64,000 nt of DNA from Alicyclobacillus sp. SO9 (GTDB lineage Bacteria; Bacillota; Bacilli; Alicyclobacillales; Alicyclobacillaceae), in contig NZ_CP066339.1 in NCBI RefSeq assembly GCF_016406125.1, positions 1,736,001 through 1,800,000 of the forward strand. The letters run 5' to 3'. A program made the position numbers and the translations under genes. Below, in pieces: positions 1 through 64,000 of the stretch. The notes under the pieces were generated by a model. That model was not told where the DNA came from and made no database searches. It saw only the letters and a program-made list of their open reading frames with translations. Every line of letters starts with the position of its first letter. The stretch's first letter is position 1.

Positions 1-1514
1 GTTCCACAATTTTCTGCGTGGAAGATACCTCTGACTTGCGGGTGTTTAGACATATAACCATGAATTTTCTGTACAGAATCATCGGTAGAACAATCGTCAA
101 CCACAAGGACTTCGAGATTCCGGTAGGATTGTTCTAGCGCCGACGGGATTACTTCATCCAAAAATCGGCTGTAGTTGTAGTTGATAATCCCGATTGTGAC
201 AAGGGGACCGTTGGTGAGCGGAGATGCTGGGTTGTTTTGGCTGGGTTCTGAGGTATCAACAGGGAGCAACGCTTCAATTTCCGTCCCAATCTTTTTCATC
301 TGGTTTGTAAATTCGTAGTGTTCTTTAATAAATGTCCGATAACCTTCTGAGGCATAGTCCTTACTCGTCACCATCTCAATTAAATCCTCAATCCCAGACC
401 AAATGTACGACTTGTCGTAGACCGATTCGGCGCCGTAGAAATGATGTACCAAGGGTTTAATTCCCTTCGCCATAGCCTCCATAATGGACAAATGTTGGCT
501 CTCCAGCGGACTGGCAGAAATGATGTAGTTTTTATCTTCCAGGTAATGGTCGATGTCATTTTGCCAGCCATCGAAATGAACGCTGTCCTCAAGGTCCCAT
601 TCTTTTATCATTTGTTCGAAATAGAGTCTGTAGCGAATATCCTGGTACGCGCCTGCAATGTGCAGTTGATACCGTGAGTCTTTGTCGTGCAGCATCTTAA
701 ATCCGTGCAGCAGCAGCATGGGTCCTTTCTTGTGATTGATATAGCCAACATAAGCAATGTTGAATCCAGGCTTTCTATCTGCAAAGGAATGCTTACTCAG
801 GTCTATGCCGTTGGGAATGATAACTGTCTTGGCTGTGTGAAGCTGAGGTTGTTTGTCAAGGACATAATCTCTGATGTGAGAACCAACAAATACGACCTTA
901 TCCACGCTGCTCCAGTTTACGTTGAAGATATAGGAAGTAAATGCCTCGTAACTGTGCAGCCTGCAAATAATTTTCTTTTGCATCGACATTGGCTGCTTGC
1001 TGGCATACGCAATTAAATTATCGCACCATTCGAACCAGCAGATGTCGGCCCACTTCATGGCAGAATTTATGACCGTTATGTCACGGATGACGAACTTTTT
1101 GGTGCGAATTGTGTTTGGAAGAGTATTTGACAGATGCTCTATGACAGGAGATAGGAAATTATCCAGTCCCGGCCTTACGAAAAAGGCAATTTTTCTTCTT
1201 GGGCAAATGTCTGTTTGTCGAAGTACAGGGCTATTCTCAATGAGTTGTTCTTTTTGCTGACTGTCCAGGAATAAAAGTGCATCTTGATAAAATTCATAGG
1301 CTTCTTGGTCATTGTTTAATTGTTCGCAAACATAGCCGGCAGTCAGCAGCAATTCGGGTCTGAAAGTTGATGTTTTCAGTTCAGCTTGAATGAGCGGCTG
1401 TGCTTGTTGGTGTTTGTGGTTGGAAATGAGAGTGTAGATATTTTTATAGGCATCTTTACTGTCATTCAAATTTAATTGTTCCATTAAATGTAGAAGGTCA
1501 AACGAATCGGACAT
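1..1514 (-). CDS. Two-domain glycosyltransferase (GT4 then GT2), 3'-truncated by window edge
   Basis: Open reading frame without stops from ATG at 1514 to the left edge (504 codons seen), read from the reverse complement. A helical, TPR-like N-terminus (about 1-105) is followed by a GT4 fold: IPNGIDLS near residue 233, YVGYINHKKGP near 256, and the E-x7-E motif in ESQHLSIMEAMAKG. From about residue 434 a GT2 domain starts (PLVTIGIINYNYSRF, then VLVVDDCSTDD with the nucleotide-sugar Asp residues) and is cut by the edge. GGAGC lies 9 nt before the ATG. It is divergent from the collagen-like gene and faces another glycosyltransferase across it, so glycosylation of that Thr-rich protein is a reasonable inference. 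The acceptor and sugar cannot be read from sequence. Confidence 0.9.
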   Translation of the reverse strand, partial: MSDSFDLLHLMEQLNLNDSKDAYKNIYTLISNHKHQQAQPLIQAELKTSTFRPELLLTAGYVCEQLNNDQEAYEFYQDALLFLDSQQKEQLIENSPVLRQTDICPRRKIAFFVRPGLDNFLSPVIEHLSNTLPNTIRTKKFVIRDITVINSAMKWADICWFEWCDNLIAYASKQPMSMQKKIICRLHSYEAFTSYIFNVNWSSVDKVVFVGSHIRDYVLDKQPQLHTAKTVIIPNGIDLSKHSFADRKPGFNIAYVGYINHKKGPMLLLHGFKMLHDKDSRYQLHIAGAYQDIRYRLYFEQMIKEWDLEDSVHFDGWQNDIDHYLEDKNYIISASPLESQHLSIMEAMAKGIKPLVHHFYGAESVYDKSYIWSGIEDLIEMVTSKDYASEGYRTFIKEHYEFTNQMKKIGTEIEALLPVDTSEPSQNNPASPLTNGPLVTIGIINYNYSRFLDEVIPSALEQSYRNLEVLVVDDCSTDDSVQKIHGYMSKHPQVRGIFHAENCG

Positions 1515-1756
1515 AGAAACAGCTCCGTTTCTTTCGCAGATGCAGCCAATCACTAAAGTATGTTGATGGAACTGGAAATGTGTCAGAGCAGGTCAGCAGA
1601 CATCTATGCGCTTCTTCAGCGAATCCGAAATCAGCGAGTGAAAATGTGTTCTCAACCATATTTAAATGTCTAGTCCATTTTCTCATAAAGGCATAGAGTA
1701 ACCTGAGATCATTTGAGATAACATCCTTGTGGTCTCAATTCACACTCTGGAGGTGA

Positions 1757-5113
<3,357 letters not shown>

Positions 5114-5128
5114 TAACGATATAGCAAC

Positions 5129-5172
5129 AGATCACGTTCAGGCAGATAATGCTTGGACGTGATCTCGTTTTT
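5129..5172 (+). terminator. Rho-independent terminator of the collagen-like gene
   Basis: AGATCACGT (5129-5137) pairs perfectly with ACGTGATCT (5157-5165), followed by CGTTTTT. It lies 16 bp after the stop codon of the collagen-like gene. Confidence 0.85.
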
Positions 5173-5355
5173 AATCCACCCCAATTGATAGATACGCACA
5201 TGGGGATGTCCAAATATTCATGTTCCAATCATCACTTGGCTGGATACCCGGCTGCAGGTTTTCACACGTATGAAATTGATATTGCTGTAGCTGATTCAGA
5301 CCTTGCGGCTTACAGCACTTTGACACTTGCTGTAAATGCCATCGAGTTTGTATAA
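5173..5355 (+). pseudogene. Remnant of a second collagen-like protein C-terminal domain
   Basis: A short open stretch reaches TAA at 5355 and ends in a segment (HTYEIDIAVADSD, then LTLAVNAIEFV) that matches the style of the intact neighbour's C-terminus ([10 protein letters not shown], then [12 protein letters not shown]), including the shared NAI(E/D)F ending. No Gly-X-Thr repeat, ribosome site or N-terminal domain precedes it, and the neighbour's terminator overlaps its front. I read it as the 3' stub of a lost tandem paralogue. The rest of 5356-5513 has only a weak hairpin (CCTTG/CAAGG near 5390-5412) and no gene. Confidence 0.5.
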
Positions 5356-5529
5356 CTTATCAGCATGTAATCCTTCAACATCAGGGTGCCTTGAGACAAC
5401 ACAAGGTATCCTGTTTCGTCTTTTCAGGCTTTTCGACAATTCCCGGTTCTCAGCAGGGCAGCTACCGTGAACAGTCCTTGCTTGGCTCACATATTAAGGT
5501 AAAGGTTTTATTGAAAGGAGTTGCGGTGA

Positions 5530-6633
5530 GTGGTTACTATCAGCCTTTGCATGATTGTGAAAAACGAAGAGGATACACTGGCGCGGTGCTTGGATACGGT
5601 TCACGATCTCGTTGATGAAATCAACATTGTGGATACGGGATCGGAGGATAAAACCGTTGAAATTGCCAAGGAGTATACCGAACGTGTTTTCCATTTTCCT
5701 TGGACAGGAAATTTCGCGGAGGCACGGAACGAATCCTTCAGCCATGCCACAATGGACTACATTTTCTATATGGATGCCGATGATGTGTTACTCGAGGAAG
5801 ACCGTGACAAATTGAAATCTCTCAAGGAATCGCTAAACCCAGCTATAGACTCGGTTTCCATGTACTATAATGCCGGCATGGATTCCTTCGGAAATGTGAC
5901 CCTTCGGTACCGCAGGCACAGATTGCTGAGGCGGGAGAAAAACTACAAATGGTACGGTGACTGCCATAATTATCTAAATGTAGCTGGTAACATCATGAAT
6001 TCAGATGTTGCTGTGACACATAAGAGTCCACCGAACAAAAAATCGCGTATCGGCAGAAATCTCTCCATCTATCAAACGAAGATAGAGAGGGGAGACGGAT
6101 TTTCCCCGCGCGATTACTTTTATTACGGCAACGAGCTCCGGGAAAGCGGCCGCCATCAGGAGGCTATTGAGAGTTACGAAAAAAATCTGGCTATGAAGGA
6201 AGGCTGGGTAGACGATAAGATACATGCTTGCATCAATATGGCGGACTGCTATCGTATCTTGAAAGACGATTCCAAGGAATTGACTTCCTTACTGCGGTCA
6301 TTGGAATACGGGGTTCCGCGCCCGGAAACCTTGTGTCGCATCGGCTATCATTTTCATCGTCAGAAAAAGTGGCAAATTGCGGCATACTGGTATGAACAGG
6401 CCATAAATATGAAGCCGGACTTTAACCAGTGGAGCTTCAGCTATCCTGCGTATTCCACTTGGTATCCGCATCTGCAACTGTGTGTTTGTTATTACTACAT
6501 GGGCAACTTTCAAAAGGCGTGGGAGCACAATGAGGAAGCAGGAAAATACCGGCCGGAAGATACAAGCGTACTTCACAACAGAAAACTGTTGGAATCGAAA
6601 TTGAATATGACACCGACAACAACCGAGGCTTGA
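5530..6633 (+). CDS. GT2 glycosyltransferase with C-terminal TPR repeats
   Basis: 367 residues from GTG 5530, with AAAGGAG ending 9 nt upstream. It opens TISLCMIVKNEEDTLARCL, the classic start of GT2 enzymes of the SunS/TPR type. INIVDTGSEDKT and the metal-binding MDADD (about residue 82) follow. From about residue 205 the sequence becomes TPR-like (ESGRHQEAIESYEKNLAM, then YMGNFQKAWEHNEEAGKY), which is common in enzymes that glycosylate peptides. Its position after the collagen-like gene suggests that protein as acceptor. This is contextual inference only. Cytoplasmic, with no membrane segment. Confidence 0.88.
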   Translation: MVTISLCMIVKNEEDTLARCLDTVHDLVDEINIVDTGSEDKTVEIAKEYTERVFHFPWTGNFAEARNESFSHATMDYIFYMDADDVLLEEDRDKLKSLKESLNPAIDSVSMYYNAGMDSFGNVTLRYRRHRLLRREKNYKWYGDCHNYLNVAGNIMNSDVAVTHKSPPNKKSRIGRNLSIYQTKIERGDGFSPRDYFYYGNELRESGRHQEAIESYEKNLAMKEGWVDDKIHACINMADCYRILKDDSKELTSLLRSLEYGVPRPETLCRIGYHFHRQKKWQIAAYWYEQAINMKPDFNQWSFSYPAYSTWYPHLQLCVCYYYMGNFQKAWEHNEEAGKYRPEDTSVLHNRKLLESKLNMTPTTTEA

Positions 6634-6698
6634 GTCTTCTGCAAGTGATACAATAATTGTATTCACAGAAGAAACACGGTTGAGAGGTGTATTTTTAT

Positions 6699-7802
6699 AT
6701 GAGTTTGGATGCTGGCATAAAGGAACGCGTTGCAGCGCTGCAACAGATACTGAAGGAGAATAATACTGATGTACTTGTGGCAACCTCCCCGGCCAACCTT
6801 TACTACTTTACAGGTGTATGGCTTGAAACCGGGGAGCGCGCCAGTGCATTACTTCTGTCGTCTCAGCACAATCCGGTTTGGGTAGTCCACGAAATGTTTC
6901 AACATGAAGCAGAGGGTGCACAAGTTTCAAAGAAGATGTGGAAAGACGGCGATAATCCGTATCAGTTAATTATGGAGTCTATCGACAGCAATGCTCGTTA
7001 TGCTGTGGACGGGAACTGGGAAGCTCGTCATGTTTTACAGTTAATGAACGCAGATAAAGCTTCACGGACACCAGTTCTCGGGGATGACATGATTACGGCT
7101 GCCCGTGTCTGTAAGGATGAAGCAGAGTTAAGGTATTTGTCCCGTGCTTCAGAAATGGCAGATGAAGTGGTTTCAAAGATTAAGGGAGAACTATCGACAG
7201 CAAAAACAGAGGGAGAATTGACGGAACGTCTGTGGCAGTTATGGCAGGAAGTTGGAGCAGAGGGAATGTCATTTCCACCCATTGTGGCAACGGGTACAAA
7301 CGGGGCAGCGCCGCATCACGAACCGAATGAAACGCAACTTCAGGAGAACACAACAGTGATTGTTGATACAGGTGGAGTTTATCAACATTATTGCAGTGAT
7401 ACGACCCGGACTTTTATTTTAGGTGAGCCTTCGGACGAGATGAAAAAGGTCTATCAATTGGTGTTGGACGCCCAAAAGGCAGGTATTGCGGCTGCTAAAC
7501 CTGGGGTTGCTGCGCAAGAGGTGGACAAAGCCTGTCGGAAGGTGATTACGGACGGTGGCTACGGCACTTATTTCACGCATCGGACCGGGCACGGTGTAGG
7601 CTTGGATATTCACGAAGCGCCGTTTGTTGTGGGCGGCAATCAGCAGGTTTTGCAACCTGGAATGGTAATGAGCGTGGAACCGGGGATCTACATACCTGGG
7701 AAGTTCGGCGTACGAATCGAAGATTTGATTGTTATTGAAGAAGATGGGGCCACATCGCTAAACCAAGCTCCCAAAGAATTGCAAGATGTTATTGTGAAGT
7801 AA
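6699..7802 (+). CDS. M24B family metallopeptidase (Xaa-Pro peptidase type)
   Basis: 367 residues from ATG 6699; GAGAGGTG ends 9 nt before it, so a GTG 12 bases upstream within that site is not used. The N-terminal creatinase-like domain (about 1-130) is followed by the pita-bread catalytic domain. All five metal ligands are visible: Asp in VDTGG (about 222) and SDTTRTF (about 233), His in RTGHGVGLD (about 296), Glu in SVEPGIY (about 326) and RIEDLI (about 340). Members of this family remove N-terminal residues before proline or cleave X-Pro dipeptides in the cytoplasm. Exact specificity is not decided by sequence. It stands alone between the glycosyltransferase gene and the reverse-strand yfhH. 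Confidence 0.92.
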
Positions 7803-7977
7803 ATGAATCAGGGTAAGTGAATCAAAATGAGGGAACCAAGGGGGTGGGGAGATGGTGAAGATAGGATTTGAGGCACCAACTCACCAACTCCCCAACTGCC
7901 GTAATGCTCAGGAACCCTGGCTGGTGCGTGCTTAAACACTCCCTGCCCCAGGCTATCGGGCCAGTGAGTGAAGCAGG

Positions 7978-8286
7978 TTAGTCATACTCTTCTAACATAG
8001 CGATGGGGACAGCGATTTCTTCCGCGTCTGATTCTCGAATGCCCCAAGCCATTATGCCTTTAAGCTTGTTCACAGTTAGTCGATCGTGGGCTTCCGCAAG
8101 GGAATAGGTACGACCGATTTTCAAGTGAACGTTATCCTGGATGAGATAAGATTTGGCAAGGTACCATTTATGCATATTAATTTCATATTCGCTCCAGTTG
8201 GCTTCATCATATGCCCGTTGTCCTTGTTGCTGCAATTGCTTCATTTCGTTTTCCAGGTGCGATGGTGTCATGTCACTATATAGCAT
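7978..8286 (-). CDS. yfhH: YfhH family protein (DUF1811)
   Basis: 102 residues from ATG 8286. The C-terminal half (LKGIMAWGIRESDAEEIAVP) matches the conserved part of Bacillus YfhH, and the N-terminal half is helical (MTPSHLENEMKQLQQQGQRA). Length agrees with the family. The ribosome site is weak (GGGGATG). Function is unknown in the family. No operon partner is visible: the upstream gene on the same strand, ytrI, ends 134 bp away. The 175 bp between this gene and the M24 peptidase show no gene. Confidence 0.85.
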   Translation of the reverse strand: MLYSDMTPSHLENEMKQLQQQGQRAYDEANWSEYEINMHKWYLAKSYLIQDNVHLKIGRTYSLAEAHDRLTVNKLKGIMAWGIRESDAEEIAVPIAMLEEYD

Positions 8287-8420
8287 ATTTACACATCCCC
8301 GTTAAAAGGTTGACCCAGTCAAGTTTCTCCAGTGCGGATAACTTTGATTGTACCTGAGCCTGTACGGGTTTTAAACATGTGTTTTCATGGCTTTTATAGG
8401 CGTTTGAGGTCAAAAAGTTG

Positions 8421-8888
8421 TCAAGAACCCTGGGTGCTTTTCACTTCCGTAGAAGTGACTCGGAGGTAGAGGGTTTCTCCAACAGTAACAGTCTTCACAT
8501 GAACAATCATTTCCTTTTGTTCAATATGAAACGTTCGTCCGTCAACCATTTTGACAGGGAGGTCGGGCATGGTCACCAACAGTGACAATGGCTTGTTAAT
8601 CAACCAAGCCAGTTGCTGTTTTACAAAATCTATGGTACGAATTTCTGTAACCCCGCCTTCAGAACCAAGGACATCTACATGGATCCGTTCAATCATTGGT
8701 TGTTGATTGGGTTTATGCAGACGGTCTTCAAGGGCTGTTTTTTCCTGCTCTAATTCTGAAACTTTGTCTGAAAGTTTTTTTTGTTGTTCATATGAGTTTT
8801 GTAACTGTCGTCCCATTGCGCTGAGCATCAGTGAACTGCCAATGACGATACCCAGCAGCATGAGAGCAAAACTTCGAGCGGTCTTCAT
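8421..8888 (-). CDS. ytrI: Sporulation membrane protein YtrI
   Basis: 155 residues. One N-terminal transmembrane helix (FALMLLGIVIGSSLMLSAMG) is followed by a coiled coil (LSDKVSELEQEKTALEDRL) and a small beta-rich domain. This is the layout of YtrI, which works with YtrH in Bacillus sporulation under sigma-E. Its ATG overlaps the ytrH stop in an ATGA (8885-8888), giving translational coupling. Sequence identity to YtrI is low by eye; the assignment rests on architecture plus the partner gene. Confidence 0.8.
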   Translation of the reverse strand: MKTARSFALMLLGIVIGSSLMLSAMGRQLQNSYEQQKKLSDKVSELEQEKTALEDRLHKPNQQPMIERIHVDVLGSEGGVTEIRTIDFVKQQLAWLINKPLSLLVTMPDLPVKMVDGRTFHIEQKEMIVHVKTVTVGETLYLRVTSTEVKSTQGS

Positions 8889-9223
8889 ATGGAGGACGGA
8901 GCCTTTCCGCCGGCTATGGCCTTAATAATCCAGAATCCGACCTGGCACCCGAAGAAGGCTGCGGTCAGATAAGTGAACTGCTTGCCAAGAACGCTGAACT
9001 TTGCATCCAGGACACCGGTTTCTATTGCCCGAATGGTATCCATTGTGCCGCCCAAAGTGCTGACCATGGCCCAAATTTTCAGCCGTTCAGCCAGCAGTAC
9101 CATGGTATCCATAGGATAATCATGGCGAAACACAGCCCCAATTCCGCCTAGCAGGGCACCTCCGAGAACCATTCCCATGGCAACTAGAAAATCGACAAGG
9201 AGTTGGCCTAGAAAACCATTCAT
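8885..9223 (-). CDS. ytrH: Sporulation protein YtrH
   Basis: 112 residues from ATG 9223. GGAGGT sits 7 nt before this ATG, which rules out the ATG codons 15-18 bases upstream that overlap it. Membrane segments include VAMGMVLGGALLGGIGAVF and a C-terminal FFGCQVGFWIIKAIAGG. The middle (LLAERLKIWAMVSTLGGTMD) matches the conserved YtrH core closely. YtrH is a sigma-E dependent membrane protein needed for efficient sporulation in Bacillus. It forms a two-gene operon with ytrI and diverges from ywqA across 214 bp. Confidence 0.9.
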   Translation of the reverse strand: MNGFLGQLLVDFLVAMGMVLGGALLGGIGAVFRHDYPMDTMVLLAERLKIWAMVSTLGGTMDTIRAIETGVLDAKFSVLGKQFTYLTAAFFGCQVGFWIIKAIAGGKAPSSI

Positions 9224-9437
9224 GACATCGACCTCCATCACAATGGAGCAGTTTTTTACCAGTAATGCGATAACAGCACTGCATATACTTATTCAAGAAT
9301 ACGGGACAAGTCAGTAAAATATGATATTCGTGTCCATTTGCGGTACTATGGATAGATAGGCCATGAATGAATGGTGGCAAGCATGTGATACAGTGATACA
9401 GACAGACAGCATTGCGAGCATGTAAAAGGGGATCAGA

Positions 9438-12400
9438 ATGACGATTACAGGCACTGAGCAACCAGGAGTTTTGACACAGGAACCGCTTTTCGTCAGCGGA
9501 CAGTATTCGCCAGAAAAGCTGTGGTGGAAAAATGGCTTTGCAAGCATTCATGTTGAGAACGGAACCCGTCATCAAGTTCTCGAATTGCTGAAATTGTTGT
9601 CACCAGTGGATCAAAGCCGTCTGACCTTATCATCTGATCAGACAGTAGCCATGCAGGCGGACACTTTTTTCGACTTGTTAGAACAATTTCAAGAGCCTAA
9701 AGCCCCCGTCCAAAAGATGATTAAACTGGATGAGAATCTAAAACTGTTTATACGAATACAGAGATGGGCATTTCAAATTGTACGCAATTACGATGTATTG
9801 GCTTTTGCTGGGTTGGCAGATATGGGGACAGACCAACTTGTGGAAGAGTTTCTCAAGTTGGCGTATTCCGGTGACGAAGGCTGGGTGCAGTCAGGCGGAA
9901 TGAAAAACCACGTTGCAGCCTGGGTACCGGCATTAACGGATACGTATGCGCAAGCTTTGCGAAGGCTTTACATCACAAGTGCAGATGATTACCTGAAAGA
10001 TTCATGGAACTCTCGGCTTCCGTGGAAACGAGATAAGCACGGCCAAGTGATTGTTGATCACTGGCTGTGTTACTGCGTTGATAGATTTATCCAAAAATGT
10101 TCTGTGGAAATTCAGCAGGAAGACAGCGATGAAACATCCGGCAGCGGTTTTCGTATCCCTTATCGGGGGGAACAGGAACTGATTGAAGCTTGGCAGAAAG
10201 GACTCGGTCAAAAGGAGAAACAGCCTTTTTCTGCGGACCGTTGGTTGATTTGGAGGATGTTGAAACACACATTTTCCGAGAGCGGATGGAAGGCGTCTAC
10301 TGTCACAGATACTTCCGGTGCAGGTACCTGCCATTTGGAGATGGAATTGTTACCTCCGGCCGCAAATTCGTCCGTTTCTGAGTGGAAACTAATCTGGTAC
10401 ATTGCACACAATCACTGGCCGCATCGGGTACCTCTATCTCAGTGGTGGGAGCAGGAAAAACGTGTGATATGGATTGGACACGAACGGCTTGACAGGCCGG
10501 ACAGCTGGTTTTTGCCGTTACTAAGGCAAGCGGGAGAATTTTCTCACTTAATTGAACGGACCTTGCAACAACCGGCTCCTGCTGAAGTTGTGATTCCACC
10601 TACTGAATTGATGCCCTTGATTTATGACGACTTACCGAAAATTGCTGGTCTTGGTGTTGAATTCAAATACCCTGATATTGAAACTTTAGAAACAAATGAT
10701 GTGCGGATTCGGGTGCAAGTTAAGCGTGCGAAATCCAAGGGAGCCCAACGCGGTCGACAGCAGTCTGCACGGACGGAGAGTTGGTTCGATGCACAGCAAA
10801 TTGTCGATTTTGACTGGACAGTTGTTCTTGGCGAAACGGAAATCTCCAGAGATGAATTTCAACGAATGGTGGAGGAACAGTCTCCATACATTCAGTTGGG
10901 CGGTTCGTGGAGACTCGTTCCAATTCAGGAGATTTTCGAGCAATTGAAGTCGTTCCAGCAGTTTACTCAGCCTGAATCTGCACAGACAAACTTGCTGCAG
11001 TTTTCTAGGACAGTTTCTTTAAGCAACGAGTCTCCAATTGATGTGGAAGTGGAATACGAGTCGGATGCCATTGTTGTAAAGCGTTGGATTGAAGCTTTAC
11101 GTAGTGCGGCAAATCCGCCCAAATTACCTGAACCAATGGGTTTTCACGGGGAACTGCGTCACTATCAGATGCTTGGTTTTTCCTGGTTGATTCATTTGCG
11201 GAAAATGGGTCTGGGCGGTTGTTTGGCTGATGATATGGGGTTGGGGAAGACCATTCAAATTTTGGCCTATTTGATGTATTTGAAAGAAGAAAATCAGGCC
11301 CGGGGCGTCCATTTGTTGGTATGCCCTACTTCTTTGTTGCAGAACTGGCGTTCTGAATTGACCCGGTTTACGCCGGAACTGAGGGTGCATGTACACCACG
11401 GATCAGCGCGAAATAATCCGCAGGAAGACGGTATCCTACCTTTGGAACTGGCTGTTCCAAAGGTAGATTTGGTCATGACAACCTATGCAACGGTTGTCCG
11501 TGACAGGGAGTTGTTGTCCCATTTTGAATGGGACGCTTTGGTTGTGGATGAAGCACAAAACATTAAAAATGCAGATACAAAACAGGCTACAGCAGTACGT
11601 GAGTTATCAGCGTTCCATTCAATTGCCTTAACGGGAACGCCAATAGAAAACCGTTTGGAAGAGCTGTGGTCGATTATGGAATTTCTGAATGTCGGATATC
11701 TTGGAAACAGAAGTTGGTTTCGTCGTCAATTTGTAAGTCAAGTGTCACATGAACCGAAAGGGCAGGCGGCCAGACGATTACAATTGTTGCTGCAGCCGGT
11801 GCTCTTGAGAAGAAGGAAAACCGATCCGAGTATTCAGGTAGAACTGCCTGAGAAATGGGAGGTCCGAGAATATACCGGTTTGACAGCGGAACAGGCTGCC
11901 TTGTATCAGTCAATTGTAGGGCAACTGTGGTCAGGGATTTCTTCTGCAGCTTCTGCGATGTCCCGCAGAGGACAAATTTTGGCAGCTTTAGTCCGATTGA
12001 AGCAGTTATGTGATCATCCTTGTTTGATTGCGGGAGGCAGTAATACCGTACAACGTTCTGCAAAGCTGAAAATACTGCTGGATTTGGTCTCTGATGTGGT
12101 GGAAGAAGATGAAGGTGCTTTAATTTTTACCCAGTTCCGCGACATGGGTGAATTAATATGCGAGGCGTTGGAACAGCGATTTGGTTGGAAACCGCGTTTT
12201 CTGCATGGAGGGTTGAGTGCGAGTGTCCGCGGTGAAATTGTTTCTGCATTTCAATCAAGGAAAGATCCATCGCCAGTGCTTGTATTGTCGCTAAAGGCAG
12301 GCGGTGTAGGCTTAAATTTAACGAGAGCCAACCACGTGTTTCACTTTGACAGATGGTGGAATCCTGCTGTTGAAGACCAGGCGACAGACAGAGCCTTCCG

Positions 12401-12608
12401 AATTGGGCAAACAAAGGATGTACAAGTTCACAAATTAGTTTGTTCAGGCACACTTGAAGAACGAATTGATAAATTAATTACGGCCAAAAGAACCTTGTCC
12501 CAAGCAGTAGTTGGAGAGTCAGAAGGTTGGATTACAGAGCTCAATGACGGCCAGTTGCAATCTTTGTTTGCTTTGGATATGGAATCTGCCTTGGAGGAGG
12601 ATGACTAA
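9438..12608 (+). CDS. ywqA: SNF2 family DNA-dependent ATPase (YwqA)
   Basis: 1056 residues. The N-terminal 550 residues form the bacterial SNF2-associated region, with a DUF3670-like part near 450-520 (IVDFDWTVVLGETEISRDEF). The two RecA lobes follow: motif I LADDMGLGKT (about 597), motif II DEAQ (about 705), motif III LTGTPIENR, motif V LSLKAGGVGLNLT and motif VI ATDRAFRIGQ. Such proteins translocate on duplex DNA and remodel bound proteins. It is slightly longer than Bacillus YwqA. The stop overlaps the next start in TAATG (12606-12610), so it is coupled to the SWIM-finger partner, as in Bacillus. Confidence 0.95.
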   Translation: MTITGTEQPGVLTQEPLFVSGQYSPEKLWWKNGFASIHVENGTRHQVLELLKLLSPVDQSRLTLSSDQTVAMQADTFFDLLEQFQEPKAPVQKMIKLDENLKLFIRIQRWAFQIVRNYDVLAFAGLADMGTDQLVEEFLKLAYSGDEGWVQSGGMKNHVAAWVPALTDTYAQALRRLYITSADDYLKDSWNSRLPWKRDKHGQVIVDHWLCYCVDRFIQKCSVEIQQEDSDETSGSGFRIPYRGEQELIEAWQKGLGQKEKQPFSADRWLIWRMLKHTFSESGWKASTVTDTSGAGTCHLEMELLPPAANSSVSEWKLIWYIAHNHWPHRVPLSQWWEQEKRVIWIGHERLDRPDSWFLPLLRQAGEFSHLIERTLQQPAPAEVVIPPTELMPLIYDDLPKIAGLGVEFKYPDIETLETNDVRIRVQVKRAKSKGAQRGRQQSARTESWFDAQQIVDFDWTVVLGETEISRDEFQRMVEEQSPYIQLGGSWRLVPIQEIFEQLKSFQQFTQPESAQTNLLQFSRTVSLSNESPIDVEVEYESDAIVVKRWIEALRSAANPPKLPEPMGFHGELRHYQMLGFSWLIHLRKMGLGGCLADDMGLGKTIQILAYLMYLKEENQARGVHLLVCPTSLLQNWRSELTRFTPELRVHVHHGSARNNPQEDGILPLELAVPKVDLVMTTYATVVRDRELLSHFEWDALVVDEAQNIKNADTKQATAVRELSAFHSIALTGTPIENRLEELWSIMEFLNVGYLGNRSWFRRQFVSQVSHEPKGQAARRLQLLLQPVLLRRRKTDPSIQVELPEKWEVREYTGLTAEQAALYQSIVGQLWSGISSAASAMSRRGQILAALVRLKQLCDHPCLIAGGSNTVQRSAKLKILLDLVSDVVEEDEGALIFTQFRDMGELICEALEQRFGWKPRFLHGGLSASVRGEIVSAFQSRKDPSPVLVLSLKAGGVGLNLTRANHVFHFDRWWNPAVEDQATDRAFRIGQTKDVQVHKLVCSGTLEERIDKLITAKRTLSQAVVGESEGWITELNDGQLQSLFALDMESALEEDD

Positions 12609-13429
12609 TGGCTTCCCGTAAGGGTGCAGGAAAGGTACATGCAGAGTGGAGAGATGTTTTGCAGGAATTGGATTCAGCCCAATCCCGGCGGTGGAAATCT
12701 GCAGCAAAGCAGAGCAATGTCAACATTGTTTCCGTTACGGAACAAGGTATTGAAGCTAGGGTGAAGTGGCATAACATCGGCGGAGGAAAACGTACTTTTT
12801 CATTGCGCGTTCCGGTAGTAAGCTGGTGGGCTTCATACCGCAGCCAGGTTGTCATCTGGCTGGCCAGGCGTCCGGACTGGCAAGCTGCTTTTTTGGCCAA
12901 TGAGTGGGATGATGATTTTTTGCAATTTCTGTCCGGAACAGGTCTTTCTCTGTTCCCAACAGAGGACTACCTTCAACAGGTCCAAAACGAAGCAGTTTGT
13001 TCTTGCGCAGTTCCTGAAAACCCATGTATTCACATGATGGCCATGTTTGAGACTTTGATGCGTGAACAGGAGATTTATCCGTACAAAGCACTGGAATACG
13101 TAGGGTTGCCATTTGCATCGTTACTTGACGATGTTCATGCGAAGACGGCTGAATGGCTGTTAGAGAAACACTCTGCAGACAATCACGGGTTTCCGGAAAC
13201 AAAAACAGAGGTTTCGAGCTCTGAGTTATCAAAAACGGAAGTGTCGGAAGGCGCGGAAACTGCAACAGAACAAATTCAGTCATCAGTATCTTTTTGGCCC
13301 GAAGAAAGAGAGCTAATGAAAAGACTGCAATCTGAGCCAACCGTAGACTTTGCCGGTGATTCTCGCTTTCCATTGAACATCAGCAAGGAGCAACTGGAGA
13401 AATGGGGCAAAAACACAGGTCTGACATAG
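12608..13429 (+). CDS. ywqB: SWIM zinc-finger protein (YwqB)
   Basis: 273 residues, with GGAGGAGGATGAC directly upstream of ATG 12608. The SWIM motif is visible near residues 131-142: a C-x-C pair in VCSCAVPENPCIHMMAM followed by C-x-H, which binds zinc in DNA- or protein-contacting modules. The C-terminal third is low complexity (KTEVSSSELSKTEVSEG) and probably flexible. It is translationally coupled to the SNF2 gene, the standard pairing in Firmicutes. A role as DNA-contact subunit of the SNF2 motor is inferred from that pairing. Confidence 0.88.
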   Translation: MASRKGAGKVHAEWRDVLQELDSAQSRRWKSAAKQSNVNIVSVTEQGIEARVKWHNIGGGKRTFSLRVPVVSWWASYRSQVVIWLARRPDWQAAFLANEWDDDFLQFLSGTGLSLFPTEDYLQQVQNEAVCSCAVPENPCIHMMAMFETLMREQEIYPYKALEYVGLPFASLLDDVHAKTAEWLLEKHSADNHGFPETKTEVSSSELSKTEVSEGAETATEQIQSSVSFWPEERELMKRLQSEPTVDFAGDSRFPLNISKEQLEKWGKNTGLT

Positions 13430-13447
13430 AGATTCATTACGTGAGTA

Positions 13448-13615
13448 TTAAATAATGTGAGACTGGGATTCGTAGTGCTGCTGAGTGTTTGAAGGTGAAT
13501 TCTCTTCACGGTGTTCTGAATTGGCAGGAGTATCTTCGGTTTGAAGCGCTTGTCTGGAAAAGAACCCAATTAATGCGGCAAGAGCAATAATCGTCACAAT
13601 AAATCCAATGGCCAC
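13448..13615 (-). CDS. Small single-pass membrane protein
   Basis: 55 residues from GTG 13615 with GGGGGAT seven bases upstream. The N-terminus is a clear membrane helix (AIGFIVTIIALAALIGFF) followed by a polar tail rich in Glu, Asn, Ser and Gln. It is convergent with ywqB (19 bp apart). Not recognised. It could be a small sporulation or envelope peptide. The reading frame, ribosome site and hydrophobic segment together support it being real. Confidence 0.55.
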   Translation of the reverse strand: MAIGFIVTIIALAALIGFFSRQALQTEDTPANSEHREENSPSNTQQHYESQSHII

Positions 13616-13818
13616 GTTTAAATCCCCCGTTCTCTTATCATTCTTTCCGATAGTCGAAGCTGCTGCTTGTTTAATTTTCTTAAGCTCTGGCTAAGTGTTT
13701 TCAATATATTAGACGCAGTTTGTCTACAAAAGGTTTCAATGAATTTTTGATTTGTAAAAAATTCATTTGTTGATCCAAGTTTATTGGATTCTTCCATATT
13801 TTTATTACACTTTTATGC

Positions 13819-13878
13819 GAACATACGTTTGTATCCGGCTTATCAGGGGAGTATAATCACTAACACGAACATATGTTC
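13819..13878 (+). promoter_or_regulatory. SOS-type promoter with two LexA-like boxes
   Basis: A sigma-A promoter, TTGTAT (13829-13834), 17 bp, TATAAT (13852-13857), is bracketed by a near-consensus box GAACATACGTTT (13819-13830) touching the -35 and a perfect GAACATATGTTC (13867-13878) just after the expected start. Both fit the Bacillus LexA/DinR consensus GAAC-N4-GTTC. The operator pair sits directly before the ImuB-like gene. Confidence 0.85.
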
Positions 13879-13895
13879 TTATTGAGGTGGTAAGT

Positions 13896-15113
13896 GTGAA
13901 AGTTACATTGTTTGGTGAAGCACAAGGAGTCATGGCGTCATGTGCATCTGAACTGTGGGGTGCAGTGCAAAACGGTGTCATTCGTGATGCTTCTGTTTTA
14001 GCCAGAGAACAAGGTATCTGTGCGGGCATGAGTGAAAAATCTGCAAAGGCTTTGCTGCCTTCTATTGAACTGTGTTCAGTGTCTGCGGAACCTGAACCTG
14101 TGATGAAACGTGTTTGGAAAGTCATCAACAATTTCACACCCTGGCTCGAATTTGTAGAGAACAATGGATTTTATGCAGAGCTTCCAAAATACCTAGGTAC
14201 ATCTGAAGAGGTTCGTAAAATTTTGTCGGCTGTAGACAGCGAAATTTCTTTTGCCGGGCGAGTTCGGGTCGGAATGGCAGAAAACAAGCAGTTGGCACGT
14301 GCACTCGTGGAATGGAGCAGATACGGTTCCATTCCGGGTGCGGGGTTTTTTACTGTGAATAGACAGCAATTAATTGTCTCTCCATCCATTTTGCATGAGT
14401 TTAAAGGAGACAGTTCTACAAGCTGGATACGAAGTCTGCCAATCGCAGCAATGTGGATGATTGCAAAGCGTTATCAGCAGGAATTAATGAATTTGGGAAT
14501 TACAACATTGGGACAACTGCAGGACGTCCCTGAAGAAAATCTGCGTCTGCGGTTCGGTAACGAATACTGGTTTTGGAAGAATTATTTTGACACAGGGACT
14601 CAGGTATTGCATCTGAATCAGAAGAGGCCTTTGCTGTATCGGAAAGCAGAGGTTGAGCCTGAGGCAGAAACTATCGATATCTCTTTGTTTCTTGGTTTGG
14701 CAGAAGCACTTGTACAACGGCTGTCTGAAGACCTCATGAGTCAAGGTCTAGGGGTCAAGCAAATTAAATTGTGCTGGGAAACTGATGAGCAAAAAGATTG
14801 TCTAACTCGCCATTTTAATCGACTTTTGTACACCAAATATGCTATCTGGTCACATCTCGTACCTCATTTAACAGATGTTTCAGGGACAGCTATTGAAGAT
14901 ATGGAGCTGTATGGTGAAGAGTACGCCCTGCTTCAGGGAACTCAGGCTGCGTTTCGAGTATATGAGCGTCAAATTCTTCCTGTTCAATACAATGAAGCGG
15001 AGAAACTGGATGAACTGATGTCGCGAGTGAACAAAAAGTACCCTTATAAATTAAAGCGGGGGCTGATAAGCGGTTTTCGTGAACTGCGGTTAGAGGCGAT
15101 GGGTGAACTGTGA
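13896..15113 (+). CDS. imuB: ImuB-like inactive Y-family polymerase
   Basis: 405 residues from GTG 13896 (AGGTGG five bases upstream; an upstream GTG at 13887 overlaps that site). The fold follows Y-family polymerases, including the helix-hairpin-helix region LGITTLGQLQDVPEENLRLRFG (about 205). The catalytic D-x-D-x-F-F near the N-terminus is replaced by LFGEAQGVMASC, and the S-x-D-E site by LEFVENNGFYAEL, so it should not polymerise DNA. This is the hallmark of ImuB, the scaffold that brings DnaE2 to lesions. GTGA overlap with the next gene, dnaE2 after it and LexA boxes before it fit a mutagenic translesion operon. No imuA-like gene is present. Confidence 0.85.
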   Translation: MKVTLFGEAQGVMASCASELWGAVQNGVIRDASVLAREQGICAGMSEKSAKALLPSIELCSVSAEPEPVMKRVWKVINNFTPWLEFVENNGFYAELPKYLGTSEEVRKILSAVDSEISFAGRVRVGMAENKQLARALVEWSRYGSIPGAGFFTVNRQQLIVSPSILHEFKGDSSTSWIRSLPIAAMWMIAKRYQQELMNLGITTLGQLQDVPEENLRLRFGNEYWFWKNYFDTGTQVLHLNQKRPLLYRKAEVEPEAETIDISLFLGLAEALVQRLSEDLMSQGLGVKQIKLCWETDEQKDCLTRHFNRLLYTKYAIWSHLVPHLTDVSGTAIEDMELYGEEYALLQGTQAAFRVYERQILPVQYNEAEKLDELMSRVNKKYPYKLKRGLISGFRELRLEAMGEL

Positions 15114-15352
15114 CCCGGTTGGTAAGACGCAGTATTGTTGTGGAAAACTGGCATAACAACCTGCCGTTTTCTTTTTGGGACGGAGATGTGCTTCACCAAG
15201 TGGATACTTATATCGATTCGTGGCAGGAAATGGGGAATTGGTGGGACGGTGAAAGAAATCGAAAAATGCTTCGTGTTTATACAAACCGGCATCAGGTTTT
15301 TGATTTGGAAGGCAGTGAGAACAATTGGGGGATATATAAGATTTGGGATTGA
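15110..15352 (+). CDS. DUF6504-like small protein of the DnaE2 cassette
   Basis: 80 residues from GTG 15110, overlapping the imuB stop by four bases. Rich in Trp (six), with the pattern VDTYIDSWQEMGNWWDGER and a C-terminal WGIYKIWD. This resembles DUF6504 proteins that sit between imuB and dnaE2 in many bacteria (…W…WW…G…R, then YRV…F.L…W.L…). The role is unknown. The tight packing suggests a stoichiometric accessory factor of the mutasome. The family link is by pattern only. Confidence 0.7.
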   Translation: MTRLVRRSIVVENWHNNLPFSFWDGDVLHQVDTYIDSWQEMGNWWDGERNRKMLRVYTNRHQVFDLEGSENNWGIYKIWD

Positions 15353-15358
15353 TGCGAT

Positions 15359-18300
15359 GTGAAAGAGAGAGAGTTTGTCCATCTTCACTGTCATTCGCCT
15401 TACTCTTTTCTAGACGGAGCTTCTCCTATTGAATCCTTAACAGCAAAGGCTGCTATGTGGGGAATGTCTGCGTTGGCGTTGACGGATAGCAATACAATAG
15501 CCGGACTTCCAGAATTTCATAAATGGGCTGCTTCGTACGGAATTAAACCGATTTCCGGATCTGAAGTGACGCTGACAGACGGGACACATCTGACGCTCCT
15601 TGCAGAAAACAAGACTGGGTATACGCACCTCTGTCAATTGTTGACTTTGGCGCATGAAGGAGAAGACGGCCGGTTGGACCCAAAACTGTCGGAGAGAGAT
15701 TTATTTGCAAACAGTGAAGGCCTGATTGTGCTGTCCGGCTGCAGAAAAGGACGGATTGCACAGCATTTGTTGAATTATCAACCGGATGCAGCGTTAGCCG
15801 TTGCTAAAAAGTATCAGGCTGTTTTTCCGGGATCCTATTTTTTAGAGTTACAGGGAGATGCATATCCGAGGACAAACTGGTTGAACAGCCAACTTGCCGA
15901 GCTCAGCAGACATACACACATTCCGATGGCAGGGACCAGCAATGTTCACCATGTGAACCCGGCTGATTCTCCGGTATACGATGCATTGAAGTGTATTTCT
16001 TGTGATACGGACGTATATACACCGCATCCTAATCGTCCGTTAAATACTACCCGATATTTGCATTCAAAGGAAGAAGCCTACAACCGGTTTGCTGAATATC
16101 CAGAGGCTGTTTCAAGTACACAGGCTATAGCACAGCGGTGTCAGGTGGTGCTGAGCTTAGGAGCCAGTTTGTTCCCTAAGTATAAACTTCCTTCTAAAGA
16201 ATTTTCCGCAATGGACTACTTCCGCCGGCTGGTTTATAACGGGGCAAAACAACGTTACGGCAGTTTGACAAATGAGATAAAAGAGCGCTTGGAGTATGAG
16301 TTCAGTATTATTTTACAACTTGGTTATGTAGATTACTTTCTAGTGGTCTGGGATATTGTCCGGTTTGCCAGACAAAACCGTATTCGTTGTGCAGGCCGTG
16401 GTTCAGCGGCAGATTCTGCGGTTGCATACTGCCTCTTTATAACCGATGTAGATGCTGTCGGCAGAAATTTGCTGTTTGAGCGTTTCATGAGTCTGGAACG
16501 GGCTGAACGGCCGGATATCGACATTGATTTTGACAGCCGCAGGCGGGATGAAGTCATAGACTATGTCTACCGCAAATACGGACGTGATTATGTAGCGAGA
16601 ATCGCAACACTTCAAACATTCCGCGGACGCTCTGCCATCCGGGAGTTCGGCAAGGCCCTAGGTGTACCGCAGAGGATTTTGGACGTGGTGGCAAAACGGG
16701 TTCCTGCTATGGCGCATGCTGACGACTTGGCCGAAATGTTTGACCGAATTCCGGAAATGCAGGAGTTGAAACAGTATCAAAAGCAATTGTCGTGGATTTG
16801 GAAACTGGCTGAGAAAGCAGCCGGTTTTCCAAGACATTTTGGCATGCATGTAGGTGGGGTTGTCATCAGTTCCCGTCCCCTGTATGAGGTGACATCGCTG
16901 CAACCGTCCGCAAAAGGGGAATGGATGACCCCTTTTGACAAACACGCGGTTGAAGATGTTGGACTGGTGAAACTGGATTTATTGTCTTTGCGCACCATGT
17001 CGGCCATTGAAGACACCATTGTTCAAAGTGAACGCCAAGGCAGGGCAGTGGACTACGATAGCATCCCGCTTGACGACAAAGCTACTTTTGCCATGATTGG
17101 GCGCAGCGACACCGTTGGCGTTTTTCAGTTGGAGAGTCCTGCGCAGAGAGCGCTGCAGGCAAGGCTTGAGTCAAGTGGACTGGAGGATTTGGTAGCTAGT
17201 GTTGCGTTGATTCGGCCGGGTCCCATTCAAGGAAATATGGTCGATCCCTTTATTCGTCGCCGCCGCGGCCTCGAACCGATTTCTTACTTGCATCCCAAAC
17301 TGGAGCCCATCCTTGCAAAAACCTATGGCGTTGTTTTATTTCAGGAGCAAGTCATAGAAATCGCTACGGTCATTGCTCAGTTTTCACCCGGAGAAGCGGA
17401 TGAACTGCGCAGAGTGATGAGTAAGGCTCGGACACGTGCAGAGATGGATCGCATTGGAGATAGATTCTTGAAAAAAGCTAGACAGGCAGGTGTTGACGAA
17501 GCAGCAGCAGATACCATTTTCTCGTATATTAAAGGTTATGCCAGCTATGGTTTTTGTGAAGCACATGCCGCTGCTTTTGCAGCGACTTCCTATAAAACTG
17601 CCTATCTGTCCAGGCATTACCCGGCTGAATTTTTTGCCTCTATTTTAAACCAGCAGCCAATGGGCTATTATCCTGTTCATGTTGTTTGTGCAGCTGCCAG
17701 ACAACGGGGCATTGCTGTTATTGGCCCAGATATCAACCGCAGTGAATGGGAATGTACGGTGAAAAAGAATCAAATTCAGTTAGGCTTTTGTCTTATCAAA
17801 GGCATACGTCAATCACTGGTACAAAAAATTGTTTCTGAACGACAACAACATGGAGGCTTTGAGTCGGCGCCGGACTGTATTTCGCGCGTTCATGACCTAG
17901 ACAGACTATCTGCAGAAAAATTGATTCGAGTCGGTAGTTTTGACGGCGTTTCAAATGTTCCCCGGCAAAGCCAACTGTGGGAACTACCACACTGGTTTGC
18001 GCGCAGAATGAACCATTTGCCTCTTCTAAGGCATGAAAGTGTTCAACAAAAACCTTTGGAAATTACTTCGAAAGCCATCATTCGGAATGACAGACAGAAG
18101 TACAGAAACACTTTTGATGATGCGGCAAAAGAGAGACAACTGCTTGCAGGACAGTTGTCTGATGAATACAATCTAGTAGGTGTCGGTGTGTCAGGTCACT
18201 GGCTGGATTTGTTCAGACCGCACCTGAAAACGGAAGGATATGCTGAAGCGAAAGATGTCATTCACTGTCCTGACAACGCACAAATAAAGTTAGCGGGTAT

Positions 18301-18541
18301 TGTTGTACGGCCGCATCGACCGCCCACGCGCAGCGGCAGAACAACAGTGTTTTTTACGCTGGAAGACGAAACAGGCTTTGCCGATGCAACTATGTTTGAA
18401 AATGTTTATCAAGCTACGGGATCCATTATATTTACACCCTATGGGAGATTGATTGGCATGGAGGGAACTGTACAGTACCGGGAGAGTCAACGTCCTCAAC
18501 TGATTGTGTCGCGAGTCTGGGCATTAACATCAGATAAATAA
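15359..18541 (+). CDS. dnaE2: DnaE2-type error-prone DNA polymerase III alpha
   Basis: 1060 residues from GTG 15359. An N-terminal PHP domain (HLHCHSPYSFLDG, about 8-20) is followed by the C-family palm with PDIDIDFD (about 385), fingers and an OB domain near 975-1055 (IKLAGIVVRPHRPPTRSGRT). The segment FRGRSAIREFGKALG after the catalytic aspartates is closer to DnaE2 than to replicative DnaE, and the length is that of DnaE2. It lies 6 bp behind the DUF6504-like gene in the LexA-boxed operon. The ribosome site is poor, so coupling to upstream translation is likely. Predicted to synthesise across lesions with ImuB. It could still be called plain DnaE by an annotator ignoring context. Confidence 0.88.
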   Translation: MKEREFVHLHCHSPYSFLDGASPIESLTAKAAMWGMSALALTDSNTIAGLPEFHKWAASYGIKPISGSEVTLTDGTHLTLLAENKTGYTHLCQLLTLAHEGEDGRLDPKLSERDLFANSEGLIVLSGCRKGRIAQHLLNYQPDAALAVAKKYQAVFPGSYFLELQGDAYPRTNWLNSQLAELSRHTHIPMAGTSNVHHVNPADSPVYDALKCISCDTDVYTPHPNRPLNTTRYLHSKEEAYNRFAEYPEAVSSTQAIAQRCQVVLSLGASLFPKYKLPSKEFSAMDYFRRLVYNGAKQRYGSLTNEIKERLEYEFSIILQLGYVDYFLVVWDIVRFARQNRIRCAGRGSAADSAVAYCLFITDVDAVGRNLLFERFMSLERAERPDIDIDFDSRRRDEVIDYVYRKYGRDYVARIATLQTFRGRSAIREFGKALGVPQRILDVVAKRVPAMAHADDLAEMFDRIPEMQELKQYQKQLSWIWKLAEKAAGFPRHFGMHVGGVVISSRPLYEVTSLQPSAKGEWMTPFDKHAVEDVGLVKLDLLSLRTMSAIEDTIVQSERQGRAVDYDSIPLDDKATFAMIGRSDTVGVFQLESPAQRALQARLESSGLEDLVASVALIRPGPIQGNMVDPFIRRRRGLEPISYLHPKLEPILAKTYGVVLFQEQVIEIATVIAQFSPGEADELRRVMSKARTRAEMDRIGDRFLKKARQAGVDEAAADTIFSYIKGYASYGFCEAHAAAFAATSYKTAYLSRHYPAEFFASILNQQPMGYYPVHVVCAAARQRGIAVIGPDINRSEWECTVKKNQIQLGFCLIKGIRQSLVQKIVSERQQHGGFESAPDCISRVHDLDRLSAEKLIRVGSFDGVSNVPRQSQLWELPHWFARRMNHLPLLRHESVQQKPLEITSKAIIRNDRQKYRNTFDDAAKERQLLAGQLSDEYNLVGVGVSGHWLDLFRPHLKTEGYAEAKDVIHCPDNAQIKLAGIVVRPHRPPTRSGRTTVFFTLEDETGFADATMFENVYQATGSIIFTPYGRLIGMEGTVQYRESQRPQLIVSRVWALTSDK

Positions 18542-18668
18542 AAATTATTTTTGTGAAATTATTCATATTTTGTAACAATTATCTTGGTGTGAACAGGTGA
18601 TGATAGATTGCAAAGCGAAACACAATGCATAAATGTTACATCGCTTCGGGAATGAGGTGCCTTCGCAC

Positions 18669-19724
18669 ATGAGAAAAAAGAGTCTGACAGCCATGAGTAT
18701 TGCACTCCTTGCCTCTTTCTCCCTGGTTGGCTGTACATCTGTGCAAAAAGTACATAAAGTGCAAGCTGTGCCTGCTCCTGCATACAGTCGGGGCATGACG
18801 CTGGAATGGGAAAAGGACATTAAAAAGCAAGCTCTCACTATGATTCAAGGCAGTCAACATTACGTTTACCTGGATATTTACGAGCTGTCCGACGCTGATA
18901 TTCTACAGGCACTGATTAATGCTCATCAACGCGGGGTGGATGTTCGCGTTGTGGTGGATGCGACAGAACAGCATTCACAAAAGACGGCTGTTCCTGCATT
19001 AAAGCATGCAGGAATTCCAGTGGAATCACTTCATATCCATGAAGGAATTTCTCATATTAAAATGCTGATTACAGACGGCGCTGCAAGGGGCGTGTTAATC
19101 GGCGGTATGAATTTCGGTCAGCACAGTTGGTCGAATAATGATGCCTCTGTCTACATTTCTCATCCCAATCCTTCTTATTTGGCGGTTTTTCGCTGGGATT
19201 GGAAGCGAGCTGGAGGGCAACCGGCTGCAGCTCCCTCTACTCAAATGCCGCTGCTGATTGACCGACAGATTGGTCCTCATGTGGTACAAGCCATCGCGCA
19301 TGCAGAGAAGTCGGTGGAATTGGAAGGATTCGATATCTCTGACTGGAACGTCATCAGTGCATTGAAAATGGATGTGAAGCGGGGATTGAGGGTAGAAGTC
19401 CTGTTGGACCCGAACCAATCGTTAAATCGCAGAGCCTCAGATGAACTACGTGACGCAGGCGTTACGGTTCGTTTCTATCGCCCCTATCATTACGAATGGA
19501 TGCATGCAAAAATCGTAGATATTGACAAAGGTCGGATTTTTATCATAGGCAGTGCAAATTTTAGTCATCAAGCCTACACTTATAATCACGAGGGTGATTT
19601 AGAATTGTACAATGTGCCTGCTTTTAATCAGGCTCTTGTCAAAAACATGTCGATTCAATTGGCAAGGGGTACTGACTATCCCAAAGCTGAGAAGTACAAG
19701 CAAAGTAGGAGCGATGACCACTGA
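18669..19724 (+). CDS. Phospholipase D-like lipoprotein
   Basis: 351 residues from ATG 18669 with GAGGTG 9 nt upstream. A signal peptide ends in a lipobox LVGC (MRKKSLTAMSIALLASFSLVGC), so it is predicted to be lipid-anchored outside the membrane. Two HKD half-sites are present: HIKMLITD then GGMN (about 127), and HAKIVDID then GSANFS (about 278), each with H-x-K-x4-D. Both are needed in one active site of the PLD superfamily, which includes phospholipases, cardiolipin synthases and nucleases. The substrate is not determined. A PAP2 phosphatase gene follows 17 bp later, hinting at phospholipid turnover. Confidence 0.88.
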   Translation: MRKKSLTAMSIALLASFSLVGCTSVQKVHKVQAVPAPAYSRGMTLEWEKDIKKQALTMIQGSQHYVYLDIYELSDADILQALINAHQRGVDVRVVVDATEQHSQKTAVPALKHAGIPVESLHIHEGISHIKMLITDGAARGVLIGGMNFGQHSWSNNDASVYISHPNPSYLAVFRWDWKRAGGQPAAAPSTQMPLLIDRQIGPHVVQAIAHAEKSVELEGFDISDWNVISALKMDVKRGLRVEVLLDPNQSLNRRASDELRDAGVTVRFYRPYHYEWMHAKIVDIDKGRIFIIGSANFSHQAYTYNHEGDLELYNVPAFNQALVKNMSIQLARGTDYPKAEKYKQSRSDDH

Positions 19725-19741
19725 ATCTTTCACTTGCATCC

Positions 19742-20269
19742 TTGGCGGAGCAGATGGACAAAACCGCTGTGTTACATTGTCAGAAAGCCTGGGAGAGGTT
19801 TGAGTTTTTTGACCAATTAATGATAGCAGTCGGTAAGTGGACACCAATAGTGATGTTACTGTTGATTGTCACATCAACTATAAATTTAGAAATGCCTGCG
19901 TCCTTGCACCGGCTTGTGCTTGCTCATGCGACTATCGCCGTCGTGGCTGCCATCGTGGCTCGTCTTGTCAATGAACCCGTTTCCCGCCGGTTTAATCGCT
20001 TGCGGCCATTCGAGCTGTACGGATTCAGACCGCTTCTCTGTCATGACGGCGGCGCTTCTTTTCCGAGCAATCATGCGACAGGCGCTTTTGCTCTTTCCAT
20101 CAGTATGTTCGCGGTTCCGAGCTATGGACCTGTCTTGCTTGTGCTGGCCTTTTTGCTTGCGATTTCACGAGTTTACACAGGCCTTCACCACGTTACTGAT
20201 GTTTTGGCAGGTGCTCTGCACGGACTACTCTTTGCAGTCTTTTTTTTGACACTGTACTCAGTTTTTTAG
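19742..20269 (+). CDS. PAP2 family membrane phosphatase (undecaprenyl-PP phosphatase type)
   Basis: About 175 residues. All three PAP2 motifs are present: RRFNRLRPFE, PSNHATGAFA and SRVYTGLHHVTD. Several membrane helices surround them. This is the BcrC/PAP2 type that recycles undecaprenyl diphosphate or dephosphorylates phosphatidates at the outer membrane face. The start is uncertain: TTG 19742 or ATG 19754 (GGAG only three bases before the latter). It follows the PLD gene closely. Confidence 0.85.
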   Translation: MAEQMDKTAVLHCQKAWERFEFFDQLMIAVGKWTPIVMLLLIVTSTINLEMPASLHRLVLAHATIAVVAAIVARLVNEPVSRRFNRLRPFELYGFRPLLCHDGGASFPSNHATGAFALSISMFAVPSYGPVLLVLAFLLAISRVYTGLHHVTDVLAGALHGLLFAVFFLTLYSVF

Positions 20270-20401
20270 TTGCATTTTTCCGTCAAGGTTTTGACACTGC
20301 TGCTACAGAGGTGTAATTTGACGTCAATAAGCAGTAAAGATTTCTGCGGAGCAGCCTTTTTTGAATAGAAATTTCACGGGAATGATGTGAGGAGGATGTT
20401 A

Positions 20402-20824
20402 ATGAAGATTACAGCGAACTGGAAGGGAAAACGTCATTTTGAGGCGTCCGGTCCGTCTGGATATAAGGTATCGATGGATGCCAAGCAAGAGGCGGGGGGA
20501 GAAGACAAGGGAAACCGTCCGATGGAATTGGTGCTGATGGGACTCGTTGGATGCACCGGAATTGACATCAGCATGATTTTGGAGCGGATGAGGCAACCCT
20601 TACAAGATTTACAAATTGAAGCTGAGGGCACACGTCAGGATGAACATCCGCAACGATTTACCCAAATTGACTTGTATTACCACATCACGGGGGAAGTTGC
20701 GCCTGAAAAAGCCTGGCGGGCTATTCATCTCAGTGAGGAAAAATACTGCAGTGCTTCTGCTTCTTTAAATGCAACCATTGTTCCGCATTTGATTTTGAAC
20801 GGAGACGAAGTTTCGAGTCATTGA
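20402..20824 (+). CDS. OsmC/Ohr family peroxidase-like protein
   Basis: 140 residues from ATG 20402, with GAGGAGG six bases upstream. The OsmC fold carries two conserved cysteines: C51 in LVGCTGIDI and C116 in KYCSASASL. These form the thiol site that reduces organic hydroperoxides. The PMELVLMGL segment before the first Cys is typical. It belongs to the YhfA-like branch of OsmC rather than Ohr by eye. Convergent with the HIT gene. Confidence 0.9.
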   Translation: MKITANWKGKRHFEASGPSGYKVSMDAKQEAGGEDKGNRPMELVLMGLVGCTGIDISMILERMRQPLQDLQIEAEGTRQDEHPQRFTQIDLYYHITGEVAPEKAWRAIHLSEEKYCSASASLNATIVPHLILNGDEVSSH

Positions 20825-20883
20825 CAAACCGGCTGAGTAACCGCTACAGTACCTGATTTGAGAGGACAGTTGCCGGCTTGGGC

Positions 20884-20911
20884 GGCCTCCGCGGTCATTA
20901 ACCGGGAGGCC
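20884..20911. terminator. Hairpin between convergent osmC-like and HIT genes
   Basis: GGCCTCC and CGGT (20884-20895, one bulged G) pair with ACCG and GGAGGCC (20901-20911), overlapping the HIT stop codon. There is no clear U-run, but the placement between convergent genes suggests shared termination. Confidence 0.5.
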
Positions 20912-21305
20912 ACTGGAGCTGGCGTCCGCCAAGCAAGTGAAAGTGCAGGTGCAAAACGGTTTGCTGGCCGTGGAAGCCCACGTTAGATACAATGCGATAA
21001 CCGTCTTTCTCTACACCCAATTGCACGGCAAGCTTCTGTGCTGCCAGGTGTAATTCTCCCACTAATTCCTTATCTTCAGGCTCTAGTTCCTGAACTGATT
21101 GAATATGCTTTTTAGGGATAAGTAATACATGAACAGGCGCTTGCGGACGAATGTCTTCAAAAGCCAGCAACTCGTCTGTTTCAAGAAGTTTTTTCGACGG
21201 GAGTTCTCCATTTGCGATTTTGCAGAATAAACAGTCTTCCGTAGCAATCACCTCCGTTTGTATGTTGACATTCAGTGCAGGTAGGATACGCTGTCCATAA
21301 TACAT
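20898..21305 (-). CDS. HIT family nucleotide hydrolase
   Basis: Up to 135 residues. The zinc-type N-terminus DCLFCKIANGELPS and the histidine triad HLHFHLLGGR at the C-terminus identify a HinT-type purine nucleoside phosphoramidase. The start is unclear. ATG 21305 has no ribosome site. A strong GGAGGTG lies in frame nearer the conserved DCLFC, but no standard start codon follows it at proper spacing. The true N-terminus may be shorter by about 20 residues. Divergent from dat. Confidence 0.9.
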   Translation of the reverse strand: MYYGQRILPALNVNIQTEVIATEDCLFCKIANGELPSKKLLETDELLAFEDIRPQAPVHVLLIPKKHIQSVQELEPEDKELVGELHLAAQKLAVQLGVEKDGYRIVSNVGFHGQQTVLHLHFHLLGGRQLQWPPG

Positions 21306-21382
21306 GAGTTCTGAATGTGATGCGAATCCCTGAGGTGTTGCGACCAGTACGACAATGCGAGACTTTATGAAAGTAGGGGAGC

Positions 21383-22327
21383 ATGGTGAGTGAAATCTAC
21401 TATGTCAACGGGGAATTTCTATCATCCAAAGAGTCTGTCGTTCCATCTGAAGAACGGGGACATCAATTTGGAGACGGTGTTTACGAAGTAGTCCGTGTGT
21501 ATGGTGGAAGACCGTTTCTGCTCAATTGGCACTTGGAGCGCCTTGACAGAAGTTGCAAAGCTATTGGTGTTGAGAATCCGCTGTCTCACGAAGAATGGAC
21601 TGAGCTGATTTCAGAAGCTGTCCGCCGCAGCGGTGAAGAAGAAGCTCAGGTATATTGGCAAGTCACCAGAGGAATTGCACCGCGGGAGCATTTATTTCCA
21701 CAAGCACAGCCTTCTGTGACAATGACAGTAAAGCCATTGTTGTTGAAGGCGTCTGCTAAGTCGTCTGAGAAATCGCTGTTGTGCATACCTGACGAACGTT
21801 GGGCCAACACATGGATTAAAACAATTAATCTCTTACCGAATGTAATTGCAAAGGAAACTGCTCACCGATTCGGGGCAGTAGAAGCTCTTTTCGTAAAATC
21901 CGGTGACTTTACTGAAGGGTCCAGCAGCAATGCTTGGTTTGTGCGCGGCACAGACATTTATACGGCCCCGGCGAACCGTTATATTCTACCTGGTATCACC
22001 AGGCGTTTTGTACTTCAACTTGCCCAAGAAATCGGATACACAGTATATGAACAAAGTGTTGCTCTAGATGACCTGCACAGCATGGATGAGGTCTTTATGA
22101 CAAGTACAACACTGGAAGTTCAATCAATTCACTCCGTTGTAGCTGATAGAAATAAAATGTCGTTGCTATACAATCTGCCTGACATTCCTGCCCAAACCCT
22201 GCTCTCAACTCCGGAAGACCCTGCTGAAATTTGGAGGAGTTCCAGAAACAACGTAGCTGCACGGCTCCAGGATGCGTTTACGGATGCGGTGAACAAGTTT
22301 CGCAATTATGAGGAGCCTGTCCAGTAG
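21383..22327 (+). CDS. dat: D-amino acid aminotransferase (class IV PLP enzyme)
   Basis: 314 residues. Class IV fold with the PLP lysine at K146 (WIKTINLLPNVIAK), the N-terminal YVNGEFL and ERGHQFGDGVYEVVRVY typical of Bacillus D-alanine aminotransferases, and EGSSSNAWFV near the cofactor phosphate. It makes D-glutamate and D-alanine for peptidoglycan. About 25 residues longer at the C-terminus than the Bacillus enzyme. ATG 21383 is only one base from GGGGAG, and GTG 21386 is the alternative. A hairpin overlaps its stop. Confidence 0.92.
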   Translation: MVSEIYYVNGEFLSSKESVVPSEERGHQFGDGVYEVVRVYGGRPFLLNWHLERLDRSCKAIGVENPLSHEEWTELISEAVRRSGEEEAQVYWQVTRGIAPREHLFPQAQPSVTMTVKPLLLKASAKSSEKSLLCIPDERWANTWIKTINLLPNVIAKETAHRFGAVEALFVKSGDFTEGSSSNAWFVRGTDIYTAPANRYILPGITRRFVLQLAQEIGYTVYEQSVALDDLHSMDEVFMTSTTLEVQSIHSVVADRNKMSLLYNLPDIPAQTLLSTPEDPAEIWRSSRNNVAARLQDAFTDAVNKFRNYEEPVQ

Positions 22328-22352
22328 AATCAGATCTATCTGGTTCTACTGG
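22321..22352 (+). terminator. Long hairpin overlapping the dat stop codon
   Basis: CCAGTAGAA-CAGA (22321-22334) pairs with TCTG-TTCTACTGG (22339-22352) around a four-base loop, with one G-T pair. The dat stop TAG (22325-22327) is inside the left arm. CCTTTC follows, so it is a hairpin terminator with a weak U-tract. Confidence 0.7.
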
Positions 22353-22453
22353 CCTTTCAGTCTGGACTAGTCACACACTACTATAAAATTCTGCATATTT
22401 TCGATGGAGATCTATTCAAACTTTTACTTGTTTGTTATGATGGGATTGAACCT

Positions 22454-22467
22454 ACCGACTGGTCGGT
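22454..22467 (+). promoter_or_regulatory. Perfect palindromic operator before fadN
   Basis: ACCGAC-TG-GTCGGT is a perfect 6-2-6 palindrome 13 bp after a TATGAT box (22436-22441). TetR-type regulators of fatty acid degradation, for example Thermus FadR, bind sites of the ACCG...CGGT form. This position would block the fadN promoter. The -35 is weak. Confidence 0.6.
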
Positions 22468-22504
22468 TAAGTTGACCGACACTACAGAGGGGGATGTAGC
22501 GACT

Positions 22505-24910
22505 GTGATTGACAATGTACGCAAAGCGGCGGTATTGGGAGCCGGTGTAATGGGTGCCGCAATTGCCGCACACTTGGCAAATGCGGGTATAAAAGTGGTA
22601 TTACTCGACATTGTGCCGCCGAAACTCAGTGAAGAAGATAATGCAAAAGGTCTGACACTACAGGACAAGGCAGTACGAAATCGGTTTGCAACCAAGGGTT
22701 TGGCTGCAGCAAGGAAGGTCAAGCCAGCTGCTTTTTATGATGTTGACGATGCCGCGTTAATTGAGGTTGGAAACCTTGAAGACGATTTAGGAAAACTAAG
22801 AGATTGTGACTGGGTCATTGAAGTAGTTGTAGAGAACCTGGAAGTGAAGCAGCAATTGCTGGAGCGTGTGGAACAGGCTGTTGGCCCCGAGACCATTGTC
22901 AGTTCCAACACATCGGGGATTTCAATTGAAAAGATGAGCCAGAATTGCAGTCTGGAGTTTCGCCAGCGCTTTCTCGGAACGCATTTTTTCAATCCGCCTC
23001 GCTACATGAAATTGCTTGAAATCATTCCTGGTCCAGATACCCGCCCTGAAATCGTTTCCTTGATGCAATCTATCGGCGAACGCATTCTCGGCAAGGGTGT
23101 GGTCCTGGCAAAAGATACACCCAACTTTATTGCCAACAGAATTGGCACGTATGGGTTGCTCATCACACTTTCCGCAATGGAAGCATACGAACTCGGTGTT
23201 GACGAAGTAGACGCAGTGACTGGTCCTGCAATGGGACGTCCAAAAAGCGCTACATTCCGAACGCTGGATTTGGTCGGATTGGATACATTTGTTCATGTTG
23301 CGAAGAATGTTCAGCAGTCCGTTACCCGAGATTGGGAAAAGCAGGCGTTTGCTGTACCTGACTATATCCAAAAGATGCTGGACAATGGCTGGATTGGAGA
23401 AAAGGCAGGTCAAGGATTCTTCAAACGCGTGAAAAATGAAAATGGAAAGGAAATTCACGCACTGGATTTAACGACTTTGGACTACCGGCTGCGTCGAAAA
23501 TTGAAATCTTCTTCGTTGGATGCGGCAAAACGAGCCAAAGGTGTGCAGGCAAAGATTTCAACACTGGTTTATGGAAAAGACAAAGCCAGTCAATTTGCGT
23601 GGGACATTTTAAAGAAGGTTCTTCTTTACACAGCCACAATCCAAACTGAAATTGCAGATGATATCGTTGCTGTCGACAATGCCATGAAATGGGGATTCAA
23701 TTGGGACTTGGGCCCCTATGAAACCTGGGATGCCATCGGCGTCGAAAAATCAGTACAGAGGATGCGTGATGAAGGAGACACCATTCCTGAATTCGTAGAG
23801 CAACTTCTGTCATCAGGAAAAACCTCTTTCTACGAGAGTACGGATCATCACAACATCGAATTTTATGTTGGCAATGGAGAGTTTCGCAAGCAGACGGAGA
23901 ATCCAGAACACCTGTCGTTGGCAACGTTAAAAGCGCAAGGAAAGGTGATTAAGAAGAATTCCGGTGCCAGCCTCATCGATATGGGAGACGGTGTAGCTTG
24001 TCTGGAATTTCACTCTCCAAAACAGGCGATTGGTGCCGATGTAATACAGATGATGGACTTTTCGGTGGATGAGGTATCGCGAAACTGGGATGCCCTGGTC
24101 ATCGGCAACGAAGCTCCGAATTTTTGTGTCGGAGCAAACCTGATGTTGATGCTGATGGAGGCGCAGGACGAAAATTGGCAGGACATCAACGCCATTGTGC
24201 AGCAGTTCCAGAATGCAGCGATGAAACTGAAGTACTCTGACAAACCTGTCGTAGCTGCACCGTTCAGCATGGCTCTTGGTGGAGGCATGGAAGTGTGTTT
24301 CCCAGCCGATCACATTCAGGCAGCTGCAGAAAGCTACGTAGGCTTGGTTGAAGTTGGTGTGGGCCTGATTCCTGGCGGAGGCGGCAACAAGGAGATGCTG
24401 CTTCGTGCCAATGAACACGTGCAAGGTGGAGCCGATGTACGACTTGAAAATTATGTTGCGAAAGCCTTTGAAGCTGTTGCCACTGCAAAGGTATCTACCA
24501 GTGCCAAGGATGCTAAGAAAATCGGGTATTTGCGGCAATCAGACGGTATTACGCTGAACCGGGATTTTCTCCTCCACGATGCGAAACAAAGAGCACTGGG
24601 AATGGCGAAGTCGGGCTACCAGAGAAAAGTGGAAAAACTCGTTCCTGTTGTTGGTGAAGCGGGCGCTGCTCTTCTTAAAACGGGCGTAGAAGCCATGAAG
24701 CAAAGCGGTTACGTCTCTAACCACGACGTGGTAATCGCCCATCACCTTATTAATGTCATGACTGGCGGTGCTGTACCCCGCGGTACGCTGGTAACAGAAC
24801 AGTACCTGCTGGATTTGGAACGGGAGGCATTTCTGAGCTTGATTGGGGAGATGAAAACCCAGCAGAGAATGCAGCACATGTTGACAACTGGGAAACCACT
24901 TCGTAACTGA
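22505..24910 (+). CDS. fadN: 3-hydroxyacyl-CoA dehydrogenase / enoyl-CoA hydratase FadN
   Basis: About 801 residues from GTG 22505 (AGAGGGGG upstream; a TTG at 22472 lies before that site). The N-terminal NAD-binding domain has [29 protein letters not shown] and [18 protein letters not shown] mark the dehydrogenase. The C-terminal half is a crotonase domain ([30 protein letters not shown]). The end [13 protein letters not shown] matches Bacillus FadN almost exactly. Domain order (dehydrogenase first) is that of FadN, not E. coli FadB. It is first in a fadN-fadA-fadE cluster for beta-oxidation. Confidence 0.96.
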
Positions 24911-24924
24911 CAGGAGGTTGGACA

Positions 24925-26106
24925 ATGAAGGAAGCTGTAATCGTCGCCGCGGCCCGGACGGCCATAGGAAAGGCACCGAAAGGAGCACTTCGAAATTCAC
25001 GTCCGGACGATTTGGGCGCACTTGTAGTACAGGATTTACTGCGGCGGGCGCCGGAAGTAAAACCTGAAGAGATAGAAGATGTGGTTATGGGTTGTGCCAT
25101 ACCGGAGGCTGAGCAAGGGATGAATGTCGGCAGAATCATTGCTTTACGATCCGGTTTGCCGACCACAGTGCCAGGTGTGACTGTCAATCGCTTTTGTTCC
25201 TCTGGTCTTCAGACGATTGCAATGGCTGGTCAGCAAATCATGACGGGCTTTGCTGATACCCTGATTGCTGGCGGTGTCGAGACCATGAGCATGGTTCCCA
25301 TGGGCGGGTACAACATTTCGCCTAATCCGTATTTGGTGGATAGCAATTCTGCTGCCTACATGGGAATGGGACACACAGCAGAAGAAGTGGCTCGCAGATT
25401 CGGGATCAGCCGTGAAGACCAGGATGCATTTGCTCTTCGCAGCCACCAGCGTGCTGCGAAGGCCATCGCCGAAGGGAAATTTAAAGGTGAGATTGTTCCT
25501 GTAACCGTAAAGGAAGCAAAGATGGGCAAAGACGGCAGTATGCAGATGAAAGAATGGGTCTTTGACACAGACGAAGGTGTACGTTACGACACATCCATCG
25601 AGGCATTGGCGAAATTGCGCCCCGCTTTCCATGTTAAGGGCAGTGTCACCGCAGGCAATTCTTCACAGACCAGTGATGGTGCGGCCGCTGTTTTAATGAT
25701 GTCTGCTGACAGGGCGAAGGAACTGGGATTAAAGCCTTTGGCAGCGTTTCGTTCCTTTGCTGTTGCAGGTGTCGATCCCGATATTATGGGCGTAGGCCCG
25801 GTCGAAGCCGTACCGAAGGCTCTGAAGATAGCCGGCATCAGTCTGGATGACATTGATGTCATCGAACTGAACGAAGCATTTGCGTCGCAGTCACTGCATG
25901 TGATTCGCACACTGGGCCTGGATGAAGAGAAGACCAATGTCAATGGCGGTGCCATCGCATTGGGTCACCCTCTGGGATGCACCGGAGGGCGTTTGACGGT
26001 TTCCATCTTAAACGAGTTGGAACGCCGGAACGGCAGATATGGACTTGTCACAATGTGTATTGGCGGCGGCATGGGAGCAGCTGGTGTGTTTGAGCGTTTA
26101 GACTAA
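24925..26106 (+). CDS. fadA: Acetyl-CoA C-acyltransferase FadA
   Basis: 393 residues, 14 bp after fadN, with AGGAGG nine bases before ATG. Thiolase with nucleophile Cys in [15 protein letters not shown] (about 91), catalytic His in [16 protein letters not shown] and the second Cys in [13 protein letters not shown]. It performs the final thiolytic step of beta-oxidation. Operon position next to fadN and fadE favours the degradative enzyme over a biosynthetic acetoacetyl-CoA thiolase. Confidence 0.95.
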
Positions 26107-26126
26107 TTCAACGCCAAGACGAAGGT

Positions 26127-26174
26127 TTGTCAGATTACAAGCCTGACTGGTTGTCAGACTACAAGCCTGACTAA
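26127..26174 (+). repeat. Two tandem 24-bp units, each a GTCAG/CTGAC hairpin
   Basis: TTGTCAGATTACAAGCCTGA (26127 on) is repeated with one change at 26151. Each copy contains GTCAG and CTGAC as a short inverted repeat. They lie in the 144-bp gap between fadA and fadE and might attenuate or process the fad transcript. Confidence 0.75.
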
Positions 26175-26250
26175 GTGGTTCCGTTTTACAAGATAACTTC
26201 AATCGTTGTTTGATTTTATTTGATTTGCGATATGCAGGGGAGGAGAAGTC

Positions 26251-28023
26251 ATGGGTACAAGTGAGCGACATTTAACTAAAGGGGGAGCGTTCTTAATTGA
26301 AGAAACGCTTCCGGAGAACATCTTTACGCCAGAGGATTTTACACAAGAACACCGTATGATTGACGATACAACTCGTTCATTCGTTGAAGGTGAAATTGTT
26401 CCAAATCAAGAACAATTGGAACACCAGGACTGGGACTTGACAGTAAAGTTGCTGAAAAAAGCTGGAGACTTGGGTCTGCTTGGCGCTGATGTGCCTGAAG
26501 ACTACGATGGGCTAGGCGCAGATAAGGTGACTTCAGCCATTATTACTGAGAACATTACACGCGGAGGGTCTTTTGCGCTGTCTCATGGGGCTCATGTAGG
26601 AATCGGATCACTGCCAATTGTATTTTTTGGTAATGAAGAACAGAAGAAAAAATACTTGCCCCAATTAGCCATGGGTGAAAAGATTGCAGCATATGCTCTG
26701 ACTGAACCCGAATCCGGTTCTGATGCATTGGGCGCAAAGACCACAGCAACCCTCTCAGAGGATGGAAAGTACTACATCCTCAACGGAACAAAACAGTTTA
26801 TCACGAATTCTGCCTTTGCAGATCTGTTTGTCGTATACGCCAAGATTGACGGGGAGAAGTTCTCCGCATTTATTGTTGAACGCGACTTTGAGGGCGTTTC
26901 TACAGGGCCTGAAGAAAAGAAGATGGGCATTAAAGCTTCTTCAACCCGTCCTCTGATTCTGGAAGATGCCAAGGTTCCAGTAGAAAACTTATTGGGTGAA
27001 GCAGGGCGCGGACACGTCATTGCGTTCAACATTTTGAACATCGGCCGGTATAAGCTTGCAGTCGGCTGCGTGGGCGGCATTAAGTCGGCCATCGAGACCT
27101 CTGTGAAATATGCAAAAGATAGAAAGCAGTTTAAGACTCCGATTGTAAACTTCCCACTGATTCAAAAGAAAATTGCTGACATGAATATTCGCGGATATGT
27201 CGCAGAGAGCATGTGTTACCGTTCCACTGGCGATATTGACGGACAGTTAGCTCAGCTAGGTTCGGCCAACGACGGCAAAGTCGTGGCAAAAGCCATTGAA
27301 GAATACGCACTAGAGTGTTCGGTCAATAAGGTTTACGCTTCTGAAGCTTTGGATTTTGTTGTGGATGAAGGCGTTCAGATTCACGGCGGATACGGCTTTA
27401 TTCAGGAATATCCAATTGAGCGTATGTACCGCGACTCTCGTATTAATCGTATTTTTGAAGGGACCAACGAGATTAACCGACTGTTGATTCCAGATATGCT
27501 TCTGCGGAAAGCCCTAAAGGGAGAATTACCGCTTCTGCAGGCAGCACAAGGTCTACAGGAAGAGTTAATGGGTATGCTTCCCATGCCGGATGAAAGCGAA
27601 ACGTTTGGAGCAGAACGGCACATTCTCGAAATGATGAAGAAAGTATTCCTTTTTGTCGGTGGAACCGCCGTCCAAAAATACGAGCAGGCACTGAAGGACG
27701 AACAGGAGATTTTGGCTGATTTGGCCGACATGATTGCTGAGATCTATGCACTCGAGAGCGCCTTGCTCCGGGCAGAGAAAGAACTGGACAACGGAAAAGA
27801 TGCAGACAACAAGGTTGAGATGGTTCAGGTCTATTCTCGCGAAGCCATGACTCGCATGGACGGGTTTGCCAAGAATGTGCTGGCAGCAATGGAAGAAGGA
27901 GATACACTCCGTACGCAGCTTGCCGTTCTTCGCAAATTGACACGCTTCCAGCCAGTCAATGCACGGGACTTGAAACGCCGTATTGCCAATCGGGTGATTG
28001 AAGCAGAACAGTACCAGGCTTAA
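26251..28023 (+). CDS. fadE: Acyl-CoA dehydrogenase FadE
   Basis: 590 residues from ATG 26251, with GGGGAGGAG upstream. Acyl-CoA dehydrogenase core with FAD-contact segment [36 protein letters not shown], and the catalytic Glu in [22 protein letters not shown]-terminal helical extension of about 170 residues is typical of the Bacillus FadE/YusJ group, which is longer than the 380-residue short-chain enzymes. First step of beta-oxidation. It is separated from fadA by a hairpin-bearing gap and ends before a bidirectional terminator. Confidence 0.95.
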
Positions 28024-28141
28024 CGATTTACACTTGTGTATGGATGACCTATTGGCTTTAGAACTTGAGATGAACCGTTCGGATGAACCATTGGCTTAAG
28101 CTTTTGGGACGACGATTTGTCACTGTATGTATCATTCAAGC

Positions 28142-28190
28142 AAAAAGGGGTCGCGGCTGCCAAATTTGTGACAGCCTGCGACCCTTCTTT
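28142..28190. terminator. Bidirectional terminator between fadE and LysM-3D gene
   Basis: AAGGGGTCGC-GGCTG pairs with CAGCC-TGCGACCCTT, with A/T-rich sequence on both sides (CAAAAAGG and TTCTTTGTCTT). It serves the convergent fadE and the cell-wall gene. Confidence 0.85.
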
Positions 28191-28264
28191 GTCTTACTGC
28201 AACTCCCTAGCTTTCTTGTCTTACTGCAGCCTTGCTTGCTGTCTACAGTATTGATGGTTCCAGC

Positions 28265-29005
28265 CTAGTTTTGACCTGAAAGAGGAATATGGAACCAGTT
28301 TGGCAAAATGTAAACTTTCTTATGGTGCTGTACACCGAACTTTACAGCTGTAGAGCGACTGTTGTAGAAGATATCAATATGGTCTCCCTTGATAGCACCG
28401 CCAGTATCTTCTGCTACACGGTAACCCACGCCGGGAATATAAAGCTTCGTTCCATATGGAATGACGTTTGGGTCTACGGCAACAGTGACTCCTTGTTGAG
28501 CGGTCTGCCCTGTGGACGTGACTCCGTATGCAGGACTGCTAGGTGATTTTCCAGTTGACAGGGGACCTGCCGTGTATGCAGTCAAGGTACAGTAGATGAC
28601 TCTGCTGTCACTGAGGGCAATGCTTTTCGTCGAACGTGAAGTCGAACTTGAAGACGAACCTGCACTCCCACTTAAAGATACTTTCCCCTGTGAACGTTCG
28701 GTCGGGACCGAATTAGAACTACTATTTGACCCATTCCAAACACTGAATTTTAGTACTTTTCCAATCTGCAGCAGTCTAGGATTCACAATATGGTTTTGGG
28801 ATATCAAATCCTTTAGTGCAACATGTAACTGGTGGGCCAGGTTCCACAGTGTATCCCCTTTTTTCACAGTATATGTTTGTACATTCTTAGATGCTGGTGG
28901 TACCATTTGTTGAGATGAATTGGAACGGACGGACGCTAAACTGATGATGGGTGCTGTCACAGAGAAGAACGCCATAGTCAGCCATATCAGTATTTTCCGA
29001 CGCAT
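28265..29005 (-). CDS. Secreted LysM and 3D-domain cell-wall protein (YocH-like)
   Basis: 246 residues from ATG 29005, with GGGAGAGG five bases upstream. Signal peptide (IWLTMAFFSVTAPIISLASV), one LysM domain (YTVKKGDTLWNLAHQL, about 44-90), a Ser-rich linker (about 95-130) and a C-terminal 3D domain. The three Asp positions are seen in AVDPNVIPYGTKLYIP, EDTGGAIKGDHIDIF. 3D proteins such as YocH and the resuscitation factor-like group act as peptidoglycan-cleaving transglycosylases in stationary phase or germination. Bound to the wall through LysM. Confidence 0.9.
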   Translation of the reverse strand: MRRKILIWLTMAFFSVTAPIISLASVRSNSSQQMVPPASKNVQTYTVKKGDTLWNLAHQLHVALKDLISQNHIVNPRLLQIGKVLKFSVWNGSNSSSNSVPTERSQGKVSLSGSAGSSSSSTSRSTKSIALSDSRVIYCTLTAYTAGPLSTGKSPSSPAYGVTSTGQTAQQGVTVAVDPNVIPYGTKLYIPGVGYRVAEDTGGAIKGDHIDIFYNSRSTAVKFGVQHHKKVYILPNWFHIPLSGQN

Positions 29006-29250
29006 GAAAGCCTCTCCCTTTCTTTTTTGTCTATTACAGAACTGGTAACAATATGGACAAATTTGAAAGGGTTTAAACCTAGCGCCTCTATGTAACGGTG
29101 CTGGACAAGGTTATGTTCCAAACTATAATTAGGAGTTTGTTACGGCTTTGAGGTTTCAGGAGCGATGCTTCATGGCCAGTCACTGAGCGGGGGAATGTGA
29201 TAGATTTATTTCTAAGTAGGTATTGTAGCGGATCGGCGGGTCAATTTGTC

Positions 29251-29440
29251 GTTAAGCTCCCCACAGATGCCTATTTGCGTGATTAATGTCCATTTCCGGT
29301 GGATAAGCACCTGTGGGATCTCTATTCGGATACTACCGTCGAATTTGGGTTGAAATTGGGGTATTAAGCTCTTCTGGAGCGCCTATTTGCCTCTTTAGTA
29401 GTTATCAAAGACAAATAAGCCTGTCTGGGATCTCTATTTT
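29251..29440 (+). repeat. Array A1: four 26-nt units spaced 51, 61 and 51 bp
   Basis: Units start at 29252, 29303, 29364 and 29415. All are 26 nt and begin (A/T)TAAGC; the second and fourth end GGATCTCTATT. The sequences between them are unrelated. The 637-bp gap 29006-29642 that holds the array has no believable gene. It also contains two copies of AATAAAATTTGTATA (near 29537-29570) and the nfo terminator. The same family recurs at 55888-56080. Confidence 0.8.
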
Positions 29441-29570
29441 GGACACGTCTGCGACAGCTCCGCGACACGGACCTGTCACGGACCGTCACTTGGCCTGTCA
29501 GTGGCGCCCTCACTCTCCTGTGACGCACCTTTTCACAATAAAATTTGTATAGTAATAAAATTTGTATAAA

Positions 29571-29597
29571 AGAAAAAATCCGGTCTGCACCGGATTT
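29571..29597 (-). terminator. Terminator of nfo
   Basis: AAATCCGGT (29576-29584) and ACCGGATTT (29589-29597) form a nine-bp stem with CTGC loop. On the minus strand the stem is followed by a T-run, 46 bases after the nfo stop. Confidence 0.85.
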
Positions 29598-29642
29598 ACT
29601 CCATTTCCCCTATAAGTGACAATTTTATCTTAAGCGTCATCC

Positions 29643-30506
29643 TTACTCTTGCGGCTTCCTGTCCAGAATTGCGTCAATCTCTGAGCGGTACTTGCCGCCG
29701 GGAGTCTCGAGAATTTGGGGTTTCCCACGGAGTGCTTCGTGGTGGACAATGTGTTTGATGGCTTCCAAACCAAGGGAGCCGTCGCCAATATTGGCGTGTC
29801 GGTCTTTTCTTGATTCAAACGGGTTTTTGGAATCATTGATGTGTGCAACCTTGAGCTTGTCCAAACCAATCACTTCATCAAATCGCTTCAGAAATCCATC
29901 GAAGTCGTTGACCACATCGTATCCGTAACTGTAGTTGTGGCAAGTGTCGATGCAGACGCCAAGTTTGTCACGGTGCTCGACAAGATTCATAATTTCAGAA
30001 ATTTGTTCCAACGAGTTGCCAACTTTGGAACCGTCTCCGGCCATGGTTTCAAGACACAGGTGCAGGTTTTCGTCTCCGCTGAGGATGCGATTTAAGCCAT
30101 CTGCAATTCGCTTGATGGCGTAGTCTTCACCTTCTCCGACATGGCTGCCCGGATGCATGACAATATAGTTCAATCCCAAGTATTCGACTCGTCTGATTTC
30201 TTCCGAGAGGACGTCAACGCCGTACTGCCAAGTCTCTTCCTTCGGACTTGCCAGGTTGACGAGGTAGGAAAGGTGAACAACGGGATCGTAGATGCCGTGT
30301 TCCTTCATTAACTCCCATGCTTCATCGCGGTTAAAATCTTCAATGGGGCGGGCTTTGCCGCCGCGGTTACTGCGGGTATAAATCATATATGTGTTTGCAT
30401 CGTACTCTATGGTCTCTTTCACGGCCGCCAGCAATCCTGTCTTTGCAATGGATACGTTGGCGCCGAGAAGTATGTCCGGCACGCGTTGGGACGACTTCTC
30501 CGTCAT
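29643..30506 (-). CDS. nfo: Endonuclease IV (AP endonuclease Nfo)
   Basis: 287 residues from ATG 30506, with AGGAGGAT nine bases upstream. TIM-barrel AP endonuclease with its zinc ligands in conserved surroundings: VHLSYLVNLASP, VMHPGSH, LCLETMAGDGSKVG, CIDTCHNYSYGYD and HINDSKNPFESRKDRHANIG. Cuts abasic sites and 3'-blocked ends in base excision repair. The usual His-Thr-Phe after CIDTC is HNY here, a mild variation. Single-gene unit with its own terminator. Confidence 0.95.
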   Translation of the reverse strand: MTEKSSQRVPDILLGANVSIAKTGLLAAVKETIEYDANTYMIYTRSNRGGKARPIEDFNRDEAWELMKEHGIYDPVVHLSYLVNLASPKEETWQYGVDVLSEEIRRVEYLGLNYIVMHPGSHVGEGEDYAIKRIADGLNRILSGDENLHLCLETMAGDGSKVGNSLEQISEIMNLVEHRDKLGVCIDTCHNYSYGYDVVNDFDGFLKRFDEVIGLDKLKVAHINDSKNPFESRKDRHANIGDGSLGLEAIKHIVHHEALRGKPQILETPGGKYRSEIDAILDRKPQE

Positions 30507-30636
30507 GGTTTAGCATCCTCCTAATTCAACTCTGTGTTTCTTTCATTCTCGTTTTGTCCCTACCAGAATACCAGTGTTCATCGTAAAGATAAAACCTTGA
30601 CGGTAATTTCATGAGTCGTTACACTTGAAACAGGAA

Positions 30637-30654
30637 ACTGAACGAGCGCTCAGT
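30637..30654 (+). promoter_or_regulatory. Imperfect 18-bp palindrome before the TetR gene
   Basis: ACTGAACGAGCGCTCAGT has matching ends (ACTGA/TCAGT) and an AGCGCT core. It lies about 90 bp before the TetR-family start. Autoregulation is a reasonable guess. It differs from the fadN palindrome. Confidence 0.4.
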
Positions 30655-30741
30655 CGACTAAGAGCCGGCAACTGAACTCCAAACGAAGAGACAGGTGGTT
30701 GAGTGCAAAAGGTGAGGGACTGGTGAAAGAGGTGCGGCAAA

Positions 30742-31368
30742 ATGGGCTCGGTCCATATTCAGAGTAATGTTAAGGATCCTAAAAAAGTTGAGATGAGACG
30801 AGCACAGATTGTCGCTGCTGCGGTGAAACTGTTTATTAAGAAGGGGTTTCATCCCACCACAACGCGGGAGATTGCGAAGGCGAGCGGTCTTTCAACCGGA
30901 TTGTTGTATGAGTACGTGCAGTCCAAAGAAGACATTCTCTTTCTCGTTTGCCGTCACATTCACGAGGAAGTAGAAACCCGTGTTGAAGGCAGTTTGACAG
31001 AGACTGGACAAGGGAGTCAGCGCCTTCGCGAAGCCATTTGGTCACTGTTTACAGCCATTGATTCAATGCCTGATGAAGTGTTGCTGATTTATCAGGAAAG
31101 CAAGTCCCTTCCAAAAGATTTTTTGTCTGAGGTGCTGGGTAAAGAGTCCGAAATCACTGGGATTTTTGAGACGCTGATTTATGAAGGGATTGCCGATAGC
31201 AGCTTAGACGTCGATGAAAATGCTGTACCGATTCTGGCACATCAAATTGTGGTAACCGGGCAGATGTGGGCGTTCCGTAGATGGGCTCTGCGCGACGTTG
31301 ACTTTCATACATTCGCAAAAGTACAAGTGGATTCACTGATGCATGCCTGCGGGAACCGTGTCAGCTAG
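30742..31368 (+). CDS. TetR family regulator, probably of acyl-CoA metabolism
   Basis: 208 residues, with GAGGTG upstream of ATG 30742. The N-terminal helix-turn-helix spans about residues 20-65 (IVAAAVKLFIKKGF, TTTREIAKASGLSTGLLYEY, SKEDILF), and the rest is the ligand-binding helical bundle. It sits 118 bp before icmF and 2.7 kb from the fad operon. TetR proteins in this setting commonly sense acyl-CoAs, so control of icmF is likely and of fadNAE possible. No target is proven. Confidence 0.88.
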   Translation: MGSVHIQSNVKDPKKVEMRRAQIVAAAVKLFIKKGFHPTTTREIAKASGLSTGLLYEYVQSKEDILFLVCRHIHEEVETRVEGSLTETGQGSQRLREAIWSLFTAIDSMPDEVLLIYQESKSLPKDFLSEVLGKESEITGIFETLIYEGIADSSLDVDENAVPILAHQIVVTGQMWAFRRWALRDVDFHTFAKVQVDSLMHACGNRVS

Positions 31369-31486
31369 CGGTTAACAAGTGAATGTGGCCGGTGCGTCCT
31401 CGGCTGCTCAGACACAGAAGCGGCGACAAAAAACGATTGAAATGGCACAGGCTAACTGTAAGAGATATGGGGAGGAGATGTACGTA

Positions 31487-34400
31487 ATGGCATCAACGCA
31501 AAACAGTTCTGCAATGAAGACGACGAAACAATCCAGTTCAAACAAATCTTATAAGGTGAAAAATGCAGTGCGTTTTGTAACCGCTTCAAGTTTGTTCGAC
31601 GGTCACGACGCATCCATTAACATCATGCGTCGAATCATTCAGCAGTTGGGTGGGGAAGTGATTCACCTTGGTCACAATCGATCGGTTGATGAAATCGTCA
31701 CAGCCGCCATCCAGGAAGACGCTCAGGGGATTGCGGTCAGTTCTTACCAGGGCGGGCACATGGAGTTTTTCAAATACATGTACGACTTGCTCCAGGAGCG
31801 GGGCGCCTCGCATATCAAGGTTTTTGGCGGCGGCGGCGGTGTCATTGTGCCGGACGAAATCCGGGAATTGGAAAGCTACGGCATCAGCAAGATTTTTTCG
31901 CCTGACGACGGCCGCAGACTCGGCCTAAAGGGTATGATTCAAGCCATGGTTGAAGCATGCGACTTTCCGACTGTCACAGATGCGGAGGGACTCTTGCAGG
32001 AACTGGACCCGCAGCACCCTGCCACTGTGGCGAAGCTGATTACCTTTGCTGAACAGAAAGACAGCATGGATTCCAACCACTATAAAAACGTGTTTTCCGC
32101 AATACGCGAGCGGGCAGGCCATACGCCAGTTCTGGGAATTACAGGTACAGGCGGCGCTGGAAAATCGTCTTTGACGGATGAACTGGTTCGGCGTTTTCTC
32201 ACTGACTTTGAGGATAAGACCGTTGCTATCTTCTCCATCGATCCCTCTAAGCAGAAGACGGGCGGCGCACTTTTGGGCGATCGCATTCGTATGAACGCCA
32301 TTCACCACCCGAATGTATACATGCGCAGCCTGGCCACCCGGGAGTCCCGCAGCGAATTGTCCGCGGCGGTCTCGGAAGCCATCGAAATAGCACGCTATGC
32401 TGGCTATGACTTGATTATTGTCGAGACGAGCGGCATTGGGCAGGGCGATGCGGATATCGTCTCTGTATCAGATGTATCTATGTACGTTATGACAGCAGAA
32501 TTCGGTGCACCCAGCCAATTGGAAAAAATTGATATGCTGGATTATGCAGACTTGGTGGCTATCAACAAGTTTGACAGGCGCGGCTCTGAAGATGCTCTTC
32601 GCCATGTGCGTAAACAAATGCAGCGAAACGGTGAGGACTTTTCAAAGAAGGTTGAAGATATGCCTGTGTACGGGACGATTGCCAGCCAGTTTAACGATCC
32701 AGGCACAAACATCCTCTACCGCAAACTCATTGACACCGTGAACGACAAAATGGGGTTAGCGTGGTCGAGCAGTTGGCCTGAGTTGGATAAGCGACAGAGT
32801 AAGACAGCCATTATTCCCGGTGAACGAGTTACTTATCTGCTGGACATTGTGAAGACCGTTCACGGTTACCGTCAGAATGCAGAGGATACAGCCGAGCAGG
32901 CTCGCAAAGCCTACCAGCTGCAGGGTACGCTGGAGCAGTTGAAGGCGTCTGAGAATGCTTCTGGGAATGCGTCTGAGCCAACCGTCGAGAAAACAACAGA
33001 GGCGCTGTCTGCGGTTGAATTCCTGTACAACGAACTGTGGAGTAAGCTGGATGACGAGGCTAAGGGAATTTTGAACGGATGGGAAGAAAAACGCAAAATT
33101 TACGCTGCCGATGAGCTTGTCACAAAGGTACGCGACAAGGAAATTCGCTCACCCCTCTTTACCACGTCTTTGTCCGGCTCACGAATTCCAAAAATCTCCC
33201 TTCCGAAATACAAGGACTGGGGCGACATTGTGCTTTGGAACCTGCTGGAAAACGTGCCTGGCGAGTTCCCGTATACGGCAGGGGTCTTCCCTTTGAAACG
33301 GAAGGAAGAAGAGCCGAAACGCCAGTTTGCCGGTGAAGGAACACCGGAGCGGACCAATCGCCGTTTCCACTATTTATCTGAGAACGATCCCGCAAAACGC
33401 CTGTCCACAGCTTTTGACAGCGTCACTTTGTACGGTGAAGACCCGGACTACCGCCCGGACATCTACGGCAAGGTGGGAGAGAGCGGCGTCAGCATTTGTT
33501 CGTTGGATGATATGAAGAAGCTCTATGCAGGCTTTGACTTGTGTGCACCGTCCACAAGTGTTTCCATGACCATCAACGGACCCGCTCCGATGATTCTGGC
33601 CATGTTTATGAATACGGCCATCAGTCAGCAGGTGGAAAAGTTTGAACAGGAGCAGGGCCGCAAAGCGACGGCTGAAGAATACCAGCAAATCAAGGAGAAG
33701 ACGCTGCAAACGGTTCGCGGTACCGTCCAGGCGGATATTCTTAAGGAAGACCAGGGTCAGAACACCTGCATCTTCTCCACAGAGTTCGCACTGCGCATGA
33801 TGGGAGATATTCAGCAGTATTTTATTGACCACAAGGTCCGCAACTACTACTCCGTCAGCATCAGCGGCTATCACATTGCTGAAGCAGGTGCCAACCCGAT
33901 TTCACAGTTGGCATTCACTTTGGCCAATGCCTTCACCTATGTGGAGTATTATCTCAGCCGCGGCATGAGCGTCGATGCGTTTGCCCCCAATCTGTCCTTT
34001 TTCTTCAGTAATGGGATGGATCCCGAATACACCGTCATTGGCCGCGTCGCACGCCGCATTTGGTCTGTTGTCATGCGTGACAAGTACGGCGCTAATCCGC
34101 GCAGCCAAAAGCTGAAGTATCACATTCAAACCTCCGGCCGCTCCTTGCACGCGCAGGAAATCGATTTTAACGATATCAGGACAACGCTGCAGGCCCTGAT
34201 TGCCATCTATGACAACTGCAACTCACTGCACACAAATGCTTACGACGAAGCCATTACGACGCCAACAGAAGAGTCTGTGCGCAGAGCCATGGCGATTCAG
34301 ATGATTGTCAATCGGGAGTTTGGTCTGGCCAAGAATGAGAATCCGCTGCAGGGTGCGTTTATCGTTGAAGAATTGACCGATCTCGTTGAAGAAGCAGTCA

Positions 34401-34825
34401 TGCAGGAATTCCTGCACATCAATGACAGAGGCGGCGTCCTTGGTGCCATGGAGACCCAGTACCAGCGCAGCAAGATTCAGGAAGAGTCCATGTACTATGA
34501 GGAATTGAAACACTCCGGTGAACTTCCCATTATCGGAGTCAATACGTTTATCAATCCCAACACACTGGCGGAAGATTACGAAGCACCGAAGCTCGAGCTT
34601 GCACGGGCTACAAAGGAAGAGAAGGAATCACAAATTAAGAACCTGCATGCCTTCCAGGATGCGCACAGCGATACTGCGGAAGAGTCGCTGCGTAAACTGC
34701 AGCAGACAGCAAGCGAAGGCGGCAACATCTTTGCGGAACTGATGGAAACAGTGCAGGTGGCCAGCCTCGGCCAGATTACTCGTGCACTGTACGAAGTGGG
34801 CGGCAAGTACCGGCGCAACATGTAA
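31487..34825 (+). CDS. icmF: Fused isobutyryl-CoA mutase IcmF
   Basis: 1112 residues from ATG 31487 (GGGGAGGAG nine bases before; upstream in-frame starts back to 31379 lack such a site). Domains in order: B12-binding ([20 protein letters not shown], about 38, with the D-x-H base-off motif), a MeaB-like P-loop GTPase (GTGGAGKSS, about 219), and the TIM-barrel mutase from about 560 ([20 protein letters not shown]). This three-part fusion is diagnostic of IcmF, which interconverts isobutyryl- and butyryl-CoA with coenzyme B12, using its own chaperone GTPase. A low-complexity stretch ([12 protein letters not shown]) separates domains. It links branched-acid breakdown with the fad genes. Confidence 0.95.
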
Positions 34826-34902
34826 ACCGTAAGAGCACCAACTGATAGAAACGAAGCGCAAAAAGCGAAAAAGCGAAAAAGCATGTGTAGAAACACACTG
34901 CA

Positions 34903-34955
34903 GGGCTGCTTCTAAAGCCGTTTTAGACAACGGTTTTGAAGCAGCCCGTTTTTTG
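34903..34955 (+). terminator. Strong terminator of icmF
   Basis: GGGCTGCTTC-AAA-CCGTT pairs with AACGG-TTT-GAAGCAGCCC, followed by GTTTTTTG. Located about 80 bp after the icmF stop. Confidence 0.92.
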
Positions 34956-35079
34956 TACTCATATCAGCGACAGGATTCGTGTATGCCTGTGCGCGAGTGG
35001 CGGAGGCGTTTTTGGACACACTATGCTTTGTATGATCAGCACCTGGGTTGTCATCGGGGGCACTAAGGGAGGTGAAGTT

Positions 35080-36372
35080 TTGGGTCAACCACAACGACAT
35101 CCCTTATGGGCAGACGCCAGGTGGTTGTTGCTCATTAGTGGAATTTTCTCTTTGTCGGTGGCTTTGTCAAATACTTTTGTAAACATCTATTTGTGGAAAG
35201 TGGACAAAAGCTACATTCCAATTGGTTGGTACAATCTCGCTGTGTACGCACTGGTTCCATTTGCATTTGTGGTTGCCAGCTACATTGCAAATCGCTACTA
35301 CGCTGTTGCCACACTACGCATCGGCGTACTGCTGCACGCAGGATTTTATCTCTTTGCGCTGTTTGGCGGTACACGTGCAGCTTCAGTACCTTTTTTATTG
35401 GGAATGGTGATGGGAGCCGCACAGGGTTTTTACTGGTATTCCTTCAACTTTTTGAGCCTGCGAGTCACCAAGTCTGAAACCAGGGACAGATTCTACGGGT
35501 TAAATGGTGCCATGGTGGCCATTGCCAATATGGCTGCACCCATCTTGTCTGGGGCCATCATCTCTGGGGAGGACAAGTTTGGTCCATTGAATGGATACCA
35601 CGTCATCTTCGGCGTATCTCTCATTTTATTTCTTGTGGCAACAGTGGTCAGTATCAAACTGAAGCCTCAGCCAATCTCAGGTCGACTCTCCATCTCCCAA
35701 GGTCTTCGTCTGATGAAGAAGCGGCCATGGCGGCACATCCTCACAGGATGCTACATTTACGGCTTACGGGAAGGCGTATTCCTGTTTCTGATTGGCTTGT
35801 TAATGTATATCGCTACGGGGAGCGAGCTCCGACTAGGTGAATTTTTGTTCTTGCAAAACTTCCTGTCATTTTTGTCGTTTTATCTGGTGGGAAAAATTGT
35901 TCGACCTGGAAATCGAGTTCGAGTTCTTGGTGTAGGTGCCTTAGGAATGGCCTTGGCAGCACTTATTTTTCTGCGCCCAGTTTCTGCGGCTATGATAATT
36001 GCTTATGGTGTTTCCATTGCAGTTGCACTGCCTGTTTTTATTGTTCCGCTGCAAGGGCTTGTTTTTGATACCATTAGTCGATTGGACGAAACAGGAGATC
36101 AAAACGATGAACAGTTGATTGCACGGGAAGTGGCCGAAAACGGTGGACGGGTGACGGGAATAGGTGTCTTTTTGTTGGTCATCAGTTCATCTCCGACAAG
36201 TCTGACTATATCCAGATTGGCGGTTGTCCTGGGGTTTGTCCAACTCATTACCTGGTTTGTCATTGCCATGGGACATCGTACACACCACGGCGGCAGCAAA
36301 CAGTCGGGGAAGGTCCGCTGGGAGGCGCAAAATGGTGCCTTGGAAACCGGGGGGAGACAGTCCCAGCCGTAA
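35080..36372 (+). CDS. MFS transporter
   Basis: About 430 residues from TTG 35080, which has GGGAGG seven bases upstream. Longer upstream readings would begin inside the icmF terminator and are unlikely. Twelve predicted membrane helices, for example LLLISGIFSLSVALSNTFVN and FAFVVASYIANRYYAVATL. Sequence resembles the Bacillus YqgE-like MFS group, with GYNL/GWYNL in the first loop and FDTISRLDETGD in a late cytoplasmic loop. Substrate not predictable. Confidence 0.85.
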   Translation: MGQPQRHPLWADARWLLLISGIFSLSVALSNTFVNIYLWKVDKSYIPIGWYNLAVYALVPFAFVVASYIANRYYAVATLRIGVLLHAGFYLFALFGGTRAASVPFLLGMVMGAAQGFYWYSFNFLSLRVTKSETRDRFYGLNGAMVAIANMAAPILSGAIISGEDKFGPLNGYHVIFGVSLILFLVATVVSIKLKPQPISGRLSISQGLRLMKKRPWRHILTGCYIYGLREGVFLFLIGLLMYIATGSELRLGEFLFLQNFLSFLSFYLVGKIVRPGNRVRVLGVGALGMALAALIFLRPVSAAMIIAYGVSIAVALPVFIVPLQGLVFDTISRLDETGDQNDEQLIAREVAENGGRVTGIGVFLLVISSSPTSLTISRLAVVLGFVQLITWFVIAMGHRTHHGGSKQSGKVRWEAQNGALETGGRQSQP

Positions 36373-36485
36373 CGGGAGAGTTAGAGCAAGACGAGTTAGG
36401 GGAGTTAGGGTACTGGCGTTTGGTGCAGTCCGTTCGGTGCAGTCCGTCTGTTGCTGTCTGTTTGCCACTGGCTCGTTCCATAAAG

Positions 36486-36512
36486 AAAAGCAGGTGCGAT
36501 GCACCTGCTTTT
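36486..36512. terminator. Bidirectional terminator between MFS and ferredoxin genes
   Basis: AAAAGCAGGTGC pairs perfectly with GCACCTGCTTTT around GAT, giving T-runs on both strands between convergent genes. Confidence 0.9.
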
Positions 36513-36601
36513 GCGACTCATGTCTAAGACAGACATATGAATTACTGACTTTCGAGTACGGTAACCTCGAGTCCTGTAAACTCTATCACAAAGATAGTGG
36601 C

Positions 36602-36835
36602 TTACTTGAAGAAATCGGCATTCTTTTGAATAAAGGATTTCTCGTCGTCTGGAACGAAGTCTTCTTGGAAAATAGCACTTACTGGGCAAACTGCTTCACA
36701 AGCACCGCAGTCGATACAGGTGTCTGGATCGATGTAGTACTGGTCTTCACCTTCATGGATACAATCCACAGGGCAAGTTTCTACGCAATCTGCAGCTTTC
36801 TCATCAATGCACGGCGATACAATTACGAATGCCAC
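36602..36835 (-). CDS. Seven-iron ferredoxin
   Basis: 77 residues from GTG 36835, with GAGGGGGAG five bases upstream. Cysteines at 9, 17, 21, 25, 40, 43, 46 and 50. The spacing C9-x7-C17 with C50 fits a [3Fe-4S] cluster; C21, C40, C43 and C46 fit a [4Fe-4S] cluster; C25 is free, as in Azotobacter FdI. Close to Bacillus-type seven-iron ferredoxins throughout (CPVDCIHEGEDQYYIDPDTC). Cytoplasmic electron carrier; the partner is not evident from its neighbours. Confidence 0.95.
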   Translation of the reverse strand: MAFVIVSPCIDEKAADCVETCPVDCIHEGEDQYYIDPDTCIDCGACEAVCPVSAIFQEDFVPDDEKSFIQKNADFFK

Positions 36836-36956
36836 GCGTACTCCCCCTCAAACAGAAGTAGTGAAATACTAGAACAATGATATACCACGATGGGTGGCTT
36901 TTCAACACTCTTCTCTGTCATTCATTCCCTAGGAACTCTACGAATTCAACGAATTG

Positions 36957-38000
36957 TCATCGACTGTCACGAGCCAATTCAGACCAACCTTGTCTGAGTA
37001 CGAGTCCGGCAGTTGTGTCCATACCGGTTTCCAGCAGCACTCTGGCACGGAACTGTTCCCACGCTGCACTGAGGTACGGACTTAGTTGAATGGTGACGAC
37101 CGAAAGTGCAGTTCCTGCTGCCACATCGAGGAAATAATGCACCCTCAGATATATTGTGGATAGAATAATCAAAGAAGCTACGGGAATGTAAAACCAACTC
37201 CACCTCCGGCGGTACTTCCATATGTTTGCCGCCATCACCAGAGATATACCCGTGTGAAGGCTCGGAAAACAATCTCTCGCAATACTGCTCTGACCGAGTA
37301 CAAGCAGCCTTGGCAACGCACCTACTGATGATTGGTAATGAACCATGAAAACAGGACCGACAGCAGGGACAAAGAAGTAACCTATGTAGCCAATATAAAA
37401 GGTGAAAATAGCTGTCGTCATATAATTTTTAACCGCTTTCTTGGAGTGCTTGTACAGAAGCAAAACGGTGGCGTAGACCAGGATAAACCAGGACATGTAT
37501 GCCGTACTGAAAATCACGTTAAACACGGGGTTGACCAAAGGGGCAATCCACTGCGATGGCAATTTTCCAAAAAACAGAATCTTATCAATATGCATGATGA
37601 CGAAGTCTCTATCAAAGGGGTTAAAGACATTAATATAAAAGATAATAATTTTGTAAATTGTCATCATGACTATGAATGACAGTGCTAATCTGGAAAAGTA
37701 AGAAATTCTCTGCGGAATGCGCGAGTGCCTTTGTCTCAAAATAAGGAATCCAGTGAAGAAGACCAGGAACAAAGTGAGGGATTCCCATGTAGCAGGTTTT
37801 AGCATCAGAGCGTATACATTGTTCAACATCTGTCCAGGCATTCCTCTGTAGCTGAAGACCTCATCAAGTCGTTGACCGTACCGAAGAAAAATCACCAGTG
37901 CTCCGATACTCATAAGTAAACCTGCAACTTCATACGCTTCAAGGTGAAAGAACCATCGAACAGCAGTGCGATAGACGCGTATCAACCAACCTTCCCCCAA
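36957..38000 (-). CDS. PAP2-domain integral membrane protein (inositol phosphotransferase-like)
   Basis: About 347 residues, with around eight membrane helices. The C-terminal half has PAP2 motifs CFPSLHTGISLVMAAN and STIYLRVHYFLDVAAG; the first Arg-containing motif is not the usual one. This is the PAP2_3 type seen in Aur1/Ipt1-like lipid phosphate transferases. The start is uncertain between TTG 38000 and TTG 37985, both near GGGGGA sequences. It may act on a lipid head group; no substrate can be named. Confidence 0.78.
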   Translation of the reverse strand: MGEGWLIRVYRTAVRWFFHLEAYEVAGLLMSIGALVIFLRYGQRLDEVFSYRGMPGQMLNNVYALMLKPATWESLTLFLVFFTGFLILRQRHSRIPQRISYFSRLALSFIVMMTIYKIIIFYINVFNPFDRDFVIMHIDKILFFGKLPSQWIAPLVNPVFNVIFSTAYMSWFILVYATVLLLYKHSKKAVKNYMTTAIFTFYIGYIGYFFVPAVGPVFMVHYQSSVGALPRLLVLGQSSIARDCFPSLHTGISLVMAANIWKYRRRWSWFYIPVASLIILSTIYLRVHYFLDVAAGTALSVVTIQLSPYLSAAWEQFRARVLLETGMDTTAGLVLRQGWSELARDSR

Positions 38001-38120
38001 TCCCCCAACACATCAACAACTTCAAATAAATATCAAATTTATACATAATCCAATATACCACTTGGCTTTGAAAAGTTGAACACATTACGATTGCAGGGCA
38101 TATATTGCTCTAGAAACCGG

Positions 38121-38199
38121 CACCAACGTGTTGGTGTCACCCCGCCCTGCAGGGTGTTCACATAGGGGAATCAGGGTGCACAAAGTGCACCCTGTCCCC
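38121..38199. other. Cluster of strong hairpins
   Basis: CACCAACGTGTTGGTG (38121-38136) is a perfect hairpin. A longer one spans 38166-38199, with core GGGTGCAC-AAA-GTGCACCC (38174-38192) extended by CAG/CTG and GGGGA/TCCCC. They occupy the 344-bp gap between the PAP2 start and the next gene, which has no other feature apart from the ribosome site of the latter. Confidence 0.65.
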
Positions 38200-38344
38200 A
38201 TTATGATTAGCCGTGGTGTATGACGCCAAGGCCTGTTTTAGTTTTCAAAAGAAACGCACAACGTCTCGAAAATCGCAGAGTTCCCATGTATAGCGACATG
38301 ATTTCGCCCATAAATATTGAAGCAAAGCGAAAGGAAGGGATCCC

Positions 38345-38581
38345 ATGTATCAATGTCCTGTTTGTGGTGAATTAATGGATGCTTTAACCAATGTCCACTG
38401 TGTATCCAAACATCAGGAGACGAGACGAGAGTTCATTGCACATCACGGTGCTCCAAAGTTTGTCAGCCCAAGGTTGACTGGAGACATACAACGTTGGATT
38501 CGAGCAACCCAAATTATTACCAGAACGGACTTTGACGTCGCCCAGGCGTCTGCACGAAACTTATTAGGAAAGCGGTACTGA
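38345..38581 (+). CDS. Small putative zinc-finger protein
   Basis: 78 residues, with GGAAGGGAT six bases before ATG. The N-terminus YQCPVCGELMDALTNVHCVSKH has a C-x2-C pair followed by H...C and H at spacing suggestive of a C2H2-like zinc site. The rest is basic and helical (RREFIAHHG, ASARNLLGKRY). I do not recognise the family. It ends 131 bp before ymfF. A role in DNA binding is possible but unsupported. Confidence 0.65.
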   Translation: MYQCPVCGELMDALTNVHCVSKHQETRREFIAHHGAPKFVSPRLTGDIQRWIRATQIITRTDFDVAQASARNLLGKRY

Positions 38582-38712
38582 AGCAACGGACAATGCAGCC
38601 GTTCTTTTTTATTTTCTCTGATGAAAGCGCATTAGACACAAAGTTGATATTCAATGCGGAAATCGTTCATACTGACAGCATAGCTCGAATTCAGACAGGA
38701 GTGTTGCAGTCA

Positions 38713-40008
38713 ATGTCGAGTTTTCAAACGTTTAAAAGCGGACGGTTGTATGTACATATTCTTCCAACAACCCAGTTCAAAACACGCTACATCAGTATGA
38801 AGCTCGCCCGTCCCATTGATAGAACTACCGTAACAAGCATTGCCATGTTGCCGTTTTTATGGATGGAAGGCACAGAGGAGTATCCTACAGCAAAAAGCTT
38901 GATTCGTAGAACGGAGTCCATGTACGGCACGAATATCCGTACTTCTATTGGAAAAAGAGGCGATATGCATGTCGCAGAATTGCATGCCACTTTTCCAAAT
39001 CAAGAAGTTGTCACCGGAAACGCAAAGTTGGCGGATGAGGTCTTGCATCTGTTGACGAGCGTCTTGACACATCCGGCGCGTGAGAACGATGTATTTGTCG
39101 AGGCGCATGTCCACAGAGAAAAGAATCTGCATAAGCACCGGATTGAGAGTTTGTACGACGACAAGATTTCCTATGCAATGGAGCAGTGTTTAAAGGAAGT
39201 CTGCGGCGAGTCCCCAGCCGGTCTTCCCAGACTTGGATTTGAGGAGGATGTGAACGGGCTCACGTGTGGGAACTTGTACCGGGATCACCAGGCTCTGTTG
39301 AATGAATCTGAGATTCACACCTACTTCATTGGTGAGGTCGCCGATGCTGAAAAACAAGCCAATGACATTTTCTCAAGATTGAACCAAGACCTTGTCAATC
39401 GCACAAGTACATCTGAGAAAACGGTTGAACCCTTGCCATTGCGGCATGCTGAATCAAAAACTGTGGTCGAGCGGCAGGATTTGCAGCAAGGAAAACTCAA
39501 TCTTGGGTTTCGAACAGGGATATCCTATTCTGCGGCCGACTATATGTCTTTGCTGACCGCTAACGGGATTTTGGGAGGGTTTCCGCACTCCAAACTGTTT
39601 GTCAACGTTCGTGAAAAGGCGAGTCTGGCTTATTATGCGACGAGCCGGCTTGAAGCGCTGAACGGAGTGTTGGCCATTCAGACTGGCATTGATGTAGGCA
39701 ACTATGATGAAGCCTTAAAGATTATCCTGGAGCAAGTTGATAAATTGAAGCAAGGTGATATCACAGCAGATGAGCTGGATTTCACTTTGCGAGGCATCAA
39801 AAACCAGTATGTGCAGGCCCTTGATCAACCTGCTGCTATGGCTGATGTCCATTTCTCCGGCAGATTGGCGGGCGTCGACAGGGGTGTCGATGATTTAATC
39901 GCCAGCATAGACGGCGTGCAACCAGACGCGGTTGTAGAGGCAGCCAACACACTTGAACTAGACACAGTTTATTTCCTTCGGAATCAGGAGGGTGCCCGTC
40001 ATGCATGA
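38713..40008 (+). CDS. ymfF: M16-like protein YmfF (non-catalytic partner)
   Basis: 431 residues from ATG 38713 with AGGAG eleven bases upstream; in-frame codons back to 38593 have no ribosome site. M16 peptidase fold, but the zinc site H-x-x-E-H is absent where expected (MLPFLWMEGTEEY). C-terminal half has KLFVNVREKASLAYYATSRL, a typical M16 substrate-binding segment. It is paired with the HxxEH-bearing YmfH by an eight-base overlap, the usual active/inactive heterodimer arrangement of processing peptidases. Confidence 0.9.
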   Translation: MSSFQTFKSGRLYVHILPTTQFKTRYISMKLARPIDRTTVTSIAMLPFLWMEGTEEYPTAKSLIRRTESMYGTNIRTSIGKRGDMHVAELHATFPNQEVVTGNAKLADEVLHLLTSVLTHPARENDVFVEAHVHREKNLHKHRIESLYDDKISYAMEQCLKEVCGESPAGLPRLGFEEDVNGLTCGNLYRDHQALLNESEIHTYFIGEVADAEKQANDIFSRLNQDLVNRTSTSEKTVEPLPLRHAESKTVVERQDLQQGKLNLGFRTGISYSAADYMSLLTANGILGGFPHSKLFVNVREKASLAYYATSRLEALNGVLAIQTGIDVGNYDEALKIILEQVDKLKQGDITADELDFTLRGIKNQYVQALDQPAAMADVHFSGRLAGVDRGVDDLIASIDGVQPDAVVEAANTLELDTVYFLRNQEGARHA

Positions 40009-41287
40009 AATCACTTATCCGCCTTTTAATGAAAAAATGTATCAGGAGCAGTTGGACAACGGATTGACTGTATTTTTGTTGCCCAAACCAGGTTTCCAGC
40101 AGACTTTCTCTGTGTTTACGACTCGCTTTGGATCCATTGATCAAACGTTTGAAATGAATGACGGCAAGGACCTACTGACTGTTCCGGACGGTATTGCTCA
40201 TTTTCTCGAACATAAGATGTTCGAGTCTCAAGAGATTGATGTTTTTCAGGAGTTTGCCAGACACGGAGCGTCTGCAAACGCATTTACCACCTTTGATCAG
40301 ACCTCGTACCTGTTTACGAGTACACAAGATATCCTGGAAAACACAACAATTCTGTTGGACTATGTCCAAGACCCGTATTTTACCGAGGAGAATGTGGAGA
40401 AAGAAAAGGGCATTATTGGCCAAGAGATTCGGATGTACGAAGACAATCCGGATTGGCAGTCCTTCTTTGGATTGCTCAAAGCTATGTACAAAACCCACCC
40501 TGTCCACCTTGACATTGCCGGAACGGTAGAAAGCATTGCGGGAATCACCAAAGACCTTCTGTACGATTGCTATCGAACGTTTTATCATCCAGCCAACATG
40601 GTCTATGTGGCCGTGGGCGGCTTTGATCCCGAACAGATGATGAATCACATCCGCTCAAACCAAGCTGCCAAGAATTTTCCCAAGGCGCCGCCATTTACGC
40701 GAGTGCCCGTGGATGAGCAGAAAGAGGTAGCCACGCCGCAGGTTACCGCCGAACTAAGTGTCAGCCAGCCACGCTGTATCATTGGATGGAAGGATGCGGA
40801 TGTCGGACTTACAGGAGAATCGCTCCTCAAGCAAGAACTGCTAACCGGCGTCATCCTTGATACCCTGTTTGGCAGAGGCAGCGATGCTTATCACGAATTT
40901 ATCGATGAAGAACTGATTGATCAGCAGTTCAGTTGGGAGTATGAATGCACAGAGAGTTATGGATACTCACTCGTCGGCGGCAATACCAGCAATCCCGACC
41001 TGCTGCTAAGACGAATTAATGAAACTCTAGACAGGGCTCGCTACAGCGGGCTTTCACAGGATGAGTTTGAGCGCAATCGCAAAAAAGCCATGGGCCGCTT
41101 TGCCATGGCCATGGATTCACCGACCGCTATAGCTCGCAACTTTACTTCATATCATCTGAAGGGTGTCGATTGGTTTTCTTCAATCCAGATTTTAGAGAAC
41201 CTGACGTTGGAACAGGCGAATGAGCGGCTCAACAGTCACTTTGTTTCGTCCCAACAGGCAGCCTCCATTGTAACGCCGAAAGAGTGA
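40001..41287 (+). CDS. ymfH: M16 family zinc metallopeptidase YmfH
   Basis: 428 residues from ATG 40001 with AGGAGG eight bases upstream. Zinc motif HFLEH at residues 67-71 and the downstream Glu (EKEKGIIGQEI) are present, so it should be active. It overlaps ymfF by eight bases. M16 peptidases degrade or process short peptides inside the chamber formed by two such subunits. Its stop is followed within 40 bp by a large 13-bp tandem repeat. Confidence 0.92.
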   Translation: MHEITYPPFNEKMYQEQLDNGLTVFLLPKPGFQQTFSVFTTRFGSIDQTFEMNDGKDLLTVPDGIAHFLEHKMFESQEIDVFQEFARHGASANAFTTFDQTSYLFTSTQDILENTTILLDYVQDPYFTEENVEKEKGIIGQEIRMYEDNPDWQSFFGLLKAMYKTHPVHLDIAGTVESIAGITKDLLYDCYRTFYHPANMVYVAVGGFDPEQMMNHIRSNQAAKNFPKAPPFTRVPVDEQKEVATPQVTAELSVSQPRCIIGWKDADVGLTGESLLKQELLTGVILDTLFGRGSDAYHEFIDEELIDQQFSWEYECTESYGYSLVGGNTSNPDLLLRRINETLDRARYSGLSQDEFERNRKKAMGRFAMAMDSPTAIARNFTSYHLKGVDWFSSIQILENLTLEQANERLNSHFVSSQQAASIVTPKE

Positions 41288-41322
41288 AGAGTGAGCCAAG
41301 GAGCAGCCTGGGGCCGCGGCTG

Positions 41323-41664
41323 CGGCTGAACGGAGCGGCAGAACGGAGCGGCAGAACGGAGCGGCTGAATGGAGCGGCTGAATGGAGCGGCAGAACGGAG
41401 CGGCTGAATGGAGCGGCTGAATGGAGCGGCTGAATGGAGCGGCTGAACGGAGCGGCTGAACGGAGCGGCTGAACGGAGCGGCTTAACGGAGCGGCTGAAC
41501 GGAGCGGCTGAACGGAGCGGCTGAACGGAGCGGCTGAACGGAGCGGCTGAATGGAGCGGCTGAATGGAGCGGCTGAATGGAGCGGCTGAATGGAGCGGCT
41601 GAATGGAGCGGCTGAATGGAGCGGCTGAATGGAGCGGCTGAATGGAGCGGCTGAATGGAGCGGC
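41323..41664 (+). repeat. About 26 tandem copies of a 13-bp unit
   Basis: The unit is GGAGCGGCTGAAC, varying mainly between GAAC and GAAT and between GGCTG and GGCAG. Thirteen is not a multiple of three and the unit has no stops on the minus strand, so two minus frames translate to the same 13-residue peptide repeat (SIQPLHSAAPFSR) and look like genes. It starts about 36 bp after the ymfH stop. Confidence 0.95.
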
Positions 41665-41780
41665 AGATATGCCGAAAAGTTGGCTTGAGAGGGCACGGCG
41701 AGGAGTTGGGTGCGTGTCATGGGCAGAGAACACAGTTGAAAGCTGCCCGTGCGAGGGAGTTTGTTCGCGATCGCGTTTGG

Positions 41781-42023
41781 TTAGTGATCCCTTCGCTCCC
41801 TATTCCGGTACTCGCCAAGCGATAGTGATCGATTCGATCACTATCGCTTGTAGCCGTCTACCATAGGGATCCCATTGCTCCCTATGGTCCATGTCCCACC
41901 CTGCCTCGATGCACATTAGGGATCATTGATGACACTAATGACTCGGCCAATTGGCTTTAGTGATCGTTGGGATCACAATCGTATCGCCGCTCCCGCGAAT
42001 AGTGATCATTTGAGTCCCTAACT
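41781..42023 (+). repeat. Array B: six palindromic 23-25-nt units at 41-bp pitch
   Basis: Units start at 41781, 41822, 41863, 41916, 41957 and 41999 (steps 41, 41, 53, 41, 42). Each begins (A/T)TAG(T/G)GATC, has 5-6 variable bases and ends in the reverse complement, for example ATAGTGATC-GATTC-GATCACTAT, which is perfect. Sequence between the units is not shared. No gene is credible in 41665-42103. Confidence 0.85.
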
Positions 42024-42073
42024 GCCGGACTGGTGCAGTCCTGAGTGGTGCAGTCCTGGCAACTGTCTTCAGC

Positions 42074-42101
42074 AGGGTGCCAGATGGGCTGGCACCCTTT
42101 T
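42074..42101 (+). terminator. Terminator-like hairpin next to tcdA stop
   Basis: AGGGTGCCA pairs with TGGCACCCT around GATGGGC, followed by TTTT on the plus strand. It would end plus-strand transcripts coming from ymfH and the repeat region, and gives a hairpin for tcdA without a U-run. Confidence 0.75.
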
Positions 42102-42103
42102 AG

Positions 42104-42859
42104 TTAGAGTTCGATGCCGAGCAAATCATGGATGACTACGCTTGCGAGGATTAGGCCGGCTACTGAAGGGACATAGGCAGTACTCGCTGGCGGCATTTTC
42201 TCCTTGCGGATTTTCGAATCTGTCTTCTCTTCAGGTACAATGTCTCTGCGGACGTTTTCCAGAGGCTCACGAGGAGGCTCGTCGGAGCAGACTGTTTTGA
42301 CACCTTTGGCAATGCCGAGTTTCTTGAGTTCTCTTCGTAATACTTTTGCGATGGGATCGACCTTTGTATCCGCAAGATCCATCACTCGAAATCGGGTTGG
42401 ATCCAACTTGTTGGCAGCGCCCATACTGCTAACAATAGGAATGTTGCGTTTCACACAACTTTGAATCAAGTGGATTTTTGCACTGACCACGTCAATTGCG
42501 TCAACGACGTAGTCCAGGGAGTCAAATCCGAACAATTCATCTTCATTTTCCTGTGTAAAGAAGACCTTTTTGGCGATGACTGTACACTCTGGATTTATAG
42601 CGTGGATGCGTTCTTTCATCACGTCTACCTTCGGGTGTCCGACTGTAGTGGTCAGCGCGGGCAACTGTCGATTGACATTTGTAATGTCTACGGTATCTTT
42701 ATCGATTAGGATGAGTTGCCCAATGCCCGATCGCGCTAAGGCTTCCATCGCGAATGAGCCCACTCCGCCGGCTCCAAGGACGGCAACGGTTTTCTGATGA
42801 AGTGTTTTCACACCGTCTGTGCCGAAAACCAGCTCTGTTCTCGAAAACTGATTGACCAT
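42104..42859 (-). CDS. tcdA: tRNA threonylcarbamoyladenosine dehydratase TcdA
   Basis: 251 residues. ThiF/E1-like Rossmann fold: nucleotide loop AVLGAGGVGSFAMEALAR (about 26-43), DKDTVDITNVNRQ, and the conserved KTVCSDEPPREP with the Cys found in this group. TcdA cyclises t6A37 to ct6A on ANN-reading tRNAs using ATP. Tail sequence TAYVPSVAGLILASVVIHDL is family-typical. Single gene, divergent from the YaiI/YqxD-family gene. Confidence 0.92.
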   Translation of the reverse strand: MVNQFSRTELVFGTDGVKTLHQKTVAVLGAGGVGSFAMEALARSGIGQLILIDKDTVDITNVNRQLPALTTTVGHPKVDVMKERIHAINPECTVIAKKVFFTQENEDELFGFDSLDYVVDAIDVVSAKIHLIQSCVKRNIPIVSSMGAANKLDPTRFRVMDLADTKVDPIAKVLRRELKKLGIAKGVKTVCSDEPPREPLENVRRDIVPEEKTDSKIRKEKMPPASTAYVPSVAGLILASVVIHDLLGIEL

Positions 42860-42885
42860 GCTATCACCACCGAATTCTAAGTTAA

Positions 42886-42927
42886 TAAGTATTCATTATT
42901 AAGTGCTCATTATTAAGTGTTCATTAT
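42886..42927 (+). repeat. Three tandem 14-bp units
   Basis: TAAGTATTCATTAT, TAAGTGCTCATTAT and TAAGTGTTCATTAT follow one another directly in the divergent promoter region between tcdA and the YaiI/YqxD-family gene. A second short repeat (GACTCATGGAGTCATG) follows near 42967. Confidence 0.85.
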
Positions 42928-43024
42928 TGATTTGCAACAAACCTGCGTTCATAAGACGGAGTCATGGACTCATGGAGTCATGGACTCAGGAAGTGTTTCC
43001 TCTCAGCATAGGAGTGAAGTAACT

Positions 43025-43498
43025 GTGGAAATTTTTGTTGACGGTGACGCGATGCCTAGAGACGCCTTGGCTGCCATTGCTGCGTATGCCAATGACGCTG
43101 ACATGAAAGTGTCTGTCATACATAGCATCAATCACGAACTGACACTTCAGGAATCCATTGAAAACATCACGGTGGACGCCCACGCTCAATCTGCGGACAT
43201 GGAAATCTTCCGTCGAATTGACAAGTCTATACCGACAATTGTTGTGACTCAGGACTACGGTCTCGCCAATCTGTCTCTGGGCCAAGGCGCTGCAGTTGTG
43301 TCACCTGCAGGGATGGAGTACACAGAGGACAACATTCAAAGGCTTTTGTTTGAACGGACTCTGCATGCTGAAGAGAGAAAACGAACGGGTCGCAATAAAG
43401 GCCCAAAACCGCGAACAAAAAGTCAGAAACACGAATTTCAGCAAGTTCTCGCAGCCGTCGTACAGCGATTGCGCCAGGCCTCCGAGTCAAAACTGTAA
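43025..43498 (+). CDS. YaiI/YqxD family protein (DUF188)
   Basis: 157 residues from GTG 43025 with AGGAG ten bases upstream; in-frame codons back to 42917 fall in repeats. The N-terminus VEIFVDGDAMPRDALAAIA matches the conserved DUF188 start, and VVTQDYGLANLSLGQGAAVV the second conserved block. Ends in a basic tail (KRTGRNKGPKPRTKSQKHEF). Related to PIN/NYN-type nuclease folds with conserved Asp residues; molecular function unknown. Convergent with queE, 17 bp apart. Confidence 0.9.
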   Translation: MEIFVDGDAMPRDALAAIAAYANDADMKVSVIHSINHELTLQESIENITVDAHAQSADMEIFRRIDKSIPTIVVTQDYGLANLSLGQGAAVVSPAGMEYTEDNIQRLLFERTLHAEERKRTGRNKGPKPRTKSQKHEFQQVLAAVVQRLRQASESKL

Positions 43499-43515
43499 GT
43501 CTGCAGGGGGGTTGG

Positions 43516-44244
43516 TTAGACGCCTCGCATATCGGGATCCCAGATGATTTTATGCAATTGTAAATTTAGTTTCACGTTGTGAAGTTTCTTCTCCAACATG
43601 GCTGCCACGAGCTTTTGCGGCGGCATCGTTTCCCAGACGGGACTGAACAGTACAGTCCCTTTCTCCACCCATTCTTCAACCACTTTGCAGGCTGTGTCGA
43701 AATCTTCATCGTCGGCGATGACAAACTTGATTTCATCCTGATGGCCAAGCAGTCCGTAATTTGCCTGAAGCATTCGGTCTTGTTCGCCGCTCTTGGGTAA
43801 TTTGTAGTCCAGAATAAACCGGACTTTTTCCCTGACTTGCGCTTTTTCATTACGAAGATGGATGAACGGCGTTAAATCTATGGCTCCGTTTGTCTCAATG
43901 TGCACGTCTTGAATCAATGGCAAACGGGCCAAAGCTTCAATTAATACAAGGACCTTTTCGGTATAGAGAAGGGGTTCCCCTCCTGTGAGGCAGACTCTTT
44001 GGTGTCCTAATCTCCCGACCTCTGCAACAATGTCACCAACGGCAGCAAAGTATTCAGGTTGAGCAGGCGCGTAACTGTAGGGTGTATCGCACCAGGTGCA
44101 GCGGAGGTTGCAGTTAAACAACCGCACAAAAGTCGTCGGAAAGCCTGCTGCAGTGCCTTCACCTTCGATGGTCTCGAAGACTTCAACCATGGGCAGCTTC
44201 AAGCTGAGTTGTTCTGTAGTGAGTCCCAATTCTGCGGTTGTCAT
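43516..44244 (-). CDS. queE: 7-carboxy-7-deazaguanine synthase QueE
   Basis: 242 residues from ATG 44244, overlapping the queD stop in ATGA. Radical SAM with C45, C49 and C52 in FNCNLRCTWCDT, GEGTAAGFPTTFVRL before it and TGGEPLLY after it. Converts 6-carboxytetrahydropterin, the product of QueD, to 7-carboxy-7-deazaguanine in queuosine synthesis. queC and queF, usual neighbours, are not in the window. A farther upstream ATG exists within queD but is unlikely. Confidence 0.95.
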   Translation of the reverse strand: MTTAELGLTTEQLSLKLPMVEVFETIEGEGTAAGFPTTFVRLFNCNLRCTWCDTPYSYAPAQPEYFAAVGDIVAEVGRLGHQRVCLTGGEPLLYTEKVLVLIEALARLPLIQDVHIETNGAIDLTPFIHLRNEKAQVREKVRFILDYKLPKSGEQDRMLQANYGLLGHQDEIKFVIADDEDFDTACKVVEEWVEKGTVLFSPVWETMPPQKLVAAMLEKKLHNVKLNLQLHKIIWDPDMRGV

Positions 44245-44714
44245 TTTGTCATCCATTCCCGTTTCAGGGAAGCCCTGCTGGTTGGTGTTTCGTACAAGAT
44301 TAATTCCTCCAAGCGCCAATCTTGCTGTTTGCTGTCGCGTTTCTTCAACTCAGATTCGAGTTCTCTCCAAATCCACGACACAATGTTTTCCGCTGTGGTG
44401 TTCATTGGCGGCAACACTTCATTTAGGTAGTGGTGATCCAGGGGTCTTTCCACCCTCAGCTTGTATATCTCCTTTAAGTCACCAAAGTCGATACAAAGCC
44501 CTCTCTCGTCAAGATAGCCGCTCACTGTAATGACCAGTCGATAGGTATGACCGTGGAGGCTTTTGCATTTCCCTTCGTACATATATAAGTGATGTGCTGC
44601 ATCGAAGGTAAATTCCTTCGTTACGGCAACCCGATGTTGATGATATTTCAACTGGTTCGGTTGAATGTCTTCATATAGTTTCATAGCTCGCTCTGGAATG
44701 TGGTATTCAGACAT
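44241..44714 (-). CDS. queD: 6-carboxytetrahydropterin synthase QueD
   Basis: 157 residues from ATG 44714 with AGGAGGA six bases upstream. PTPS fold with zinc-binding histidines and active-site Cys in FDAAHHLYMYEGKCKSLHGH (H41/H42, C50, H54, H56). Converts dihydroneopterin triphosphate to 6-carboxytetrahydropterin. First gene of a queD-queE pair translationally coupled through ATGA. No preQ1 riboswitch pattern is visible upstream. Confidence 0.95.
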   Translation of the reverse strand: MSEYHIPERAMKLYEDIQPNQLKYHQHRVAVTKEFTFDAAHHLYMYEGKCKSLHGHTYRLVITVSGYLDERGLCIDFGDLKEIYKLRVERPLDHHYLNEVLPPMNTTAENIVSWIWRELESELKKRDSKQQDWRLEELILYETPTSRASLKREWMTK

Positions 44715-44870
44715 CTGCTGTCCTCCTTGCGGTTTTGCAGTACCTCTTATGATGCCGTGACACAGCTCTGTCGTCAAATTCAAGTCGTGAGAAGTCCTTG
44801 TCTTTGTTTCTTGTCTTTAATTCTTTAATGTGATTGTATTACAAATGAATGAGAGAGAGGAGGCTATAGA

Positions 44871-46187
44871 TTGGAAAGTCTGCGTTACACGCTGGATCAG
44901 ACACCACCTGCATCGGTGTTGTTTCTCTCTAGTCTTCAGTGGTTTATGTTCATCCTTGCCAGTGTGTTGACAGTACCAATTGTACTCGGCCACGCCTTCG
45001 GTATGACAGCGCAAGCTACTGCGTTGTTGGCCACAAGAACCTTCTTTGTTGCCGGAATTGTCAGTTTGCTGCAAGCGTGGTTCGGTCATCGGTATGCTGT
45101 ACTGGAAGGACCCGCCGGAATGTGGTGGGGCGTGTTTATCGTCCTGATTCAAATGACACGACAGGTCGGAGGCTCGATTTCAATTCTGCAGCGTCAACTT
45201 GAAATGGGTCTGATGATTGCGGGGCTTGTCTATATGCTGCTTGCTGTTACAAAACAGCTTGATAAGATTCGAAACTTGTTCACACCTGTCGTCACGGGGA
45301 CATTTCTGGTTCTGTTGTCATTACAACTGTCAAAATCCTTGGTTGAGGGTCTGCTTGGAATTGGTTTTCATCATCAGCACACAGTCCAACCTGAAATTTT
45401 TCTGCTCTCCCTGGCACTGGTGACATTTACAGTGGGCATTATGGTTTCTGGCAGGGGCATAGTAAAAAGTCTGGCTGTCCTTATTTCGCTTGTTCTTGGC
45501 TGGGTTGTTTACGGTTTATTAGGTTTGTTGCAGGCGCCCGTGCACAAGAGTACCTTGTTTGCAATACCCAAAGTGTTTGCCTGGGGCGTGCCTCAGTTTC
45601 ACTGGGGCACTGTGATTACTGCAATTTTGACCGCATTTATCCTACTCTCAAACGTTGTTGCAAGTGTTCAGGCGTTTGGCAGCGCTACATCCTCCACGCC
45701 AGAACCATATCGCTACACCAGGGGGACTTTTATCAGCGGAGCAGGGACTGTACTGGCCGGTTTGTTCTCTACGGTCGGCATGGTCCCCTTGACAGCCGCT
45801 TCAAGTTTAGTCTCCTTGACGGGAATTGCTTCCCGGCTGCCGTTTATCATTGCGTCAGCAGCGGTGGCTATTCTTGGTTTCTTCCCGCGGATTGGCCAAT
45901 ATGCTGCAACCCTTCCCGCTCCCGTAGGCTATGCTGTTTTGTTTACTGTATTTGGGCAATTGCTTGGGTTCGGGCTGAAGGATTTTGCTAAACTTGAGTT
46001 GAACCAAAGAAACATTTTTGTGGTTAGCATTCCGCTGATTGCGGGAGTTGGGACTTTGTTTGTAGCGGGATCGGCGTGGGAAACACTCCCGTCTCTTGCC
46101 TCATACCTCCTCGGAAACGGCCTCATTGTCGGCATTGTACTCGTGCTGCTGCTCGAGCACGTATTACTGAGAGCCAGGGGAACGTAA
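44871..46187 (+). CDS. NCS2 family nucleobase (xanthine/uracil) permease
   Basis: 438 residues from TTG 44871, with AGGAGG eight bases upstream. About fourteen membrane segments. NCS2 features: the QALFGHRYAVLEGP-like segment (QAWFGHRYAVLEGPAGMWWG), TPVVTGTFLVLLSLQLS and GLFSTVGMVPLTAASSLVSL. Closer in style to the YbbY/PurP-like purine group than to UraA. Imports a purine or pyrimidine with cation symport. Next to queuosine genes and a sugar kinase; not obviously an operon with queD, which diverges. Confidence 0.87.
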   Translation: MESLRYTLDQTPPASVLFLSSLQWFMFILASVLTVPIVLGHAFGMTAQATALLATRTFFVAGIVSLLQAWFGHRYAVLEGPAGMWWGVFIVLIQMTRQVGGSISILQRQLEMGLMIAGLVYMLLAVTKQLDKIRNLFTPVVTGTFLVLLSLQLSKSLVEGLLGIGFHHQHTVQPEIFLLSLALVTFTVGIMVSGRGIVKSLAVLISLVLGWVVYGLLGLLQAPVHKSTLFAIPKVFAWGVPQFHWGTVITAILTAFILLSNVVASVQAFGSATSSTPEPYRYTRGTFISGAGTVLAGLFSTVGMVPLTAASSLVSLTGIASRLPFIIASAAVAILGFFPRIGQYAATLPAPVGYAVLFTVFGQLLGFGLKDFAKLELNQRNIFVVSIPLIAGVGTLFVAGSAWETLPSLASYLLGNGLIVGIVLVLLLEHVLLRARGT

Positions 46188-46246
46188 CAAGGGAACGTAA
46201 AGAGTCAGAGATACAGCACGAAGACAAACATTGGGAGGGGATACAG

Positions 46247-47323
46247 ATGCGAACTGTTGTGAGCATGGGTGAGTCCTTGATTGACTTTGTTGCACATGAA
46301 CGAGGCCGGTTGCGTAATGTAACGACTTTTACCAAAGCTGCAGGAGGTGCGCCTGCAAATGTGGCAGCTTGCGTCGGAAAACTGGGGGGCCGGAGTGCGT
46401 TTATTGGCCGCCGAAGTGAAGATGAGTTTGGGCAGTTTTTGCAGCACACCCTGGAAGAATTCGGGGTCAATGTGCAGTATTTTTTGCCTGTGGCACAGCG
46501 ACCGACTGCCATGGCATTTGTTGCACTGGATGAGACAGGAGACCGGTCTTTTCAGTTCTTCCTGGAAAACACCGCTTATCAAAGCCTTGAACCCTCTGAT
46601 ATTCCCATCGATTTTTTGGAGAGCGCCGGAATTCTCCACGTCGGTTCAGTTGCAATGGCCACCGAGCCAGGTCGAACGACAACTCTGCACGCAGTGAAGC
46701 AAATGAAGCAGCTTGGCGGTGTGGTCTCGTTTGATCCAAATTGGCGTCCCAATCTCTGGCCTGACCCAACCCAGGGTGCACAGGTGATAGAAAGTGTCTA
46801 TCCCTTTACAGATGTCCTCAAAGTGAATCGTGAAGAATTGGAACTCCTGACAGGGACCTCGGATTTATCCGCAGGTGCACAGCGGCTGCATTCGAAGGGA
46901 CCTGGTCTTGTGCTCATCACGTTGGACGCCGACGGCTGTTTCTATTCGTTGCAAAGTGCTTCGAGCAACAGGGACTTTTTCGGCAGCACGAGCAGCGAAA
47001 CCAGTACCGGCGGCACGAGCAGTATGACCAGCACGAGCAGCAAAAGCGGTACGGGAAGCACTGCTTCTCCTTTAAGCCAGGGGCAGGTTCCAGGACGACG
47101 GGTGAATGTTGCAGATACAACCGGGGCTGGCGACGCATTCATTGCTTCTTTTTTGTTCCAACTGGCACAGTCACCGAACGCAAGGGAACTGAGTGAGCAG
47201 AGTGTACGCAACTGGGTTGAGTTTGCTGTTGCGGCCAGCAGTCTTGTCACCACGAAGCCCGGAGCGATGGCCGCTTTGCCTACACTGCGGGAAGTGGAAT
47301 CCGTTCTGGAGTCCGCCCTTTAG
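46247..47323 (+). CDS. PfkB family carbohydrate kinase with Ser/Thr/Gly insertion
   Basis: 358 residues from ATG 46247, with GGGAGGGG upstream; 59 bp after the permease. Ribokinase fold: GGAPANVAACVGKLGG, SFDPNWRPNLW and the catalytic DTTGAGDAF (about 290). Closest to fructokinases (ScrK-type). A low-complexity insertion of about 35 residues (residues about 243-280: GSTSSETSTGG, TSSMTSTSSKSG) breaks the C-terminal half just before the active-site loop. It arises from AGCACGAGCAG-like repeats and is absent from the family. Confidence 0.88.
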   Translation: MRTVVSMGESLIDFVAHERGRLRNVTTFTKAAGGAPANVAACVGKLGGRSAFIGRRSEDEFGQFLQHTLEEFGVNVQYFLPVAQRPTAMAFVALDETGDRSFQFFLENTAYQSLEPSDIPIDFLESAGILHVGSVAMATEPGRTTTLHAVKQMKQLGGVVSFDPNWRPNLWPDPTQGAQVIESVYPFTDVLKVNREELELLTGTSDLSAGAQRLHSKGPGLVLITLDADGCFYSLQSASSNRDFFGSTSSETSTGGTSSMTSTSSKSGTGSTASPLSQGQVPGRRVNVADTTGAGDAFIASFLFQLAQSPNARELSEQSVRNWVEFAVAASSLVTTKPGAMAALPTLREVESVLESAL

Positions 47324-47396
47324 AGAGTCTGGTACTGAGACTTTCTGAAGCGGCCGGGCAACTGTTTTAGAATTTCGAACAGCGAGGGGATATGGT

Positions 47397-47816
47397 GTGC
47401 TGACGCATCAGGTAAGGGTAAGTTTTTCGGATTGCGACGGTTTGGGGCATGTGAATCATGCCAAGTATTTTACTTATATGGAGGAAGCCCGAGCAGACGT
47501 GTTTCGGTTTTTTAATCCAACGCTGGAGCTTGACAAGTGGAACTTGATTGTCGTTTCGGCGCGCTGTGATTACCTGCAACAGGTCTCGTATATGGAAACG
47601 CTAACGGTTTTGACGTGGATCAGCAAAGTGGGGACGGCTAGTTTCACAGTCGATCACGTTATTCAAAACGAAACGGGCGACTACGTTGCCCGCGGGCAGG
47701 GTGTTCTAATCGCGTATGACTACAAGGCGCAAAAAGCCCATGCGATTTGGCCTGAAGCAAAAGAGAAACTGCAGCAGCATGGAGTGCCCCCGGAGGGTGT
47801 GCCTCCGCTGCGGTAA
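47397..47816 (+). CDS. Hotdog-fold acyl-CoA thioesterase (4HBT/YbgC type)
   Basis: 139 residues from GTG 47397, with GAGGGGAT seven bases upstream. The motif SDCDGLGHVNHAKYFTYMEEAR holds the Asp and the N-H-x-x-Y of 4-hydroxybenzoyl-CoA thioesterase-like enzymes. Hydrolyses acyl-CoA thioesters; chain preference unknown. Followed 39 bp later by an SDR reductase, so a small acyl-metabolism unit is possible. Confidence 0.88.
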   Translation: MLTHQVRVSFSDCDGLGHVNHAKYFTYMEEARADVFRFFNPTLELDKWNLIVVSARCDYLQQVSYMETLTVLTWISKVGTASFTVDHVIQNETGDYVARGQGVLIAYDYKAQKAHAIWPEAKEKLQQHGVPPEGVPPLR

Positions 47817-47855
47817 CGGGATGCAACAGTAAAATTACAAGTAAAGGTGGACTGC

Positions 47856-48650
47856 ATGATGACTGAAGGAAAACACAGTTACTTACCTTCTTTTTCTCTC
47901 AAGGGAAAGCGCACTGTTGTGACAGGGGCTAGCCGGGGGATTGGGCGAGCTTTGGCAATCGGTTTGGCACAGGCGGGATCGGACGTTGTACTCCTGGCTC
48001 GTGACGAATCCAAGCTTGCGGAAACAGAGACAACCATTCATGAGATGGCACCAGACACCAAGGTAGAGCAGGTCACCTGCGATATTCGCAACAACGATGC
48101 CATACGAGCTTCTGTGGCTGCCATCGCACAGGGCGGCCCCATTGACGTCCTGATGAACAACGCAGGACTCAACATTCGTGTTCCGGCACTGGATGTGACT
48201 GATGATGACTGGCGTACGGTTATCGACACAGATTTAAGAGGAGCTTTCTTCATGGCCCAGCAAGTTGGAAAAGTGATGGTACATCAGGGGCGCGGCAGTG
48301 TCGTGAACGTTTCCTCCGTTGGCGGTCACGTCGCGCTTCGAACCGGTGTTGCGTACGCAGCTGCCAAGGCAGGTGTCATTCAGATGACAAAGGTTCTGGC
48401 GATGGAATGGGGGGCAAAGGGAGTTCGTGTGAATTGTATTGCACCGTGGTATTTCCGCACTCCTCTGACAGAGGACCTCCTCAAACAGCCGGATTACTTA
48501 CAGGACATTCTCGATAGAACACCCTTGAACCGTGTGGGAGAGGTAGAGGAACTTGTGGGTCCAGCGTTGTTCCTGGCGTCTGACGCAGGCTCTTACGTCA
48601 CTGGACACACGTTGTTTGTGGATGGCGGAATGAGCGTTTTCGGTTTTTAA
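47856..48650 (+). CDS. SDR family oxidoreductase (3-oxoacyl reductase-like)
   Basis: 264 residues from ATG 47856, with AAAGGTGG upstream. Classical SDR: TGASRGIG (23-30), NNAG, and the Ser...Tyr-x3-Lys site in NVSSVGGHVALRTGVAYAAAK. C-terminal GHTLFVDGGMSV is typical. NADP(H)-dependent reduction of a ketone or oxidation of an alcohol. Similar to gluconate 5-dehydrogenase and FabG-like enzymes; substrate not decided. Confidence 0.88.
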   Translation: MMTEGKHSYLPSFSLKGKRTVVTGASRGIGRALAIGLAQAGSDVVLLARDESKLAETETTIHEMAPDTKVEQVTCDIRNNDAIRASVAAIAQGGPIDVLMNNAGLNIRVPALDVTDDDWRTVIDTDLRGAFFMAQQVGKVMVHQGRGSVVNVSSVGGHVALRTGVAYAAAKAGVIQMTKVLAMEWGAKGVRVNCIAPWYFRTPLTEDLLKQPDYLQDILDRTPLNRVGEVEELVGPALFLASDAGSYVTGHTLFVDGGMSVFGF

Positions 48651-48734
48651 CACGAGGACAAGCCTTCGTTAGGGAAGGAGCTTTGATACGGAAAGGCTCA
48701 TCACACAGTGAAAACCCTCTGCTCCTTATGCTTT

Positions 48735-49460
48735 TTATGCTTCTCGGATACGTCTAGATAAGAATGCATCGCGGGCTGCTCCTTCGAGTTGGTCCGCGAG
48801 AGGTTCCAACTCTCGGTTCATACCGGCGTATTCCAACGCACGCTTTAGCATTTCGTCGGCAAGCAGCGGATTTTTCGGCAGCAGCGGACCGTGGATATAT
48901 GTACCCACTACGTTGTGGTACAAGACACCTTCCATTCCGTCGGAACCGTTGTTTCCGTTTCCTTTTTCTACACTCCCCAAGGGCATATGGCTGTGGGTTG
49001 TGCGGCCGCTGTGGTTTTCAAAGCCCATTACAGTTCCTGCAATTTCTGTTTCAATGGCAATATTTCCAATCAACCGCGGCGAAGAGGCTTCTGTGACGAG
49101 GTTCAGTAAAGAGAGGCCTTCAACTTTTCTGCCGTCTGGTAACTGATAGTACTCCCCCAGCAGTTGGTAGCCGCCGCAAACCGCCAACAACGGCAAGCCG
49201 TTTTCCACGGCAGCCTTCCACTCGGTCTGTTTTTGCAGCAGTGTTTGGGCAACCAACTCCTGTTCCCTATCGGAACCGCCGCCAAGCAGTACCAAGTGAT
49301 AGTCTGCCGGATCAGGCTGCACATCCCGGGGAATAAAGTCCACAGTCACTTCAATACCGCGCCACTGTGCCCGCTTCACCAGGGTTTTGATGTTCCCTGA
49401 GTCTGCGTACAAGTTGAGCAAATCAGGATACAGATGGGCGATAGTAAGGACGTTCGTCAT
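48735..49460 (-). CDS. gatD: Lipid II glutaminyl amidase subunit GatD
   Basis: 241 residues from ATG 49460, with GGAGG nine bases upstream. Class I glutamine amidotransferase with nucleophile C95 in LLAVCGGYQLLG and the His of GTYIHGPLLPKNP (about 189). With MurT it amidates D-Glu of the lipid II stem peptide to D-iGln. Its start lies 38 bases inside murT, so the two are co-translated. A repeat-like polar stretch (VEKGNGNNGSDGMEG) is longer than in Staphylococcus GatD. Confidence 0.94.
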   Translation of the reverse strand: MTNVLTIAHLYPDLLNLYADSGNIKTLVKRAQWRGIEVTVDFIPRDVQPDPADYHLVLLGGGSDREQELVAQTLLQKQTEWKAAVENGLPLLAVCGGYQLLGEYYQLPDGRKVEGLSLLNLVTEASSPRLIGNIAIETEIAGTVMGFENHSGRTTHSHMPLGSVEKGNGNNGSDGMEGVLYHNVVGTYIHGPLLPKNPLLADEMLKRALEYAGMNRELEPLADQLEGAARDAFLSRRIREA

Positions 49461-50802
49461 GTGTTCTTTGCCTCCGTTTCAAAATGTCTGCCATTGGGTA
49501 CAGTGCTGTGTAGGTAGACAGAACATAGACTGGCAGATCGCCTGCTGCTTGGGCCAAGGCCAAGCCTTTGTCTGCAGCAGCACTCATATCGGGGATTGTC
49601 GTCAGCGTATCCTCGTCACACCCCGCATACTTCAACCGCAGCGCCATATCTTCACCTCTCAATCCCGTTAGCACACAGTGAACAGCATTCATTTCCTCGG
49701 GAATCAATTCGAAGTCTGCGTCCCACAGCCAGGACACATCGCGTCCGTCTGCAGCATTGTCGTTAATCGCAATGATTACGATTTTTTTCCCGGGTTCTCC
49801 GGCAATGGCGGTCAGTACACTGTCACAGCCTGTTGGGTTCTTAATGAGGTTGAGGATGGTTTCTGGGTGCGTATGATAGGTTTGCATACGTCCAAGAGGT
49901 GCCTTGTAAGCTTCAAGCCCCTGTTTAATTTGCTCTGCATTAAGGCCTAGCACACGCGCGGCTGCCACGGCACACAACGCGTTATAGACATTAAACAAAC
50001 CTCGTACAGGCAAGGAGAAAGATGTTTTGGGCAAATCTCCTTGTGTCAGCGTCAGGCTGCCGTTTGTATACTCGGCGGAGAACTCCGGGTGAGGCCGATA
50101 GAAGTCACATGCTGGACAATGGTAAATGCCCAGTTGTCCGTAGAAGAAACTGTCATACTCCAGTCTTTCACCGCATTCCAGGCAAAACGCACCATCCCTC
50201 ATTTGGTCCCGACTGCCAAACCGTCCTTGGTCCCTGTCCATGCCATAATATAGACTTGGGCCGGCGTAGCGCAGACCGATGTGGCGGGCAAGGGGATCGT
50301 CCGCATTTAAAACTACGGTCGCATTGGTCTTATTTAATCCCGCAATCAGCTTTTGCAGGGTTGTATCAAGTTCGCCGTATCTGTCCAATTGATCGCGAAA
50401 GACATTTGTCACCACAGCCACCTTCACCGGGAGGCTTTCAGCCACGGCAGGCAAGGTTGCTTCGTCGACTTCGAGCACAGCAGTCTTGCGTTTCATTTTT
50501 CCCGTCAAAGATGCGTGGATTAACAGCGCACTGACCAAGCCCTGTTGCATGTTGGCACCCTCAGAATTCGTAATGACAGCCGTGTCCTGCTTCATCATGG
50601 CCGCCAACAGGCGATTCGTTGTTGTCTTGCCATTGGTGCCCGTTACAACCACACATCGGTCCAATCCGCTGCCAAGTTTTTTTAGTAAATTTGGTGAGAA
50701 CCGAAGTGCCAGCTTGCCCGGAAAACTTGTTGCATTGCGGCCCAACAACCGCAGTGTCCAGCCAGCCAGTTTGCCAATCCAAAGTCCAAACAAGCTTTTC
50801 AC
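49423..50802 (-). CDS. murT: Lipid II isoglutaminyl synthase subunit MurT
   Basis: About 459 residues from GTG 50802 or TTG 50793; AGGAG (50801-50806) is seven bases before the TTG. The frame is open back to ATG 50952, but that part is repetitive (GRIKFAGERIKLAGEPK) and has no ribosome site. Mur ligase fold with P-loop VTGTNGKTTTNRLLAAMM, the NADDPLARHIG block, and the Cys4 zinc ribbon specific to MurT (CLECGERLEYDSFF, HCPAC). The MurT-like DUF1727 region ends the protein (DNAADGRDVSWLWDADFE). Activates D-Glu of lipid II for amidation by GatD. Confidence 0.93.
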   Translation of the reverse strand: MKSLFGLWIGKLAGWTLRLLGRNATSFPGKLALRFSPNLLKKLGSGLDRCVVVTGTNGKTTTNRLLAAMMKQDTAVITNSEGANMQQGLVSALLIHASLTGKMKRKTAVLEVDEATLPAVAESLPVKVAVVTNVFRDQLDRYGELDTTLQKLIAGLNKTNATVVLNADDPLARHIGLRYAGPSLYYGMDRDQGRFGSRDQMRDGAFCLECGERLEYDSFFYGQLGIYHCPACDFYRPHPEFSAEYTNGSLTLTQGDLPKTSFSLPVRGLFNVYNALCAVAAARVLGLNAEQIKQGLEAYKAPLGRMQTYHTHPETILNLIKNPTGCDSVLTAIAGEPGKKIVIIAINDNAADGRDVSWLWDADFELIPEEMNAVHCVLTGLRGEDMALRLKYAGCDEDTLTTIPDMSAAADKGLALAQAAGDLPVYVLSTYTALYPMADILKRRQRTHDERPYYRPSVS

Positions 50803-50839
50803 TCCTCGTACATCGCGTGGTCTGTACCCTTGTAGTCTG

Positions 50840-50930
50840 TCTTTTGGTTCGCCCGCAAGCTTGATTCGTTCGCCTGCAAACTTGATTCGCCCGCAAGTTT
50901 GATTCGGCTGTAAGCTCGGTTTGCCTGCAG
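50840..50930 (-). repeat. Degenerate 17-bp repeats upstream of murT
   Basis: Plus-strand units such as GCAAGTTTGATTCGGCT and GTAAGCTCGGTTTGCCT follow at 17-bp steps, with one 21-bp variant. They sit between the murT start and the DUF1028 gene, and the murT frame stays open through them. Confidence 0.7.
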
Positions 50931-50968
50931 GCTTCCGTGCTGCCAGATCCATTGGCCTGTAAGCGGGG

Positions 50969-51856
50969 CTAGGGTCGACGCAGATAATCCAGGACCCTTA
51001 AATCAATCGCAGCTTCCTCTGTCCAGCGTTCGTCAAAGTTCTCCGTCATACAATAAGCGTACAATGCATTCCGGGTGTCTTTGTCATAGGTTTCGCCGAA
51101 ACCGGGGTTATAGCCTGCCTTTGCCAAGAGGTTTTGAACTTCTGTCAAGGTTTCTCCAGTCAGGGCCACCCTGTCACCCTCTTTGGATCTCTCAAAATAA
51201 AGCCGGTGCAGACTGAGAATCCGATTTAGTTCAGCGATGGGACTGGGGTGGTCATCCACGCGAATGTCTATGTATCTGTCGTTGAAACCGCCGTACCCGC
51301 CATCGGGTTTTGCAATGTACAGTGCTGCCGATTGCATGCCTCGTTTGTCTCCGCCAGCCTTCTGACCGCCTTGCAAGGCTTGTACCAGCCGTTCAGCAAA
51401 AGGCAAGTCCTGGTTGGCTTCAAACCCTTCTGCAATCCCTTCAACAACCGCTCGGCCGGCCAGTATATTTCCCTGGCAAGTAAAGTTTTCGCCCATGAGG
51501 CCGCCCGCGTAGTCAAAGCATTCGGAACCGGTAAAAGTTGCCGTCCGCCCCTTGGTATCAATAATCCCCACCTGGCGCGCTTCTCTTTCATCATCATCTT
51601 TCAACAATTCGTCAAGGACTTCCTGAGGAGATTTCCCTTCTCTCAGCAAAAGCAGCCCTTTTGGTCCGTAGCTTGTATTCGCGAACGCCTGTGTGGCTAT
51701 TGCCCCTGCATCAGATGCCACCCATGGCACGGCAGCACCGACTGCCAGAAACTTGGATTGGACGGCAACGCCCACTTCTTTTGTTACCGGATTGAACGCA
51801 GCAATGGAGAATGTCGAAATGGCCGGCAGACCGTTTCTGTATACGTACTTAGTCAT
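50969..51856 (-). CDS. DUF1028 family Ntn-hydrolase-like protein
   Basis: 295 residues from ATG 51856 with AGGAG upstream. The N-terminal about 220 residues match DUF1028: STFSIAAFNPVTKEVGVAVQS, ATQAFANTSYGPKGL, TGSECFDYAGGLMGENFTCQGNILAG. A C-terminal about 70-residue putative peptidoglycan-binding-like region follows (LTEVQNLLAKAGYNPGFGET). The family has an Ntn-hydrolase fold and no proven reaction. It is 166 bp upstream of murT on the same strand, so a shared transcript with murT-gatD is possible. Confidence 0.88.
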   Translation of the reverse strand: MTKYVYRNGLPAISTFSIAAFNPVTKEVGVAVQSKFLAVGAAVPWVASDAGAIATQAFANTSYGPKGLLLLREGKSPQEVLDELLKDDDEREARQVGIIDTKGRTATFTGSECFDYAGGLMGENFTCQGNILAGRAVVEGIAEGFEANQDLPFAERLVQALQGGQKAGGDKRGMQSAALYIAKPDGGYGGFNDRYIDIRVDDHPSPIAELNRILSLHRLYFERSKEGDRVALTGETLTEVQNLLAKAGYNPGFGETYDKDTRNALYAYCMTENFDERWTEEAAIDLRVLDYLRRP

Positions 51857-52027
51857 TGAATCCGAACTCCTTTCCGTAGTTCAGTAAATGTGGCATAATC
51901 CCGTATGAGGTATCTTGAAATCAAACTGAAAGCAGACTTCCTCTGCGTCTTTCAGTGAGGATTATACTATACCGACCCGGATTGGGCATTGGTATGAATT
52001 TGTGTCTCGATGGAGAGGAGAGGCAAT

Positions 52028-52519
52028 ATGTTTGACGAAGTAAAACTGGACCCCACTGTGAAAACATCATTTTATCATAACCTGGCAGACCAGGCGAAAC
52101 ACTTGACCGCAGGAGAGTCCAGTCTCATTGCGAACTTAAGCAACACGTCTGCACTTCTAAATATGCAGCTCGAGGACATCAACTGGGTCGGTTTCTATCT
52201 TTGGGACGAAAGCAAGGCAGAACTGGTTCTCGGTCCCTTCCAAGGCAAGCCAGCATGTATTCGCATCGGATTTGGCAAGGGCGTATGCGGTACTGCAGCA
52301 GAGCAGCGGAAGACTATTGTGGTCGACGATGTGATGAAGTTTGAAGGGCATATCGCCTGTGATGCAGCATCAAGGTCCGAGGTGGTTGTACCTCTATTAA
52401 AAGAAGGAAAACTAGTGGGTGTGTTAGACATTGACAGCCCGACTCCCGGCCGCTTTGACAAGGAGGATGGAGCTGGTTTGGAACTGGTTGCAGCGGCTCT
52501 GTTGGAAAACGTCAGCTAG
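52028..52519 (+). CDS. msrC: Free methionine-(R)-sulfoxide reductase (GAF domain)
   Basis: 163 residues from ATG 52028 with GGAGAGG five bases upstream. GAF domain with the three catalytic cysteines of fRMsr at C77, C87 and C111 (KPACIRIGFGKGVCGTAA, HIACDAASRSE). Reduces free Met-(R)-sulfoxide using thioredoxin. DIDSPTPGRFDKEDGAGLE near the end is family-typical. Bacillus calls this YtsP. Immediately followed by a 13-bp tandem repeat. Confidence 0.93.
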   Translation: MFDEVKLDPTVKTSFYHNLADQAKHLTAGESSLIANLSNTSALLNMQLEDINWVGFYLWDESKAELVLGPFQGKPACIRIGFGKGVCGTAAEQRKTIVVDDVMKFEGHIACDAASRSEVVVPLLKEGKLVGVLDIDSPTPGRFDKEDGAGLELVAAALLENVS

Positions 52520-52557
52520 TACCGGTACGGAAGTGTTCGGACCTGAGCAAGGCAAAC

Positions 52558-52720
52558 GTGAGAGGTAAGCGAGAAAGGTAAGCGAGAAAGGTAAGCGAGA
52601 AAGGTAAGCGAGAAAGGTAAGCGAGAAAGGTAAGCGAGAAAGGTAAGCGAGAAAGGTAAGCGAGAAAGGTAAGCGAAGAAAGGTAAGCGAAGAAAGTAAG
52701 CGAAGAAAGTAAGCGAAGAA
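52558..52720 (+). repeat. About 12 tandem copies of a 13-bp unit GAGAAAGGTAAGC
   Basis: Perfect copies run from about 52571 to 52675, then 13-14-bp variants GAAGAAAGTAAGC. The whole is bounded by GGCAAACG at both ends (52551 and 52721). Minus-strand frames read as Leu/Ser/Arg/Pro/Phe repeats and are artefacts. It fills the gap between the sulfoxide reductase and the next gene. Confidence 0.95.
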
Positions 52721-52750
52721 GGCAAACGCGAGAGGAGAGGACATAGCATA

Positions 52751-53101
52751 ATGGAGTTTTACGGCTACAAAAAATGTTCAACCTGTCGAAAGGCTTTTAA
52801 GGATTTAGAGGAGAAGGGCATCGAGACTGAGTTTCAGGATTTTGTCAAGACACCCCCTACAAAGGAGCAATTGCGGGAGTGGGCGAAACGCGTTGACGGA
52901 GGTATTGAGGCGTTGGCAAACCCGCGCGGCACCCGCTACCGGGAACTTGGACTCAAGGGTAAGTCTCTTACGGAAGAAGAGTGGCTTGACTTACTGAGCC
53001 AAGATGGGAAGTTGCTTCGACGTCCGCTGCTTATTGGCGACGACTTTTTTGTTGTTGGATATGACCAGACCGCTTATGCCCACATTGGCAAGAAAGCTTG
53101 A
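52751..53101 (+). CDS. ArsC/Spx family protein (YusI-like)
   Basis: 116 residues from ATG 52751. Thioredoxin-like ArsC fold with C-x-x-C in YKKCSTCRKAFKDLEEKGIE, RPLLIGDDFFVVGYD near the end. Full-length match in layout to the YusI/YffB arsenate reductase-like group. The Arg and the Spx-specific contacts to RNA polymerase are not clear, so a small thiol oxidoreductase is more likely than a regulator. Confidence 0.87.
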   Translation: MEFYGYKKCSTCRKAFKDLEEKGIETEFQDFVKTPPTKEQLREWAKRVDGGIEALANPRGTRYRELGLKGKSLTEEEWLDLLSQDGKLLRRPLLIGDDFFVVGYDQTAYAHIGKKA

Positions 53102-53127
53102 CGCTGACTTCAGGAGCTTGCTATAAT
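53098..53127 (+). promoter_or_regulatory. Strong sigma-A promoter
   Basis: TTGACG (53098-53103), 18 bp, TATAAT (53122-53127). It overlaps the stop of the ArsC-like gene and precedes the interrupted frame at 53152. Confidence 0.75.
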
Positions 53128-53151
53128 CCAGTTACATACAGTCTAGGAGAG

Positions 53152-53412
53152 ATGTTTGTGTCTGCGAAGGTTGTTCTGAACTAACCGAATTTCATAGAGC
53201 CAAGGAAGCAACATGCCTTGGCAGCAGTCTGCGGTGAGGAAGTGATGCGGCAGCGGCTGTTGAAATTCATTCAGAACAACGGGATCGCGGTCAGAAACAA
53301 AATTGCGTCTGGCAGAGCCGTGCTTTTGAAGCAGGGCTTTTTCTATTTGATGAGACTCGAGATGTGTAACTGTCCATGTGACGGTTTGATTGCGGGTTTC
53401 TCCATCAAATAG
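53152..53412 (+). pseudogene. 86-codon frame broken by one TAA, possible HPr-like relic
   Basis: Behind the strong promoter, TAGGAGAG and ATG 53152 begin MFVSAKVVLN, then TAA at 53182; the same frame continues without stops to TAG 53412 (KQHALAAVCGEEVMRQRLLK, FIQNNGIAVRNKIASGRAV). Intact length would be 86 residues, the size of HPr phosphocarriers, and NNG-x2-V-x2-K-x3-G loosely matches the HPr block NGKxVNxKSxxG. The HPr resemblance is weak. Alternatives are a 10-residue leader peptide followed by hairpin GCCAAGG/CCTTGGC (53201-53223), or no gene. The remainder of 53413-53530 is empty. Confidence 0.4.
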
Positions 53413-53547
53413 GTGTCGAATTAGACGCAGTTAGGCTGACTATACTTCTTGACAGTATGTCAAGCAGGAATGAACCCAGGTGTTCGTTTCTGCTTTTTTT
53501 GTTGTATCGAATGTAAAAATAAGGGATTTGTAGAGGAGGACCTAAGA

Positions 53548-55803
53548 ATGGACCACAAGACTCTGGACACGTTAGAATTCTTCAGGATTAAGGAACAGAT
53601 TGGACAATATACACTTTCTCATCTCGGCAAGAAACATGTGGACGAGATGGAGCCGTTGACAAACGTTAAGACGATCAATCGTCTGCAAGAGGAAGTGGCA
53701 GAAGCTGCAGCAGCGGTGCAATCCATCTCCAGTGTACCGATTCCAACAATGGACGGTCTGCCGGCGGCATTAAGTCATATGGACAAAGGGCTGGTTTTGA
53801 CTAAGGCAGATGCGGGATCTGTGTCCCGATTCTTAAAGAGCATTGAACAGTTGCAACAGTTTATGGCGAGAAAAGAGGAGCAAGCCCCAAATGTTGCAGG
53901 TTACGCGAGGAGCTTGGATAGCTTGCCAGGTGTCCGCGGTGAATTGGACAGGTGTGTGACCAACGAATGGGTTAATGATGAGGCAAGCACAGGTCTGGCG
54001 AAAGTCAGAAAGAAGGTACGGATTGTACAAGAAAGGTTGAAAAAGAAGCTGGACAGTACTTTGAAAAAGTATAGCAAGTTTCTGCAGGATGACATCCTTA
54101 CGGAGCGAGCAGGACGTACAGTCTTGTCTGTGCAGAGGGCCCACAAGAAGATGGTGCCCGGTGTGACAGTGGACCAGTCTTCAAGCGGTCAGACACTGTT
54201 TATTGAGCCGGCAGACGTTGCGTCTCTTGAGCAAGATTTGCTTGAACTACGGGCAACAGAGGAGATGGAGGCGGACTTTGTACTGCAGCAATTAACCAGT
54301 TTGGTGAGGGACAACCGCCATAGTCTGGACTTGAATATTGAGATTACCGGACAGTATGATTTTCTGTTTGCAAAGGCCAGGTTTGCGAAAGCAGTGGGTG
54401 GACGGACTGTCGCTCTGAACACGGAAGGCATTGTGCGAGTGCGGGGCGGACGACACCCGCTGTTGGGTTATCAAGCGGTGCCGTTGGACTTCTCAATCGG
54501 CGATAAGTTCAGTGTGTTGGTGATTACCGGACCAAACACCGGTGGTAAGACAGTGAGCCTGAAAACCATTGGTTTACTGACTTTGATGGTGCAGTCAGGG
54601 CTGATGGTGCCCGTTGAACAAGGCAGCGAGTTTGCCGTGTTTCATCAGGTGTTAGCGGACATTGGCGATGGACAAAGCATCGACCAGTCCCTGAGCACCT
54701 TTTCAGCTCACGTCAAAAGTGTTATCGACATTTTAGAGCAGGCCTCCCGGAACACGCTTATCTTGATGGATGAGCTTGCGACAGGAACCGATCCCGGTGA
54801 AGGTATCGGCCTATCCATCTCCGTTCTGGATGCTTTGTATCGGCGAGGGTCAACCGTTGTGGCAACAACCCACTTTAACGAGATTAAGGAGTTTGCAAAA
54901 CAGACAAAGGGGTTTGAAAATGCCCGAATGGAGTTTGACACGGACACTTTGCGACCCCTGTATAAACTGAAAATTGGAGAGGCAGGCAACAGTTATGCGT
55001 TTGAAATCGCGTTGAAACTGGGCATGCCTGCAGAGATTGTGGAGAGATCGCGCCTCATTACCAGAGACACTGCCCAACTGCAGGGGCCGCATGCTGTCAG
55101 AAAACACGTGGATGATGCACCGGATGATTTGGAGACTGCACCGACTGATGCGGGGGGTGCACCGGTTGGAGCGGAGTGTACACCGGCTGATGCGGGGGGT
55201 GTCCCGGCTGATGCGAAGACTGCCCCGGCTGGTGCGAAAAGGGAGGCCCAAGGCGCTAAGAAGACGGATGAATGCGGCGCTGTAACACTAGGGAGAGCGG
55301 CGGAAGGCAGAGAGGCGAAAGGCGGAGAGGCGGAAGGCAGAGAGGTGAAAGGCAGAGAGGTGAAAGGCAGAGAGGTGAAAGGCGGAGAGGTGAAAGGCGG
55401 AGAGGTGAAAGGCGGAGAGGTGAAAGGCGGAGAGGTGAAAGGCGGAGAGGTGAATGGGGATGACACCGAGATCGAGAAGAAAAAGCCCCTTCAGATTGGT
55501 GACAGGGTATGGATTAACTCGCTGAAGCAAACTGGAATTGTGTACAGTTTGCCGGATGACAGAGGCAACATGACTGTCGTCGTACAACGAAAGCGGATGA
55601 CTCTGAACCACAAGCGTGTCTCACCGTACCTTTCGCGGGAACAATTGTATCCGGAAAACTACAATCTGGACATTGTGCTGGAATCCAAGGAACATCGGCG
55701 CAAGCGAACCTTGATGACCAAACATCATGTGCAGGGATTGGCGATTGAGCACGACGCCAATACTGTGAGTCCAAAACTGAAGGAGAAAGATAGGTGGATG
55801 TGA
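53548..55803 (+). CDS. MutS2-like ATPase lacking the Smr nuclease domain
   Basis: 751 residues from ATG 53548 with GAGGAGGA seven bases upstream. MutS core with clamp region, Walker A GPNTGGKT (about 328), Walker B LILMDELATGTDPGEG (about 404) and TTHFNEIKEFA. Residues about 530-645 are a repetitive linker: Ala/Pro repeats (TDAGGAP, ADAGGVP), then 5-residue repeats (GREVK/GGEVK) coded by 15-bp units. A KOW-like domain follows (IGDRVWINSLKQTGIVYSLP). The C-terminus then ends; no Smr domain (HGKGTG-type motif) is seen. So it belongs to the MutS2-like branch without nuclease. Expected role: ATP-driven binding of branched DNA or collided ribosomes. Confidence 0.88.
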   Translation: MDHKTLDTLEFFRIKEQIGQYTLSHLGKKHVDEMEPLTNVKTINRLQEEVAEAAAAVQSISSVPIPTMDGLPAALSHMDKGLVLTKADAGSVSRFLKSIEQLQQFMARKEEQAPNVAGYARSLDSLPGVRGELDRCVTNEWVNDEASTGLAKVRKKVRIVQERLKKKLDSTLKKYSKFLQDDILTERAGRTVLSVQRAHKKMVPGVTVDQSSSGQTLFIEPADVASLEQDLLELRATEEMEADFVLQQLTSLVRDNRHSLDLNIEITGQYDFLFAKARFAKAVGGRTVALNTEGIVRVRGGRHPLLGYQAVPLDFSIGDKFSVLVITGPNTGGKTVSLKTIGLLTLMVQSGLMVPVEQGSEFAVFHQVLADIGDGQSIDQSLSTFSAHVKSVIDILEQASRNTLILMDELATGTDPGEGIGLSISVLDALYRRGSTVVATTHFNEIKEFAKQTKGFENARMEFDTDTLRPLYKLKIGEAGNSYAFEIALKLGMPAEIVERSRLITRDTAQLQGPHAVRKHVDDAPDDLETAPTDAGGAPVGAECTPADAGGVPADAKTAPAGAKREAQGAKKTDECGAVTLGRAAEGREAKGGEAEGREVKGREVKGREVKGGEVKGGEVKGGEVKGGEVKGGEVNGDDTEIEKKKPLQIGDRVWINSLKQTGIVYSLPDDRGNMTVVVQRKRMTLNHKRVSPYLSREQLYPENYNLDIVLESKEHRRKRTLMTKHHVQGLAIEHDANTVSPKLKEKDRWM
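55306..55450 (+). repeat. 15-bp tandem repeats inside the mutS2-like gene
   Basis: About ten units of the form GGCGGAGAGGTGAAA, in frame, coding GGEVK or GREVK, starting with less regular AEGREAKGG copies. Length change keeps the frame because the unit is a multiple of three. Confidence 0.92.
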
Positions 55804-55887
55804 AGGAATACCAGTGTCTAAAACTGCAAGCTGTATCGTAATCCCGAATGAGGACGCAGGAAGTGCAGCCGGCAAGCAGCCGGCAAG

Positions 55888-56080
55888 CAAATAGAGATCC
55901 GAGAGGCGCTTATTCGCCAGAATCCCGGCCGGACGAGGCAAATAGACACTTCAGAGAAGCTTATATGCCATTGGTGCCATGAATTCTGAAGGGGTTTGGG
56001 GACTTAAGCACTTCTCGGATGCTTATTTTGTGTCGAGGGAAAGCGATGGGCCGTATAAGCACCTGAGGGATCGCTATTTT
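55888..56080. repeat. Array A2: 26-nt units, two on each strand, 51-bp pitch
   Basis: Minus-strand copies at 55888-55913 and 55939-55964 (51 bp apart) and plus-strand copies at 56004-56029 and 56055-56080 (51 bp apart). They have the same ATAAGC...GGATC.CTATTT pattern as the array at 29251-29440. The unit at 56055 differs from that at 29303 by a few bases only. Confidence 0.8.
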
Positions 56081-56154
56081 CTGGGTCGCAGTTCGCAGAA
56101 GGTCGCAGGACACAGAACAGTCACATTTCAGCCCTCCGTGGCGTCTGTTTATGT

Positions 56155-56334
56155 CTATTCTGTGAACACCGCGCCGCCTCTGTCTCCGCGCCGGCCTGTC
56201 AGTTCCCTGTCTCCGCGCCGCCCCTGCCCCTGCTCCGCGCCGCCGCTGTCTCCGCGCCCCCCGCCCCTGCCCAGGCGCGCTTCCAGCTTCGCCGTCGCAC
56301 TCCCGCGGCCGCGGCTCCAGCCGCGGCCTTTACC
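56155..56334 (+). other. C-rich tract ending in a GC hairpin
   Basis: Strand-biased, very C-rich DNA with repeated TGTCTCCGCGCCG, unlike the flanks. It ends in GGCCGCGGCT-CC-AGCCGCGGCC (56307-56328) followed by TTTACC, a possible terminator. The 581-bp gap 55804-56384 holds this tract and array A2 and no credible gene. Confidence 0.65.
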
Positions 56335-56384
56335 ATACGCAGTCCGATCCTCGCGGGACGGCGCTACTCCTACTACTTCTCCTA

Positions 56385-57329
56385 CTACTGCTGCCGCCTC
56401 GACTGGTAGTGAATGAGTCCCATGGCATCCAACACCATGTCAATATCGAGTACGGACAAGTCTGACGGAACGGTGTGACCTTGACGTTCGAGGTCGGTTC
56501 GAACCCACTGTCGTAGTGCATCCGCGACTGCTTCAACGGTGATATCAGGTGTGTACAGGCGGTCAATCAAGTCCGCGAAGGCGTGACCGCAACGCCTGGT
56601 TTCAGCGATTGCCTCTTCCTTCGGAGAGGGGCCAAAGTGGGCGTGGTAGACCGTCTTAAACGGAAGTTTCTCCAACCTGTCCATGGTGTGGTCAATCGCG
56701 GCTGGATCAAAGTCGACGGGTGAGGTGGAGGGCATGACCCACTCGAAGTCCCACCCTGTGAAGCAGGTTCGGTAGCGGATGCCTACTGCGTCCCCTGCGA
56801 AGAGGGCGTCGAGCTTGCTGTCGAGAATCGTAAAGTGGTGTTTGGCATGCCCTGGTGAATCGTAAAAAGTCAGTGTCCGACTGCCGATATCGAGGGTCTG
56901 TTTGTCATCGCGAATGAGTACACGTTCCTCTGGTACCGGTACCATGGAGCCAAACAGCTTTGGCAAGTCGTCTCCGTAAACCTGTGCGGCTCCGTTCCAC
57001 AAGCGGGTCGGGTCAATCATGTGTCTTGCGCCCCGCGGATGAACAACGAGTGTGGCGTTTTCCGCTGTCTGCATCATTTGGCCGGCTCCGCCAGCGTGAT
57101 CGAGGTGTACATGCGTTACAATCACATACGCCAAGTCTTTCGGGCTCAAACCGATGTCCTTTAGACCCTTTACCAAAATGTCGTGTGATTTTGACGATCC
57201 CGTTTCAATCAGCACAGGCTTTTCATCCCAAATCACATAGGCAGATGTGCGGCAGGGGAGTCCCTGTTCCATCAAGTCAATTTGCCATAGTTTATCCGCG
57301 AGTTGTACCGGTTTCGTTCCAGCTTTCAT
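56385..57329 (-). CDS. Metallo-beta-lactamase fold hydrolase
   Basis: 314 residues, with AGGAGGTAAGCC just before ATG. Zinc ligands: THVHLDHAGG (H-x-H-x-D-H), SPGHAKHH, FAGDAVG and the final His in YHAHFG. The N-terminal half is the hydrolase domain and the C-terminal third a helical domain (about 235-305). Similar to the glyoxalase II/YflN-like group acting on small thioester or ester substrates. Substrate unknown. Downstream of the ftsW-like gene with only three bases between, so probably co-transcribed. Confidence 0.88.
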   Translation of the reverse strand: MKAGTKPVQLADKLWQIDLMEQGLPCRTSAYVIWDEKPVLIETGSSKSHDILVKGLKDIGLSPKDLAYVIVTHVHLDHAGGAGQMMQTAENATLVVHPRGARHMIDPTRLWNGAAQVYGDDLPKLFGSMVPVPEERVLIRDDKQTLDIGSRTLTFYDSPGHAKHHFTILDSKLDALFAGDAVGIRYRTCFTGWDFEWVMPSTSPVDFDPAAIDHTMDRLEKLPFKTVYHAHFGPSPKEEAIAETRRCGHAFADLIDRLYTPDITVEAVADALRQWVRTDLERQGHTVPSDLSVLDIDMVLDAMGLIHYQSRRQQ

Positions 57330-57332
57330 GGC

Positions 57333-58820
57333 TTACCTCCTGTTTTTACCGCCTTTACGCTTGTTCTTTCCACCTGCTGGCGTATTTGCAGATTGACTGC
57401 GCGATTTGCTTCGCTCTCGCCACGTAGACTGAACCCCTCTTGCAGGAGTGGATTGCTTCGCTCTTTTTACGCGGGAATCACGGGTCGCCGAAGATTCTTG
57501 TCTTGCTCTCCAGTTGTTTCGGACCGTTGCAGTGGACCCTTTGTACGGAGCTTTTTCTTTTTTCTCCCTGCTTGGACGAAAGGGATGAATTTGAGCGGTC
57601 TTCCCAGGCTCCCGAGGGGGTTTCTCTTCTTCCACATCAATATTACCAGATTCTGCTTTCAAAGCGCGGGCTTCATCAACAGGAATGACATCAGCCAAAT
57701 CTTCGGTATCTGTTTCATAGGTGAGCGCATGGCGAGAGATATTGAGCAAAATCCCCATGGCCATCATGTCCATGACCAGGGATGTCCCTCCGTAACTGAT
57801 AAACGGAAGTGGAATTCCTGTTACGGGCAACAGGCCAGTCACTGCGCCCAGGTTAATCAGCGTCTTGATGACAATCATACTGGTAATGCCCACTGCCAGC
57901 AGTGCGCTGAATCTGTCCGGTGTATGGCGGGCGACGCGAAATCCCCGCCAAACAAGTACAGCGAAGGTAATGAGCAGAGCCAGCGCACCGACAAACCCCC
58001 ACTCTTCGGTAAACACGGGAAAGATAAAGTCGGCTTGTGGAATTGGCAGGTATCCTGTTTTTTCGATACTCATCCCAAAACCCTTCCCAAACCATCCCCC
58101 TGCAGCAATGCCTGTCCAGCCCTGAATGAGTTGATATCCGGACGTCTTGGCGTTGGCAAATGGGTGCAGCCAAGCTGTAATTCGCTGCGATCGGTAGTGC
58201 ACCATGGTTGCAGCCAGAAAAACAGCAGGCACGAAAATCACACCGGGAATGATTAATTTCCGGAGTCTAGCACCCGATGCGAAAACAACAGTCAGGGCTG
58301 TGCCAAGCAGTGTCAAGGCTGTTCCCATATCAGGCTCGATAATAATTAAAACAAACTGCATGGCAATAATGAAAAGTGCAGGCCGAACACCGCGCTTAAA
58401 ATCATTCAGGTATGAAATTTTCCTTGTGTAGAAGTAGCTGAGGTAAATAATGGTCACGACAATCGCAATTTCGGACGGCTGAATATGTATTGATCCAGTG
58501 CCAATCCAGCGGCGGCTGCCGTTCTGAGTGTGTCCGACGTGCGGTATAAGTACTACAAATAGCAAAAACAGGTCTGTGAGCAGAAACCGTACAGCATTCT
58601 TGTACATAGATTGATAAGGCACCCACAGCATAATCACTGTCATTAACAAAGTCCCGAGGGCGGCAGCAATTAACTGTTTGACAGCGAGATAGTCGGTGGC
58701 CACCTGGTGGTTTATCGCCCAGACAGAGCTTGCTGAATAAACACTAATGATACCAGTAGCACATAGAATCAGGACGGTGAAATAAAGTACGTAGTCTGGT
58801 TGATGTCGTTGTATATCCAC
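57333..58820 (-). CDS. ftsW: FtsW/SpoVE type SEDS peptidoglycan polymerase
   Basis: 495 residues from GTG 58820 with GGAAGGTGA upstream; in-frame codons back to 58949 run into the terminator hairpin of the neighbouring gene. Ten membrane helices, SRRWIGTGSIHIQPSE, IEPDMGTALTL and ISYGGTSLVMDMMAMGILLN define the SEDS family. The cytoplasmic C-terminal tail of about 120 residues is very basic and long (RPSREKKEKAPYKG, KNKRKGGKNRR). Polymerises lipid II with a class B PBP at division or in the spore cortex. FtsW versus SpoVE cannot be settled by eye. Confidence 0.9.
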   Translation of the reverse strand: MDIQRHQPDYVLYFTVLILCATGIISVYSASSVWAINHQVATDYLAVKQLIAAALGTLLMTVIMLWVPYQSMYKNAVRFLLTDLFLLFVVLIPHVGHTQNGSRRWIGTGSIHIQPSEIAIVVTIIYLSYFYTRKISYLNDFKRGVRPALFIIAMQFVLIIIEPDMGTALTLLGTALTVVFASGARLRKLIIPGVIFVPAVFLAATMVHYRSQRITAWLHPFANAKTSGYQLIQGWTGIAAGGWFGKGFGMSIEKTGYLPIPQADFIFPVFTEEWGFVGALALLITFAVLVWRGFRVARHTPDRFSALLAVGITSMIVIKTLINLGAVTGLLPVTGIPLPFISYGGTSLVMDMMAMGILLNISRHALTYETDTEDLADVIPVDEARALKAESGNIDVEEEKPPREPGKTAQIHPFRPSREKKEKAPYKGSTATVRNNWRARQESSATRDSRVKRAKQSTPARGVQSTWRERSKSRSQSANTPAGGKNKRKGGKNRR

Positions 58821-58904
58821 AATTTCACCTTCCGTACATCGGGTTAAAATTCCACTTTCGGCAAGAATACATTTCAATTCCCTTAACTTCGACACAGACA
58901 ACAA

Positions 58905-58943
58905 ATCCCCTGCCGATACCTCATAAGGGTGTTGGCAGGGGAT
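58905..58943 (-). terminator. Terminator of the Gly-Pro-rich protein gene
   Basis: ATCCCCTGCC (58905-58914) pairs perfectly with GGCAGGGGAT (58934-58943). In the minus direction TTTGTTGT follows. It separates the Gly-Pro-rich gene from the ftsW-like gene. Confidence 0.8.
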
Positions 58944-58985
58944 GGTCATGCGGCAGATCGTGCGAAAACCGCGGTTGTTGCTTTG

Positions 58986-59393
58986 TTACCACCAGTGCAT
59001 TCCAACTGCAGTGATGCCGAGGATGGCAGCGAGAGGCACTGCTAATCCCCAATTTGGACCGCCGTGTCCGGGCCCGCCAGGACCACCGGGCCCCCCTGGT
59101 CCTCCGGGTCCACCAGGACCGCCCGGTCCCATAGGGCCTCCTGGACCCATGCCAAAGGGTCTGTGCGGGTCAGAGGACTCAAAGTGTACCGGGTAGTGTG
59201 GGGGATACGGATAAACCGCTCCAGTATAAGGCGCGTGCGCATAGGGTGTCTGTGCATACGGTGCGGAATGAACACTGCCAAGGACCAGATGGTGCTTCGT
59301 GTAGTGGATGACAATGCCTTTGAAAGTTCCAAAGTGCGTGTGACAATACACTTGCCGGCCCAGCAAGTTTTTGACGTGCCGATGTGTTACCAT
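58986..59393 (-). CDS. Small Gly-Gly-Pro repeat protein, coat-like
   Basis: 135 residues, with GGAGGG upstream of ATG 59393. N-terminal 45 residues are basic/His-rich and may form a small beta domain (GRQVYCHTHFGTFKGIVIHY). A Tyr-Pro-rich middle (YAQTPYAHAPYTGAVYPYPP) leads to about nine GGP triplets, then a hydrophobic C-terminus (GLAVPLAAILGITAVGMHWW). This layout recalls Bacillales spore-coat or spore-surface proteins of the YhcN/CotP-free, His/Tyr/Pro-rich type, but I do not recognise the family. It lies between ftsW-like and rodA genes. Confidence 0.75.
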   Translation of the reverse strand: MVTHRHVKNLLGRQVYCHTHFGTFKGIVIHYTKHHLVLGSVHSAPYAQTPYAHAPYTGAVYPYPPHYPVHFESSDPHRPFGMGPGGPMGPGGPGGPGGPGGPGGPGGPGHGGPNWGLAVPLAAILGITAVGMHWW

Positions 59394-59493
59394 AGACGAA
59401 TGCCCTCCTTCGCTTTCGCCTACAGTCTATGGCCCAGAGTTTTTTCTGACACGGCATTCGCACAGATTGCAGTATTTCAACCCGGTTTTTTTA

Positions 59494-59521
59494 CTGACAA
59501 ATGGGGAATGCCTGTTATAAT
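59494..59521 (+). promoter_or_regulatory. Probable promoter for rodA
   Basis: CTGACA (59494-59499), 16 bp, TATAAT (59516-59521), giving a leader of about 255 nt before the rodA start. The 392-bp gap 59394-59785 holds nothing else that I can name, apart from a direct repeat ACGTTCGTT near 59637-59657. Confidence 0.6.
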
Positions 59522-59785
59522 AACTTGAGGTGCAACTTGTCCCAATTGGGATTGTTTCATCCTCATGTTTATACTTGCGAGGCATCGCGTCAACCCGAAT
59601 TTCGAAGCCTGGATTCCCGTTTGCTTTTCATCTAATACGTTCGTTATACGTTCGTTCGAAACATGCTCAAAAACTTATGTTTGTTGCCGTAAGCCTGTCT
59701 TTTAGACAAGCACGTAAAGTTGTGTCCACGGACGCACGATTCAGTTCATAACTGTGAGAACTTGGAAGTCATCTGGAGGGTTTTT

Positions 59786-60949
59786 GTGGATACTCTGCGC
59801 AGAAATATTCGTGAATTTGATTTCACCCTGGTGGGTGTTTTGCTGCTGCTTGCAGCATACAGCGTGACAGCATTGTATGCGGTGGCTGCTTCCGGAAGTT
59901 CATCTGGATGGATGAAGCAGTTGTTCTTCGAGATCCTCGGGCTGATTCTGATGATTGGAGCCTCCTTAGTCGATTATCAGTCCATTCGCAGACTTCGTTG
60001 GTGGCTGTACGGAACTGCCATTATTCTCCTTGTGGCTGTCTTTGCTTTTCCCCGGGTGAATGGAGCACACAGTTGGATTAACTTGAAAGTTACCACCTTT
60101 CAGCCATCAGAGTTGGCGAAATTAGCTTTAATTCTGGTCATGGCCGACTATATGGCCAAGGTGGACGAGTCCGAACTGCCTTCCTATGGACTTAAGCATC
60201 TGCTTCCGTTGCTCGGAATGATGATTGTACCCTTTGCGTTGATTTTGAAGGAACCGGCGCTGGGGCAATCTCTGGTGGTTTTTGCTATCTTCGTGACCAT
60301 GTATGTGATGTTTACGAAAAGAACCTATTTCATTTTGCTTACGCTGGGGCTGGTAGTGTTAGTCTCTGCAATCGGATTCATTGCTGTTCAGTATCCGCAC
60401 CCATTTATCAACTTTGTTCAGACCGTAGCTGGGAAACACCATCTGTTAAAACCGTACCAGATGGCGCGGATACGAACCTGGTTGGATCCGTCCTATTCTA
60501 TCAGTAACTTCGGGTTTAATATTCATGAAGCCAGAATTGCAATTGGATCGGGGCAGGTCTTCGGCGAAGGCTTGCTCGGCGGCATCGTTACCAACGGAGG
60601 ATTTGTCCCGAATCAATCCACCGACTATATCTTTACAGTCATCGGGGAAGAACTGGGCTTTGTCGGTTCTGCAGTACTGGTCTTTTTGTTCCTCGTACTC
60701 GTGTACCGTTTGATTCGTGTTGCAGCCACGTCTCAGGATACCTTCGGTACATATTATATTGTCGGCATGATTGGCATGATTGGGTTTCAGGTATTTGAGA
60801 ACATCGGCGCGGATATGTATTTGAGCCCGAGTACAGGTATCACACTCCCGTTCATCAGTTATGGGGGTTCGTCCTTGGTTATCAACTACCTGTCCATGGG
60901 CATCATTCTGAGCATTGCGTTGCGCCGCAAGAAACTACGCTTTAATTGA
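59786..60949 (+). CDS. rodA: RodA type SEDS peptidoglycan polymerase
   Basis: 387 residues from GTG 59786 with GGAGGG five bases upstream. SEDS fold: FPRVNGAHSWINL, TFQPSELAKLALILVMADYM, LKEPALGQSLVVF, RIRTWLDPSYSISNFGFNI and PFISYGGSSLVINYLSMGI. Short C-terminus, as in RodA. Lipid II glycosyltransferase of cell elongation, membrane-embedded, working with a class B PBP. It diverges from the Gly-Pro-rich gene. A 13-bp tandem repeat begins within four bases of its stop. Confidence 0.92.
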   Translation: MDTLRRNIREFDFTLVGVLLLLAAYSVTALYAVAASGSSSGWMKQLFFEILGLILMIGASLVDYQSIRRLRWWLYGTAIILLVAVFAFPRVNGAHSWINLKVTTFQPSELAKLALILVMADYMAKVDESELPSYGLKHLLPLLGMMIVPFALILKEPALGQSLVVFAIFVTMYVMFTKRTYFILLTLGLVVLVSAIGFIAVQYPHPFINFVQTVAGKHHLLKPYQMARIRTWLDPSYSISNFGFNIHEARIAIGSGQVFGEGLLGGIVTNGGFVPNQSTDYIFTVIGEELGFVGSAVLVFLFLVLVYRLIRVAATSQDTFGTYYIVGMIGMIGFQVFENIGADMYLSPSTGITLPFISYGGSSLVINYLSMGIILSIALRRKKLRFN

Positions 60950-60952
60950 CCC

Positions 60953-61036
60953 GAAGAAATGAGTTGAAGAACTGAGTTGAAGAACTGACTCGAAAAAATG
61001 AGTTGAAGAACTGAGTCGAAGATATGATTCGAAGAA
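60953..61036 (+). repeat. Six to seven tandem 13-bp units after rodA
   Basis: Unit GAAGAACTGAGTT with substitutions (GAAGAAATGAGTT, GAAGAACTGACTC, GAAAAAATGAGTT, GAAGATATGATTC), all exactly 13 bp. It lies between the rodA stop and its terminator. Confidence 0.9.
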
Positions 61037-61044
61037 AAGTGTAG

Positions 61045-61078
61045 AAAAGGCCGGAGGGGTACAATCCTCCGGCCTTTT
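61045..61078. terminator. Bidirectional terminator between rodA and GNAT gene
   Basis: AAAAGGCCGGAGG pairs perfectly with CCTCCGGCCTTTT over an eight-base loop, with T-runs on both strands. Confidence 0.93.
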
Positions 61079-61149
61079 CCCGTAGGTGTTGCATTGTCCA
61101 TACGCAGTTTGCCAGTCAGGAATTGAGCTCAGTCAGGAACCTGGCTCAG

Positions 61150-61731
61150 TCAGTTAGCAACAGTTTCAAGTGAGAGTACTTTGTTTGGATCGGCAGGCAT
61201 TTTGCCATAGTACTCTTTCGCATGAAAGTTGTGCACGTGTTCGCAGACCTGCGTCATCATTTCATATGCGCTCTCGTCGTCTGCTTCAGTTTTTCCGTCA
61301 GGTGTCCAGAGGAGAATATCCATATCAAAAGGGTTGCCTTTGGGGTCTTTACGTCGGTAAATCACACCGTTTGCTTCATGAAAGCCGTGACGGGAGTAGA
61401 ACTTACGACGTTTGATGCTGTCAGGTTCTGCCGGGTCTTCTGGCTCGACTTCCAAGACAATGGGTTTGCCTTGGGACTGCAAGCGCTTCATGACTTTTGT
61501 TCCAATGCCTTTGCCCCGGATTTTTGAACTGACAAGGAGGTAGTCGACAAACAAAAAGTTGGGGAATTCCGCATAGAGGATTAGGAATTGCTCATCCTCC
61601 AGCTTCTTATATACACTCGCATGTTTTACGAGATCTTCTAATTGCTCCGGATGTTTCAACTCCTGTTCCGGAAAATAGTCGTTAAGACGTTTGAAGTAGT
61701 TGGGTAAGGTCATAGTAGCAGATTCACTCAT
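61150..61731 (-). CDS. GNAT family N-acetyltransferase
   Basis: About 193 residues from ATG 61731 (an in-frame ATG 12 bases upstream overlaps the ribosome site AGGAGGA). The acetyl-CoA pyrophosphate loop is SSKIRGKGIGTKVMKRL, preceded by a beta strand LFVDYLLVSS. RKFYSRHGFHEANGVIYRR is typical of the GNAT C-terminal strand region. Substrate unknown. Coupled to the small zinc-ribbon frame upstream by TAATG. Confidence 0.87.
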   Translation of the reverse strand: MSESATMTLPNYFKRLNDYFPEQELKHPEQLEDLVKHASVYKKLEDEQFLILYAEFPNFLFVDYLLVSSKIRGKGIGTKVMKRLQSQGKPIVLEVEPEDPAEPDSIKRRKFYSRHGFHEANGVIYRRKDPKGNPFDMDILLWTPDGKTEADDESAYEMMTQVCEHVHNFHAKEYYGKMPADPNKVLSLETVAN

Positions 61732-61913
61732 TATTCTGCACATTCCTCCTCAGCAATGCTAAACATCGCCGGCTTATTTGGCATGGAAAACGGGATTGTT
61801 TTCCACCGCCACAGACCATTATAACAAACTTTACATAATGGTGCTTGGGCTTCTCTCAAGAGGTTCATAAAACGTTCACAAATTTGACAAACAATCTCAT
61901 GCTTTGGGACCAA
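61731..61913 (-). CDS. Small zinc-ribbon protein
   Basis: 60 residues from TTG 61913. Two C-x-x-C pairs (VCQICERFMN and LCKVCYNGLW) 17 residues apart suggest a zinc ribbon. Its stop overlaps the GNAT start in TAATG, and its 3' end supplies the GNAT ribosome site. No good ribosome site is seen for TTG 61913, so the start is doubtful. Not a family I can name. Confidence 0.5.
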   Translation of the reverse strand: MVPKHEIVCQICERFMNLLREAQAPLCKVCYNGLWRWKTIPFSMPNKPAMFSIAEEECAE

Positions 61914-61937
61914 GGAATTTTGACGGGACTGTGAAGT

Positions 61938-63467
61938 TTACTGTGATTTTCCTTTCGTTCTCCGGCTGTTCTCCCGCGTTACCTCTTCTCGTGCCTCTTG
62001 CGGTGCTTCTTGGTAAGGTAACGCTAAAGAGATGAGAAAACCAACAACAGCAAAGCATGCCATGAGCAAATAGACATTGTGGAGAGCCAGAGCCAGAAGT
62101 TGACGCAAAGCTTCCAACACGGCCTCCGGTAATTTGGCGGCTAGTGAGGGATTTAATAAATCGTTCATGTGTTGGCCATATTTTTGATACAATCCAAGTC
62201 TTTCTATGTTACGGGAGACAACATGGTTAAACCAGGCGCCCAGGACTGCAACACCTACCGTCTGCCCCAAGGTCCTCAGGAACTGGATGGAAGCTGTCGC
62301 GGCGCCGCGCATTTCCCAGTCGACCGCAGTTTGGACAATCACGGTATAGGCTGTCATGGAGAACCCGTAGCCGAGGCCAATAACAACCATAAATGAGATG
62401 AGAATCCACTGTTGCGTTCCAATCGCAACCAGGGTTAGTCCGAAGCCGCCCAGAACAATGAAGAACATACCAAGGATTGATACCGGTTTCGATCCGATTT
62501 TTAACATCAGCCGTCCTCCAACAGTGGCACCCACGAACCAGCCGAGAGACATAGGAGCAAGCGTGAGGCCTGCGCTGGTAGCACTGTGTCCTTCAATTCC
62601 CTGGATCCACATGGGCAGATAGGCGCTGATTCCCATTAAAATACCGCCCGACAACAGGCCGGTTACATTGGACACGAGAATGGTTCGATTTTGAAAGAGG
62701 AAAGGAGGAATCATGGGTTGAGACGACTTTTGTTCGATTATGACAAAAGCAATTAATCCAACCAGCGAAATGGCGAATAGGATGAAAATGATGTCGGAAT
62801 TCCAGGGATAGAGTGTACCGCCGCTGATCAACGCGTATAACAGGGATGTGACGGCCGCGGTAAAGACGGCGGCTCCCGCGTAGTCAACCTGCGCTTCATG
62901 GGGCTCAAAATCTTCCTTTAGAAATATCCAAACCAGGACCATGGATACCAGCCCAACAGGTACATTGATGTAAAAGATAAAGCGCCAACTGATATAGTCC
63001 ACAAAGAAACCGCCGATGAGGGGACCCGCAATGCCGGCAATACCCCAGACCGCGCTGAACAGTCCCTGAATCTTCGCGCGGCGTTCATAAGAGTAGATGT
63101 CGCCGATGATGGTCAGCGTGACTGGAAGTACCGCTCCGGCACCGATACCTTGAAACGCCCGGAACCAAATGAGTTGGTCCATGGATTGGGCCAGTCCGGA
63201 GAGCATGGACCCAAGGAGAAACAGAATGGTTCCGATGGTAAATATAATTTTTCGGCCAAACAGGTCTGCCAGCTTGCCATAAATCGGCGTTGTGACAGCC
63301 ATCGTCAGCATGTATGCTGAAAAAACCCAACTAAACAGTTTCAATCCGCCCAAGCTGCTGACGATGGTAGGCATTGCCGTGCTCACCACGGTATTGTCCA
63401 TTGCCGCCAGAAAAGTAGCGACCATCAGGGCAATGGTAACATTGCGCCGGTTTGTACGCTGGTGCAT
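61938..63467 (-). CDS. DHA2 family multidrug MFS transporter (EmrB/QacA type)
   Basis: 509 residues, with AGGAGGT nine bases before ATG. Fourteen membrane segments. Signatures: AALDTTVV-like motif LAAMDNTVVSTAMPTIV (helix 1), KLADLFGRKIIFTIG (motif A), RAFQGIGAGAVLPVTLTIIG (motif B) and GIAGPLIGGFFVDYISWRFIFYIN (motif C). Proton-driven drug efflux is the usual role. No regulator adjoins it. Confidence 0.92.
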   Translation of the reverse strand: MHQRTNRRNVTIALMVATFLAAMDNTVVSTAMPTIVSSLGGLKLFSWVFSAYMLTMAVTTPIYGKLADLFGRKIIFTIGTILFLLGSMLSGLAQSMDQLIWFRAFQGIGAGAVLPVTLTIIGDIYSYERRAKIQGLFSAVWGIAGIAGPLIGGFFVDYISWRFIFYINVPVGLVSMVLVWIFLKEDFEPHEAQVDYAGAAVFTAAVTSLLYALISGGTLYPWNSDIIFILFAISLVGLIAFVIIEQKSSQPMIPPFLFQNRTILVSNVTGLLSGGILMGISAYLPMWIQGIEGHSATSAGLTLAPMSLGWFVGATVGGRLMLKIGSKPVSILGMFFIVLGGFGLTLVAIGTQQWILISFMVVIGLGYGFSMTAYTVIVQTAVDWEMRGAATASIQFLRTLGQTVGVAVLGAWFNHVVSRNIERLGLYQKYGQHMNDLLNPSLAAKLPEAVLEALRQLLALALHNVYLLMACFAVVGFLISLALPYQEAPQEAREEVTRENSRRTKGKSQ

Positions 63468-63598
63468 TGTGATACCTCCTGAATCCTCTTCGTCCTCCTG
63501 AAGCCTCTGGTGAAGTGTTACCCGTGAGTCTCATCGTACCTGTATTCTATATTTACAGAAAGTCTTTCTTGACTCACTTGGTTTTTTGTGATTTTTAT

Positions 63599-63627
63599 GT
63601 GACATGTGAACGCGCGAGCGTTACAAT
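63599..63627 (+). promoter_or_regulatory. Sigma-A promoter for ywhD
   Basis: GTGACA (63599-63604), 17 bp, TACAAT (63622-63627), about 40 bp before the ywhD start. Confidence 0.7.
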
Positions 63628-63667
63628 GGTGGCTATCGAATTCTCCTCGGTTGGGAGTGACAGTGGA

Positions 63668-64000
63668 ATGAAAGAGTTAAAGTTGACAGGTAAAAAGACA
63701 CACAGTACGGACGACCAAATGCGGGGACTGTCAGCCGTTCTGGTGGACGGTACAGACGTGTTTGTAGATAACGGTGCAATTCATGCAAAGAGCCGCCTCG
63801 AGAAAGGCATCAAGTTTGTCAAAGAAAAAGCAGAGCTAAAAAACCCGCGTGAAATTTGGGTGTTCTGGCTGACGATTGGCCGGGTCGAGGGTTCAGAGAA
63901 AGGTTACAAGGCAGTGCAGGGCTATCCCATGTATATTGATGAAGAGGCTTCATTAGGGTACAAGTCGATGGCGGACTCCGTTAATTCCATGGACAGGGTA
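63668..64000 (+). CDS. ywhD: YwhD family protein, 3'-truncated by window edge
   Basis: 111 codons from ATG 63668 (GGGAGTGA seven bases upstream), open to the right edge. The block FVDNGAIHAKSRLEKGIKFV, then IWVFWLTIGR and YKSMADSVNSMDR matches Bacillus YwhD closely. The family has no assigned function; it is found in Bacillales chromosomes, often near ywhC-like proteases or penicillin-binding protein genes, none of which lies in the visible part. Confidence 0.88.
   Translation, partial: MKELKLTGKKTHSTDDQMRGLSAVLVDGTDVFVDNGAIHAKSRLEKGIKFVKEKAELKNPREIWVFWLTIGRVEGSEKGYKAVQGYPMYIDEEASLGYKSMADSVNSMDRV

Follow-up and report, generated by a model that had tools for sequence, protein, structure and literature searches.

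The usual explanation of palindromic repeats interspersed in bacterial genomes invokes hairpins and a RAYT transposase. Within the REP type, the palindrome has a different sequence from genome to genome, with a short end tag that is conserved. Palindromic sites dispersed along the chromosome also serve the nucleoid proteins Noc and MatP, whose targets (NBS and matS, respectively) are single short sites. REP sequences and BIMEs, with their RAYT transposases, are palindromes of ~20–40 bp that occur more than 100 times per genome in intergenic DNA and form composites with regular spacing (PMC2817692; PMC3733652). The staphylococcal STAR element is built on the 14-bp motif T(G/A/T)TGTTG(G/T)GGCCC(C/A), repeated one to seven times with spacers of 40–44 bp (PMC3532100), and MITEs, among them one of Porphyromonas gingivalis that carries a minisatellite, are short, dispersed and non-coding (PMC4596501). 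Here we report on a high-copy intergenic array of Alicyclobacillus sp. SO9, of which literature searches found no description.

The six-dyad element and its surroundings

The array lies in a window of 64,000 nucleotides (the whole stretch of DNA analysed), which represents positions 1,736,001–1,800,000 of a chromosome of 5,196,104 bp whose first gene is dnaA. It consists of six 21-bp dyads with two-fold symmetry, situated between two convergent genes: unit 1, TAGTGATCCCTTCGCTCCCTA (41782–41802); unit 2, TAGTGATCGATTCGATCACTA (41823–41843), which is perfect and in the window copy extends to a 35-bp palindrome (41816–41850); unit 3, TAGGGATCCCATTGCTCCCTA (41864–41884); unit 4, TAGGGATCATTGATGACACTA (41917–41937), which follows the 53-bp centre step; unit 5, TAGTGATCGTTGGGATCACAA (41958–41978); and unit 6, TAGTGATCATTTGAGTCCCTA (42000–42020). 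The original prediction had described six units at steps of 41, 41, 53, 41 and 42 bp, and the unit starts reproduce these steps exactly. The pattern TAGKGATC-N5-GMTCMCTA is matched 13 times in the window when up to three mismatches are permitted, compared to 1.65 expected; none of 100 shuffles reached 13, and 12 of the 13 matches fall within the array (array B). An alignment of 78 copies delimits the whole element, hereafter the hexad, to 41775–42028 in forward orientation (+ strand), and its border bases (left, GTTTGGT; right, AACTGCC) are conserved in copies at unrelated loci.

The gene upstream (39992–41287, + strand) encodes a homologue of the YfmH-family M16 peptidases (NF047421, 583 bits; Pfam M16). 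The downstream gene (42104–42859, − strand), convergent with it, encodes a ThiF/TcdA-like protein (PF00899) whose top NCBIfam model is TcdA, with a score under the cut-off of that model. The upstream gene is served by an intrinsic terminator with a 10-pair stem and a T tail (42074–42098, + strand); this is the only GC-rich hairpin with a T run and it is located outside the array, which rejects terminator as the identity of the array itself. A 15-bp direct duplication marks the right border of the hexad (42025–42054, + strand), and 117 bp to its left lies a 13-bp tandem repeat of 26 copies (41322–41664, + strand), one of three separate intergenic repeats with 13-bp units in the window (the others at 52545–52716 and 60952–61037). 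The window also encodes a large collagen-like repeat protein of 1115 amino acids (1766–5113; PF01391). The likeness that had been claimed between array B and a second family, family A, is correct: this sister element (29253–29436) comprises four 21-bp TA..TA dyads that start at 29253, 29304, 29365 and 29416, in steps of 51, 61 and 51 bp. Elsewhere in the genome, about eight copies related to family A follow one another in tandem with a period near 112 bp (G000:C1:460465-461348).

Copies, placement and relatives

Across the whole genome, TAGKGATC-N5-GMTCMCTA with up to two mismatches has 527 forward matches compared to 4 with a reversed control. The dyad symmetry of the units is itself real. 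In 38 genome stretches read around known copies we called 81 hexads, and because these hold 373 of the 401 dyad matches in the stretches, the genome total is roughly 100 hexads or more; the array, which would have been called into question had there been no other copies, proves to be one of a large family. All 81 fully read copies have six units at about 41, 41–42, 52–53, 41–42 and 41–42 bp. Among the 78 well-formed copies the first step is 41 bp in 75 and 40 or 42 bp in three, the second 41–43 bp, the third 53 bp in 68 and 52 bp in 10, and the fourth and fifth 41–42 bp each. Hexads are found in both orientations and are frequently duplicated in tandem with periods of ~400–540 bp, and homology between hexads of different loci runs from ~5 bp outside unit 1 to shortly past unit 6, sometimes with more flank. 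In 19 of the 78 hexads a short tandem repeat begins no more than 12 bp from the right border, and only 2 have one that ends within 8 bp of the left border; the intergenic DNA of this genome is generally rich in such repeats (40 of 192 control segments). One hexad (L053, C1:84717-86460) is broken after unit 2 by an insert of ~1.5 kb, where a gene for a Mutator-family transposase is located. Isolated single dyads were sought as a pointer to a regulator gene, and all candidate exact-dyad sites checked, which came from beyond the stretches read at first, lie in hexads or hexad remnants; since no isolated site of regulatory type was found, a classical regulator is unlikely.

None of the 41 hexad clusters overlaps a gene called by our home-made gene finder. 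Their contexts are tandem in 23 cases, convergent in 16 and divergent in two, compared to 65 tandem, 15 convergent and 35 divergent among the other gaps, 100 bp or longer, of these stretches and of the window; Fisher p is 0.001 for the convergent excess and 0.0005 for the divergent deficit. The functions of the flanking genes are unrelated, and no shared function emerged among them. The clusters are also concentrated near dnaA: 30 of the 51 known lie within 0.7 Mb of it, a region that makes up 27% of the chromosome (p 2e-6), and where one search was complete with respect to position, the first 0.70 Mb of 4.76 Mb holds 16 of 30 (p 9e-7).

The 21-bp dyads of relatives, spaced by 40–42 or 50–53 bp, have arms that are quite different; the geometry is kept while the sequence changes between related lineages, even inside one genus. 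A second genome of the window's own genus was not present among the genomes searched. Alicyclobacillus sp. ALC3, a further member of the Alicyclobacillaceae, possesses long 41-bp arrays of TAGGTGTC..GACACCTA dyads (169 of 179 steps are exactly 41 bp) whose centres are mostly an AAA or TTT tract; no orthologous array positions shared with the window genome were found. The M16–TcdA gene order is kept in ten relatives, with a gap of tens of bp in most, and in several the orthologous gap, of this size, is without an array. In genome G017, from another genus, the same convergent gap houses a different array, TAGAGGAACTGAGTTCCTCTR, with 11 units at a 51-bp pitch (L155:804-1347); this genome has 304 matches of the TAGAGGAAC dyad at 51 bp and its congeners have 0–1. 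The number of units varies in the arrays of both ALC3 and G017. The array of G007 has a pitch of 53 bp, the steps in G005 alternate between 52 and 73–79 bp, an element of four dyads in G062, read by hand, is spaced at about 50/62/50 bp, and G006 shows only a weak dyad. The multi-dyad elements of G062 come directly after a 5S-rRNA-like sequence (L204:2900-4100).

A blind scan of random stretches retrieved TAACGCG..CGCGTTA dyads at 53/40/40/53 bp in G024, with related dyads in G002, and TTACGCAC..GTGCGTAA dyads at 52–53 bp in G002. In genus g3 the TAACGCG (53/40/40/53) and TTACGCAC (52–53 bp) dyads are located at L216:5892-6100 and L222:16855-17600, and in L222 they stand side by side; one genome can hold two array families. 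No such arrays emerged when the scan was run on 640 kb belonging to other members of the family, on ~326 kb taken outside it or on 1.13 Mb of shuffled sequence. These zeros are weak evidence of absence, as the scan requires at least three alike dyads and misses imperfect hexads including that of the window. Outside the Alicyclobacillaceae, Paenibacillus pectinilyticus displays TAGGCTCGGAAACCGAGGCTA dyads at a 41-bp pitch (L103:5416-5660 and L122:7297-7400), which may be of the same kind or a coincidence. Many further candidates from a genome-wide scan, in Mammaliicoccus, Tetragenococcus, Jeotgalicoccus, Gracilibacillus and others, were rejected as plain 41-bp tandem repeats without dyads.

The steps from six genomes concentrate at whole helical turns, with p about 1e-5 to 1e-4 if they are independent. 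The step list was fixed before the blind scan, and arrays detected de novo afterwards contribute steps of 53, 40 and 52 bp; steps of 61–62 and 50 bp are off-phase by ~0.1–0.2 turn.

Half-site constraint and competing readings

Each dyad contains an inverted pair of 8-bp half-sites with the consensus TARKGAKC. In 492 half-sites from 41 non-redundant copies, position 1 is T without exception (492/492) and position 5 is G in 489, while position 4 is G in 224 and T in 263 (487/492, other bases 5); the transition/transversion ratio at this position is 0.02, compared to 0.74 in the spacers. G and T share a major-groove acceptor at one place, and a groove-reading protein would thus be a natural cause of such a position. 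The original prediction had taken arm co-variation as a sign that the dyad itself is maintained, a claim for which we find little support. In the 41 copies, the position that is G/T in one arm and A/C in the other pairs no better than independent columns would: pairing of the arms at position 4 is not significantly above expectation in any unit (lowest p 0.056) and in unit 6 falls below it. Co-variation survives in unit 4 only, at a pair just outside the 21-bp core and at one inner pair, and does not extend to the main variable position. The mismatches T:C, G:A and A:C between arms are as frequent as chance or more so, and in ALC3 the arms pair at position 3 in 81 of 189 cases, compared to 105 of 189 expected. 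Selection on a stem would require a G in one arm to be accompanied by a C in its partner; the independence of the arms at position 4 speaks against it, and base pairing is therefore not what is selected. The half-sites nevertheless persist: among copies, the half-sites have a mean pairwise identity of 0.86 and the spacers one of 0.56, and conformity to TARKG is 0.985–0.992 in every class of spacer divergence, uncorrelated with it (Spearman −0.13, p 0.41), where neutral drift would keep it at ~0.80–0.87 in the more diverged classes. The half-sites are thus maintained while the spacers diverge; the main caveat is biased gene conversion among copies, which could also keep them uniform and thereby counts against an operator reading.

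Three options had been offered at the outset: a protein-binding array, a series of RNA hairpins and a folded-DNA element. The first is supported by the degenerate half-site code, which suggests groove reading, by whole-turn steps in several lineages and by the independence of the arms; the other two are disfavoured because arm mismatches are at or above chance and there is no Rfam match. On the evidence of the sequences the best reading, to which we give an even chance, is that the hexad is a helically phased operator array for a putative dimeric DNA-binding protein, dispersed by copying. A dimer on a phased array fits since the constraint sits on half-sites and helical-turn spacing and not on stems; half-site constraint independent of the partner arm and helical phasing are the marks of such an array, and both are found here. 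Each 21-bp dyad would be read as two inverted TARKGAKC half-sites by one dimer, and six dimers would line up on one face of the helix, approximately four turns apart with a single five-turn step in the middle, where they may bind cooperatively and form one nucleoprotein block between gene ends. The most likely role would be to insulate or organise the DNA there. Copies would spread as whole cassettes via tandem duplication and recombination, without a recognised transposase. The fast, lineage-specific change of letters suggests either that the site co-evolves with its putative binding protein in each lineage or that new dyads have repeatedly taken over the arrays. It also counts against the operator reading, as a single conserved protein would need a very fast change of specificity to follow half-site codes so different between lineages; similarly, the scarcity of hexads at divergent promoters would suit a neutral insertion as well, one no more than tolerated where it lies.

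The chief rival, unlikely on balance yet to be taken seriously, is a non-autonomous mobile element with multi-site ends, in which the dyads are transposase or recombinase sites, two or three toward each end, and conservation reflects mobility and not local function. The high copy number, both orientations and borders shared ~5 bp outside units 1 and 6 at unrelated loci are all in its favour, as are the orthologous gaps, which in several relatives measure just tens of bp and lack an array, and the symmetric layouts with a more variable middle step (3+3 in the hexads of the window genome, 2+2 in family A at 51/61/51 and in G062 at 50/62/50). However, no target-site duplication is seen at any offset in 41 copies (no pair of offsets shares 4–9 bp k-mers beyond isolated cases), the window genome has no Y1 transposase domain, neither plasmid records (blastn) nor viral contigs (exact three-unit pattern) gave matches, and old, diverged copies keep their half-sites as well as young ones. 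That the repeats are inert satellite DNA, which slippage and recombination generated, which gene conversion keeps uniform and which has no binding partner, is improbable: the tandem repeats that often begin at the right border, the tandem duplication of whole elements (periods ~400–540 bp) and the variable unit number in ALC3 and G017 would agree with it, but not the strict six-unit architecture of 81 copies despite a spacer identity of 0.56, the keto-only degeneracy of position 4 or the fact that other species build this same geometry from unrelated sequences. Somewhat less probable still, and in our view very unlikely, is a feature of RNA, be it a transcribed hairpin series that acts at the 3′ ends of mRNAs, an RNA with several hairpins or a terminator. 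Copies are indeed located at gene 3′ ends, unit 4 shows some paired change and, for either strand, the fold of the window copy is better than that of shuffled sequence (z −5.4 and −4.8), although palindromes alone would produce good folding on both. The arms vary independently or even against pairing, the array is without a T tail, a separate terminator lies outside it, the gap contains no promoter-like site, no Rfam family matches, and whole-turn spacing has no reason in RNA.

A broader proposal than the operator array, which we put forward as rather doubtful, is that the Alicyclobacillaceae share a chromosomal site system coded by geometry: each species would amplify its own 21-bp TA..TA dyad to dozens or hundreds of intergenic sites, nearly always four or five turns apart and densest near the origin, and a fast-evolving protein that binds these arrays would read them and thereby insulate or organise the ends of genes. 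If true, bacteria would here have a counterpart of the satellite DNA that co-evolves with the protein bound to it.

Comparison with described repeat systems

Several known identities fail because each misses a defining test. An RNA family is one of these, with no Rfam match above the gathering score in the window or over the arrays at nine loci, and the terminator, as above, is another. CRISPR, judged from repeats and spacers alone, is rejected as the repeats are imperfect and the spacers (20–32 bp) have homologues of equal rank at other loci. A RAYT-type REP is contradicted by the Y1 tyrosine transposase (PF01797), which has no match in the window genome and is present in 17 of 41 family genomes, and by the GTAG/CGTC end tag, which the units lack, being mostly ATAG..CTAT or TTAG..CTAA; those of ALC3 often have GTAG. 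STAR differs from the hexad in both consensus and pitch.

The likenesses are nonetheless instructive. Hexads resemble REP/BIME as high-copy intergenic palindromes (527 matches; 0 of 41 clusters overlapping called genes), but their dyads come in fixed multiples at whole-turn steps and their half-sites are devoid of pair co-variation. Like MITEs they have inverted-repeat borders and associated short tandem repeats; unlike MITEs they show no target-site duplication and are without an identified related transposase, and their internal sites are constrained in old copies. With the sites of Noc and MatP they have in common that palindromes are scattered along the chromosome, whereas the hexad clusters six dyads in phase and its binder is putative. 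STAR shares the occurrence in intergenic DNA of Bacillota, species-specific locations, a motif kept while spacers vary, and an unexplained function and spread (PMC3532100); the hexad differs in its 21-bp dyad, fixed six copies and spacers of 20–21 bp.

Whether the intergenic repeats of bacteria are selfish or have a binding partner is an old question that becomes directly testable here, and a binder, if found, would represent a new class of proteins that bind arrays all over the chromosome and change their specificity unusually quickly. Relative to REP/BIME and STAR, what differs is the fixed unit number, the helical phasing, the absence of RAYT and the freedom from a pairing constraint; the conserved feature is not the hairpin, and the helical-turn spacing outlasts a complete change of letters between related species.
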